The position numbers were made by a program, and so were the translations under genes. From contig NC_068556.1 in the NCBI RefSeq assembly GCF_022201045.2, forward strand, positions 18,333,501 through 18,397,500: a DNA stretch of 64,000 bases. Reading direction: 5' to 3'. Each line of letters starts with the position of its first letter. Positions within the stretch are counted from its first letter, which is position 1. The notes beneath the pieces were generated by a model. That model was given only the letters and a program-made list of their open reading frames with translations. It was not told the DNA's origin and made no database searches. Source of the stretch: Citrus sinensis. Taxonomy: Eukaryota; Streptophyta; Magnoliopsida; Sapindales; Rutaceae. Positions 1 to 64,000 of the stretch are shown here, in pieces.

Positions 1-176
1 GACTAACCGCGTTCAAATTTGTTTGATCACTGTATGAACCAAAGAACTCCATAATCAAAGCTGGTAATTTATTATTTTAAAATTTGGAAAAGCCGATCCA
101 TTAATTGTTTAATTTGAGTTTTTAATATTGTAATCCTACGAAAGCACATCCATCCTTCGATCCTATTACCTTCTTA

Positions 177-207
<31 letters not shown>

Positions 208-663
208 TTTTTGCGGATTCACGGATTTCTGCGGATTTACATAAGTAAATTCATATCCAATCCATCGACTGCGAATTTTTAAATTTTCAATCCATATCCA
301 ATATACCAATCTATGGATCGGATTGAGCGGATCGAACGGATTGAATTCTGAACACCCCTAGTCACAAGTTCTATTATTCTAGTACATTTTCCCAGTTATT
401 TTTCTAATATTCCGAAAACAAAAACAAAAACAACGAGAGAACGAAAGCCCGAACCCTCATTGCCCCGCCCCGGCCTCTATCGCTAACCCAACCCAGGGCA
501 ACAAAATATCAATAAATAAATAAATAAACAATGAAATGAAGATAAATACCCACAATGTCCCTGTAAACCCTTTGCTATCTTCATTTCTTATTTCAAAAAC
601 CCTCGTTTCTTTCTTCTATCATCTTCTTCTTCGATCTCCCATAAATCCTCGTCAGAAGAAACA
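1..663. other. Left intergenic stretch: hAT-like repeat end, then MORF3 promoter/leader
   Basis: No gene is seen. Bases up to about 360 are AT-rich and contain a (TA)n/T-run near 178-212. They also contain many copies of a GGATT/AATCC-type word around 214-345 and end in GAACACCCCTAG, which resembles the terminus of non-autonomous hAT elements; the other end would lie outside the window. Bases 420-663 are the likely promoter and leader of MORF3. They hold an A/C-rich tract and a CT/TTC-rich stretch (about 580-645) just before the start codon. The repeat call is tentative. Confidence 0.35.
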
Positions 664-2626
664 ATGGCTCAAACCCTAACACGGGCCATTACGGCTCTCT
701 CCATCCGCAGCTCAAGACTGTCCCTCTTAAGCTCAAAGCGCCTGCTTTCCACAAACACCACTACCGTCACCGCCCCATCTCCGCTCCCCTCTCTGCTCTT
801 CAGCCGTCGGGCCGCAGCCCCGCTCTCCCATGCGGTGGGGTTGATTTCCCCCCTACCATCCACTCGCTTCTGCCAAATACGGTGCCGTGCCAACCGCTCC
901 GGAAACTCAGCCTACTCCCCGCTCAACTCCGGGTCCAACTTCAGCGACCGCCCTCCCACCGAGATGGCCCCGCTGTTCCCCGGCTGTGACTACGAGCACT
1001 GGCTTATCGTCATGGACAAGCCCGGCGGCGAGGGCGCCACTAAACAGCAGATGATTGATTGTTATATCAAAACCCTTGCTCAGGTGGTCGGCAGGTGATG
1101 ATTGTTTATTATTTTAATTGCTCCCTTGTCTTTATAATCTAATTACGGTTTTGAAATTGATGGGTTTTTATTATTTATTATTTATTTTATATATATACAC
1201 ACACACCCACACATTCATATGCATATTTGTGAATTAGTGAGGAAGAGGCAAAGAAGAAAATTTACAATGTTTCGTGTGAGAGGTATTTTGGATTCGGCTG
1301 TGAGCTTGATGAGGAGACCTCTAATAAGCTAGAAGGTATATTTTTTATTAATTTAATTGATTTAATTAATTAATTAATATTTTGTTTCGCATTCTAATGG
1401 TGTAATATGTTTTTTTTTTCTTGTTAACAGGCTTGCCGGGTGTTTTGTTTGTGCTTCCAGATTCATATGTTGATCCTGAAAACAAAGACTATGGTGGTAA
1501 GCCATTGTTGGCTTCAAGCATTTAGATTTTTAATGTGCTATGATAGAGTTGGTGATCATGGGAATAATTGTGTTCATTATTTGTCTGGTAGTGTCATCCC
1601 ACACACTGTGCTGACTTCTATAGTGAAATATTCTTTTACTGATGAGAGTTTATCATCTGAGTTTTAGCTCAAAAAAATTGGTTAAAGTCCATCTTGGCAA
1701 AGCTAAATAGTCTTACGAGACAATGTTTAGCTTTGAATGCAAGTGGACTAAAATTAAATGTGTTTCTCTTAGCAGTTCTGCGCTGTAATTTTTCGTGTAG
1801 CTGCAGATCAGTGAAGAAGAAACATTATATATTCACCACGATTGGATTATGCATATTTATATCTTGGTATGGGAATGAACCATGTACGTTCCCACTTGGA
1901 GGACTGTATGTAGTGTTATTTTTTCTCTAATAAACAGAGATAAAAAAGCAGCAACATTTTTTGTTATCTTGTATTGTTGATTTAATTGAAGAAGTTTCTT
2001 TGCAAGCTGCAGAAGGACAGTCTCTTTCTATTCTTTGCCAATTGCCAGTCCATCTTGGCAAAGCTAATAGCCTCATGTGGGCAATGCATGGCTTTGAATG
2101 CTAATGGACATACATGAAAGTTCTCTCACCTGTTCTGTGCCTCTAATTTGTGGAGTTTCAGAATCATTGGAGATGATACATATTTTTTTATAAATATTAT
2201 TTCTAGTGTACAGCATAACACAGCTGTTAATAAAATTCCTGTTTACATTGAATGAGTGTGCAAGTTTCGTATTGGTTTGTAGTCATGGAGAAGCCCTTGT
2301 ATGTGTGATTACTGCATTGTTTTCGTCATTTCATCCAGCTTCTAACGTCAAACAATTGCAATAGTCCAAACATTTGTTGAAAGAAGCACTTTTGTTTCAG
2401 TTTAATGTCCCTGCTTCCAAATAACACTAGAATATGCTTTGTTCTTATATTTTCATCTTATATGTTGGATGTTTATTTTGCAGCTGAGTTGTTTGTGAAT
2501 GGAGAGATAGTGCAAAGATCACCTGAAAGACAGAGGAGGGTGGAACCACAGCCCCAGAGAGCTCAAGATAGACCAAGATACAATGACAGGACCCGCTATG
2601 TGCGTCGCCGAGAAAACACGCGGTGA
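664..2626 (+). CDS. MORF3: MORF3-type multiple organellar RNA editing factor (mitochondrial)
   Basis: Four coding exons: 664-1094, 1238-1335, 1431-1496 and 2484-2626 (738 nt, 245 aa), all with GT-AG borders. MORF/RIP proteins bind PPR editing factors and are needed for C-to-U editing of organelle transcripts; MORF3 is the mitochondrial member. Residues 1 to about 75 are Ser/Arg/Thr-rich with few acids, as in a mitochondrial presequence. The MORF (DAG-like) domain starts near residue 101 with [20 protein letters not shown]. It continues through [20 protein letters not shown] and [20 protein letters not shown], then [19 protein letters not shown], and the protein ends [12 protein letters not shown]. 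This tail and the length match the MORF3 clade better than plastid MORF2/MORF9. Intron 3 is nearly 1 kb and contains an internal duplication, listed separately. The start is the first ATG after a pyrimidine-rich leader. Confidence 0.92.
1686..2109 (+). repeat. Diverged direct duplication inside MORF3 intron 3
   Basis: A word of about 63 bp starting AGTCCATCTTGGCAAAGCTA occurs at 1686-1748 and again, diverged, at 2047-2109. In both copies a CAATG..TTAGCTTTGAATGC-like middle and a GTGGAC/ATGGAC end line up. Weaker similarity continues for about 80 bp further (GTTCTG..CTG/CTC..TAATTT, then GAAGA/GGAGATGA..ACATTATATA). This looks like an old segmental duplication within the intron. No coding potential is seen. 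Confidence 0.7.
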
Positions 2627-3796
2627 AACACCAAATCGTGGAGAGCGGAATGTATAAATCTTTGAACCATGGGGATGAAAGCACGGTTTATGATTTGTAG
2701 GAAGTCTTCATACTCGTTACGATATGAACATGCTTAAAAATATTCTATATGAGCTTGTTGAACTGCAAACTGTTCAGAGAGATTTTATGCCATTAGATGC
2801 TGCCTGCTTCTCCTTTCTCGAACTCATTAAGAGTTTTATCTGATGATCATAAACTGTGTCATTCTGATGAGCTTCATTGCTTGCTACTTATTTAAATTCT
2901 ATGACCAGGTATGATATGTGCCCAGAAGAACTACATTGTCATCAGTGGCTTTAATCATATATGATGCCGAAAGAAAAGCATTATCCATGTAATTTGCTTT
3001 AGACCTTTGTGTTTCTTCTTCCGCAAAGCTACTGTAAATAATGAGTTTTACATCTGAAGCATTAGAGACTTAAACGAGAAGGAAATTCAGGTGTTATGAT
3101 AAAAAATTAACATAATTATTACATATTAAACCGTGATCTATGGATAATTTGTTCTGCTTACGCCTCCCTTCATTTGTTGAACTAAAGAAGAGCAAGCATT
3201 CACAATTCTCTTCCCCCAGGAAGTTATTCAGTAAAACAACCTTCCATAGCAAAAGTTTCTGGATTAAATTGTTTTGTCTGAAAAGAAAATCCAAAAAAAT
3301 AAAATCTAATAAATAAAAAACAATCTGACGTGTCAATTAGCAGCACTGTCGGTAGAAATATTAGAGAAATCACCTTTGGGCTCACGTTTAAGTTCGCCTT
3401 TAGCATGTCTTTTGTCTGAGTCGGGTCAAAAAATCTAAATTTTTAAAATTTACATTTTTTTAATTTTTTCCATTATGTTTTACAAATTTATAATTTATAA
3501 AATTTACTTTTTTAAATTTATAATTTAGAAAATTTAGTTTTTTTTTTTTTGGTTAGATTGGACTTTAAAAGTTAGGCTTAAATGATTTAAAATTTTAAAT
3601 AAATGTCATAGGTGGGCTAAATATGTGTTAGCTATTGTATTTTGATTAAGATAATATATATTTTAAAAATATTTTTAAATTTTTTTCAAGCTCAAGCTTC
3701 ACCTAGAAAATCCGGCCCGACCCAAGACACCCAAGTTTAGGCCGATTTTTCTACCATCCCTAGAATCACCGAACGTTAGGAGTGGATTAAATTGTA
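2627..3796. other. Intergenic: MORF3 3' flank and an AT-rich repeat relic
   Basis: Nothing coding is seen. Bases 2627-3060 are the probable 3' UTR and flank of MORF3. Bases about 3350-3770 look like an old dispersed repeat: T-rich blocks, TTAGGCTTAAATG words, and an end reading CCGGCCCGACCCAAG then ACCATCCCTAG, which resembles a hAT-type terminus. The other end could not be fixed. Confidence 0.3.
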
Positions 3797-3936
3797 GGGT
3801 CTGGCTACGGTGCAACGGTAATACGGTATCACCGTTGCATCCAGCCGTTGGATCCATTTGGATGAATGGATCCAGTAAGATCCAACGGTTGGGTGTAATG
3901 GTGATACCGTATCACCGTTGTACCGTAGCTTTCTCC
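3797..3936. mobile_element. 140-bp fold-back MITE (Mutator-type) with 9-bp target duplication
   Basis: The element is almost entirely an inverted repeat. The left arm GCTACGGTGCAACGGTAATA is matched in reverse complement by the right arm ending TATCACCGTTGTACCGTAGC, and the arms continue inward to GGATCC words around a loop of about 12 bases. It is flanked by a perfect 9-bp direct repeat TAAATTGTA at 3788-3796 and 3937-3945. A 9-bp target-site duplication with long terminal inverted repeats is the hallmark of Mutator-like (MULE) MITEs. No coding capacity. Confidence 0.88.
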
Positions 3937-3945
3937 TAAATTGTA

Positions 3946-6055
3946 TTACTGACGATTTGGTTTTGTGTTACTGACTATTCGGTTTGGTTCAATTCACAAA
4001 AGCCTAATATTTTCGAAATCTTGAACCAATTGGTTTTTGAGTGGTTTTAAAATCAAATTGAACCATCAAATCAAACCATTCACAAATAATAATAATAATA
4101 ATAATAATTATTATTATTATTATAAAAAAATGAAAATTGAAAACTCCTAGCATAAATTAGATTAGTATAGAAGTTCTATAACTCCAAACATGATTGAAGT
4201 ATTAATATTGATGAATTAATTGCAGCTTTTTTTTTCTTGAATACAACGACAAACTTTAATTAAGTAGTTCAAGAAAATGAGTTTATGGATCGATTTGCAT
4301 AATTTGATTTGTTTAACTTTTCTTTATGTGATTTAACATGAAGAATATTTAAGTAATGAAGTTGATACTTTTATTTGTTAGTTATTCATACACTCTTTTT
4401 ATTTTGTTTAGTTGCTTGTGCATGGTTAATGGCTCATTTTGAGAGATAATGTCGGTTTTGTGGATTTAAAAGCTGAAGGATCAAGAGCAATCAGATTTTG
4501 AGTTTTTATTTATTTATTTATAGTGGATGTCTACATTTTGTTGAACTTTATTATGTTGGGTTATTTTTTATAAATTTGTGGACTCAAATTTCTTATTATA
4601 GTAATAACAATTACTATTATGTCGTTTTAATAAAATATACCAGATAAAATTATTTGTATGAAATAAAATAAAATCAATCAAATTATAGAACCAAATTGAA
4701 CTGAATCAAGTTAAATTAATTTGGTGTAATTCCGTTGATTCTAGTGTTTGGTTGGTTCACACTTGGTTTAAGTTTGGATCGGTTCACAAAACCATACAGT
4801 GCCCACCCCTGCGCGAGCGTGTTAAAAAAAAAAAAAAAAAAATTCGACGAGCGCCTCCATTTTTCTCCAAGCAGATAACTTGGCTTGTATTATGTTCTAA
4901 AAAGTTCTAGGTTTTCTATTCTACTCGTGTGTGTGCGCGCCCGAATTGCAGAGTACAACCCTTCTCTTGCATTTCTTCTGGTCGCAACTCCGTTCCAAGG
5001 TCCCCCTAACTTGCACTTTTCTTTTATTTATTTACTTATTCAACTTCATATTCTTGAAGTATATGCGTGATTCAAAGTATACTGAGGTGAATTATTTGTG
5101 TGTAATCATTTGGGATTTTGCTGGTAGGGTTTTGTATTGAAGCTTCTTTTTTTTTCTTTTGTTACCCTTCCTGGACGACTTATCTTTTAATGGAGAATAA
5201 GTAAAGAAAAGAGAAATGAAAAGATTTGGGACATTTGGGACATTTAAGATAAGTGAAAATTGAGTCTTGCTTAATATTTAGATATGTAGTTGGCTCTGGG
5301 CGAGTTACGTGGTTAGCTTATATTGAAATATCGGGATATGTATATTATTGATAATAGATTTCATTGGTGTTGTTACCACATGGCAATGTTGGAAGTGGCA
5401 TGTAGTTGAAATATGATATCATGAGGATGATTCTTGATTTAATAACTATTCAGAATTTGTTAACTTGTCTGCACCTATAGAAACAGTAGTGTGCTACTTT
5501 TTTCTTTTAAGTTTGATTGAGACAAACTGCGTTGGTCCTTGTTGCGTTGTGGAAAATGTTACGGTTGTGATTGTCATCTAAGAGTGTAAAGTGCTCGTGA
5601 TAACTAAGACCCAGAAGTAGACTTTGGGTAATTATGTTACGAGATTATGATATAGTACGGTATCTAAGTCCTTTGAAGATAGTATCACCTGGTGTTGTAA
5701 ATACATCAATTAACATGTGGATATTATTATCATGGTATTGTAGCTTATTATCTCTTTGCTTCTGTTTTTCTCCTGGTTTTATGATTGGTTAATTGAATTT
5801 ATTGTCTTGACTATCGTAACCACTTGTATTCGGAGTGGATGCAATTTGTTTGTCATTGGGGATTTGATTGCTAAATTACTTGATGCTTATGATGAAATGC
5901 AGATCTTTCTCACTTGGGTCCTGTAATAGTCGGGCAGGGGCAGTCTGAATACATTCAAGGCTTTATTAGCCAATCTGTGTATACAACTACCTGTCTCCAC
6001 TATGACCTTTGATGCTTTTCGTAGGCTGGTATAGATTGTTTGTGCACTAGGCAAG
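3946..6055. other. Intergenic: repeat relic, then likely 5' UTR and leader intron of the U2AF-like gene
   Basis: Bases about 3960-4820 hold GGTTTGGTTCAATT/AACCAATTGG-type words at both ends, an (AAT)n/(TTA)n palindrome at 4087-4122, and an end CAGTGCCCACCCCTGCG, together suggesting a degenerate non-autonomous hAT element. An 18-A run lies at about 4825-4842. Bases 4850-5000 are a plausible untranslated first exon. A good acceptor (GAAATGCAG) at about 5893-5901 precedes an untranslated exon running into the ATG at 6056, so a leader intron of roughly 0.9 kb is likely. RNA evidence would be needed to fix it. Confidence 0.4.
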
Positions 6056-9000
6056 ATGGGCAGATCTGGTCGGAAAAAGGAAAAGCATGGGAAAAGAGGT
6101 GAGCCTTCCTTGGCTGACAGCAATGAAGGAAGTGCTGCTCGGACAAGGCCTTTCAGCTTTGATGAGATAATGATTAGAAGGAAAGCTAAGAACTTGTCTG
6201 AAAATATTAAAGAGGACGCTATGGACATTAGTAATATACCAGGGGATTGTACCATTGAGAATGTATCTGATGATCATAAATCTGGAAGGCATCATGGACA
6301 CAAAAAATATCCTGGTGTTGACGTGCATACGTCTGAGGAATATGTGAAGGTTGGTTCTGGGAAGAAGGAAGATAATGCCCTTACCAAGAATGTTGATTCA
6401 TCCAGACAGAGAGATGGAGAAAATCGTGACTTGGAAACCAAATTAAAGGAAGACTATGTAGCTAAATCTAATCATAGAAGAACTCTTAAATCGGAAATCA
6501 GATTAAAAGATAGGAGTCCAGGTAACGAAAAAGACAGAGGAAATCGTGGATCAGACACCAAGTTGAAAGCTGACGTTACGAAAGAAACATCCTCTAAACC
6601 TAACGTGAAATCTGAGAAACTAATTCCTAGCCAGGGAAGAAGTCATGATCAGTCAATTGTTGATTCAAGGGATGAAGCCACAAAGAAGCATTCAAGAGAT
6701 TTAACTCGAAAGGACAGACATGCAGACAAAAGTGGAGAGAAATCTGAAAGAGAAAGCAAAAGAAAACATCGAAATCGAGATGATGAGAAAAACAGAGATA
6801 AGAGTGCTGCAAAGAAAGTTGATCTAGGTAAAGGGCATGATTTAAAAGTTTCAGAGAGAAAGGAAAAAAAGGAATCTCCAAAATCTCGACATGGGAATTC
6901 GAGGCTGAAAAGAAGGAGGTCAAGGAGTCGAGAGCGCGAGGACAGAAATAGAAGGTCTTTGTCCTTATCACCTAGAGCGCAGAAACGTACATCATATTAT
7001 GACCGAGAGCACGAAGGACTGCCCTCACATTCTACTAAAATCAGTTCTGGAAGGCAGCATTCTGATATTGACAGTAGTAGGGTAACTAGTAATGGTTTGA
7101 GTGGTCATTATAGACGGCATGATGGATCGACAAGTGGCCTTGGTGGCTATTCACCAAGGAAGAGAAGAACTGAGGCTGCTGCTAAGACTCCTTCCCCTAT
7201 CAATCGCTCACCTGAGAAGAAAAGTGCTAAGTGGGATGTTGCACCAGTGGAAACATATTCAGTTCCTTCTAATGTCCACACATCAAACCAAGCTGCATCA
7301 TCAAATGCACATGAGATGGTCAGCTCCGATCCTGTTACTTCGACTACACAGAAGCCTCTTGCCGGGATATCAGTCAGTGCTTCTTTGGCGAAGCTAAATG
7401 TTTCCATGGACTCAGTTCAGCTAACTCAATCAAATCGGCCTATGAGAAGACTTTGTGTAGAAAATTTACCTCTCTCAGCCTCGGAGAAAGCTTTGATGGA
7501 GTTTCTTAATAATTTTTTGCTCTCTTCGGGTGTTCAACATGTTCATGGATCTCTCCCATGTATTGGATGTGTTGTAAGTCTCCGTTATATTATTAGGTTT
7601 TCCATTTTCATCTTTGTCATGCATATTAGTACAAACTGCAGTTTTGGCTTGCTTACTATGTCCTTACTGCAGATACAGAGAGAGAAAGGCCAAGCCTTTG
7701 TGGAATTTCTTACAGCTGAGGATGCCTCAGCAGCTCTTTTTTGTGATGGCCGTTCCTTCTCAGGCTCTATTCTCAAAATCAAGCGCCCCAAAGAATTTGT
7801 TGAAGTGGCTGTAAGAATGAAAATCTTATTATTTTTTATTAGTTCTTTTTTACTATTTTCCATTGGTTCCATTCTGATAATTCACTCTTATGGGTTTATG
7901 GCTCTTTTATGTGTAATTATTTGTATTATATGGGATTTGATTATATTCTTAAAAAGATTTTTAGAAATGGATCTAAGCTTTTTAATATTTGTTTCACTGG
8001 TCATTTGCTTATCACTTGTATATGTCACTCGCATATACCTGTTATCTCTTTGCTTTGGAGAGTAATTGTTGATTCTATTTTTATTTATATATCCTTTTAA
8101 TGAAACAAAATTTGAACAGCTTCTGCTTATTTTAAGATGTTGATCTATATAAAGTTAGTTCTCTGTGTCATGCATAATATCTCTTTGATAATTCACATTA
8201 TTGCGATCTGGGTACCCTGCTGATGCTTTATCAGAGTGAGCTAGATGCAAGCTTTATTTTCTCCCAAAAAATAAAACATAAAAATAACCTTGGGCCAAGC
8301 TAAATGGACTTGTCTGCAGCAGCAAGCCAATAGCATTGCAGTTCAAGTCAAAGCACTTCGGTTCTAGTAAAGTTTGGGTCTGTGCTATTGTGTATTTCAA
8401 TGGTTCTTGCATTTCGTGCTTCCTAACAATACTACAAGATGATTTTTCTTTTTTATTTTAAAATTTCTTTTTATTTATATAGACATGGATGTAAAAGATT
8501 GGCAGCTCAGTCTTACTGCAAGTCAAACTGGGCTAATTACCAAATGGATTTAGTCCTATGACTTCTTCTGAATTCAAGTAGCAGTTGTCTATGCTATGGT
8601 TTCGATTGAATCGGTAAATTTCTGAGTTATGAGCTTCAAATGGACTGTTCATAGAACTTTACTAGGAAGCATGTCTAGAAGTCATTTATAATTGATAGAA
8701 CAAATAAAATTTGTTTCCGCTAAGTTGATTGATGCAATTTTAGAAATAGATATGATATCATAATTGTTGATTGTCTATATCTCATGTGTTCTCTTCTTGT
8801 TCAAGTTTTTAAGCTCCAAAATAAATTGCATGTGTGATTTTCATGAGATGCGAACTATTCAGTGCCTAATTTTTAATATGCCATGGAAACTTTGGGATTT
8901 GAAAGGTGAAAAAGATTATAGATGCATACATTGGTGTGTTTTTGCTTATTTTGTTTATAGGGATTTAAGGTTTCTATCTTCACTTTGTTTTAGAACACTT

Positions 9001-12000
9001 TTGTTCCTTGCATAATGTAAGTAAATGCCAGGCTTCCAAGTCTCTGTGCTGCTATCTCTCTCTCTCTTTTTTTTTGGGGGGGTTTGGTTGGGGGGGGGGG
9101 GGGGGGGGGGGGGGGGGCGCGGGGGGCAAATAACCCAGCTTTCTTTGAAATTTTGAAAATGGTTTTGCTTATGGATCCACATGTACAGGGGAAGCATGGG
9201 TAACTCTTTAGTCTAGCGCGAACATCTAATTTAAAGCTTTTTTTTTTTTTTTATAAGTTGGGTATAAAGCTTAACAAGCTCTTTACTGCACTTAGAATGA
9301 TCTGTTTGTCATGTTACATGAGATGTTTTCTGACTGGCATGTTGGAATCTCTTAAATAGGGTGTCTATGTTGGGTGTGTCCTAATTCACATTCAGGATGA
9401 TGATGGAGCTCTCTACTAACTGAGAAGATTCCCAGGTGTAGTGACAAGTTTTGATGCACTTCAACCTTATTTTGTATCATCGGTATTGGGTCATTGATGT
9501 AGGCATTAAGCAGTAACTTCTTAATTAATATGGATATAGTATCTGCTTTATTTGATGTTAAGCTTTTGAATTGCTCTAAGATGTTGTTTTAGGATTTCTG
9601 GCACTGCTTATCTGTAGTCTTAATTTTGTCAGCAATGTTGATTTGACTGTCCGATTGTTACTGAACTAATATACCAATGACCATTTTGCACCCGATGGTT
9701 TATCTTGATTAGTAACTTGTCCTTGCCCCCACTTCTATCAAAATATGCATCCTTGCTTAACTCTTTATTTTCTTATTTCTTAGGATGTCCTCTCTGTGAG
9801 TGGGTAGAATTCTTTTCATGGGGCAGAACAAATGAAAGGATTCCAGTGTACTGGAGTTCTGCTCCTTGGTAGCATTTATGTAAATTTCTTACCTTATACA
9901 AATAAATATAAAGATCAAGGGGAAAATTAGTAATTGAAGGGATTACTAATATCCAGAGGTAGTTTTCTTTTGATTATATTATTGTTGAGAATAATAATTT
10001 TTACAAACCAAATTCAAAATAGTTGCTTTTCATTAATGGGCTTAAGATAGATGAACAGAACCTTCCAGAACATGAAATGAAAAAACACTTACCCTAGTCA
10101 TTGGGCTGGGTAGTGTATGTTTCTGGCATTCAACTCTATATTGGGATGCTTTTTTCTTGTATTTTATAACGGTATTATTATTAGATCTTTTTGGCATTAC
10201 CATCAGGTCAATCTATTAATCTACTTAAAAACGAACTCGTTTACTCAGTGGTGCTGAATTTCAGTGTTTGGGAATAATATAACAAGAATCACATGCATGC
10301 TAAGTCGATTGGAGAAGTTCTATAAGGAGTTACTAGGTTTTGGAAAATTCTTGTAAAGGAAATATGGTGTATGCATGAATTACTTTCTAAAACTGGTACT
10401 TGTGTTGTGAGCTTAGGTCAGATAATGCTTTTATAATAACTTAATTTGATGGTTATTGAGATAGAGGTGTTAGATACAATATCAATTTTCATTTGATGGC
10501 AGCTATTCGTGCATTTTTGTTCTAATATTTGATAATGCTTGGCAATGAAAAATGCTTGTAGTGTATAATTTGATGAATTCTTGCAGAACTAGGGAGTGAT
10601 CCAGAAAGTGATTCTTTGATTTTTTTTTTTTATCTTTTATTTTTTTATAGGAATTGATTGTTGATTTATTCTAGTGAAAGTATGTATTTTCTAATAAGCC
10701 TAATGACATTTTGGGTTTTCTGCATCTGGTGGACACACAAATATAACTAGGAAGAGCATTAACTATTTGTTTGTAATAAGGGTAAGGGTTCAGAGTACAC
10801 AGCTAAGATATTAGCTACCACACAAGTTCAAAATTATTTGTGGCATTGTTATTGTTGAACAATACAGTTCTACTACTTGTGGAATCTGTACTGTCAGATC
10901 AACAGATCACATGTTTGATGTTTCTGAACCTCAGTGTAGGATATGCATACTATGCTAACTCCTTCTCCCGTTTTCTTTCTACCTTCACTTAGATCCTCAT
11001 GATCTTAAATTCTATTTTTATTTTTGAGTTTTCTCATAATAAAAGCATTTCCTTCTGATGCTGCTTTGCAGTTTCTGAGGTATATTGTGGTTACTATCCA
11101 TGTAGCAGGTTTTCAGACAGTTGCTCTTTTCATGCAGAGTGGTGAAGCAGAGAAATCAGTGGCGTCAGTTGATTCAGTAAGTGGTATTGTGAAGGATTCA
11201 CCTCACAAGGTATGCTGTGAACAGCATTAGTGAAACCATCTTTATTTTAAACCTCTCTACAATGTGGGGCGGCCATATCTACTATTTTATATTGTTAAAA
11301 TTCCTAAATTTCATCTTATCACTTATTTGGTTTATCTACTTTTCTCGAATTATGCTTAGATTGTCTGTCTTTGTTGGTAAGATTGTATCTTCTTATCTTC
11401 TTTTGTGCATCAAGGATAAGCTAAGATTCATTTTACTGTACTGTACTTTTACTCTTTATTTTCGTCTTTATGTTGTTGGGGGTTGTTACTGTTGTGAGTT
11501 CTATGTTTGCATATTTCACTATGGATTTGTTTCAATTAGTTTCTGATTGAATGAAACTTATTAGTTACATTGTTTTGCCCTGTCATTTCTAGAAAGACAA
11601 TGGATCCAGTGAAATGGTTCTGAGAGCTAACAGTTCATCATTCATACGAGTCTGTACTGTTTGTTAAATATGCTTGACATGATACCTGCTCTTAACTTAT
11701 TTTTGGAATTTATTTATTGATCCTTTTGTTACATATGAATTGTTGGTGCAGATCTTCATCGGTGGAATTTCAAGGACTTTATCGTCTAAAATGGTAATAT
11801 GATTTCAAAATTTAATTTTCTTTCTAGGCAATACCACCTTCAAGTGCCATCTTGGATCCTTATATTCCCACCCTTCTCTCAGCCCTCATTTCTCTTCAAA
11901 CCTCTTGCTCTCTCCTTTTCTGCCTCCCTTCCTTCTACATGTGCCACTTATCAATAACTTGCTATAATTAGAGCTCCTATGCTACTTATCCAGGTTATGG

Positions 12001-14151
12001 AAATTGTTTGTGCCTTTGGACCACTGAAAGCATACCACTTTGAGGTTAACGAGGATCATGAGGAACCATGTGCTTTCATAGAGGTAATAAAGTATTTTTT
12101 GCTTCAGTGTTCCATTTTCTTGGAGAATGTCTTCTGATGAGTAAAATCTTGCATTTTTTTTTTTTTCAATTGGGTTGCTCTTTTTGCTTTGGATGGTAAA
12201 CCATTGTGATGTTTTTGCAAATGTGTTTGTGCATCTTCATTTTATATTTCATTCCATTCAACAAGCAAGTGAAAACTTGTTTTATAAACTCCAAGCACAT
12301 TATTAGATAATTTGTGCACCTTCATTTATATCAAAAATATTTTAATCATAAATTTAGTAGCATTAGTGAAAAAAATTCCAATGGTTAATGCATTTGTTTT
12401 TATTAATTTAATTGCGAGGCAAATACCTTTTCAGTGATGTTAATGTATTTAATTTTGTGAAAAATTCAAAGCTTGGGTATTATGAAAATGAAATGGAATA
12501 TACTTTGAGTGGGAACATGGCTTATATCTTTACTGTTGAGTCTGCATCTTGTTTGTTGCTTTCATGATACAATCTTGAATTGACAGGCCTATCCCTTGTG
12601 TGCCATTCAATCTCTACTATGTGAAATTGCATACATCATATTTTCTTCTTTATATATGTATATTTTTCGTTATTCTTCAACATAATTCAATGTTTGCAAT
12701 TAATTCCTTTTCTTCTTCTGACCTTGAGCATTTGGCAACTTGATGTTGTGTAACTCAGTATGTAGACCAGTTAGTTACACCCAAAGCTATTGCGGGTCTG
12801 AATGGCCTGAAGGTGGGAGGGCGAGTACTAACTGCAGTTCAAGCTGTTCTAGATGGATCAATTATGGTACTTCATTAAAATTATTTCTTGTAAATTTTGA
12901 GTGTTAACTGCCACGAAACATTTTCATCACATCACATGTTTTATCATGTGTGAAATATGTACTAATAAAAAGAAACAAAACCATGTTAGGACAATAGTGG
13001 AAACCCACCATTTCATGGGATCCCTAAGCATGCTCTTCCACTTCTCAAGAAGCCAACTGAGGTCCTAAAGCTTAAAAATGTGGTATGTTATTGGATATAT
13101 ATGTGATGATTTTGGTAGTTATCTTCTGTTCGTCTCCTCAGTATAGATTTTTTTTTTTTTAAACTGGTCAATTTGATTAACAATTTCTTGTTGGCATAAA
13201 TGTGCTCTCCTTTTTCTATGTTAATTAGTTTAATCCAGAAGGCTTTTCATCTTTGTCTGAACTGGAGGTGGAGGAAGTATTAGAAGATGTACGTTTAGAG
13301 TGTGCGAGGTCTGCGAAAGAAACTTTCCTCCATGACTTTATCAACCCTTTGCTTGATATAGAAGTTAAATTTGCTATCCATTCTGCAGGTTTGGCAGTGT
13401 TAAATCTGTTAATGTTGTCAAGTATGGAGACAGTAATATCTCTACCATTCAAGCATGTGAAGGGAATGAGAATACAGCGTCCGCTGGAGTTGGGCAAAAC
13501 TTGACCAATGACGAAACAAATGAAAAAGGAGAGAGGTTAGAAGAAGTCACTGATCACAAGTCCATAAAAAATAATGAATTAGAGATTCTTAACGACTCCA
13601 AAGAAGTTATGGAAGCAGGAGAAGTCAACAATGTTAAAGACAACAGGCCTGCAAGTGGCACAATGGGGGATGAGCCAAGTCAACTATGTGAGCTTGACAC
13701 TGACATGGCTGTTGAATACCAAGCCCGTGATAGTACATCAGAAATAGTTTCTCAAGGAGTCCCCACACAGGTGAACACCTTGAAGGACTCACCATGCGCT
13801 CATGATGACAAAGTTACTTGTAACATTCAATTGGAGCACATGAGTGAGGAAAACAAATCATCAGCTAAAGAAGATTTGAATCTTGAGGAAGTCAATGGAA
13901 ATTCAGAAGCTTTTACGGGAGCATCCAATGAGATGGGGATGCAATCCAGTGCTGTTGAGAATGGTGACAACGAGAACCAGGATCCTAATCAGGGACACAT
14001 TTTTGAACCAGGCTGTGTCTTTGTAGAGTACATGAGAGCAGAAGCCTCTTGCATGGCAGCACATAGTTTGCACAGACGGTTATTTGATGACCGAATTGTG
14101 GCAGTGGAATACATTCCTCTTAATCTTTACCGGGCAAGGTTCTCAAAATGA
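6056..14151 (+). CDS. U2AF large-subunit-like RS/RRM splicing factor with a split UHM domain
   Basis: Nine coding exons: 6056-7573, 7673-7810, 11138-11209, 11752-11793, 11994-12083, 12759-12866, 12990-13082, 13229-13308 and 13389-14151 (2904 nt, 967 aa). The N-terminal half is a charged Lys/Arg/Ser/Glu/Asp region with an RS-like core near residues 281-315 (RLKRRRSRSREREDRNRRS). RRM1 spans about 460-552 (MRRLCVENLP; GQAFVEF). RRM2 spans about 577-656 (IFIGGIS; EPCAFIEYV). A U2AF-homology motif (UHM) starts near 688: acidic helix EVEEVLEDVRLECARFGSVK, and CVFVEY plus R-L-F near the C-terminus, matching the R-x-F motif of UHMs. Between these UHM halves lies an acidic insert of about 184 residues. 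By homology it should act in the nucleus in 3' splice-site recognition. Intron 2 is 3.3 kb. Exon 8's donor reads GTCTGC, slightly unusual, but is required by frame. Confidence 0.85.
9054..9126 (+). repeat. (TC)n, T-run and 28-base G homopolymer in intron 2
   Basis: A (TC)n tract and T-run are followed by G-runs: GGGGGGG at about 9076-9082, an unbroken run of 28 G at 9090-9117, then CGC and GGGGGG. It lies inside the 3.3-kb intron of the U2AF-like gene on the sense strand. Such a tract can form a G-quadruplex, but its exact length may be unreliable because long homopolymers are hard to sequence. Confidence 0.85.
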
Positions 14152-14719
14152 ACCAATTTGGATTATTGAAACTGGAGCTAGGATTGATTGGCACAACCTC
14201 ATATGAGTCTTGCAGATGCCTCTGTAGTGAATTGTTGAAATTCTGCCTAATTTTGACTCTTTCCCAGATGACCTTCTTAAACACAAGCCACTCCCACTTG
14301 ATTAGCTTGGATTTGAAATATTGTTCTAAAGGAAGATGGGCTTCAGCTATCTGACTTATTTTGCTTTGGAGTTTCTTTTATGAGGAAATGGGTGTGGGAG
14401 CTCTGTGAAACTGCTAGTGAGACTGGTTAATGCAAATTTAGTTTTATATGGTAAGCAGTTCACTGGACGTTCCATGTATTTTCTATGCGGACTGCGAAGC
14501 CAATATGATGAATATGATTATCTTAATTCGTTTGTACTTTGATACAATTAAAAAGATGCTGTATTAACTAATCTTGGTCAGATTTCATTTCACAAGGTCA
14601 GCTAGTTTTATAGTCGTTATCACTGTAGTTTAGGCATCATACTAATTAAAAATCATTCCCCGAATTATACCTCAAATGTCCTTAAAGGTAAAAATATGGA
14701 CTGTAATATAATAAACTTA
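14152..14719. other. 3' UTR and flank of the U2AF-like gene
   Basis: No gene is seen. Bases 14152 to about 14560 look like 3' UTR. Beyond that the sequence becomes AT-rich up to the MITE. Confidence 0.4.
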
Positions 14720-14970
14720 GCTCATATTTGGTATTAAAGTGTTATAATTTAAAAAACTACAGTTGTTAAAAAAATTGTAATAATGAAATAAAAATTAATA
14801 ATAGTTAATAAATATAATTTTTAAATAATAATTTTGACAAAAATAATAAGGACATTATATATTTTTCATCGTATAAATAGTAGATCAAATTAACTTAATT
14901 TCTAATTCACAATAGTTATTGTGACCAAATACTTTAGCATTGTTGTTCGACCTTAATACCAATTTGGACC
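14720..14970 (+). mobile_element. Tourist/PIF-type MITE, family A copy 1
   Basis: The element is bounded by imperfect terminal inverted repeats: left GCTCATATTTGGTATTAA, right TTAATACCAATTTGGACC. The 3-bp flanks are TTA (14717-14719) and TTG (14971-14973), so the duplication is one base from perfect. Its interior (AAAATTAATAATAG.., TTTTAAATAATAATTTTGAC, ATATATTTTTCAT) is shared with the elements at 36663, 38618 and 43077. No ORF. It lies 0.6 kb downstream of the U2AF-like stop codon. Confidence 0.7.
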
Positions 14971-15068
14971 TTGATCTATGATTGTCCCAATAAATTTTTC
15001 TAACTATAACACACGTATTAGTATATTAAAAAAATGATATTTTATTTATCAAGAAATTGAAATGGGCT

Positions 15069-16022
15069 TAGGGATGGCAATTGACACCATCCTCTGTGGG
15101 TTTGCCAATACTAAACCCGCACCCACTTAAATTTTAATTTATCAAATCCACCCACAACATATTATAGGTTTTGACGATTATCAAAGCAGGAATGGAACCT
15201 GATAGATTTTTTTATAGGTTTCCAATTTTAAAATCATAAATGTTCAATATGTAAATTTATAACAATAACCTAAAATAGTAAAATTGCACAAAAAATACTT
15301 AATTCTAAATTTAATCAATGTAAATGAAAAAATTAAAATTTCAACATCAATCCAACAATTACTCAAATTTAAGTATGAAATACTCAAAGTCCATCAAAAC
15401 TCAAAAGTGTTTTCAATTAATTAAAAGAAAAACCAAAAACTAGTATCCAAAAGTAACAACGGCAGAGGCTGCAACGGCTATAGAATCAATGACAGCAGTG
15501 GCTATAGAATCAACGGTGGAAGTAGCAACAACAACAATAGTTGTAGAATCAATGGCGGTGGCGACTGCAGAATTAGCGGCCCTTGCGGCAGTTGTAACAA
15601 CACGACGCAATTGCCAACAGAGAAGGGAGCTGGGCACTAGTTGTTTGGATTGAGAAGGGAGTTGGGCAATAGGGTGGGTGTGCAACTCATGATCACAACT
15701 GAAGGTAGACGAAATATTGATCCTCTTTAGTTTACTTTAGATGAGAGATCGGATGAAGAAGTAGATGGACTTTATGGCTTACGCGCTGCAACTACACGCA
15801 CATTTATACATTTATATATTTATAGGTCGACATATTTTTTTTTAATTAAAAATTTAAAAATATTTGCAAAAAAAGTGTATGCTTGGCGGATACTCATATG
15901 GGTATCCATCGGAAATTTAACAAATATCAACTCCACCCGTTCACAATCCGTAAAATTATCCGCAACTGGTGGATTTTGACGGGCAGATTTGGACGAATTT
16001 ATGGGTATTATTGCCATCCTTA
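15069..16022. mobile_element. 954-bp non-autonomous hAT-type element with perfect 8-bp target duplication
   Basis: The left terminus TAGGGATGGCAAT is the inverse of the right terminus ATTGCCATCCTTA (one mismatch). The element is flanked on both sides by the same 8-bp word AATGGGCT (15061-15068 and 16023-16030). Eight-base duplications and a TAGGG-type terminus are diagnostic of the hAT superfamily. The interior holds no transposase. A short Ala/Val-rich open frame on the minus strand (15440-15685) arises from GCA/ACA-type triplet repeats and is not considered a gene. Subterminal regions carry repeated CCCAC/GGTGG words. Confidence 0.85.
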
Positions 16023-16030
16023 AATGGGCT

Positions 16031-16659
16031 ACTAGCCCTTACCTGCTTGTTGGAGTTGACAAAAAGAGGTGAACCATTGGCTAAACCTTATAAAACTTGG
16101 TTTCTATTACAATTACATGAAAGGATAATATAAATCTAATTAAATCCACATATTTCTCTCTCTAACTCTTACAGTCACACAACAACACCAAAAGTCTTTT
16201 ACATTTTTTATTTCCTCACAAATACTTTGCATTCTAAATTTTTTATTTAAAAAAAATTACATACTAACTATTTGAATCCCTTTTAAATTCTACTCAGTTT
16301 ACATATATATAAATTTAATCATCCAAAAGTTTAGAAAAATATATATATTTATAATTGGAGTTTTGTGGAAGGAACTGATCAAAACCACACCCACACACTC
16401 GCCCCCCCCCCCAACCCAAAATCAAAAGGAAACTGAAAATTTTAGAAAAGTATATTTTGGGAAATAAAATAGGTTTTTGTTAAAACAAAGGGAGGGTTGA
16501 AGAGAAAATTACAGGAGTGCTAATAGTCCCGCTGACAAAAAATGAAAGAGCCCAACTTGCTTAATTGCTATTGGTACGAAAAACACAAACAAGAGGCAGT
16601 GAAGTCTGTGTCTATCCATAAAGAAAACAGATAACAAAATACACAGGGAATCGAAAAGA
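16031..16659. other. Promoter and leader region of plastid RPL28
   Basis: No gene is seen. The stretch is AT-rich with CTCTCT motifs near 16150-16175 and a C-run at about 16402-16412. The sequence just before the ATG at 16660 is A-rich (GGGAATCGAAAAGA). No TATA box could be assigned with confidence. Confidence 0.4.
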
Positions 16660-18040
16660 ATGGCAACAATGGCGACACCGGGAGGAGTTTTATTGGGAAA
16701 CACTTCCAATCTACCCTTTCGCCGCCCACGTCTGTCTCCGAAGTCCATGGTTAAGGCAGTCTCCTCCTCGGAAGAACTGGGTTTCGTTACTTCACAACTC
16801 AGTGGCATCAAAATTTCGTACAGCCTACCTGACGTGGCCACACCCATTTCCTCTCGTCCTTTCGCCCCGGGTCTTCAACCTATTGTTGCGCGTAATTCTC
16901 TTGTTCTTTTTCTCATTTTATTTTACAATAATTATGCTTTTATATTTTAATTTATTAGTTTTCTTGTGTATGCAACAATGGCATGGTCCTTAGAATGTGT
17001 ACAAAACATGAATGAAGAACTAATAATTAAAAAAAAAAGATTTTGCAATCTGGGGATTAAAATTAACCCTGTGTTAGAGCATTTTACTTTGTCATATTAG
17101 TACTTTACAATTTATATTAATGAAACAGCTGTTGAGATTAACCCAAGTGTTTGGACTTGGGTTTGGTTGAAATGATGTTCGTGTTAGGGGAGATAAGTTT
17201 GTCATTTATCAGTTTCTGCTAATCAAACAATGTAGGGAACCTATAGAACCCAATAGCTGAGGTATTGTTCACATGGGTTTCTTGATTACTCAAGGTTGTC
17301 GATTCCAACAACAGCCCCCTGTTTAAGACCCAATAGGGATTTTTGGATCCAAAAAAAGTGGGCTCGTCGAATGTGCGTGTATGGGTAAATTAGAGGCTAA
17401 GGGGTTATCGTGAAGCTCAGAATGAGCTCTGGTCTACATGATGGTTAACTGGTGCAGTGTAATGTAAGATTGATATTAACACGCTGAGTGATGATGTGCG
17501 TTTACTGGGTGTCTTAACATTTGCTTTCACTGTTCTTTCATTGTACTTTTTTGCTGAAAATTTGATTTGTGTAAAAGAATTCTTTTGTATTTGTCATTTA
17601 GAAATGGGCTTTCGTTATCGTCCTTGGGTAAAAATAATTTTTAAGAAATTTTCATGGTGCCTACCGAAAATGATATTTATAAGATAAGCATGAGTTCATT
17701 TAGATCTCTTAATAACCATTCACATCCATTTTACTTGAATTTATCAGACCAAAACCGAAATATGGCTATCTACATATTTTCACTCATAATTTAATATATT
17801 TTTTCAGGTAGAGTGTGCCCCTTCACTGGAAAGAAATCAAACAAGGCAAACAAAGTTTCCTTCTCTAACCACAAGACAACTAAGCGGCAGTTTGTTAACC
17901 TACAGTATAAGAAGGTTTGGTGGGAGGCCGGCAAGCGTTATGTGAAGCTGCGTTTGTCAACAAAGGCATTAAAGACGATAGAGAAAAATGGATTGGATGC
18001 TGTTGCTAAGAAGGCTGGAATAGATCTTCGCAAGGAATGA
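16660..18040 (+). CDS. RPL28: Plastid 50S ribosomal protein L28 (bL28c)
   Basis: Two exons, 16660-16891 and 17808-18040 (465 nt, 154 aa). The intron of about 0.9 kb splits an Arg codon. Residues 1 to about 77 form a chloroplast transit peptide: basic, Ser/Pro-rich and acid-poor at the start ([26 protein letters not shown]). The mature part starts [20 protein letters not shown] and continues through [20 protein letters not shown] and [20 protein letters not shown] to [10 protein letters not shown]. This is the bacterial-type L28 signature: R-V-C-x-x-T-G-K, followed by the RKFxPNL-like and LRVxxxALRTIxKxGL segments. It is part of the large subunit of chloroplast ribosomes, encoded in the nucleus. 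The first in-frame ATG is used; a second Met three codons on is an alternative. Confidence 0.95.
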
Positions 18041-19589
18041 TATAGATGGTCTAACTATTTTTACCTATAGCTGTTGGTAAAGCTTGTATGCTTACTGTTT
18101 CTCTCGAAATTTAATTTCATGTTGCACTGTATCTTCTTTTTGCTTGTTCTGTTGAATTCTTTGTTCTGTTGAATTCTTCCCAATTAAATGAGAATACTGA
18201 TCATTAAAGCCTCAAGGTTTTTGTTAGTTCATTTTTGCATGTCGTCATGAGGCTTTGCGTTGATGGCTCTATGAGCATTCAGCGCGTGTTGTATGATCTT
18301 CTATCGGAAGAAGAGAAATTGTAAAATACAGAACAGCATTTTTGCTGATGTTTGTTGTCTTTGTTGTTATTTTGAATGTAGTAGCATTTTGAAAGAAAAT
18401 TTTCAGTGACCAGTCGTGCAAGGGAAACAGTTTATAAAATTAGAAAATTCATGTGAGTCTGATTTTATCGAATGCTTTCAAGGAAAAATGGATAAAGAAC
18501 CACCATAACAGAGTTTCAAAATGTGAAATTTCCGTTAAGGAATTTAATGGATGTATAATGCCCCAATTCAGGGAAATGAATCTTTAAAGGGCACACATCA
18601 TCAAAACTAGAAGCCCACTGAGTTAACACTGCAGAGAGTTGAGTATTATTTACCATTCAACTCCACGTTTAGGCAAAAGAAATTGAAGTATATATTGATA
18701 TACTACTAGCTCATCAGTATACAAGATAAAAAATTGATGAACTCTGATCTGGGTAAAAAGGAAAAAAAAAATGTTCTAAAGCCAAAGGTTAATTTCTCTT
18801 CAAATATTAGTACTGTGTATTTGGTCAGCAAAGACAGAACTTCAAAGTAAGCAGTTTTGCTGTTAACCGGGGCACAAGGTAACCTATGGTCATGATCCTG
18901 TTAGCTTAAGCACAAATTTTTTGATGTTTTATACTATCTGCGCCTGCAAAGACAAAGATGGAGGTAAAGAAAAATGAATGTCAAGTAGCACCACCATATA
19001 CATATAACTTTTTAGTCATTCATCCTGGTTCCTTTTTGCCTTAACATTGATTTATTGTCACTTACAAAGCTATTCATGTGACAAGAATGTGACAAAGAGT
19101 ACTTCGTACAAGTATTATGTTAATGCCATGGTTTAATGTCAGACGATTATGAGAATTGATATGCATGTTAAGCCTAGAAGGAGCGTACCAATGCTGACCT
19201 TCAGAAAGGTTGTTTAAATTCAACTTTTCAACAAAATTCGGTATATTCTAATTAAGTATAGATTGCAGGTTTTAACAACTGTTCCTAGGAAATCTAGACA
19301 AAATTATTACAGGTAGCAGTGGACTCCTAAATTAATTTTACACTAAAACTTCTTTTCATTTCAGCACTAGGAAGAGAGCCCAGAACTAAATCAAGGAGAA
19401 AGTAGGACGGAGAAAGAATTCAAGCTGCTAAAGTTCCAAGCCAAATAGGGCGAAATTTCCATCTCAAGTAAGAATTACAAAGACATGTTCAAAGCCAGCA
19501 AACACCAAAAAAGACGATGTGGTATTTTCAATTCATATAATAAGTAAATTAATCCAAGATAAATCATGGTTGAGTAAGAAAACTCACTT
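18041..19589. other. Intergenic between convergent RPL28 and eIF2B-beta genes
   Basis: No gene is seen. Bases 18041 to about 18210 are the probable RPL28 3' UTR, with a small duplicated word TCTGTTGAATTCTT at 18148-18178. The rest is AT-rich. The last few hundred bases are probably the 3' UTR of the minus-strand eIF2B-beta gene. Confidence 0.4.
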
Positions 19590-22500
19590 TTAGGAAGCAG
19601 GCTTCTGTTGTGGAGGCAGATCTTCCGAAGAGTAATAATCAGCAATTAGTCGGTAAATATAGGAGGGGCTATATCCTCCTCTGGCAGAAAAATAAAGGAA
19701 CTTCAGAACATTTTCCCACCATTATAACACACAATTATATTCAAAGCCAGTTTGCCTCTATAGAAAGAATAGAGAGACTTACATATCAGTAACAAAAAGA
19801 CGGATTAGCTCCGGAGGAACATAATCAAATGCGGGATTGACTACATGAAGTAGAGAAGAACTGCTTGCAATTCCATAATCTATACAGTCTGAGAATTCTT
19901 CAAAATTCAGCAGTTCAGAAGGGCACCTCATTTCATTTAGTAAGACCTCCAGATTATGTGGATACAGTGAACACAACTACCAGAAGTAACACAGCAGTAA
20001 CAAAAATAAACATTCATTTGGTAGAATCATTAGCATCCACAAAGTTTAAAAACAAAATATGCTTATATATCTATATCATACATGAAAAATTACATGGATC
20101 TTCATTACCATCAATTTAAAGGGAAAAAATATAGAAGACGAATGCAATGAACTCAAGCATATTCAAACAGGAAATACACCAGACTGGTGATCTTATGGTA
20201 TATTTCTACCATGAGAACATTTTTATTGCTAATGTCCATAAGACAGTGAACTAATTGCAAACAAAGGATCCACAAAGACGAGCTATTGTAATGAAGTGTT
20301 GAATAGTGTTTTTTTTTTTTTTTAATGCCAACATACCTCATGTGTACTAGCGACCACAACAAATGGAACAGCATGCTTTTTTGCAGCAAGGGCAAGCACA
20401 TGCAACCCCACAGGCGCAATTACACCACCATTTGCCATCACGGCATGAACGCCAACTATAACCTTTAGAACAAATTTCAAGTTTAAGCAGCTAATTTTAT
20501 TCATTATATAAAACAATTGAACAGTTTCGTTGACGAAGTTTGAAATTACCATGTTCACTCAAGAAATCATGGCAAAAACTGCTGAATCAGTGATCACAAT
20601 AGCTTTTAAACCTTTTTTATCCAATTCCTTTGCAAGAATATGTCCCTCAAATCTAGTCCATGACAAAGGAGCAATGAATTATTAAAAACAAATGGAGAAA
20701 GCTTTTACCCGGGCTATAAAATGGGATACTTTGGCTAGCATCAATGACATACTTTGGAGCACCATCAGCAATAAAGACTTGGAAAGAACACTTTTTCTCC
20801 TTGGCCGCACACAAGAATTCCTTCACGAACTTTGAATGACCTAAAGTTAATATCACCTCACTGCAAAACAGAGAACAGTGTCAAAGTTACTGAAATGAAA
20901 AGCATTATCTAGACTTACTATATGTTTAGGGGACAGGGAATCATGAATGAAAGGCAAAGGAAAGTATAGTTATAGAAGAAACAGTTAGTGTGCTTCCTTT
21001 AATTTAAGAATTTACAATTGACCTATTAATTTTACTCTAGTAACAAAGTTTCGGGTGGCATATCTGTAGGATGTATATGAAAGTACCAAACCAGTTCACA
21101 TTGTGTGGCAGTTGATTAAGATTGCATTGATATAAAGAAAATCCAATAAATCTGTTTGCACGTGCAGCGAGCATGTGTCTAGTAGTAATCCAACCTACAT
21201 ACTATTCTCTATGAGTCAGCCACTTGATAAAGTATATAGCTATGGTATATAAACCTTATAAGCAGAATATAATACTGAGTGTTAGTAGAAAAATACTTCT
21301 GATGAATAAGCTCCATTGCCTGTTCTGCAATCCCTTCACGGCAAGTATTGATATCTTCAATAAGCTCATTAACTGCCTTTATTAACTCAGACTTTAATTT
21401 CTTTGCACTTTTATCAGCTGCAGAGGATAACATTTCAATAGTGAAACAAAAATGGAGAAAAAAAAAAAGAAAAAAGAACCATTATAGTATTATATCAAAA
21501 TAAAACAACTGTGATAGCTTACTTTACCTTTTCCTGCAAAGATATTCTCTGAAGAAAAAGTCTGGCAGGCTGGTGCTGAGTCAGGTAAGTGTTCAAAAAC
21601 AGCAAGCAACAAAGGGGGCTTCAACAAGCATCCATCAGTGGTAGCAGATGATTTTTGGCTATTTTCATCCTCTGCGATATCTTCAACGTCATCTTCAGCT
21701 GATAATTTCAACTCTCCTACAATATCTGTCAATGGTGACAAATCTTCCTCTCTAATGATATGCAAGACATGCCTCACAATGTTCCCGACCGCGAGCTCTG
21801 CAATCCCATCCATTCAACATTTCATTAGAATATAAGGTACAAACTGATTCTTGGTCTTCAAACAAACACAATCAAATATCTCCTAAGTATCCTAATCTAT
21901 ATTCTTAGGTTGACAGGTGTTGTGCTCTCCCCATCAATGGAATATCCAATTCAAAGCTTCAACACAACACCAATCCCTAATCTAACACTTGAAAGTGAAA
22001 CCAAGTTCCTTGCGCGACAAGTTACTGTAAGTCCAAGTGCTCTAATTACTTATATTCACCATTCAGCATCCTACTCCAAATACTTGGATGAATTGTATCG
22101 CGACAAAAGCAATACCAAAGCAAACTGCACCTAAAAGAAGCACTTACCAACGGGATTAGCAGCAATGAGCTGCTCACCAACTCTCCTCACTGCCTCAATG
22201 AGAGATGCCGCGCCACTTGCAGTCGGCTCCTTGTGTTGTAAGATCACTGCACGTAGTAACTCCGCCGTGAGCCTAGCTGTTTCATATGAACCTTGAACTC
22301 TTCTGCCAGAGTGAATTAAATTCGAATAAGAGCCAGAGTGACTTTTTCTCATCTTATATACTAAAATGTAATTAAATTCCATAAACAACACACAGAAATA
22401 AATTTCCATGAAAAGTTATTACTCACAATGCTCATATAACACAGAAAAAATTGAACTCCCGTTGGTGTTATGTAAAAACTAAAACGCGCTTCAAACTATC

Positions 22501-22633
22501 AAAATAAGTTTTTTAAGAAGCACTTTCACAAAAGAACTTCCAAAAAGCAATAATGTATACAGAAGATACTAAAAACTGACCGTTTTCGAAGCTTGGAGGG
22601 TAAGTCACTCACGAGAGCTTGAATGTCTGGCAT
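19590..22633 (-). CDS. EIF2B2: eIF2B subunit beta, interrupted by an in-frame TGA in exon 6 (possible pseudogene)
   Basis: Nine exons on the minus strand: 22581-22633, 22148-22302, 21528-21797, 21297-21417, 20753-20860, 20550-20652, 20337-20462, 19783-19976 and 19590-19680. They total 1221 nt, which would give 406 aa, the usual plant length. eIF2B is the GDP-GTP exchange factor for eIF2; beta is a regulatory subunit. Landmarks are MPDIQALVSDLPSKLRKR at the N-terminus, GELAVGNIVR-like exon 3, EVILTLGHSKFVKEFLCAAK, FIADGAPKFEGHILAKEL, VIVGVHAVMANGGVIAPVG, NPAFDYVPPELI and YIYRLIADYYSSEDLP. In exon 6 the frame reads ..VFAMIS-stop-VNM.., with TGA at 20559-20561 (codon 267), where plant and human proteins have Arg. 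All other exons and splice sites are intact. A leader intron is likely at 22655-22808. If the TGA is real, the product loses its C-terminal third. Confidence 0.85.
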
Positions 22634-24445
22634 TTTTTAACCTATTAATATCCCCTAAAAAAAAAAAAAAAAACTGACCACAATAATCAATGAGACAATG
22701 AGATCGTAAAAAACTGTTAAAAAAATAACGAGAAAATAAATTGAAAAAGAAACAAGAACACGAATAAGAATTTATTTAAATAAATAAATAAAAAGCTTTA
22801 GAGCTTACCTTAACAAAGCTATACTTGTACAGATTGCACTAACAAAGTTGAGGGGCGAAAAGAATTTCAATATCAGATATAAATACTGCACAGAGAGATT
22901 TTTTTTTTTTTTTGGAACGAGAAAGGTGTAAAATTAATTAAAATTGGAAATAGAGGCAGTGATTTTAGGGTTTAACGTTTAAGATCCAAGCACTCTTAAT
23001 TTCTTAATCTCGTTAATTATTTTAATTCCGAATATCTATCTTATCTTAATTTCATTCTAAGGTTTATTTTGTTAATATATATATATATATCTTGCGTTAT
23101 ACGGAATTGAATTTGAACTTGACTAATTGAATTAATTTAGAAGAAAATTAAATATATTAATAATAATTTATTAATATTAGATATTTAAAAAAATTATCTA
23201 AATTAGATTAGAATTAAGTACTGCGTAGAGTTGTTGTTGGGCACCTAATCAATGGTCATGATTTGTTTTTTATTTTTATCTGTTTCATTCAAAATTTCAA
23301 ATTGTCAAACAACTATTAATAAGGAAACAACTCAGTTAAACATTGAATTAACTAAATAAAATTTATATTATCAGTTGTATATTCATACTATTAACCGATT
23401 GAGTTATTCAAATCAATTGATTGAACTTTAATTTTTGACCTTTTTTTTATACATTATTTATCACGATCAGTTTGTTCCCTCATTGAATCGCGTTGCCTTA
23501 GGCGCCAAATCCCACTCTCTTGGCCCTAAGTCAGCCAACCTTACACACTCAAAACGTTGCTGGATTTGAAAGTAAGAAAGAGTACTTACTCAAACTCTCT
23601 CAAGATGAGAGGAAAAAACTTTAATTGCTCAAAGGAAAACTTACAATATTTTATGTAATGTATCATGTAGGTGCAAGATTTCTTGTGTGTTTCTTGTGCG
23701 TGTCGGCCAAATTAGGCTCTCCTATTTGTAGAGTATAAAGGTGGCTTAGAACCATCACCACTACCACGTAACTCATTAATTACATGGAATTATTTACAGG
23801 CTATCACATGCACTACATGAGTGCAGAGAGCCTCCATGATTTTAGATCCGTCATGGGTGGCGGCACACATCAAGGCTTGATGAAATGCTTGGAGCGTTAC
23901 ACATGGCAGTAACAGATTTACTGCAGAGTAAACATTAAATGACATCTTTAGAATCTGAACACAAGATGCAATTTATTATCTGCTTGAGAGTAGTGTTAAA
24001 ATTAGGAATTAAGTGCAATATCACATGCCAATATCGCTCACTATGTAAGTCACTCACCGGACCATCATCGGAAACAATGGAAAATGACAAACTAAAATAC
24101 AATTTTTCTTTTCAATTTCAATAATGCTCGGCATCCTATGAATTTACCTCCAACTTGACTCCCAACTGATATATAACTTTCAACTATTAGATGTTTGAAT
24201 ATTAATTTTACAGATTTATAATCCACCAGGTGCTTGACACATAATAGTTAAGACTCAAATTGAGACTCAACTATTGAAATTTCTTGCGGCTTCAAATTTT
24301 TTCTATCAACAACCCAAAAAAAAAAAAAAAAACACTACTAGGTTACATGATAAAGTTACATGCACTTACTCTAAATCCCCGAAAATGATAATAAGACAAT
24401 AAATAATTTACATTCGCACAAACATCGACAAAGTTATGCAGTAAT
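22634..24445. other. Intergenic: eIF2B-beta leader/promoter and an LTR-like fragment
   Basis: Bases 22634-22900 hold the probable leader intron (22655-22808, donor GTAAGC and an A/T-run acceptor read on the minus strand) and 5' end of the eIF2B-beta gene. A (TA)n tract lies at 23077-23091. Bases about 23450-23930, read on the minus strand, resemble part of a retrotransposon LTR: a TATA-like CTTTATACTCTACAAATAGG, then a long GC-mixed stretch ending near TTTGGCGCCTAAGGC. No second LTR or coding region was found. Bases 24130-24445 are AT-rich NPG-gene 3' flank. Confidence 0.3.
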
Positions 24446-27400
24446 TCATCTAAAGGGTTCAACTGGTGCAGATTCTTCAAGAAGAGCAGCAGCTTCAAAG
24501 CATTCGACAGCTTCCAGTGCGGATGCACCAGCATAAGTCTTGTAGAGCAGCCCGAGGTTGTACCAAGCTGTGGTGTTAGTTCTGTCAAGTCGAAGTGCAT
24601 CAGTGAGAAAGCATCTTATTGTCGCCATTGATTCACCACCAATCTGTCTGAGGACACGGGCAATGGATACCAAGCTTGGGACATGGTTTGGTTCAGCATC
24701 TAATGCTTTCCTGAATGATACCAAAGCTTCCTGCTGAAGGCCTTTTGCTTCATATAGTAAACCTAACAAGTTTGAATAAATTAAGTAATTTGCTTAAAAT
24801 TCTATTTATGTGTGAGCATTGTAATAAATAACAGAAGCATAAATTTTCAGGAACTATCATAGTACGATAAAAATGTAAGCTTCCAGATAAACATTAAAGA
24901 AAACCATCAGGGATGCGAAGGGCAAAACTGGTAAATGGAACATATTTACTATACCTGTGGAGTGCCATCCCGAAGCAGAATAAGGATTGATAGCCTTCGA
25001 TTTGGAAAGACAGACTTCAGCATCCCGCCACTGAGACAAGCTGGTATAAACATTAGCTAGATCATGCCACGTTTCCATTTCCAAACTTCTATCATGGTTT
25101 TGCCTATTCTGTGAGAGGACAAGGAATCATCGAAGTTATCAGTCAAACAATTGTTTGTCTTGTAAGCTTACAAGAATTAACTGGTATGCAGGATTCAAGT
25201 TAAGCCTTACAAAGTCCATCCTCCTGAATAAGAAACTTTCATATCACCCTAAATATTTGTAAATGTAGAAAATAATGAAGGAAATAGAATTTTATATCTC
25301 TCCATTTGTTGAAAATTAGTTGAGTCCATTGCTTAAAATTAACTACTGAATTTTCACGATGTGTTATATGGTGCAAAGTGACCAGTAAAGAAATGGAATA
25401 CACAACACAATCCCTTCCTATATCAGTGTTAATTGCATATACTTGATGATGATACTGTGTTAAATAAAATCAAATGTATGCTCAATGATATATTCTGCCT
25501 CAATGGCTAGTGTCAAACTTTCATCCATACGGCCTGATTTTTATCGAGGCTATAATATGAAGGACCAGCAAGCTGTTGGCACAACTAAATTTTGGCAAGT
25601 GAAAAGAATAAAAAAAACATCTTTACAGTAACAGTAACGCTCAGCATTTCACAGATGATTTAACAAATCATTTCTAAAACTATTAGCACTTTTCCATTTA
25701 GTTCGTAAATTATGGATGTTTTTAAACAACTCAGAAAAGGAAAAGTCCCAAATATAAGAGTTGTCAACTACATGGAATCAGCAATATGAAAGATACTGAT
25801 ATGATGCATTCCATCCAATGATCAGATACCATCATAAAAACCAAAACAGATCATAAATTCCATACCTTCACGAGGTTCTTCCCTGCACTAAAGCTTTTTT
25901 TCCGAAATTGGAGAACAGCGAGAAGATTTACATATGTTTCTATGGCATTTTTTAGACGGCCCTGTGCTATCTGGAGTTTAGCTTTAGTTCGCAAAAGTTC
26001 TCCTTGGTCCCACTTCCCAGTCTGGTCTAAAGAATCATTAATCACAGACTCTGCATCAGCAAACTGTTTCCGAGCTGACAACACTCTAGCCAAAAGGAGA
26101 TATCCCTTAACATTAGACCGAGCCTCAAGATTCAGCAGCTGCTTTGCATAATACAGTGCAACATCCAACTTCCTCTGCTCAGCATTTTCCAGGCAAAGAT
26201 GGTATATAATATATGGATCTCTTTCTCTCATTGTTTTCTCAGCAGTCTCCAGTGCTACAAGTGCCTGAGACTGTTTCAAAATCCTCTTAGAATCAGAAAC
26301 AACAGATCTGGATTGAGATGACAGTAAAACACCCAGTAAGCAGTTTGCAATGCTAGCCATCTGCCTACACTTCCCCTGCAACATGGAAAGCGCTTTGCGA
26401 GCATAAGTTATCCCTTCTTCAATGCATACCTTGTTCTCAGCACAAATCTTTGAGGCCACCAATAATTCCAGATTGCAGTCTGAATTTTCTCCAGGATCCA
26501 ACAAGTTTCTCAAAAGATTCAAAGCAACCATGTGCTCACCTTCTCCCAAGTAACAAAGAGCTAGAGTGCAATATCTTTTTTTGTTTCCCATGACCCCTGG
26601 GAGCAACTCTTCAACCTGATGGGCCAAAGTCCATAATTCCCCTGAAACAGACAGGGCAAACGAGAGGTGATCTATAATTGATGGGTCCCATTCAATTTTT
26701 CCCAGAACAATTTTTTTCAGTAAAATCAGTAGCAAGAGAACAGCCTCTTCAATATTGTTTCTTGGCACAAAAGACAACTCCATCTGTAAACGTAGATTTG
26801 GAGGGCTTGCATCAGTACCGCTGTATAAAAGAAAAACTGCAAATTTCTTTTCTATCCTTGCCGTGGTTTCGATGTCAAGATTCCAATAATAGAGGAGGGC
26901 CCGCCGATATGACAAAATAGTTTCGTCTGGATCCCCAGCAAGTTTATATAATTCCGGAAGCAATTCAACAGCTTTGTTTAGAGTCCCTTGTAATTTACAA
27001 TCTATAGACTGGTTTCCAGGTAGGCCTTCAGGTAACGCGTGTTCAACAGTGTCCAAAATAACTTTGCATGATTGACAAGCCTCTAGAAAGCAGGCCACGA
27101 AGAAATGTTAGGCATGCAGTGTTATAAGTGATATTTTGTGTTATAAGTGATATTTTCCATCTAAAGTCTTATAAATTTTGTTCCACTGCAGGTGTCTCCA
27201 TTTACTGAAGAGAGACAAATGAAAAACAAATGAAAGTCTGTTTCTGAATTCTTGAAATCTAACTCTTGCTTCTTGATGGTTATAAAATATGTATAAATAC
27301 CCAACTTGGTAAAAGAAAATAGTAAGCAGATTCAGACTCGTCGCATTAATTATACAATTCCAGAAGAATAAAACATTGTTGTCACATGCATGACAATTCT

Positions 27401-28597
27401 GTTGACACATAAAGAACTGTTTCTCACCAAACTTATCCCCTGACTTGAAAACTTATATGACAAGGTGAATGAAAGATAAAAGAACTGAAAAAATAATGAA
27501 GGATAAACTATGAACTAAAAAAAAAATGAAGGATAAACTATGATAGGAAGGGAGATAACAGATGAATGACGTACCTTCAAACCTTCCAAGACCCTGCAAT
27601 GACTTTGTTTTGAGAAAAATTGCTTCAAGAAGTAAACTCACAGCATGCATAGACATGGGTGGTGCAGCATCACTTTGTGAACGGCGCCGATTTTGATCAC
27701 ATCTTCTAGAAAGGGAAACTTTCATCCGGGAAGTCACAGCTGTTACATCTATCCCTTCAAATACATGAAGTGCAGCTTCTATGCTTCCTTTTTGAAATTC
27801 AAGCCTTCCTAGTAACGCTCTAGCTTCCTAAAATTAAGAGGACTGCTTAGTTTCATGACATATTGTGAAAATATCACACTAAATTTAAGCAAATCAAAGG
27901 CCACGGTGAAACATTGAACATCACGCCAACCACCCAAATAACAAAGAAATGCAGTCATTTTCAAATTTTCATAGATGCACTATTACATATGACTGCAATA
28001 CTATGGACAATCAAGCACTCCCATTGTATTTGCTACTAGCATTTTAAAGCAAAATTACAGCAAAACCGTTGTAACACGTTAAGCAAAAAGATGACTTCAT
28101 CATACAACACTTATTTTCACTACCTGTTGAATTTTAGCCACTATAAAGCAAAAGACATTGCTGTCACTGTCACCAATATAGAAGCATTCATTCAAAAAAT
28201 GTCCATACCATAGAGGGATGCCACCCACCATGTCTGGTATCAGGATGTCATGCATAAGTTCTAACTCGCCATCTAACTGTTATTTACTGGTAAAAAAAAA
28301 TTCAATCAAACAACGTAAGCAAATGCTTAGATGCAGGCAACCAACCTCATAGTTCAGATAGCCACTCTCACGAAGTGATGACTCTGCTTCTTCAATGTTA
28401 CTATTGTCAACTTTTGCGTCCATTTCCCCAGCTCGAGACGAAAATCCACTTGCAGAATAGTCTCGAGTTGCCAGGGACTCAGATGAAGAAATTAACTCAT
28501 CTACTCTTAGTTGCTCTCGAGAACAAATGCATTTTATCATCTTCCTAATCTTTGGTCGGATGCCAAATCTCTTACTGATCCAACTCTTGATTCTCAT
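24446..28597 (-). CDS. NPG1-related TPR protein (NPGR family)
   Basis: Five coding exons on the minus strand: 28346-28597, 27575-27827, 25866-27082, 24955-25108 and 24446-24762 (2193 nt, 730 aa). NO POLLEN GERMINATION-related proteins are plant tetratricopeptide proteins, reported to bind calmodulin and to act as TTC7-like subunits of the plasma-membrane PI4K-alpha1 complex. The sequence shows the basic N-terminus MRIKSWISKRFGIRPKIRKM with ICSREQLRVDEL, a helical body of TPR-like units (EARALLGRLEFQKGSIEAAL; EAVELLPELYKLAGDPDETI) and clear C-terminal TPRs (TWHDLANVYTSLSQWRDAEV; GLLYEAKGLQQEALVSFRKA; TAWYNLGLLYKTYAGASALE). Length is close to Arabidopsis NPGR2, but NPGR1 cannot be excluded. Upstream sequence up to about 29230 probably holds an untranslated leader with introns. 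Confidence 0.88.
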
Positions 28598-30187
28598 TAT
28601 GTAGTGTCACACTTGAAATTCTCCTAAAGTAGCATCAACAACAAAACATAACAAACTTTTCAATCAATGTACAAACGTAATATAAATGGCTTAAGCAGCG
28701 AAGAACAAAAATTGAAAAATGCAATCTTTGTCAATAAGACTTTAAGAACCAAAAGAAAAATAAAAATCCCACCTGAAGAAAGTTCGGAATCAGTGAAACA
28801 CAAAACTTACACACTAGAATAGTTCACTCTAAGAAAGAGAAGACAAAAGATGAGCAAAAACCTCAAGAGGCAAAAAGAACAGCAATACCCAGATAAATTC
28901 AGTGAATTTCACACCAGAAAACAGCAAAAACACAATCATTGGAGGCTAAAAAGGTGACAGTAAAATGAACTCATTAGAAGCATTATGAAGAAAAAGACTA
29001 ATGACTCAACAAGATCAAAAATTTGCTCTAAGAAAAACAAAAAAAAAAAAGGAAAAAAGCACCTTTTCATGGTTAAAATGCATTGACTGAGCCCACAATA
29101 CATTCACTGAACTGTCCATTTTTCTAACTTTTACAACAATTTTACCAAGTAAAAAAACTCTTGATTTTCTCTCTTCTTAAGCAAGAATCCAAAGCCCCAT
29201 CATCATCATCATCATCGACTTGTTCTGTCTCCCCTTCTTGTAGACTTTGTGTTGGTTTTTGTTTTTATTTTTACTTTGTTATGTTGTATATTATTTTATT
29301 TATTTATGTATTTTAAAGAATTTTTCAAGTGTGAAACTGTTGAAGCTCAGTGAGAGAATGAATGCGCATTAAATTATGAAAGCTAACTCTGGTGAGTTCT
29401 GTCTGAAAAGTGTGGACACAGACAAGATTTCGTCATAAATAATTTTTTTTTTGTTTTTTGTTTTATATTTTCCTTTTCTTAAAATTTTAATTTCATTTAA
29501 TTATTAAAAAAATTATCCGAGTATGTGCTGGACCCACTTTGAAGCTAACTCGGTTTTCAGTCAACGGTCGGGCCCGTTACAATTGGAAAGTGCTTTCTCT
29601 CGTCGTAAAGACGCGTTTGGCTAATGATGCAATCATGCAAAAGTGTATTTTTTTTTTTTGGTGCAACTATTGAAAGAAACAATAGGAAACAAAAACTTGT
29701 TTAGGTCATTTTCATTTGTTAATGTCCTAAAAAGTGTTCTATTTATAAATTATAAATTATGCTACATATAAAAGCTTTTACAAAAGAAAAGGCCAAAACT
29801 GAAAATATTTAAGAGTTCAAAAACGTTTCTTAAAAACATTATTCATGTTTTCCGAAATGTGGGGTTGATTTTAAGTCGTGCGCGCATGTTTTTAACCTTT
29901 TATTTTATTTTATTTTATTTTGTTTTACTTTTTGAAATTGTCCTTTTTACCTCTGTTTCATCTAAAATATTAAAAATCTATTATTTAAGGTAAATTAAAG
30001 AGGCCCAGTTGTTATATAGCTGGCTATGGAGCGCGAGAAGTCGGTGGAGGCGTGGAGCTCTTAACATAGATTTCAAAACAATGGGCCAGTTTTTAGCCCA
30101 TCAATAGTGGCCACTGGCCCGTAATTCGCAATATTTAGTGCAAAAATAACAACTATTATTCCATTGCTTATTTTAGCATCAAACTCG

Positions 30188-30233
<46 letters not shown>

Positions 30234-30748
30234 GTAGTAAATGTAAATCAAACAATTTTTAGTATAATATATTATTTATTTTAGAATTAATTTTTGTACA
30301 ATTAGTTTATAGCAACTTATATGAATTTAGATTTCTAATGTATATGTGATCACAATAGATTTTGATGGTCAAAATACTCGGTTTTTTTTTTCTTTTTCTT
30401 TTTCCTTCAAGTAATCTATACGTATTCGTAGCGAAACTAAATTTATCAAGAACCGACGTTCCCACAAAATGATATCAATTATTTTCTGTTATTCTCCTTC
30501 CAAAAAAGAGCATCTAGCATTCAAGTGGAAAAATATGACCAAGATTTTACTTGCAATAAATATGACTTTGTATTGCAATAAGTTAGAAAGAAAGAGCGTA
30601 CATTTTGTTATTTGTAAGGGCATTATTACTAACATGAAATCTTTAATAAAGTCCAAATCTTTTTGAACTAGTAAATAAGAACTCAAAACACTAATATCGC
30701 TTAACAAGTTGTGCTTGTATGCATGCATGCATGCAAGGTACGTGAAGC
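28598..30748. other. Intergenic: NPGR leader/promoter and AT-rich spacer
   Basis: No gene is seen. Bases 28598-29230 are A-rich on the plus strand and are the probable leader and promoter of the minus-strand NPGR gene, with a (CAT)n run at about 29200-29216. A (TTTTA)n run lies near 29900-29920. A dinucleotide (TA)n microsatellite of about 40 bases is at 30190-30230. The last few hundred bases before 30749 should contain the 3' UTR of the glycine-rich protein gene. Confidence 0.4.
30190..30230. repeat. (TA)n microsatellite
   Basis: About 20 uninterrupted TA units. Similar shorter tracts occur at 178-200, 23077-23091 and about 57522-57548. Confidence 0.95.
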
Positions 30749-31798
30749 TCAATGGCGTCCAATACCACCTCCTCCGCCGCCACCGAACCCACCACCACCT
30801 CCTCCTCCACCTCCACCTCCAAAGCCACCACCAAACCCTCCTCCAGAACCACCGCCAATGCCTCCTCCAACTCCACCACCTTTGCCAAATCCACCTCCAA
30901 TGCCTCCACCTTTTCCAAAGCCGCCACCACCACCGATGCCTCCTCCACCGCCAGTACCACCTCCAAATCCACCACCTTTTCCAATTCCACCTCCAATTCC
31001 ACCTCCCTTGCCGATACCACCACCAAGTCCACCGCCTTTGCCAATGCCGCCACCAACACCGCCTCCCTTGCCAATTCCTCCACCAAGTCCACCTCCTTTC
31101 CCAATCCCACCGCCAAGCCCACCACCTTTGCCAATACCGCCTCCAAGTCCACCGCCCTTTCCAATCCCACCACCAAGCCCGCCGCCTTTGCCAATCCCAC
31201 CTCCAAGTCCACCTCCTTTGCCAATACCGCCTCCTAGTCCACCTCCTTTGCCAATTCCTCCACCAAATCCACCGCCTTTTCCAATCCCACCACCGAGCCC
31301 GCCACCTTTGCCAATACCTCCTCCCTTACCTATTCCTCCACCAAATCCACCACCTTTGCCAATGCCGCCACCAAGTCCCCCGCCTTTGCCAATGCCTCCA
31401 CCAAGCCCACCACCTTTACCAATGCCCCCACCAACACCACCACCCTTGCCAAAACCACCTCCAGCACCCCCACCAACACCATGCCCACCTCCTAATCCAC
31501 CACCACCGCCACCTCCAAGCCCGCCACCGCCACCAACTCCACCCCCAGCTCCTACACCACCACCAAATCCACTTCCAAAACCACCTCCTCCACCAACACC
31601 TCCACCGCCACCTCCGCCCCCGCCTCCTCCAAACCCACCACCGAATCCACCTTCCTTCCCAACACCTACGAATGTTTTCTCGTCATTCTTATTACTTACA
31701 TCCCTGCCAACAACACTCGCTACGAGAATATGAAAGCAAAACAAAGATAACAAAGTAACTCTTCTAATGCCACGAACCATTTTTCGCTTGTACTTCAA
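30749..31798 (-). CDS. Secreted glycine-rich protein
   Basis: A single-exon ORF of 349 aa. Residues 1 to about 31 are a signal peptide: basic start, then VTLLSLFCFHILVASVVG. After a short linker (RDVSNKNDEKTFVGVGKE) the protein is almost wholly Gly with Phe/Leu/Ile/Val and regularly spaced Lys. The core is a decapeptide repeat GGGIGKGGGLGG (30 bp per unit, well over ten units), flanked by GGFGGG and long poly-Gly blocks; it ends GGIGRH. This is the classic structural glycine-rich protein type of the plant cell wall or apoplast. The TATA box lies only about 43 bases before this ATG, so the second in-frame ATG (31780) may be the true start; the signal peptide survives either way. The opposite strand shows long Pro-rich open frames only because GGN repeats lack stops. 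Confidence 0.85.
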   Translation of the reverse strand: MKYKRKMVRGIRRVTLLSLFCFHILVASVVGRDVSNKNDEKTFVGVGKEGGFGGGFGGGGGGGGGGGVGGGGGFGSGFGGGVGAGGGVGGGGGLGGGGGGGLGGGHGVGGGAGGGFGKGGGVGGGIGKGGGLGGGIGKGGGLGGGIGKGGGFGGGIGKGGGIGKGGGLGGGIGKGGGFGGGIGKGGGLGGGIGKGGGLGGGIGKGGGLGGGIGKGGGLGGGIGKGGGLGGGIGKGGGLGGGIGKGGGVGGGIGKGGGLGGGIGKGGGIGGGIGKGGGFGGGTGGGGGIGGGGGFGKGGGIGGGFGKGGGVGGGIGGGSGGGFGGGFGGGGGGGGGGGFGGGGGGGIGRH

Positions 31799-31840
31799 GA
31801 GAGTGAGCTCTCGTTGATGAGAACATCAAGGCCACAATGG

Positions 31841-31850
31841 TTTTTATAAG
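31841..31850 (-). promoter_or_regulatory. Probable TATA box of the glycine-rich protein gene
   Basis: Read on the minus strand this is CTTATAAAAA, a good plant TATA box. It sits 43-52 bases upstream of the first ATG (31798) and 61-70 upstream of the second (31780). This spacing predicts a very short leader and makes the second ATG a serious alternative. Confidence 0.6.
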
Positions 31851-32803
31851 CCATTTTATTTGCATTAAATTGTCACAACCACTAACTGCTCTTATTGGTA
31901 ATATCATAAATGCTCCTACGATAATAGGCTAGCTAATGGCCCCTCTCTACTTCTTTTTTTTTTTTTTTCCCTTGGATTCACGTAAAACAGTAAAAGACTC
32001 CAATAATTCGCAACTAGTTTGTACACGGCAAGGCCAGTCTGACACATGCAATTGCTTATTGCATGTCTTCGTAAAAGCGACTTCTTTGTACTCAAACATT
32101 TATTTGAAAGCACAGTTATTTGTTTCTGTATTTGTGTAAGGTACTAAACTAGATGGGCTCTGATTAATAATTGACTCAAAAACTTGATTCCTATTCGCAA
32201 TCTTATTTGCTTTAAAAACCAAAACCGGGGCAGCCGTAAATAAGGACCTAAAACTGATAAATAGAATTATAGAAGCGTTACCTAAATATTCAAATAATTT
32301 ATAGGATTTTGAATCCAAAGTAGGTTCTCTTGCTTATCCATGCATGGATGAACGCATGTGCTTGGTAGATGAAGAAGTTATTGCATTTTAAATAAAAATC
32401 CTCCATTTTCAAACACATTATTAATGGCTCTTATCAAACAAACAGAAAACGAGTTAGTAGCTGAGCCCCTTCATTTTGTCTATAAATACCAACATGTCAC
32501 GTTCCTAGATTTGAGTTGATGTTAAAATTGATCATTTTAATTTATCGTTTTAAAATAAATAAATTTTGGTGTCCAATTACAGTTGCTAGCAAATAAATTT
32601 TGTGTCCACGTACAGTTACCAGAGCTCAATGATGATATATACGATGCCTGGTCTTAATCTAAACCTAAATGCTGAGTCTATAGAAGCCAACCCAAGGAGA
32701 GAATTAAATATAGAAAAAAAAAATTCAGTAAAGACTCCTTTGAAGAACTCATCGAGAAGCAATGGGAATGCGGAATCCATGAATAACAAATTGAAGAACT
32801 AAA
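31851..32803. other. Glycine-rich gene promoter and AT-rich spacer
   Basis: No convincing gene. A tandem duplication of about 33 bp (AAATAAATTTTG..GTGTCCA..TACAGTT) occupies 32557-32590 and 32591-32622. A 66-codon open frame just downstream (32602-32802) has no ATG until its tenth codon and no recognisable similarity, so it is not called. Confidence 0.4.
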
Positions 32804-32951
32804 ATTGTCATTTAGAGCTTAGTCGAATGATTTTCAAGCCGCTTATTGAGCTGGCCGCCTAAGTTTGAATTCTCACAAGGTAAGAGATTACAAATTAGTT
32901 TAGTCTTGCCCACTCTTCTACCTTTTCTCTTTAAAAAAAAAAAAAAAATCT
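32804..32951 (+). mobile_element. tRNA-like SINE, copy 1, with poly-A tail and target duplication
   Basis: A stretch of about 148 bp ends in TTTCTCTTT plus a run of about 16 A (32933-32948). It is flanked by a near-perfect 10-bp repeat: AAGAACTAAA at 32794-32803 and AAGAACCAAA at 32952-32961. Inside, GCCTAAGTTTGAATTCTCAC resembles a Pol III box B, and TTATTGAGCTGGCC lies where box A-like sequence might be. A diverged relative is at about 38190-38310. Poly-A tail plus variable-length TSD plus box-B-like word is the SINE pattern. Confidence 0.6.
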
Positions 32952-32961
32952 AAGAACCAAA

Positions 32962-35384
32962 CTAGTCTTTTATTCAAGGAGGTATCATACTTAAAAGTAT
33001 GTTCATGAGTTGCAGGTTGTTTATGTTTTATTTACATAATGTGTGTGACCCACTTATGGATAATTTGACTTTTATTACCGTATAAGAGCTTAACTCATGA
33101 TCAAAAGCTAGTTCATAAAATTTATAGTTGCTCAAAGTTTATACTCTTGTCTCAACATTCTTTCTCTCCAATGTGAAAAGAGTCTCCCTAGCATACCAAA
33201 ACTCTCTGTCAACTCATTAGTAAATGAATTGATGAACCTTGTATTATCGAAAATTCTATATTGAGCATAAGTTTTAACAGTTCCTCTCACATGAAACATA
33301 GATCCGGATGAGAAGTCAAAGTTAAACAGCTCAAGAAATTGAAATAAAACTTTCACATGAAAATCGAACACAATATATATACAGTGTCTTCGATAAATGT
33401 TGCAAATCAAAAGCGTTCATTTCTGAACTTGCATTACGAGAGCCTAACTACAGCGATGAGAATAATCGCGTATAATGGAACTTGTTCAAAACCTGACCAG
33501 GCACTTGATCGAAGATTGCATATTAACTGATTATTTGGTTGTGGCAAATTAACAAACCAATTTGTAACGAAACCTGCAAAGTTAGTAATGCGAATTGAAA
33601 GATCTTCCGGGTTTTAATACAGCTGAAGTGAGGAGAAGAAGCAACTTCTTTTCTTTCTTTCTTTTTTTTTCTTTTTTTTTTGTGTCAAAATAATAGGATT
33701 CATTTCAATTATTCCTTAAATGGACTGATATATCATATTCATTTTGAATATATAGCTTTTAACATCTCTCTAAAATTCCTTCCTTTTGAATGTTACTTCT
33801 TAAAATTTTCTCAGTTTAATTGATAAAATAATTTTACCCAAACAAATATTTTTTAAAATTGTATACAAATTTTAAACTCTTATAATTTTCTTAGTTCTAA
33901 ACTCTTATAATTTTCTTAAATAAATTTATTTTTCAATTCAAATTTAAAATAAATTTAAAATATAAATATAAATTATGATATGGGGTGTAAAAATGTTATT
34001 AAAAAATATTTATTTTAGTATTTAATTGAATTTTGATTAAAAAAAATGAATTAATTCTTGTTAAATTATTTAAGTAATTTCAATTAAAAATAAATTTTAA
34101 ATTTCTAACTCATATCGGCTTGAATGACGGGCGGAAGGCCCAAGGCCTTAAGTCTAGGGCTCAGAATAAATGCGCCTCAGGCCGAAATGTTCCTTTTTAA
34201 AGCCTTTTTGCAAGAATCTATAACATTTTCGCTTTTCATTTTTTTTTTTTTTGGAATTTATAGCTTTTCATAAATTTTATACAGAAATACAATGGATGAC
34301 CAAAAAAAAAAAAAAAAAAATTATTTTCTCGTTAATTCTCTCTCTCTCGCTCTCTTTCTCCAAAGAGTATCTTTTGCATGCTGAACTTTGCATCCAACTT
34401 GCTTCCTCCTTAAAATACTTTTAGAATATTTTATTTTAAAAAGGAAAAAAGAAAGAAAAAAAAGGGTACAAAGTGGGCAATAAAACAGGTAGCAACGTAA
34501 TAGAAAGTGCAAAAGAATAATTGTTTAATTAATTACTTCACATCCAATAATCCAAGAATCATGACCAAATTGGTAATGATATCTGAAACTTCAAAGAGCT
34601 TTAATATATTATAATAAGATTAAGCTTCCATAACGGGAATGGCTCTTATTGAATATTATTAATTTTTGCTTATTATAATATTCATTCTTATCTTAGGCAA
34701 ATAGTTACAATATATATAATTTCTAATTTCATTTTATCAAACGTATGTAGCTAAAGCTAAGCTAAGCTAGCGAGCAAGCACAACACAATTGACAAAGTCA
34801 AATATTCATATCGATTGCGGGGGGAGACCAAATATTTCCCAATCCTGGGACCTGATGTGGACCGGCTAACCATTTATATGTGCACCGTATGTGTATATAT
34901 TTCTAATGTTTAATCTTCGAGGGAAAGCACTCGAATGAGACAATATAATTTCACATCAACCCAACCCATCAATGCTTGTTTAAGTAAATTTTAATTTAAT
35001 TTTCTTCCGAATAAATGTAGTCTTTTTTTATTTCTTTATGACTTCGATAATGATGGATATAACACAAAAATAAAAATAAAAATAAAAACTCGGAAAGCTA
35101 TATATGGATTGCTTGTTAAATTTAAAACCCTATTCTTTTGGTGTCTCCTAATTAAAATTTATTTTTCTTAAACTATATATTGGAATTTTAAGTTATGTAT
35201 AGATTAAGTATGTTATGCATAATTGTTTCAAGCAGAGCTGTAAATTATTAGTGAAGGGGAAAAAAAATTAGAATGCTCAAGTTTATTGAAGTCATGATAA
35301 ATAAAAGAATAGTTCATAGTCCGATCGCAATTTTCAAATTTTACATGTATATATATGTTAATGATCATTTTTCTTTTTCTTTTT
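32962..35384. other. AT-rich intergenic DNA, no gene recognised
   Basis: The stretch is long and AT-rich, with T/C-runs (33640-33680), a poly-A run at 34302-34319 and a TCTC-type tract at about 34337-34360. An open frame at 33132-33410 (minus) shows no family resemblance and lacks coding character. Bases 34100-34190 are locally GC-richer (GGGCGGAAGGCCCAAGGCC) but unexplained. Confidence 0.4.
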
Positions 35385-35830
35385 TTTCTTTTTGGATGAA
35401 TAATGCAAATTTTATAAATTAAAAAAAGAAAGAAAAGGAGGAAAAGAATAATAATGTTGAATTACGAAACGACTAAGTAAACTAATAACCAGGTAATCCC
35501 TAAGATAATCTTCCAGCAAAAACTTTTGAGTAGGGGCAAATGGAATATCTCACCAGATATATAATGACCAAAGCAACTCTTATTTTTGCCAAACAATCTG
35601 CAACTAAATTATTCTCTCTGGAAATATGGCTGCAGTGAAAATTGGTACCACTAACTTTCTTCGTACAATTGAATCATTGGATACGAAGCTACCATGGCTT
35701 AAAATGAGAATTCTCTGTAAACGTTCAAGTGGAGAAGTTGAATCACTCTCCTACTAAATTGAATGCCACTTCATGAAAAAAGCAACCTCAATGGTTGTAA
35801 TTACAGCATTCTGCTAACGATATTATTTCA
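35385..35830 (-). mobile_element. 3' relic of a LINE (non-LTR) retrotransposon, RNase H-like end
   Basis: Read on the minus strand, the translation contains FHCSHISRENNLVADCLAKI. This matches the terminal RNase H-like motif (H-x-x-R-E-x-N-x-x-A-D-x-L-A) found at the 3' end of plant L1-type LINE ORF2, and it is followed by an A/T-rich tail toward 35385. Upstream similarity (toward 35830) is broken by stops and frameshifts, so this is an old 5'-truncated fragment. No TSD was found. Confidence 0.5.
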
Positions 35831-36051
35831 TGTAGAAAATTCGTATTTTATTTCATGCATTTGCTAAATGGTTTTGGGATTGAATCTTGTTCATATGAGT
35901 GGAAAAAGAAATTAATTGTCACTAATAGTACTTAAAATAAAAAAAAAAGTTATGGGATCATATTCTCTTATTATTTTATTCCTTACTTGATTGTACATTT
36001 TGAACCATAAAACATTAATAATAACTACTTACTAAACGAAAATGTAATTAA
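35831..36051. other. Short AT-rich spacer
   Basis: Nothing is recognised between the LINE relic and the next MITE. Confidence 0.4.
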
Positions 36052-36635
36052 TGGTGCGTTTACTAAACTGGAATTGAAATGAACTAGAATGGGAACTGGC
36101 TGGAATGGAAATGTGAAATGAAATCAGAATAAATTGTTTACTTGAACTGTAAGAATCGAAATGAGTTAGATCGTAAGTTCGTAACAAATTACTAAAATAT
36201 ACTTAATGAACTATTGTCATAATTATTATTTTATGTTTTAATTATTGTGATAATTTATTAAAAAATGTTATTATTAATAATTATTATCAATATATTAATT
36301 ATTTGTAAAAATTTGTATCGTTAATAGTAGCAAGAACTAACATTAATATATTAATGAATTAGAATAATTATATTAATTAATTAGTTATAATAATTTTTTA
36401 ATTAAGGACAAAATGGGTATTTTTGATTTTGGGGGGGGGGGGGGGAATGGTCAATCATGGGAATAGAAGATTGATTCCCACTATTCTCATTGGGAATCAA
36501 TCTCCCATTCCATGTTCCTAATTTTAGTGGGTCCCATGATTCCGATTCCGATTCCAATTCCAATTCTTGTCTCCATCTTGCGAAGTAAACGGTGTCAATA
36601 ATTCCAATTTCTCAATCTAGGAAGTAAATGCACTA
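36052..36635. mobile_element. 584-bp Tourist/PIF-like MITE with TAA target duplication
   Basis: Termini are TGGTGCGTTTACTAAACTGG on the left and CTAGGAAGTAAATGCACTA on the right, which are imperfect inverted repeats. TAA flanks both ends (36049-36051 and 36636-36638). The right half carries repeated GATTCC/CCGATT words (TTCCGATTCCGATTCCAATT), and the left half carries matching GGAATTGAAATG words. A 15-base G-run is at 36431-36445. No ORF. Confidence 0.7.
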
Positions 36636-36662
36636 TAAATCTTTAGAAGTTAATATTTGTAA

Positions 36663-36935
36663 GGTCTCGTTTGGGATTAAGGTGTTGTAGCTTTTAAAAT
36701 ATAACTGATGTGAAAAAAAAACTATAATTATTAAACAAAAATTAATAATATGTAGTAAATATAAATTTTAAATAATAATTTTGACAAAATTATTAAAAAT
36801 ATAATATATTTTTCATTATATAAGTGAAAAATCATATCAACATATCTTACAAATTACAGCAGCTAGTGTTTACCAAACACTTTAATACTGTAGTTTTTAA
36901 GTTACAGCTGCCCAACATTAATCACAAACGCACCC
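36663..36935 (+). mobile_element. Tourist/PIF-type MITE, family A copy 2 (273 bp)
   Basis: Left end GGTCTCGTTTGGGATTAAGG, right end TTAATCACAAACGCACCC, with TAA on each side (36660-36662, 36936-36938). It has the same internal sequence and order as the copies at 14720, 38618 and 43077 (reversed): AAAATTAATAATATGTAGTA, TTTTGACAAAATTATT, TTTTTCATTATAT, then a CAGCAGCTAGTGTTTACCAA-like block. Best-preserved copy for defining the family. Confidence 0.8.
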
Positions 36936-36938
36936 TAA

Positions 36939-38172
36939 GTCCTAATCTGTTATTTTTAGTTTTGTTTTGATTTCTTATAATAGTCAGATAAAAATAAGTT
37001 AACTTATGTATGTTAGCTTTATCAAAATCTACCAGAAAAATAAAAAAAAAAAGTATTACTTGATGCAGAGAGTTCAGTTGTTTGATTGTGCTTGCATTAT
37101 GCTTGTTTTGGTAGTGTTAAAGATATAAACGTATCTTAAATGATTCTCCTTTTGCGAATAATAAAAAAGACTTTGTTTTTATTTCGTCTCAAATAATCAC
37201 GATTTGATCCATGTGAAATAAAAGAAATTGGGTTTCAAATTGACATTTTAGAGGACTGATATTATGTGTTAACGTGCGTACCGGCATGTATCTAATCTAA
37301 ATCTTGCAAATTATACCATGAATAAGAATATAAAACTTAAAATACTTTTGAAATAAATAATTCGCCATCCAATAAATCATGTCACATGTTTAACATCGTA
37401 ATCATATATCGTAATTATCGTCATAACTAGTAAATTATCAAATAAATAATGCACACGCGTTTTGATTTAGATAGATTGTGGGCGGATGATGTGTTATGAA
37501 TAAGTCTTATGTTGGTTGAGATAACACATGATAATTAATTGTAAAATCATAGCACGGTTCTTATGTATCAAAAGTTTATATCTACTGGCGAGCCTTCTCA
37601 AAATTAGATCTTTAATTAAAAAAAAATTAATATTATTATTTTTAATTATTGCATGAATGAAAATCAATTCATTTCGTGCTTTCTCATCTGTACAAATGAG
37701 ATTGAACATCAATGTTTTTTTTTTACAATTAATTAAAATATTTTGTTTTAAAATTAATTAGTTAATAAAATAAAATATATGTTATTTTATAAGTTAATGG
37801 GTCTAATTGTGCTCCGGATTAAAAATTACGAAATACAAAACAGCAAAAGACAACAGTGCCAATGCAACTGAGAAGATGGAGGGTTGAGATTTTGCCACTT
37901 GTCAGATTATGGAGTAGACAGCATATTGAGAAAATGACTGGTCACCGTCCCAGGATTCCCTCGTTTCCTCTCCACACACGCACTCATCCGACCTTTACTA
38001 TTAAATGACTTGATTACCCTTCATATTTTTCTAATTGACAAATATAGCCTTATGATTTTACAATTTGTTTGAAAGGTCAAAAAACCCTCTAGTCAAAGTA
38101 GATTTAAGATGTTAGTGTTTTTTTTTTCAAAAAAACAAAATAAGAAAAAAAGATGTATTCAAAATTTTTGAT
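36939..38172. other. AT-rich intergenic DNA
   Basis: No gene recognised. A small open frame at 37494-37712 (minus) is AT-rich and lacks similarity. The segment 37840-38000 is less AT-rich (CATCCGACC, CACACACGCACTC) and could be promoter-like, but nothing next to it looks transcribed. Confidence 0.35.
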
Positions 38173-38312
38173 TAGTTAGATATTCATTGGAATAACAGAA
38201 CGAATAGATTTCAAATTACTTAATTTGACTGATCTACTGAGTTTGAATCCTAAGAGAGTATAAAATTATAAAATTAATGAGTTTTTTCCACTCCTCAACC
38301 TTTTGAAAAATA
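38173..38312 (+). mobile_element. Diverged SINE copy 2
   Basis: The segment ..ATTTCAAATTACTTAATTTG, CTACTGAGTTTGAATCCTAA, then ATTAATGAG..TTCCACTCCTCAACCTTTTG lines up block by block with the SINE at 32804-32951. The box-B-like GTTTGAAT and the TTCTACC/CTCAACC-CTTTT end are shared. Boundaries are approximate, and no poly-A tail or TSD was recognised. Confidence 0.4.
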
Positions 38313-38617
38313 TAATATTTATGAAAAACTTGTGGTAACATTATTTTACTATAAATAAATAAATTTGTATTTTTAACAAAGGAGTTAGAATGTTGTTACC
38401 TATTTATTAAAATCCCGTAGACCTAAGATCGGTATATATTCATATACTTGACTTGATAAGAATTTTCATTGATGTCCAATTTCATGATTATTAATTGGAT
38501 GATGTTATTAATTAACGAGTCTCAATGTGGCGTCTTAATTAAGATTATTTTTAGTATAAAGTTATAATTTCGTTGCATGCCTGGATGATTATCATTTCGT
38601 GGACATTTTATGTTTAA

Positions 38618-38950
38618 GGGCCAGTTTGGACTTTGGATATGTTGTGGCTTATAACATAATTTGCTCTTGTTGTATAAAATAAATTAAAACCTTTTTTAGT
38701 ATTGAAGCGTTTTAATTTTTAAACTATTGTTATTGTGAAAAAAATATTATAACTATAAAATAAAAATTAATAGTGTGTAGTGTTTAAATTATAATTTTGA
38801 CAAAAATAATAAAGATATCATATGTTTTTCATCATATAATTGTGAAATCAAATCAACTCAACTTCAAGTTATAATTGTTAGTGTTTATAAAACATTTTAG
38901 TACTGTAGTTTTTAAGATTCAGCTGCCCAACCTCCATCCCAAATAAAGCC
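38618..38950 (+). mobile_element. Tourist/PIF-type MITE, family A copy 3 (333 bp)
   Basis: TAA flanks at 38615-38617 and 38951-38953. Left end GGGCCAGTTTGGACTTTGG, right end CCATCCCAAATAAAGCC (imperfect inverted repeats). It shares the interior of family A: AAAATTAATAGTGTGTAGTG, ATAATTTTGACAAAAATAAT, TTTTTCATCATATAA, and TTTTAGTACTGTAGTTTTTA plus CAGCTGCCCAACCT near the right end. About 60 bp longer than copy 2, with extra sequence near the left end. Confidence 0.75.
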
Positions 38951-38953
38951 TAA

Positions 38954-41110
38954 GATCTACTGCAAAATAAGTTAAAAAAAAAGTTTATAATTTATCAATT
39001 TTAATTAGTAAAGTATTGTGAAATTGTACAATAATAATGTTAGGGATCCTAACATTTGAGTTCCAATACTATGTATCATTAATTTATTAGATGATGGATT
39101 TTATAACTTGTAAAACAACATAACCACTATTCAATAAATAAATCCCATATTAGTTGGAACTTAAGTTAAGATTTAAATATTAAAATTCTTAAAATTGCTC
39201 ATTGTATGATGATTATAATAGAGAATTAAGTTTTTTTTAATCTTCCTTTAAGTTCATTCATATGAATAATATCCGATATGAAAATTTTAATTACTTTTGA
39301 CAAAGAAGTAAAAAAAAAAAGAAGAAATTCCTAATCGTATTGAGTGATGTAATGTCTATTTGATTTTAATAATTCATCAAGTAACTCACGACCAGCTAGC
39401 CCTTTACTTTCATGAAATAAATCATTAGACATGCCCCCTTTCAACAAAATGATAACATGATTTTTTTTCCCTCTTCAAATAACATTTATTACAGCATTCT
39501 ACACCATTTGAACGATTGAATCTTGATCTCGATTTAAAATTTGAAATCGCGTAATTGAAAAACTTAGAATCAAATCTCATTTGCATGAGACGATTTATAT
39601 TCATCTCCCATCCATGAGTAATTTCGCACCTTATATTTATTGCACCACTTCAAACTTCAGACGGTTTGACACGCGAAACTCATATGAGTTACATATGTTA
39701 ATTTTTATTTGAAAACTAAATTTTTTGACATTTATAATTTTTTTTGAAAGGATTATAAATTTTTTTATTTAGTTACATATATATGGTAATACAACTAAAA
39801 AGTATAATTTAAAATAATGTGTCATGTTACATGGTATTTATTGAATGGATAATCTATTGACAATTCAACAATCATATTAGATTTACTTTTAGAATCGCTA
39901 TCCTAATATTATTTATTAACATAATCTGAAAAAAAAGATTATTTTATCCCATTACTAGATTTATATTATTTTAACACCATCCCCTTTAAAGTTAAGAAAA
40001 CTCAAAACATGGGAAGGAATAAAGATCAAAGTAGATTACGTACATAAAAGGTGTAAAGTAATAATTTATTTTATTCATCAATTAAGGAGAATTTCTCGAT
40101 CATATAGTGAACGAATTTTAATTAAAATCAAACACAAATCACATATGAATCGTAATAATCATTGCCACATGGACAAAATTTTAGGAGAGACAAGCTAATT
40201 GTTTCATCATCAATATAACCCATTCAACAAATTTTGTTATGTACATATTATTATTATTTTTTTCTGACTCAATTTTGTTATGTACGTAATATGATTTCAT
40301 TGAATGAACGTGATGAAACTCTTGTACGCAAGATCTTAAGAGTACAAATTAGTGGTCCTAAACATAAAATTACCTAAAATCGTTTTGGATCCTTTAACTT
40401 ATTCATACCAACAATTTCCAATTTCAAATTAATCATGTAACGAATAAATTGAAAGCAAATTTGTCTCTTTATATTGCTATTTATCCAATAGCCTTAGTTT
40501 CCACAAACAATGGTCCATCCTAAGGACAATGAAGCATTATGGACCCCAATAAAATTTATCTCTTTTGAATGCGACTAAGGTGCAATGCTGTATTATATAT
40601 TTATTGTATTTTTTTGTTATTAGTAACAAGTTTTGTATTATTAATAATAAATTTTTTATTATATGTACATGTATTTACCGTATTTTTTTGCAATTAAATT
40701 TTTATGCAATTTATGTTACGAAAACTTGTTAAATGTAATGGTAATGTTATTATCATAAAGTAGAAAAATTTGTTACGGATAACAAAAAAAAACTAGTGAA
40801 GGATGGACGGTGTAGCCGACGCACAGTAGCAATACCCCTCTCTTTTTTAACGTCTAATTTGAGCTGCTGAGGGCAGGAACGTAAATTCATACCAAAACCC
40901 TATCTGAAAGTTTAGAAACGACAGATGGAACGGAAACAAAAGCGCTGCAACTGACAAGTTACAAAATGAAGGACATTTACGTCATTTTATGATAAAGTAA
41001 TGGCATCCTCGTTATTTCTTGCAAAAGATGGGGACATTTAACAATCGCGAAACCATATAAATTAACTGGACCATTCCTCTTGCTCATTCTCTCCTCTACC
41101 TCTCCCCTCT
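38954..41110. other. AT-rich intergenic DNA upstream of the EDA6-like gene
   Basis: No gene is seen. Small duplicated words occur (TTTTGTTATGTACATATTATT at about 40233 and TTTTGTTATGTACGTAATATG at about 40272). From about 40790 the sequence becomes less AT-rich and is probably the promoter of the downstream gene. Confidence 0.35.
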
Positions 41111-41111
41111 T

Positions 41112-41120
41112 CTATAAAAA
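41112..41120 (+). promoter_or_regulatory. Probable TATA box of the EDA6-like gene
   Basis: CTATAAAAA sits within a CT-rich stretch (CTCTACCTCTCCCCTCTT before; TTTCTCTCTTTCTCTC after), a common arrangement at plant core promoters. Transcription from about 41145 would give a leader of roughly 520 nt, or less if it contains an intron. Confidence 0.5.
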
Positions 41121-41667
41121 TCCATTTCTCTCTTTCTCTCTATTTTGTTTTCTCTCGCTTTAGTCCCTCGAATTCTTCCTCGGCCGTTAATCACCGCCGG
41201 CGCCGTATTCCTCACCGACGTCCGTACAATAGATCCCGCCGGATTTCTGTTTTCCGGTCACCTGTCGCCGGGATCCTGATTTTTCCATAACCGCCTCTCT
41301 CTTGTTCTCTCTTTCTGTCTGTCTCTGTCGTTTTTTTCCTTTATTTGAAGTTTTGAACTTTTTAGAATATTTTCAATTTTTTTCCACATTTTTCGCTTAC
41401 GATTTTTTTAAAATACTTTAAATGTCCACCCCTTCTAATTTCCTATTTTACCCTGCAACTTGACGGTGTTAACTTCACCAGTTACTTTAACGGCTTGGAC
41501 ACGTGTAGAAGTTTTAGTTAACCTCTCGCTAAAAGTCCAAAAGCATGATTTGACGGTTTTACCCTCAGAAAATCATTGGACGATTTTGCCCGTCTTTCGA
41601 ATCGCAATTTGACTTTTGTCTCCCTGGGAAATAGAAAAATATTAGTGGAATTTTTTGCTGACGTGGC

Positions 41668-41673
41668 ATGTGA
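41668..41673 (+). promoter_or_regulatory. Start-stop upstream ORF (ATG-TGA) overlapping the main start codon
   Basis: The sequence ATGTGATGAG contains ATG (41668-41670) followed at once by TGA (41671-41673), whose A is the first base of the main ATG (41673-41675). Two further short upstream ORFs precede it: one of 13 codons starting near 41420 (ATGTCCACCCC..) and ATGATTTGA near 41544. Minimal AUG-stop elements are known to stall ribosomes and control translation in plants (for example NIP5;1). Here this is inference. Confidence 0.5.
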
Positions 41674-42140
41674 TGAGTAACCACCCGCGAAGGATTTTGA
41701 CGCCTGGGCCGTCGAGAAAGCGAAAAGAGAGAGAAGCCCATTATCCATTCAAGCTATCGGCTCCGGATCCGGCTCAGGCTCAAGCCGCGGCTAATGCAAC
41801 AGCAAAGTCAATCAGTTCTAAAGCCGTTTCCAGTGAGCCAGTTTGTCCGAATCGGCTGCTAGCCGGGTACATGGCGTACGAGTTCTTATCGAAGGGGACG
41901 TTGTTTGGTCAGAAGTATGATCCGGCTCGAGCCGAGGCGGTGGCTTTGGCCGGCTGGACGAAGCCGGAAGGACGTCAGCAACAACAACAAAAACAGCAGG
42001 AGCCGAGCCTGCAGCAGAAGAAGGAGCACGAGCAGACGAAGAGCTACGCTGAGGTGGCGAGCTTATTGAAGACCGAGGGGGCCCACATACCGGGGATAGT
42101 TAATCCTACTCAACTGGCGAGGTGGATCCAGATGGGATGA
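41673..42140 (+). CDS. Small plant protein resembling EDA6/MEE37 (embryo sac development arrest)
   Basis: An intronless ORF of 155 aa from the first in-frame ATG (MSNHPRRILTPGPSRKRKER). Its features are a basic N-terminal patch RKRKER, an Ala/Ser-rich linker, a core CPNRLLAGYMAYEFLSKGTL followed by FGQKYDPARAEAV, a Gln/Lys-rich stretch (GRQQQQQKQQEPSLQQKKEH) and a C-terminal block YAEVASLLKTEGAHIPGIVN then PTQLARWIQMG. The core (LAGY-x-A-x-EFL-x-KGTL-x-G-x-K-x-DP-x-R) is what I recall of the Arabidopsis EDA6/MEE37 family, whose biochemical role is unknown. The name is from memory and uncertain; the gene itself is well supported by codon use, GC rise and the leader. A nuclear site is plausible from RKRKER. 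Confidence 0.65.
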   Translation: MSNHPRRILTPGPSRKRKEREAHYPFKLSAPDPAQAQAAANATAKSISSKAVSSEPVCPNRLLAGYMAYEFLSKGTLFGQKYDPARAEAVALAGWTKPEGRQQQQQKQQEPSLQQKKEHEQTKSYAEVASLLKTEGAHIPGIVNPTQLARWIQMG

Positions 42141-43076
42141 CGTGGAACAACACGATTGGTCAAGGAAAAACTTCGAGTCCACGTAAGGGTCGACGCACAT
42201 AATTTTTTTTTTTTTGTTTTTTTTTGTTTTTGGGGGGTAATTTTGGGGACAAATTCCCGTCTTTGTGTGAAGCTAAAAAGGGTGGCAGCATTACATTAAG
42301 CATCGAGCAAAGCATGCATGAGGGTTTCTCACTCTCTCTAGATACTTTGATTCTTCTTGGCTTCTTCTTCGGTGACGGGAAATGATTTGAAAACTTTTAT
42401 CTCTTTTAAATATTTGCTGCTTTGAATTTTATTTTGATGTCGTAGGACTTTCGATCGTAGCTAGTGAAATTAATGTAATATTGGCTTTTCTGAATATCTT
42501 ATTTTATTTTCATATATTGCTACCTTTGAAAAAAAAAAAAAAACCTTACAACTTTGTCAATAGATCCCGATTTTATAAAATACGGGATGGAACGTGTTTA
42601 TGCTTGCATGCATGTGCTTATAACGCTGCTCATTAAAGTTGATGTGTGCATATGAAAGTAAGAGTATGTATTATCGTGGCTTTACATATAGAACTATTCG
42701 TGTTGTATTATTATTATTCGTGAAGAATAAGAATGCCTAAGCGGCTATGCCATGGTATGAGTAATTAATGACTGAGTCTCTTTGCTTTTGCGGGCTGCAT
42801 GCAAGCACCCGCTAACTCGGAACTTCGAAGTTGAGAAAACCATGTAAAAAATTTTAAAAAAATAAGAAAGAAAGAAAACAAACGAAAATTATAACCAACG
42901 AAGAGTTAGTGCTTGATCTTGTGTGGATAGTGATTCGATCCTTCTACAAGGTTCCCGATGTCAAGAGTTTGTTGAATGAACTTTTGTGTGTGTGAGATTT
43001 TGATATGGCGTATGTATATGATGTGTGGAAGTAGATCTCTATGTGCTGGGGTGCCGTTGCCTGTTCAGTTGATAAA
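42141..43076. other. EDA6-like 3' UTR and spacer
   Basis: Bases 42141 to about 42540 are the probable 3' UTR, including T/G homopolymer runs near 42202-42236 and a poly-A run at 42529-42543. Beyond this no gene is recognised. Confidence 0.4.
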
Positions 43077-43350
43077 GGGTGCGTTTGAGATTGAAGTTCG
43101 ACAATTATAGCTTAAAAGCTACAGCATTAAAGTGTTTAGTAAACACTATCTGCTGTAATTTAGAAGTTATGTTGATATGATTTTTTACTTGTATAATGAA
43201 AAATCTATTATATCATTAATAGTTTTATCAAAATTATTATTTAAAATTTACATTTACTATATATTATTAATTTTTGTTTTATAATTACCGTTTTTTTTTC
43301 CACAACAGCTGTAGCTTAAAAGTTATAGTACCTCAATTCTAAACGCATCC
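43077..43350 (-). mobile_element. Tourist/PIF-type MITE, family A copy 4 (274 bp, reversed)
   Basis: Ends are GGGTGCGTTTGAGATTGAAG on the left and CCTCAATTCTAAACGCATCC on the right. They are good inverted repeats of each other and match the ends of the 36663 copy. The interior is the family A sequence in the opposite orientation (ACAGCATTAAAGTGTTTAG, ATAATGAAAAATC, TTTATCAAAATTATT, ATATATTATTAATTTTTG). The flanks are AAA on both sides, so the expected TAA duplication has changed or is weak. Confidence 0.75.
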
Positions 43351-43412
43351 AAAATCTCTTTAGTGAGAAATAAAACTTATGGGATCGGAACCTTGATAGG
43401 AAATAAATTAAA

Positions 43413-43828
43413 GAGAAATTATCATTCATATACCCTATAAATGCTTTGTTATCGAAAATACTACAACACTTTGAGGGTGTATCAATCGTCCACCCTAAGT
43501 TAACAAAATGTATTTGTCATCCACCAAAATGTTACTTACCGTTTAAATAGGATAACGCCAGATGGGTAATTTGGTATTTTAATATGATACAAGTGATAAT
43601 TTAAGAGTATACAAGTGATAATAAAAGAATTTAAGGGTATACAAGTGATACTTTTCAAGGGTAAAATCGTCAATTTGCTATAATTCCGTTAACTTTCAAA
43701 CGGCAGCTAGCGGTTTAGTGGTTGGCAGATACTTTTGTCAATTTAAGGTGGACGATTGATACGCCCTCAAAATGTTGTAGTATTTTTTATAACAGAGTAT
43801 CTAGAGGGTATACGAATGATAATATCCC
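43413..43828. mobile_element. 416-bp fold-back MITE (Mutator-type), twin copy 1
   Basis: The terminal inverted repeats are long: left GAGAAATTATCATTCATATA, right TATACGAATGATAATATCCC. The arms run inward through CTACAACACTTTGAGGGTGT matched by ACGCCCTCAAAATGTTGTAG, then TCCACC/GGTGGA words. The flanking duplication is a perfect 9-bp TAAATTAAA (43404-43412 and 43829-43837). The interior has repeated TATACAAGTGATAAT words. No coding capacity. Confidence 0.88.
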
Positions 43829-43852
43829 TAAATTAAATTACATTATAATATA

Positions 43853-44268
43853 AGGAAATGATCAATTGTATACCCTTAGTTTACTCTGTTATCAAATTTA
43901 CTATAACACTTTCAGGGTATATCAGTCATCCACCCTAAGTTGACAAAATATATCTGTCGTCTACCAAACTGTTAGTTGCCATTTAGAAATGATGATGTCA
44001 GAGAGGTAATCTAGTTTTTTCATGTGATACAAGTGATAATTTAAGGGTATATGAGTGATAATAAGAGATTTTAAGGGTATACAGTGATAATTTTTAAGGG
44101 TAAATTCGTCAATTTGTTACTATTCCGTTAACTTTCAAACGGCAGCTAACGGTTTAGTGGACGACGGATAACTTTTGTCAATTTAGGGTGGACGATTGAT
44201 ACACCCTTAAAGTATTGTAGTATTTTTTATAAAAATACAAATTTAGGATATACGAATGATAATTTCCC
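43853..44268. mobile_element. 416-bp fold-back MITE (Mutator-type), twin copy 2
   Basis: Same family, orientation and exact length as the element at 43413-43828. Ends are AGGAAATGATCAATTGTATA and TACGAATGATAATTTCCC. The flanking 9-bp words are TATAATATA (43844-43852) and TATAATCTA (44269-44277), 8 of 9 matching. The two elements are separated by only 24 bases, which include the right TSD of the first and the left TSD of the second, so both insertions were independent events. Confidence 0.83.
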
Positions 44269-44277
44269 TATAATCTA

Positions 44278-45989
44278 TTAAAAAAAAAAGTAGAAGTCAA
44301 GCGGTGTGTCGTTTTTTCTTTCTCCTTAACCCCTTGGAGAAGGCATTACCGAGTAAACGTACATGGTTTTTTCGGCTTTTTAGGTTGAGTGGTGTGTTGC
44401 ATTTGCGCCTTTTCAATTCTCAGCTTTATTTGTGTATAATTGATTGAACATGTAACAACGCATGTGATGAATTAAGGAATTAAGTGTCTATAAGGGAAAC
44501 CCCAGTAAATTAATATAGGAATCCCCACAAAATTTACGCAAAAACCCCTTTCCCTCAATTGCAAATTACTTTTTGTCAAGTTTATAACGCATACTGTATA
44601 TTATTTGTTATGCTTCCTCTCTTTTGAAAAAGAACAAACGCATGGAATTATTGTAATTTTTTTTTGAAAAAAATTAATTTTCATTAAATCTTTTAGGGGT
44701 CTTCGAATTTTATTTCGTACATGGTGGTACGTTATTGTTTCTTTTCTCATCTGCTCCTTCCCTCTCATTTCCAATGTCGTTTTGATTTGTTTTCGCCACC
44801 TCAGACATTGGCTTTGTTGTCTTCTTCTTCTTCTTCTTCTTATTATTATTATTATTGTTATGGCATTTTCTTTGAATTAGCTGAAACGACTTTCCAAGTC
44901 GAGGTCAAGCACCTTCTCAAGAAGTCCGTAAACATAAATTAGGAGTAGTAATTAAATATGAAGCAAGCTCATTCTATTTCTTTAAATTAAATAATTTTGG
45001 AACGTACTCTCTAATCCTTCTCTTATGATGATAATCAACTTCACCCCCCATTCATTATGTTAATTAACCTAATAACCATCAATCACAGTCCAAACTAAAG
45101 CAAATTCAACACCTACCTACTCCAAGGAAAATAAATAAATAAATAAAAGAGATTATGACAGCTGAATAAACACCACACATATATATTTTATCACAGAGTT
45201 ATGGATCCATTTTCTTTAGCTGTAAAATTTTCAGCAACGTGTGCCTGCACATGATATGTATGAGTGACCAAGATAGCCGTTTCATTAGCAACAAAATTGA
45301 ATTCTAATTTAAAATGTATGTACTCCTTTTTTCTTTTTCTTTTTTGGCCATTTGAGAATATTTGATGGCATGTAAAGCGTGAACCACCCTCCATTATTTC
45401 AGAAAAAGTCGGATTTTCTCAGTGACCAAATTATTGATAGTTACAATTTTGTGTTTTGTAGTACAGCGAAATTAATATTTTTCTCGTGTTTTTAAAATTA
45501 CCCAGAAGTCCCACTCTTTGGACTTTGGAGGGTAATTCAATTCTTTTATAATGGATAAATTTGACAGTTGAAAAATGAATAATATTAAAACATTCCATTA
45601 GTATCTGTATTTTTAAATATTACTCAAAAACAGTTTTGTTGTACGGCCATATTTATTAAAATCTTATTAATTACTCTCCATCTGTTGCGAGGACTAATTC
45701 CTTCAGTAATTGACTGAAACCATTGACGTAAAAGGGAATTTGCCCCCGAGTCAACGTCTTGCCAAGAAAAATAATTAAAACCAGTGCCCATGCTCCTACC
45801 GCAACAATGTTAACAGTAGATCAGAACCTTTAATATGGCTTTATTTGAATAAGTAAACATAATTATGTATTGGAATGTGATCCCCTTAACCAAATGTTTG
45901 CCAATTTACAGACAAGAATTAAAACTAAGCCATGGGCTGTTTTGTTTTCAGGTCCTTGCATAAATAATGCAAGCATGCAATCAACAGGC
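44278..45989. other. AT-rich intergenic DNA with a (TTC)n(TTA)n microsatellite
   Basis: No gene is seen. A compound microsatellite, (TTC)n then (TTA)n, lies at 44820-44855. It creates a Ser/Tyr-rich open frame (44721-44942) that I do not consider real. Minus-strand frames at 45191-45394 show no similarity. Confidence 0.35.
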
Positions 45990-45992
45990 TTA

Positions 45993-47379
45993 GGAGCAGT
46001 TTGATAATGCTGTAGGTGTTAAAATAATTAGTAAAAATTGTATTGTAGAAACAGTCAGTTATAAAGAGAATTAATTAGATATTTGGTCAAATTTATTTTT
46101 AAAAGTACTATAAATTTTAAAAGTAGTCGTATGTATTTATAAACATGTTAAGCTGTTACTAAATCTTATTGATAAGCTGTTGTAAGAACGTAAATGACCG
46201 AATTAGATATAACGTTAAATGAAATATATTTATACATTTATAAACATGTTTAAAAATATTTTTTTATTGTGTATTTATAATAATTGATAATTAAAATAAA
46301 CATTTAATTATTATTAATTTTATTTTTTATCTCAATATAATTGGTAATAATTATAAACTCTTTAAATTAATGATTTTATTTCCTAATTAAGAAGGATAAT
46401 TTTTGGATGGGAAAAGGACAAACACACCCCCAACGTTTAGGTAAAGGGACAAAAATCCTCCTAATGTTTTAAAAAAGACATTTACACCCTAATTTATTTT
46501 AATTTTACTATTATACCCTTCTAACATATAAAAAATTATTAGATTATCCAATTTGTCTATATATTGTTAATAAAATTATAAATAGACAAGTTGGATATTA
46601 TAAAAAAAAATTATAAATATACCCTCATTGCCCAATTCCTCTATTTAAATTTTTATCAATAACCAATTTTTTAAAAAAGACATCTATACACCTAAAAAAA
46701 TTGTAAATAAATTATAATTTTAAAAATAAAATTGGTTATCAATAACCAATTTTATTTAAACTTTAAACTTGTATATTTAACAGTTCTCAACATGTCAATC
46801 ATTTATACTTGTACATTTATAACCAATGTTGTATGTTATTTATTATGGTATTCATAACCAATTTTTTTAAAATTATAATTTATTTACAATTTTTTTTAAG
46901 TGTGTAGATGTCTTTTTTGAAAATTGGTTATTGATAAAGATTTAAATAGAGGAATGAGGCAATAAGGGTATATTTATAATTTTATTAACAATATATAGAC
47001 AAATTGGATAATCTAATTTTTTTTATATGCTAGAAGGGTATAATGGTAAAATTATAATAAATTGGGGTGTAAATGTCTTTTTTAAAACATTAAGGAGATT
47101 TTTGTCCATTTAGCTAAACGTTGGAGGTGTGTTTGTCCTTTTCTCTTTTTGGATATCTATAATGTATATGAAAATATGTATGAAATTATATTAAGTATAA
47201 AACTGATTCTCAAAATCATATTTTGAAAAACTACTCTTTCTCTACCTTTCAAAATCTATTTTAAGATTAAGTGATTTTGTCAAAAAGTAATTTCTAAAAA
47301 AAATTTATTAAATACTAAAATTAATTTTTAATCTTTTAAAATCAAACTTGAGCCTCCAAAAACAATTCCAAGCAGATCC
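45993..47379. mobile_element. Tourist/PIF-like element split by a nested fold-back MITE
   Basis: The left end GGAGCAGTTTGATAATG after TTA (45990-45992) and the right end CAATTCCAAGCAGATCC before TTA (47380-47382) form imperfect inverted repeats with a TTA duplication. Without the nested element at 46409-47145 and its 9-bp duplication, the host element would be about 641 bp, similar to the other Tourist-like elements here. The terminal similarity is moderate, so the call is tentative. Confidence 0.5.
46409..47145. mobile_element. 737-bp fold-back MITE (Mutator-type) with 9-bp target duplication
   Basis: Ends GGGAAAAGGACAAACACACC and GGTGTGTTTGTCCTTTTCTC are near-perfect inverted repeats. The arms extend about 290 bp, including CTTCTAACATATAAAAAATT matched by ATTTTTTTTATATGCTAGAAG, and AATTCCTCTATTTAAAT matched by ATTTAAATAGAGGAATG. 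Flanks are a perfect 9-bp TTTTTGGAT (46400-46408, 47146-47154). No ORF. The arms form one of the longest hairpins in the window. Confidence 0.88.
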
Positions 47380-47382
47380 TTA

Positions 47383-48639
47383 AACGTAAAATTACTATCA
47401 GTAAACATTTTTTTTTTCCTCACATTTTTTTTTTCCTCCTTTGGGACAGTTGATGAAGGTGGAAATGCTGGATGATTTGTTTCAAATTCAATGTTAATAA
47501 TTACCTCGCAATGAAATTTGTTACACGGCATTAGCTTGATTTTCCCGCAAAGAGAGGATAAAATGTTATCAATTTAGTGTTGCGTGACTGGTTTGTTCTT
47601 AATTAATCATGGCAGATTTATAGGCGTGAGATATCGACGTTTGATTACGACTTTTACCAGTTCATCATGTTTTGGGGAGGTAAACTAATGGAGGACAAGA
47701 TGATAATTATTATACAAAATAAAAAATTAGGTTTAATGTACTAGAAAAAGAAAAATATTCATGAACGGACGGTTGAGATAGATTATTAAGTCACATCACT
47801 TGATCTTTTTCATGGTTTATTTTTCCCTTTTCATTACCATGATTGATCAATCTGAAACTAAGATATTATCAAACGGTCAATTGTCATGGATTTTAAAAAA
47901 TGGCTTATAATTAAAAATTTACCTGTTAAATAAAATATCATTGTAGCTTGAAATAAAATAAAAGATATTTTAATTCTTTCATGTTTTTTCTCAAAATTTT
48001 ATAACACTTTTGTCAAATTCATTTTCTGTCTCTTCTGAGAAAAAAAATGTCTTCCATTAAAGGACTAATGCATCACCTCACAAGAGTACAAATACAAGGT
48101 CACATCAGGCTAAGTATGATACAAGAGGACCACATCTAATAACAAGACACAATTTATACAACTACAAGTATGACAAATTTCTAATAGGAGAATGAAGGAT
48201 TTAACACATTAATACAAATAAAACCCCTCTCTAATCGGAGAAAGAAAAATCCTAGTGTATACAATGCACCACAACACAATACGAACAACAAAATTAAATA
48301 AATAAATAAATAAATAAGAAAAAAAACATAAGAGCTCAACAACAAAAGAAAGATTATAAAGGGAGATTCACAGCACACTTCCTTTTTGCTTTGCAAAATT
48401 TTTGCAGGATGCCTGTTCTTTACTTTTGCCAAGAATATTATTACGCTTCCATCACATTGCTTTAGCAGTTGGCATGTTAATATCAAGGCAAATTATGAAA
48501 TTTTATTATAATGCCAAATAATAGAGCAAAGCCAATTATACAATGCGAGGATAATTTTAAACAGGGTTTTTCACTTATAAAAGTCTTACATAAAAATCTA
48601 AGAAATTAAATTGGACAGATATTAAAAAGGTTCCTACGT
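47383..48639. other. Intergenic / 3' flank of PMP22 copy A
   Basis: No gene is recognised. The sequence is AT-rich, with a (AAAT)n run at about 48295-48316. A minus-strand frame at 48181-48486 is hydrophobic (Phe/Leu/Ile-rich) and reads like AT-rich non-coding DNA or an old LINE tail. Bases just below 48640 are the PMP22 3' UTR. Confidence 0.35.
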
Positions 48640-51600
48640 CTAGTCCTTCTTGATTGCAACGGATCTTGCTTTCAAATTGAGGAAGATAGCCCTGAGATTA
48701 ACGCACACGCATAAATGCATTAGAACCAAAGAATTCATGCATTCTCTATATCACACTTTCAGCTGCCAGCACAAAATTTTGAGAAAATAGATTCTCTACT
48801 TTTGCAAAGCATATTAAAAGTATCAAATAACTTTAAGATGTAATTTATCTAGAAAAAAATCTTCTGTATATGTATCCAGCTACACAGACACTCCAGATTC
48901 ATGATGCTAAGATTTCAATTAATATATGATGATATGTCAGTGTCATTCAGGTAACCGTATAATTTTTATACTCTGAAAGAATATGCTAAAGCAGAGTTGT
49001 AGAGATAAATTCTTTAACAAAAAAGGACACGGGGCAATTTGGTAGTTACATAAAAATTCAAACTTTCAAATTGTGTACATTGGTAAGTAGGCTGCTTCAT
49101 CAGTAATTATGGTTCATTATTAATGTGATCTAGAATATGATTTATAGATTCCAGTGTATCAATATGCGCATGCAAGCAAGATAAATTAGCACGGATTGAT
49201 GGGGGAGGAGAATTTATTAGGTGAAGCAAGAATGCTAAGCTGAAGAATGTATGAACACACCAGCATGAGGCAACAAAGCTATGAAACACAACGCGAAATT
49301 GCAGAGGGATGTACTGGTAGTTCACCCAGCCAACTATAGGCCAAAACTGCAAGTCAAAAGCATAATAACTTAATGTTAGTACATTTGCATACCAGTTGGA
49401 CTTGCTTTGAGAGTGATAATACAAAAGAAAGATGGTTTGTTATTTCATACCCTCCATGCAGTCAACTGAACAGAAGGATAGTCCTTCCGAACTTTATTCT
49501 TGACTAAACTCCATGATCTTCCTGCAATATCCAAAAATAATATTTAAAACCAAATTGTTGATCGTAAAAACAAGGTGCTCTTTGAAAGGACTAAGTCGTG
49601 TGCATTCAACATTGCATAGATATTTTTCTAAGATAATGTAATTAGCAATGCTTCTATTAATGGGTGCAAACATTTGTGTGAAGGCGAAAAGAGAAATTTT
49701 TGAGCCCAAATGTTTGCAGGATAACAGAATCTAACATTGCAAACTAACAGTGATATATTTACTTCATACACCAACAACTAAGAATAGAACATGAGCATAT
49801 CAAAGTTTCAATAAACTTTTGAGATGATTTAAAAATTTCACTTTATTTAGCTACGGAAAATATATCCAGTAATCATTTGGACTAGTCAGAGTTCGAGAAC
49901 ATTATCTGATTCTCTATCATAGAATAATACACTGCACTAGGAAAAGCAAGTACAATAGAAATGTTTTACAAGCTTTTCACCACAACTTAGTAACAGTTTC
50001 TCCAACAACAACTAGATCTAATCTTGAACACATAGCTTATAGCAAATAAAGCAGCAATATGTTTTGGACCTTAGCTATTAGTCAGGGTTCGGAAAGCTGA
50101 AAAGATTATGGTTTTTGGAACTTAAACCTATTCGGAAAGCTGAAAGGATTATGGTTTTTGGAACTTGAAACTATATCATCCCTACACCGTTAGGTTATTT
50201 TTGTTCAAAACATTCTTGGTAACACCTTCTTTTTCTTCCAAAATATGGTAAGGTTTCTAGCTGTTTCCATTATTTGAAGGGATTTGAACCAACAAGACCT
50301 ATTTAAAAACTGGGCCACATTCCTGTTCCTATCTCCAGCTTTCCAAGAAAACCGGAAACTTCTGTCTGAACAAAGGCTTATCCAGCAACTCATTACCTTC
50401 TTATCTTTCAATAGCAAAACAAAACCACCTCAGAATATCTGCTTAATTGTTATAGCTTGCTTTTAAACTCTGCAATTCTTTTCTTGATTTTACTTACAGG
50501 AATACCACTAATACGCACTTTTTCTTGTTCCTAATTAGTAACAGCTAGAATTTCAGGTTTGATGTTAACCAAAAAAATGACTGCTATTTTGATTAACCAA
50601 AAATGAGGTGAAAATACCAACCATGGATAGTCAGCAATCTTATGATTACCATCAGTTCCCTAAATTGAACTACAACTAAGGCTGGCCAATAAATAACTAG
50701 GAAAATTTTTCCATTCACAGGGAAGAGGCAGAACCAGAAGCCTTGTTGAAGGGTTATTTTAACTTTTGTGAATGATTTGTAAATATGGGAGCACTCAATC
50801 CACAACCAGGAAGAAGTCAAATAGCTGCCCACATATTTGTCGTGTTTACCTATATTGAACATGCTAAAAAAAGCCGGTTTTCACTTAACTCCTTTTAGAT
50901 GGCTGAGCTCAGATTTAGAAACAATAGATGCATGGAGCTATTTAAAACTTGAAATTAAGTTAAAAAGGTTGCACTTAGTGCCAATCTGAAATTGTGACAA
51001 ATTACTTTGAAAGATGGGTAAGTAGAATTGAAAAAGTCAGGTGCTTTCAGATATTGGAATTCTCCAGAACTGACCCTGTTCATTTGATCACAGACCATGC
51101 TCTGGAAATCAAACGCCATAATTTATTTTGAAAAACCGATGAATGCCAAGACAAGAATGACAAAGATACTACAATTTGAATTGCTGACATGTGACGAAAT
51201 AAGAAGGGCCACCCCCTACATTCCTACTGAAAGCAAAGCTAATTCAGTTAAGAGATGGAAAAACTGAAATGATAGCATAAATGTACATAAAGATGAGGCG
51301 AATAACCCAACGAAATTAAATCTAACGGCCACACCTTCAACCACCAAGCCATAGTACATCATGAAAAGGAAATTGTTCCAAGGTGAAGAAGTTAGTTGCT
51401 CCAACAACACCTAATTAATCAAAATCACAATTTTCAATCATTGACCAAAAGTATTGCAGAGAGGTAAACAACAGAGGGTTGCAAGTTAAGCCAATGGGGT
51501 ACCTTCTTCGCAACAGTTTTCTTGTCCTTCTTTCCCTTGAAAATAATATCCATCAATTTGTGAAGAAAATGCCCAAATGGTCCTCCATATGCAAAACCAT

Positions 51601-52079
51601 AAAACTGCAAAACACAATTTCTATATTCAACATTTAATAAGAAAACATCAAACTCTCAAAACTGCAACAACTTAGACGTATCACTTATCTTTATGTCAGA
51701 TACTATTACATGATCATTCAATTAACTGAGCTAGTTAGTTTAACAACTTGATCAATCAAATGAATTTATCAAATCAAAACCCTTTTCTCCGACTTCCTTG
51801 ACAACCAAATAACGGAGAGCAATGAAAAGTCAACGTACCATAAGAAGCAACAATCTTTTAAGTTGAAGCTTTTTGACCCCAGAAATCTTCTGGGCAATGG
51901 CATCACTACACCCAGCTAATATACCAGCGGTGATTGCCTATAATCAAAACAAAACAAATTTAAAGAAAAAAAAATGGATAATGAAGAAGAAAGAGAAAAG
52001 AACAAACCTTGGTTCTCAAAGGGTGAACTTGGAGTTGTATGAGATATTTTCTCCAAGCTTCTTTGGCTACATCAGACAT
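48640..52079 (-). CDS. PMP22: Peroxisomal membrane protein PMP22 (Mpv17/PMP22 family), tandem copy A
   Basis: Seven exons on the minus strand: 52008-52079, 51839-51937, 51503-51604, 51335-51410, 49451-49521, 49261-49346 and 48640-48691 (558 nt, 185 aa). PMP22 is a multi-pass protein of the peroxisomal membrane in the Mpv17 family; its channel role is inferred from relatives. Landmarks: MSDVAKEAWRKYLIQLQVHP LRTK, then AITAGILAGCSDAIAQKISG, YGFAYGGPFGHFLHKLMD, EQLTSSPWNNFLFMMYYGLV, and the family signature FWPIVGWVNYQYIPLQFRVV (W-P-x-x-x-x-x-N-[FY]-x-x-[IV]-P-x-x-x-R). The C-terminus is LNLKARSVAIKKD, basic as in membrane-targeting tails. Intron 4 is 1.8 kb, much longer than in copy B. The start is the first Met with strong family match. 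Confidence 0.93.
50088..50173. repeat. 43-bp tandem duplication in PMP22 copy A intron 4
   Basis: Two head-to-tail 43-bp units, 50088-50130 and 50131-50173, both starting TTCGGAAAGCTGAAA and containing GATTATGGTTTTTGGAACTT. They differ at about two to three positions, so this is a recent local duplication. It lies in the enlarged intron 4 of PMP22 copy A. Confidence 0.9.
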
Positions 52080-52949
52080 GGCTGGCTGGCGACCGTAAGC
52101 CTGTGAAGAGCCTGGTGATGAGCGAATGACGATTCAACAACTGCTCTTCAAAAACTCACTCTCAATTCTTACGCAGACAAATAAACAAGTAAATAACAAC
52201 GCAATGATACATGAAATGACGAGTTGGTACTGGTAGGTGGAGATCGGGGTCGGTGTTCTGATATTTATTTGTTGCTGTGATGAATCTGAAATGTCCATTT
52301 TTTGGTCAAACACTTTAAAAGTCTTTGTATGAACAGCGCCACCCTTGTTTCACGTGTAGATTTGTTTAATCTCACCTGTCACTTCCATTTCATAATAACG
52401 AAAAGGCTGGGAAATTAGGAATGCTTTACGTGCGCCACGTGTATGAAGAAATGGTAGGTCAATTTAACCCGGTTTGACCCGCATTGATCCATTAATTGGT
52501 TGTTCTGCAAATTATTCATTTATCAACAATCCAGTTTTTGGAATGTGTCATATAATCTCTGTTTTTTTTTTTTTCAATTAATAAAAACAAGTTTCTTTTT
52601 GCAGCTTAATCCTGTTGTTCTGGAAAAACATCTCAGAAGTAGATTTATCAGTACTCCGATCCTAATGAAATTCGGATCAATAACTCTAAACCGAGAGTTG
52701 AATGTAATAACACTTTTGTACAAATAATTGTCGAATAAAATGCAGACATCCAATCATTGAATAGTAGTCCCAAAGACAAATTTAAAAAACAATTCCTCCA
52801 TCTAGTCCTACTTGTTATATTTAGCTAATTTTAAAAAGGCAAAAGGTTGGCCAAAACTGAAACCAATTTTTTAAATCCCTCCTTTCCTCAGGATTTAGAC
52901 TCGGCTACTTGAAAATCACTCGACCGGTTAGACCCCTTGGAGCCTCCAT
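52080..52949. other. Promoter of PMP22 copy A and 3' flank of copy B
   Basis: No separate gene. Bases 52080-52300 are the likely leader and promoter of copy A. Bases about 52860-52945, read on the minus strand, resemble part of the SINE family (TCGAGTGATTTTCAAG, then a box-B-like GAGTCTAAATCCTGAGGAAAGG), with a deletion in the middle. They would lie in the 3' UTR of copy B in sense orientation. This SINE match is weak. Confidence 0.35.
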
Positions 52950-54360
52950 CTAGTCCTTCTTGATTGCAGCGGATTCAGCTTTCAAATTGATGAAGATAGC
53001 CCTGAGAGATTAATTTGCAGGGGAAAAAAAAACTCTTAGAATTTACCAAAAGAATTCATGCGTAATTACTTGAATCTGCATCATACTAAAAAAATTTATG
53101 CAGATACGTTGTTGAGGGAAGCAAGAAAGGTTAAGAGGAGCACACCAGCAGGAGGCAACCAAGCTGAAAAAGAGTTCTCGGAATTGCTGAGGGGCGTACT
53201 GGAAATTCACCCAAGTAACAGTTGGCCAAACCTGGAAGCAAATTACGCATCATGAGTGCTTAAAATGTTGCTGATAATTCCGCATCCTTCTCATGAATTT
53301 TGCTGTGTGCAGAAAAGATGTTCTGTTATTTCATACCTTCCATGAAGTAAACTGAACAGCAGGATAGTCCTTTCGAACTTTCTTCATGACTGAACCCCAT
53401 GGTTTTCCTACGATACCAGAATAATTTAATCAACTAGATATACAGCAACAGAAAGATTACAGCTTGAAATGCTGTAAGATCACAAATTAAGATTACATCC
53501 ATGATCAATATTTCGAAAACAGAGAAGCTTGATGACAATATATCAAAGCTCGGGACATATAAAATTGAATAAACTTTCTTAGGTAGGAACGTCCGCATTT
53601 TATAAAATATGAATTTCAACTAATAAATCAAGAACTTGAGTTGTACAATATGCAGATGTTTGTAGCTGAGAAAGACTCTGATGTTATAAATCAAAAGAAA
53701 TTAATAATTCAAACGCTTATGCACCTTCAACCACCAAGCCAAAGTAAGTCATGAACAGAAAGTTGATCCAAGGGGAAAATATTAGTTGCTCCAATAATAC
53801 CTGGTTCATCAATCAAAATTATAAACTTTCAATTCTCAATCAAAATATCTGAATTCTGAGAGCTTCATGAACTAGGCATGAGAAGAAATTTGATTTGAAT
53901 GTAATAAGCAGAGAGGGTACCTTCTTTGCAACAGATTTGTTGTCCCTTCCCTTGAAAATGGCATCCAAGAACTTGTTAAGAAAATGCCCAAATGGTACTC
54001 CATATCCGAAGTCAAAAAGCTGCAAAATAGAAATTTCTATACTCAAAACATAATCACTACAAGAACACCATCAAAACATTACATCATTCAGTGAAATTCA
54101 AGGTACCATAAGAAGCAGCAATCTTTTCAGTTGAAGCTTTTTGACCCCAGAAATCTTCTGGGCAATTGCATCACTACACCCAGCTAGTACCCCAGCTGTG
54201 ATTGCCTATAATCAAAACAAAATTTAATAAACAAAATTATGTTAAAATAAAAACATGGGTATTGAAGATGAAGAAGAACAGAACAGACCTTGGTTCTCAA
54301 AGGGTGAACTTGGAGTTGTATAAGATATTTTCTCCAAGCTTCTTTGACTATATTAGACAT
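52950..54360 (-). CDS. PMP22: PMP22-like peroxisomal membrane protein, tandem copy B
   Basis: Seven exons on the minus strand with the same structure as copy A: 54289-54360, 54107-54205, 53921-54019, 53725-53800, 53337-53407, 53146-53231 and 52950-53001 (555 nt, 184 aa). The first two exons are almost identical to copy A (MSNIVKEAWRKYLIQLQVHP; AITAGVLAGCSDAIAQKISG). Later exons diverge more: FDFGYGVPFGHFLNKFLD, FKGRDNKSVAKK (one residue shorter), EQLIFSPWINFLFMTYFGLV, VWPTVTWVNFQYAPQQFREL and LKAESAAIKKD. The family signature W-P..N-F..P..R is kept and no stop or frameshift is seen, so the gene could be functional. Introns are compact (intron 4 about 0.3 kb). Head-to-tail placement and shared exon borders show a local duplication. 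Confidence 0.9.
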
Positions 54361-56307
54361 GGCTGGCGGTTGTGAAGCCTGTGATGATCAACAATAACTT
54401 CTCTCCAAAAGCTCAATGTCAAGAGAGGAGTCACCACAATGCGATGATAAAGAAATTTAGTTAAGGAAATGACAAGCTGGTTTCACTTGGTTTGATCTGC
54501 AACTGCAAAGACAGAGATCCGAATTTCTTAGTTTATTATTATTAGTCATGGCTGCTTCTATGAAACTTCTTGGCTATTTGTTTGGTCAAGCTGTAGTCCG
54601 CTTTGTAGCACCGATGGAGGAGGAATGTCTTTCACTTGCCTATTTGTTTAGTCTTTCATGGTTTAAAAATGATAAATAGCCGTAACAGCGACACAACGAT
54701 TAATAAAAATAATTATAAAATTGTGGGAATTATATTATTCTTTAATAAAAATGTTAATTTTTTATTTAGTACTATTACCTAATATAATTTTACAATTGTT
54801 TTGTCCCCATTGTGTTAAATTCTTCAATATAAATATAAATACTCCTTATAATTTGATATTTTTACTATAAATTTACCATTTTCATTTTATCCTATGTTTT
54901 CACATTACTATGATGTTCTGTTCTGAATAGACTCCACAGCTAAATCTTTTCAAATCATTTCAAGTCTATTTGTTTGAAGTTTGAACTGCATTTATTTGTT
55001 TATTTATTTAACACACTCTAGTTTATTTATTTATTTGTTATTTAACACACCAGTGTTAAAATTCCATTACTTACTTGAATTTCAGGGGGGGAGAAAAAAG
55101 GCACACCAGTATTGAAATGCTTGAAAATGAGCTTATGTGATATAAGGTACCTGTCTAAGCGGATTTATTAGGACGGCGTGACCAATTACTATTTTTTTTT
55201 TCTTTTGAATGTGACTTGACCAATTATTGATTGTTAGTTTAATTATTGAATAAAAAAGCTTTTATAATTGTAATATTGTCAAAATATTTAACGTTAACTT
55301 TAAGTTTTTAGTTTGAAAGGGATAAACACTACACCATGGGGCCAGGCGGGCGGCGATCTTATTTGACTCGGCCATGAGTGCTGCAGCTTTGACTACACAA
55401 CACAACAACTCTTCTAGTCATACAAGGGTGAAAAATGCGTTGTAATTACGCATATAATACTCGTGGCTTGGACGCCATTGTATGGAAATTCGATCGGATG
55501 CATGCACATGCCTATCTTGTTGTGCGTGACTACGCACATGATGAGTTTTCATTAATGGGATTCCGTTGCGAAATCCATAGATCTATCAATAAAATAAGAG
55601 TGATGATATAGCCACAAACTGTTAGTACAAACTTATCTTCTATAAATTGATGTGTTATTAATTAATTGGTTGAATAAAAATATAAAATAATATAAATAAA
55701 TCATGTGGGTCAAGAGATATTTAATTCAACCAATTTTATCATGTCACATCAATTTGTACAAAAATTTGTGACTATATCATTACTCATAGAATAATGTGCG
55801 ACTATACGCACTAAATCAAATCTCTAATCAAATAATTATATTTTATTGATTTCTGTTTGATTTTTTAGAACTCAAATTAAACACGAGCCGGTCAGACCTT
55901 GCATATGGAATTTTTTTTTTTTAACATACACCTCCCCTCTTCAATGAAATGCGATTAGGCTTGAGATCATTAAAGCAAGGGCCAAAATCCTCTCCCTTAC
56001 TGTTATCTCCCTTCTATATAATGTCACTGACTTTGAAACCGGATGGCTGATTAAAAGAAAAAAATGAAAAAAATTTGGAAAGTCTCGTGTACTTTGATTG
56101 GTATCGAGATTCCACTTCGACCATTTGACTATGTGAGTATTAGTCGATAAATTCTATAATATATCAGATGTAATAGAATTAATTGATGCATGTATAACAT
56201 ATATAGTTGAATTTAATATAATCACTACTTACATAATAATCTTTCATAATAAATGCACATATGTCATAATATTATTTATTTATTATATGAAGGATATGGT
56301 GCATTTA
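54361..56307. other. PMP22 copy B promoter and AT-rich spacer
   Basis: Bases 54361 to about 54650 are probable leader and promoter of copy B. The rest is AT-rich, with a repeated TTATTTATTTGTT word at 54990-55040. No gene is seen. Confidence 0.35.
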
Positions 56308-56862
56308 GGGCTCGTTTGGTATGACGGATTGGATTTGATTGGATTGGATCGAATTGGATAAAATATGATTGGATTAGATAATACTGGATTATATATAATA
56401 TTATGTTGTGTTTGGTGCAATATTGGATTGGACTATAAATAATCATGTCTTGTGTGGTATGCCATGAGATTAGCTAGTAACTAATAATATGTCTTATATA
56501 TATTAATTTATCAAAATCATCTTAGATTTAATTTAAAATGACATGTAATATAATCTAACTTAAATCAATAATTATTGGCAAATTTATTAAAAAAATGTAA
56601 AATCTTCCCTTAATTTATTTTTTATATTGAACATGTTATAGTTTTTAAACGCATGAATGATTGAGGACAAAGTTTTAGTTTAGAAAATGTAATCCCAAGG
56701 GTCCCCTTGGGATGGAATTTTTCCACTGTTGGGGATTAAGTGACGGGCTCATTATTGTTATCCTACCTTTACTTTTTTTTTTTTACACCAAACACGATAT
56801 AAGTATTATTTTACACTAAAATTATCCGGTCCCATGATATATAAATAAAACCAAACGGGCCC
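56308..56862. mobile_element. 555-bp Tourist/PIF-type MITE with TTA target duplication
   Basis: Ends GGGCTCGTTTGGT and ACCAAACGGGCCC are inverted repeats with one mismatch, flanked by TTA on both sides (56305-56307 and 56863-56865). The GGGC..GTTTGGT terminus and TTA duplication are typical of the PIF/Harbinger-Tourist class. The left part carries repeated GGATTGGAT words. No ORF. Confidence 0.85.
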
Positions 56863-56865
56863 TTA

Positions 56866-57517
56866 ATGTATTATAGAATTTTTCCTATTGGTGATATAAT
56901 ATTCTTTTCCTATTTTGTCAAAGAGAGTTTAGGTTATTAATAAAAGACTTCTAACCATATTGAAATTAGGTATAAATTAAAAAATAAAAAAAGTATAAAT
57001 TTTAATACACCAAAAGATAAAATACACTAAATTAATATTTTTTTTAAATTTTTTAGTTTGTCCCTAACTGTAACATGGTCATAAATATCTAATTGAAATA
57101 TACATACACACATATTTATACTCCAATGGATTATGGGCTCATTTGGGTTTGATTTCTAATAAGGTGTTTTGTAAAACCCATTGGGTTGCGGCTCCACAGC
57201 CCAACGAGTAGTTTTTTATTTCATACTTTTTTCTAATAATTATTACATATAAAAGTTATGACAAAAGATATTTTTTAAAAAAAAATTATGGACTTTTCTT
57301 TAATAAATTTAAGTTTTATCCAATAATATATATAATTCAAAATCACAACATCTCACTACCAAACAAGTTCTATGCATTATGATCCCTAAATAAAAATAAC
57401 AAGATTTGGATAATTATATGATATCATGTTTGAAATGGCTTTAAATCGTTAACTCGGATAATCTAACAACTAAAAATGTTCAATACTTGTTAAAATAAAT
57501 TATTTGAAAATCTGATT

Positions 57518-57554
<37 letters not shown>

Positions 57555-58756
57555 TTGCTAAACATCCAATGCTATTAAAAATCATAATATCAGATATCTG
57601 ATATTATAATCTGCAATACCAATTTTCTCCTCATCTTAACAACATATTTCTAATATACACCATTCAACGAAACAATATAATTAATAAATTTTTGGAAATT
57701 TATTTATTAAAAAATAACTAAAATAGCGAAGCCATCACCGGTGTTGGCAATGTCTCTGGCGCCGTCGTCGGCGTCCGGTGTTGCATAATCGTCGGCAGAT
57801 GAGAAAAGATATACGGTGTCTCATGCGCTCCCCAAATAAATCGACTACCATAATGCCGTCGTCATACAGAAGATAAAGGAGTGTCACCGCCAATTTAGTT
57901 AGCTAAATCGGAAACAACAAACACATTTTTCAGGTTGTTTCAAATCGTGGATCATCATCGTTGAACAGTTGCATAAAAGTTCCTCGAAATATTGGGCGGC
58001 GCGCACTCTTCGATGAAATCTCTTATGCCGATGTAAGAATCACCATTGAGTAGATAAAAAAAAAAAAAAATTCGATCAGATGGTATTTACTCTGGGTGAT
58101 TGATGACTATCTAGTAAACAATGGGAAGGAACTGATACGATGCAATGCTAAAGAACTTACACTTGAAAGTGTGATGATTAATGCTAGTGATCATCAGAGT
58201 AAAGTTTATTTATTCAATTCTGATTTGATCAACTTAGCATGGCGTGGGGGTTAATTTCTTCACTAGTTAGCTTGTGTTGTGAATCGCATGCAGATTGTCT
58301 AACTGGTGAGAAGCTGCATGCCCAGTAGGATGACACAATGATTAGGTGCTCTGTTTCGTTGGTCGCATCATCATTCGATTTTCTGCCATGGTTGTGCTTT
58401 ATTTTAAAGATTTCGTAGTGTTTTAATTGGCCTGTCGCAATACAGTTCTTTCTTGCATTGTCCAACACATTGTTTTAAAACAGTAAAAAAATTACAGTTC
58501 ATTTGATGAGTGCTTAAAGTGCAAATTAGATATTTTTTGCAACATTGTAAAAGAATCTTTTAACATGATAAAAGTCTTTTACAATATTGTAAGACATCAA
58601 ATTCATATTTTAGAAAGTGCGTACACCACATACACGCGATAAGATCTTGCCCTTTCCTTTTATTACGTACACTCCCATATTTCTAATTCTTTCATTTCAT
58701 TTATTAAGCTCCCACAAAACGAAAGAAGATATTGAATCATCTACCCTAGGTAGACA
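56866..58756. other. Spacer with a possible gene relic at about 57720-58030
   Basis: Mostly AT-rich, with a (TA)n tract at about 57522-57548. Bases 57720-58030 are clearly GC-richer (GCGCCGTCGTCGGCGTCC). In one forward frame they give fragments such as SSADEKRYTVSHALPK and QKIKECHRQFS separated by stop codons, which looks like a decayed coding exon. I do not recognise the family. A hydrophilic minus-strand frame at 58229-58468 shows no similarity. Confidence 0.3.
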
Positions 58757-59936
58757 TCATTTTTTAAACATGGAGGGAATCATCCGCGCCGGAGCTGCAG
58801 TTATCGGTTGACCATCCCAACCTATATACATAATACATCAACACACAAAATCATTGATTACTATTAATTAATGTGATATGGTAATAATTGAGAGAAATAT
58901 AACGTTGTGAATTATGTATTTCAACTATATATGTAAGTGTAAGAATAGTAGCACAACCTCTAGATGGGTCGAGTCCCCTACTTCTGAGCTCGGCGTGTTC
59001 TTGGCAAAGAGCGCAGGTTTCGCAGAAGCAATGAACACAGCAATCACAGAAAGAATTTCCCTGCAAGCCGTATTTCTTTCGTAGTTTGCCTCTATACACG
59101 CATGAGAGGAGGCAGTTGCATGCAAATAGAGATAGAATTACGTATACAAAACCTTGAGTGCAGCAAGCTACAACACAAAAATTAGCCGCAGGAAGAAATA
59201 AGATGCTTCATTTTTATTTTTTTTTGGTTTTTTAATTAATTATTAATCGTCAATGCTCAAACGTTTTTGTAATTTGATACTGTGTCTGAGAAATTATACT
59301 TACAGCTTTGTCCTTCATCCAATATTTCTGCGATTTGACCGAAGGTGACACATGGGAGCCAACATGTTATGCAACCTGCGGTGACTCATCAGTTAAATAA
59401 ATTCAACCGGCTACATTTAACTTAATTACGAACAAAAAAATCATGCACATAAAATATGAGTAAGTAGATGGATTTGTGGCCAGAATCAACAAGAATTTGG
59501 ATTTCACGTTGATATGACCTCAATTGGAGTGCGATAACATTAAAAGCTCCGCTCAACTTAGATTAATATGAGATTTAAATTTGATTTCTAAGAGTAATAT
59601 CAAAGTTCTATAATATAAAAATCAAGACCATTATGATAAAAAAAATTAAATATATGAAAAAAAAAGAATATGAAATCATAGAATTCAATTATTTTCGCTA
59701 GTCCTAACCTTAAATTCGCATTTTGAAATGTGTCACCGTAATAAAAAATGAATGGCAATAAACAACAATCAACTAATGAGTGAAATTGGTAAATGTTATT
59801 AGCTCACATATTAACATTCGGATAGATGATATAATTGGATCATATGAGATGGAGTGAACTTACATGTAGCACAGTCATTTCCACAGCCACAAAACTGTGC
59901 TTTCCATTGGGCAGGCTGGCCAATACCAAATTTCAT
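58757..59936 (-). CDS. PLANT CADMIUM RESISTANCE (PCR) / PLAC8-family membrane protein
   Basis: Four exons on the minus strand: 59864-59936, 59304-59375, 58958-59167 and 58757-58821 (420 nt, 139 aa). PCR/CNR proteins are small Cys-rich plasma-membrane proteins implicated in export or transport of Cd, Zn or Ca, or in organ-size control. Order: MKFGIGQPAQWKAQFCGCGN, DCATCCITCWLPCVTFGQIA, EILDEGQSSCCTQG, a membrane segment at about 55-73 (FVYVILSLFACNCLLSCVY), YRGKLRKKYGL, then the Cys cluster CDCCVHCFCETCALCQEHAE and LRSRGLDPSRGWDGQ. The family motif is normally C-C-x-x-x-x-C-P-C; here it reads C-C-I-T-C-W-L-P-C, so position 31 is Leu. Length is typical (about 130-190 aa). Which PCR number it corresponds to cannot be told. 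Confidence 0.88.
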
Positions 59937-60017
59937 CCTTCGATTCCTTGAAGCAACAGAAAAAAAAAAAAAAAAAAAAAGTTCTGACCTGTAGGCTGGA
60001 GCTTCTAAATTGCACCA

Positions 60018-60027
60018 ATTTATATAA
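60018..60027 (-). promoter_or_regulatory. Probable TATA box of the PCR-like gene
   Basis: Read on the minus strand this is GTTATATAAATT-like, 82 or more bases before the ATG at 59936. That predicts a leader of about 50-60 nt, which would contain the A-run at about 59950-59970 (T-run on the coding strand). Confidence 0.5.
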
Positions 60028-60612
60028 CTGTCAAATAAAATAAAATAAACATATCTCTTTAACTGGCAAGAGCTGTCCTCGTCGTTATCTGGGTGCCCTT
60101 ATTTTCACAATTTTTTTTTCAGATTCTTCTAAATGGTCGGCAATTAATTCTAATAGAGATCATATACATTTTAAATCAAAATTTCGTCGCAAATGCCGTC
60201 CTTGAACTTTGTAAGATCCTAAATAAGAATAATATCTAGCTTTTGTTGTGGTCTGTGACAACGTTTTATTCGATTCTAACAACAATTTCTGTCCGTACAA
60301 GGGACTTTGGTCAGCTATCAATCCTTTTATTTGAATAATGAGTAACTTCTTCTTTAATCATTTAAATGAAATTTCATGGTAACTTCCTGTGCGGTAGAAT
60401 GCATTATCTCAATTTTTTTAATATAAATATTATTGTTGGCACCAAGATTTTTGTATAGAGGAGAGATCTGATTTAACGCCTTGGCAGTTTGGGGAAGTTC
60501 CGGTCTTTTGTTACGATGCTCTTCATTTACAAAACAAAAGAGATCGTAAGGGCGCCAGTGTTGTTACCGCGAGAACCCTCTGATATTTAAGTTAAAGATT
60601 TGAAGTTGCCAA
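60028..60612. other. PCR-like gene upstream region
   Basis: No gene is seen. AT-rich, with no recognisable repeat. Confidence 0.35.
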
Positions 60613-61222
60613 CACTACTACAATAAATTCAATAGATGACATTCGATAGATGACTCGCGTCTAAACAACTGTTATCTTTTCTTTTAGATGACTTCTTTCG
60701 TAGGTACAAAGTGATCTATGATAATTTTAATTTCATAAGAAGTTAAAAGATGATTCATTATCCAAAAACATATTATATTTTACAAGGTAAAAGTATGACT
60801 CGTAGTTTAAAAAACGTCATTTTTATACATATGTATAAATAAAAAAATTACCCTAACTTCACTCAAATCCCTAATTTTTTTGAGTTGTACCTCGATCTCC
60901 CTCTCTCCCTCTCTCCCTCTCTCGTCTTTACTCTTCCCAAAATTTCTCACTAAAATACCACCCTTTTGCAACTGTCCCCAAATAAGCAACCCTAATTTCA
61001 TCTCTTCTACAGTTACTATTTTAAATTTTTAGCCATCGCTCTTGAGGAGTGAAGAAACGCAAAGTGGGATTGAAGAGAGAGAAAATATTTAAGTAAATCC
61101 CAGTCTCAAACCACGAAGAGCAAGTGAAAAATTGAAGATTTGAAAGTTTGGGTTCACATCTTCCAGAAACATAATAAAGCATTTGACACTTTTGATTTTA
61201 AAAGGCTTCTTACAGTGTAGTG
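60613..61222. mobile_element. Probable 610-bp non-autonomous CACTA-type element
   Basis: The left end CACTACTACAATAAATTC and the right end TTACAGTGTAGTG give inverted CACTAC termini. Near the left end the word GATGAC recurs (CAATAGATGAC, CGATAGATGAC, TTTAGATGAC), as expected for CACTA subterminal repeats. The 3-bp flanks (CAA and TTT) do not match, so the boundaries or the class may be wrong. An open frame inside (60807-61001, minus) comes from a (TCCC)n-rich tract and is not a gene. Confidence 0.4.
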
Positions 61223-61234
61223 TTTTTTTTTATT

Positions 61235-61735
61235 GAGTAAAACCCGTTTAGTCTCTGTATTTTTAAAAACACTTGGAAACATCTTTATCGTTACTTTTTT
61301 TTTTTGGCTTACTTTTACAATATCACCATTTTATAATAATTTTTTCTTTAGACATTAATAAAAAGAAAATAACTAAATTACCAATTTAACCCTAAAAAAT
61401 AAAAATAAAAATTATATTAATTTTTAATTATCAAAAATTAAATTGTCAAAATTGTATGCAAACTACCAAGTATGCAAATGGTGCTTGCAAAAAAATTAAC
61501 ATAATTTTGTTTAATTTTCTAAGGCTAAATTGGTAATTTAATTATTTTCTTTTTATTAATGTCCTAAAAAAATTATTGTAAAAGAGTAATATTGTAAAAG
61601 TAAGTCAAAAGAAATAAAAATTAATAGTAGGAGTATCAATACTTTAACTGCAGAGATGTTTCAAGATATTTTTAAAAATACATGAACTAAATATACACTA
61701 ATATTAAAATATAGAGACTAAATTGACTTTTATCC
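61235..61735. mobile_element. 501-bp fold-back MITE (Mutator-type) with 9-bp target duplication
   Basis: The arms are about 170 bp. Left TTAGTCTCTGTATTTTTAAA is matched by right TTAATATAGAGACTAAATTG-type sequence. GGCTTACTTTTACAATATCA is matched by AATATTGTAAAAGTAAGTCA, and AGACATTAATAAAAAGAAAA by TTTTCTTTTTATTAATGTCC. Flanks are a perfect 9-bp TTTTTTATT at 61226-61234 and 61736-61744 (T-rich, so slightly less informative). It directly abuts the CACTA-like right end. Confidence 0.82.
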
Positions 61736-61744
61736 TTTTTTATT

Positions 61745-64000
61745 TCTTTAATTTGTTTAATTCATTGAAAACAATGATGGTTCATTTATTTGGGGGTAGT
61801 TTACGTGAATGAGATCTTTTTTTTTCCCATTTCTTTTCATGATTCATGTTTGAATGTTATATATGGAATCGGTGCATTTAAAGAAAAAATAGTGGATTTG
61901 GAAAATTTGAGTAAATGTCGGGTATCTTAAGAATGGGATTTATTTATTTATTATTATTGTTGCTGCTGCTGCTATTATTATTATTATTTAGATTGTTTGA
62001 AATTTGGATATATATTTAGTTAAAGAGAGAGGAGAGTTGTGAGCTTTTGGTGACTGTTTTCAGGACCAAGGTACCTTACCTCGTGATCAAAAGTACATGT
62101 TTATAGAAAGACTTCTTCAAACCCATGTCGTACTCAAAGTATCCCTAAAAGATGACACATATATAAATTAGTCCTGGTTGGATAATAATATTGTAATTGT
62201 AAAAGTACTTAGGATTTCTTACTCGACCTAAGTGATCAGTTAAGTGAAGTACAACAATTATCATAATGAAATTCGTTTAAAATGAACTGACATGTGTGTG
62301 TGATGTGACATTCATACAATGAATAATGGAATTTTATAAATTTTTAAGTAAATTACATTACTTTGTGCTTTCGCAATCCACACCATGAATGTTAATGTCA
62401 CATTCTTAAATTTTTTTTTCTAAAATAGATAGACGGTATGTATCTATTTACTCAATCACATCTATTACTCATGTTCAATTCCTCTAGTGATTGGAGTTAA
62501 GTTTTTCCAAAATTTTGCCTAGCATAATTCATTGTAAACTTGCATTGCTCTATATCTAGTCTAAGATTGGTGCTAGTGCTACCTCAATAAGTCCCTATTT
62601 TTGAATTTACAATTTAACTAAAAATAAGATTAAAAAATCACGAAGATTGTGCATCGAAGAAGCCTTTAATTGAAGCAATAAGAAAACGAATGGGATAACA
62701 AATATAAGAAGGGAAGGTTGATTATCTATAAGAAGGCGACGGTTGTCAAAGCCAGCAAAAATAAATACTTACTTTAAATAAATTGCATTTAGTAATTGAG
62801 TAGAGTCGTGTTCACAGAGATCGGTAATTATTTAAATCCTTTTAAAAATATAAAATGCAAAATGGTGGAATTGTTGACAATAATAAAAATCAAATTAAAA
62901 TAAAAAGAACGCAAATTAAAATTGTAATTCAAATTGGGGAAACTCTGGTTGAAGGAATTAACTCAGCTTGATTCGAATACTGATAATTGATTCAAATATA
63001 AATTATTACTACTTATGAATAGACCGGTTATACCTACTGAGACCCTCTAATAGCCAATCTCTCGTTAACTAGTCGATAACCAAGGTACGACTACGACTAT
63101 TGGTTATTTTTCTAATCAATAGACAACCCTAGATACGATCATAGGATTTAATCAATTGACAGCCTGAAAAACCAAAGAGACTCAAATCCTAATCAACAAA
63201 CGCATACGATGGTTCATTTAAATTAGATTATTTATTCTCATAACACAACGCACTGCTATGCTATTTGTCACAAACATTAAAATCTTCAAAAGATGAATCT
63301 TTTAATTGACAATAGATTAAGTTGATAATTAAATAGTGGCGAATTATCTAATTAACAAATATAATCATGACAATAATTCAGAGAATAAACAAATACCCAA
63401 AAAGTAATAAAACAATTAAAGTATAAGAAAGATCTCACAGTAGTGATGAATCAAAGCTTCATTAACCTTTAACCAGAATAATAGGTTTAGTTCTTCATAG
63501 AGAGAAGAGAAAAATTTAGATCTAGGGTTTCTTTCTTTTCAAAAAGTCTCTCTTTTCACAATAGATTTCTCCCTTAAATATTGTTCTCTCTCTTTTCCTC
63601 TAGAGTTCTTTTTAAAATAAAATACTAATATTTGAAATATTAAATTCATAATTATAAAAATAACCAAAAATACAAAACACATTAAACTAAAAACTGTAGG
63701 TCCGTAGTTGACAGCACACGTCCACGCCTTATCAATAAAGTTCTTTTGATGCTCATAATTTCTCCAGTAAAATAATTATTCTCAAACATAATCTTGTAGC
63801 TCAATTTTAGCACCAATCAATAGAATTGCACTTACAAAAATAAAACACAAGTAAATTATTATTATTAAGTGCAAAATATCGATATTAAAGGAAGTAAGTA
63901 ATGTAAAACTAGTGCATAAATTGCACTCTAACAGAAGGCATCACTTGAGTTTATGATTTTGATAAGCCTTTGAGGCAGATCAAGCGGGGTGGGCATTTTT
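61745..64000. other. AT-rich intergenic end of the window
   Basis: No gene is recognised. Bases about 61950-61990 carry (TTA)n and (TGC)n tracts. From about 62750 to the end the sequence has a repeat-like character: GAGTAGAGTCGTGTTCACAG, then GGAATTAACTCAGCTTGATT, AACCAAGGTACGACTACG, a CTCTCTCTTTT block and GTGCATAAATTGCACTC. This reminds me of non-coding parts of retrotransposon-derived elements, but no LTR pair, PBS or ORF was found. Confidence 0.3.

Follow-up and report, generated by a model that had tools for sequence, protein, structure and literature searches.

A premature stop codon in an old second eIF2B-beta gene of Citrus sinensis, and its probably recent origin

Gene structure and the premature stop codon

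The window, a stretch of 64,000 nucleotides from Citrus sinensis, carries on its minus strand a gene (22633–19590) whose nine exons join in frame to 1221 bases, corresponding to 406 codons and a terminal TAA (Table 1). The eight introns of the coding region all display GT...AG borders (8/8), and a further intron is possible in the 5' untranslated region. Six of the nine exons (1, 2, 5, 6, 7 and 8) have the same length as in an intact paralogue on C5, and exons 3, 4 and 9 differ from it by multiples of three, which argues against a gene model put together from open frames by chance.

Table 1. Coordinates of the window gene and of related 5' fragments.
Feature	Position	Strand	Remarks
Possible 5'UTR intron (GTAAGC ... 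TTTTAG), putative ninth intron	22654..22809	-	sequence only
Exon 1 with ATG	22581..22633	-	53 bases, as in the C5 paralogue; donor GTCAGT
Exon 2	22148..22302	-	155 bases, as in C5
Exon 3	21528..21797	-	270 bases, 288 in C5; in-frame difference in variable linker
Exon 4	21297..21417	-	121 bases, 130 in C5
Exon 5	20753..20860	-	108 bases, as in C5
Exon 6, bearing the premature stop	20550..20652	-	103 bases, as in C5
Premature TGA, codon 267	20559..20561	-	both intact paralogues have CGA (Arg) here
Exon 7	20337..20462	-	126 bases, as in C5
Exon 8	19783..19976	-	194 bases, as in C5; frameshifted relic copy on C2
Exon 9 with TAA	19590..19680	-	91 bases, 97 in C5
5' fragment on C9	L047:4792-5295		DNA search
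5' fragment on C5 (13.90 Mb)	L048:4602-4826		DNA search
5' fragment on C1 (13.80 Mb)	L049:4537-4896		DNA search

The frame is interrupted by a single internal stop codon, a TGA at codon 267. Nine bases remain between it and the 3' end of exon 6, and the distance from the stop to the last exon junction is 329 bases. Inspection of the joined nine-exon frame and of the splice sites revealed no second lesion, so that the description of the gene as otherwise intact, made in a sequence-only reading of this DNA, is borne out. That reading had also held that the stop replaces a conserved Arg through a change of CGA to TGA. The homologous residue is indeed Arg in the solved eIF2B-beta chains 9y3t_C and 5b04_C, which we take to be those of human and S. 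pombe, and the homologous codon is CGA in both intact paralogues, on C5 and C8, from which the ancestral codon is deduced. More distant family members on C3, C6 and C7 have Glu at this position.

Two further changes, at prolines regarded as conserved in the same reading, are of unequal weight. The change from LCP to LCS (P324S) affects a site that is Pro in both outgroup chains; Ser is also found in a relic copy of the gene on C2, and the substitution is therefore probably older than the stop. The change from HNP to HNL is found in the window copy alone, but the proline is not strictly conserved at this site, as the S. pombe chain also has Leu.

The encoded protein contains an IF-2B domain (Pfam PF01008). 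Residues 159–265 match profile positions 66–172 with an E value of 5.3e-30 for the whole piece, and the part after the stop matches positions 175–280 (E 3.9e-24). The window gene shares 43–74% identity per match with the genes on C5 and C8, the low end occurring where a match crosses an intron, and only 29–34% with the family members on C3, C6 and C7, which makes the beta type the closest. When the C5 protein was used as the query, its ten best solved relatives were all named eIF2B-beta. On these sequence comparisons the window gene is assigned to eIF2B-beta, with a frame that the TGA at codon 267 leaves interrupted.

Removal of the stop by splicing was considered. Within exon 6, a GT dinucleotide precedes the TGA at two places, 30 and 48 bases from the end of the exon, and a donor at either would stay in frame with exon 7. 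The surrounding sequences (GCA/GTTTTT and ATT/GTGATC, the slash marking the cut) are poor donors as judged by eye rather than by scoring, their use would cost 10 or 16 residues of a conserved stretch, and the donor at the exon end is placed as in C5 (103-base exon in both; GTAATT here, GTATGT in C5). We regard rescue by an internal donor as highly improbable. Skipping of exon 6 was rejected as a rescue, given that loss of its 103 bases alone would shift the frame. Selenocysteine insertion and nuclear RNA editing were dismissed on general grounds.

Elsewhere in the window, an open frame on the plus strand (535–1095) ends in the start of a MORF domain (Pfam PF21864, profile positions 1–34 of 93), MORF standing for multiple organellar RNA editing factor, and probably represents one exon of a MORF-type gene. 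At 30489–31825 lie arrayed repeats of the proline/glycine type, with units of 30, 60 and 90 bases and a strong GC skew. Both strands carry long open frames here, and a Pfam scan of two on the minus strand gave no match. A tandem repeat at 43447–44270 comprises 1.9 copies of a 440-base unit with 83% matches. No RNA family reached its gathering score in the window, and ARAGORN detected no tRNA there. Searches of genome_contigs and viral_contigs for stray plant contamination, using the exon that bears the stop with either base at the site, returned 0 exact matches each.

Paralogues and relics elsewhere in the genome

A protein search of the whole genome, covering what is probably haplotype A of Valencia sweet orange, mostly of mandarin origin, yielded 29 matches from 34 candidates scored. 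Beta-type matches were found at four places, namely the window gene itself (C1), C5:861189-865711, C8:18346593-18341037 (minus strand) and a fragment at C2:4875571-4875800; in this search the remaining family members, on C3, C6 and C7, showed 29–33% identity. The second eIF2B-beta locus that the sequence-only reading had proposed to look for thus exists in the form of frame-intact genes on C5 and C8. Each of these encodes 417 amino acids without interruption, and the two proteins are 3 residues apart. Their longest DNA matches are 96–97% identical and their coding dS is 0.013, values that point to recent copies of each other and not of the window gene. The window protein, by comparison, shares 264 of 405 aligned residues with the C5 protein (65%), with a dS of 1.31 and a dN of 0.24; synonymous sites are near saturation at this distance, which dates the divergence only as old.

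The similarity between C5 and C8 extends beyond the genes. The region C5:858300-869105 matches C8:18338.0-18362.7 kb in pieces of 94–99% DNA identity, so that the duplication covers at least about 10.8 kb on C5 (about 858.3–869.1 kb, gapped) and more on the C8 side; the extent is a lower limit, as the upstream match runs to the edge of the C8 stretch compared. Probes placed 16–20 kb away on C5 did not retrieve the C8 place among the best 40 of 960 and 40 of 72 candidates scored. In the available text of PMC9832951, the two haplotypes of sweet orange are given a similarity of 96.2%. The C5/C8 divergence resembles this value, and it is therefore conceivable that one of the two genes is a transposed copy that entered this haplotype by introgression.

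A DNA search with the window gene identified C2:4875525-4875802 at 84% identity, together with a matching 3' flank. Over exon 8, the C2 piece has the base of the window gene at 169 of 193 positions, against 140 of 193 shared with C5. The relic as a whole (C2:4875525-4876439) carries a 1-base deletion in exon 8 and includes the end of intron 7 and a 3' flank that is 76–84% identical to that of the window gene; no match to exon 9 was found. The presence of intron and flank identifies it as a decayed copy, made at the DNA level, of the 3' end of the window gene. With C2 and C5 used to polarise the changes in exon 8, 4 synonymous and 4 non-synonymous substitutions fall on the window branch and 5 and 8, respectively, on the C2 branch, numbers too small to separate decay from constraint; three more columns differ in all copies.

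The DNA search also detected exon 1 or exon 2 at 68–80% identity at three other places, on C9, on C5 at 13.90 Mb and on C1 at 13.80 Mb (Table 1). Exon 2 with its flanks is found in all three fragments at 68–69% identity, a bit of intron 1 in two of them, and exon 1 on C9. None of the three gave a significant protein match, and they were rejected as missed intact copies because they consist of 5' fragments only. The DNA around them is repeated among the three places with 80–89% identity over up to 1.86 kb. Self-comparison revealed no clear terminal inverted repeats around the fragments, the short matches obtained not being tied to single loci. The arrangement looks like the capture of gene fragments by a repeated element.

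Protein and DNA searches of this haplotype, among whose candidates the best were scored, found no intact member of the second lineage elsewhere. Among the copies of this old lineage that turned up in the haplotype, the window gene is the last to be nearly intact. Two points go beyond the sequence-only reading, in that the intact paralogues are ancient relatives of the window gene and decayed pieces of related copies lie at other places in the genome.

Past selection and age of the stop

The dN/dS ratio between the window gene and C5 is 0.186 over 405 codons. Upstream of the stop it amounts to 0.252 (95% CI 0.162–0.360; 266 codons), a value that includes the variable linker and falls to 0.185 (190 codons) when the linker is removed. 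Downstream of the stop it is 0.093 over 139 codons (95% CI 0.044–0.172, with 167 of 2000 bootstrap samples unusable through saturation). The part after the stop is thus no decaying tail; selection acted on it during most of its past. This makes the window gene a second, old lineage of eIF2B-beta, long selected beyond the position of the stop, and its whole-gene ratio reflects the period before the lesion arose.

Constraint was also compared site by site. The two outgroup chains agree at 120 sites (68 before and 52 after the stop), with the stop codon left out and about C5 residues 108–209 not entered for S. pombe. The outgroup residue is kept in both genes at 78 sites and changed in both at 27, while 13 sites are changed in the window gene only (10 before and 3 after the stop) and 2 in C5 only. 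Residue differences over the aligned proteins show a smaller imbalance with the human outgroup (20 window-only, 16 C5-only) than with S. pombe (29 and 15, respectively). From the count of 13 against 2, the window lineage looks somewhat relaxed with respect to the canonical one, yet constrained, with an excess that is clear only in part.

Continued production of the full-length protein would predict a low dN/dS downstream of the stop just as well. Such production would occur if the gene worked by programmed readthrough of the TGA, yielding a regulated amount of full-length protein. The intact frame, the conserved 3' part and the lack of any other lesion would all fit this explanation, but they are expected to the same degree after a recent loss. 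Efficient readthrough contexts include TGA-CTA and similar sequences, and the TGA-G found here is not known to be among them. Moreover, both paralogues and both outgroup chains have Arg at this position, so that no conserved stop is seen, and the intact canonical copies make readthrough unnecessary. No observation speaks specifically for it, and we consider it very unlikely. The more elaborate proposal, in which the old second lineage would use regulated readthrough to supply a stress-tunable dose of a divergent guanine-exchange-factor subunit, deserves hardly any credence.

The age of the stop can be bounded from the lesions that did not follow it. Nonsense changes make up 3.7% of point mutations in the codons of the window gene; together with frameshifts and splice-site changes, and with assumed indel-to-substitution ratios of 0.05–0.15, this yields 128–225 disabling events per unit of neutral distance. 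None was found after the TGA. Under the assumed indel rates, the absence of a second lesion limits the neutral phase to about 0.013–0.023 substitutions per site (95%). A looser bound was obtained from neutral simulations that count stop codons alone, in which the probability of no further stop was 0.076 at a distance of 0.05 and 0.004 at 0.1 (500 simulations each). For comparison, half of dS, taken as the share of each lineage since its separation, amounts to about 0.65 substitutions per synonymous site. By either bound, the loss is recent relative to the split of the lineages.

These values also bear on whether the gene could be an old pseudogene that has been dead for most of its history. 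The excess of window-only changes at the conserved sites would be in keeping with such a history; the dN/dS values (0.09–0.25 across the gene), the intact frame and splice sites, and the small chance that no further stop arises over 0.1 substitutions per site of neutral evolution are not. On dN/dS and the neutral simulation the old-pseudogene reading was rejected, and we rate it as extremely unlikely.

Interpretation and comparison with known systems

The most probable explanation is the recent loss, by a nonsense mutation, of a redundant eIF2B-beta duplicate. The CGA codons on C5 and C8, the lack of a second lesion and the past constraint downstream of the stop favour one of the possibilities raised by the sequence-only reading, a nonsense mutation of recent date in a genome that also has an intact paralogue. 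A second eIF2B-beta lineage would have parted long ago from the canonical gene (dS about 1.3), retained its full-length coding capacity under purifying selection, and undergone at least one duplication at the DNA level, of which the copy on C2 has decayed to a relic. More recently, codon 267 would have changed from CGA, the codon of the paralogues, to TGA; a C-to-T transition at a CpG is the simplest route.

The consequences of the stop can be predicted from its position. Nonsense-mediated decay generally acts on transcripts whose stop codon lies more than roughly 50 bases upstream of the last junction. With the stop 329 bases before that junction, far past this distance, a transcript terminating in exon 6, if made, would be a target for decay. 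Any protein produced would end near position 172 of the 280-position profile, with about 38% of the IF-2B domain missing. The loss was presumably tolerated because the canonical gene exists in two intact and nearly identical versions, on C5 and C8.

As a sub-case of this recent loss, and with a probability that overlaps with it, the TGA could be a null allele confined to this mandarin-type haplotype, a possibility of the kind that the sequence-only reading had raised as a heterozygous variant; the other haplotype would then still carry an intact second-lineage gene, and the species would not have lost it. If the assembly is that of PMC9832951, the plant is, according to the available text, a hybrid of pummelo and mandarin whose haplotypes differ by 15.3 exonic SNVs per kb, and in 12.7% of its genes an allele is hit by a disruptive small variant. 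A young allele would fit the short neutral phase, and nothing specific was counted against this version, which we hold as a tentative possibility of somewhat less than even chance. A base-calling or assembly error, which the sequence-only reading had also allowed for, is by contrast scarcely plausible. According to the same partial text, the error rate averages 8.8E-6 (QV 50.6); if this applies to the assembly, multiplication by 1221 bases and the 3.7% nonsense share gives about 4 in 10,000 for an erroneous stop in this gene.

The recent loss would provide a clear case in which an ancient duplicate of a core translation factor disappears late. As gene losses go it is biologically ordinary, in view of the 12.7% of genes with an affected allele given in PMC9832951, and nothing here ties the window gene to any trait. 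The copy number and allele status of eIF2B-beta may nevertheless interest plant geneticists, because an eIF2B-beta variant affects Turnip mosaic virus infection in Brassica juncea, according to the part of PMC12847506 available. A survey of the plant and Citrus eIF2B literature, covered mostly by titles and the opening lines of abstracts, found no prior report of the window gene, which does not prove that none exists.

Compared with known systems, the window gene most resembles an unprocessed (duplicated) pseudogene with a single nonsense mutation. It has kept its introns and is therefore no retrocopy, it carries one disabling point mutation, and it has frame-intact relatives on C5 and C8 of the same genome. 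It differs in that these surviving paralogues are ancient and not the recent source of the copy. With the canonical eIF2B-beta genes on C5 and C8 it shares nine exons at the same places and the same IF-2B domain, and it is set apart from them by its protein divergence, a shorter variable linker and the stop at codon 267. A further parallel is retr03 of Brassica juncea (Shopan et al. 2017), an eIF2B-beta variant conferring resistance to Turnip mosaic virus that is cited in the accessible parts of PMC12847506 and PMC9460045. Both cases represent natural variation in a plant eIF2B-beta gene; retr03, as described there, is a missense allele (A120G) in Brassica, whereas the window gene carries a nonsense codon in a divergent citrus duplicate.
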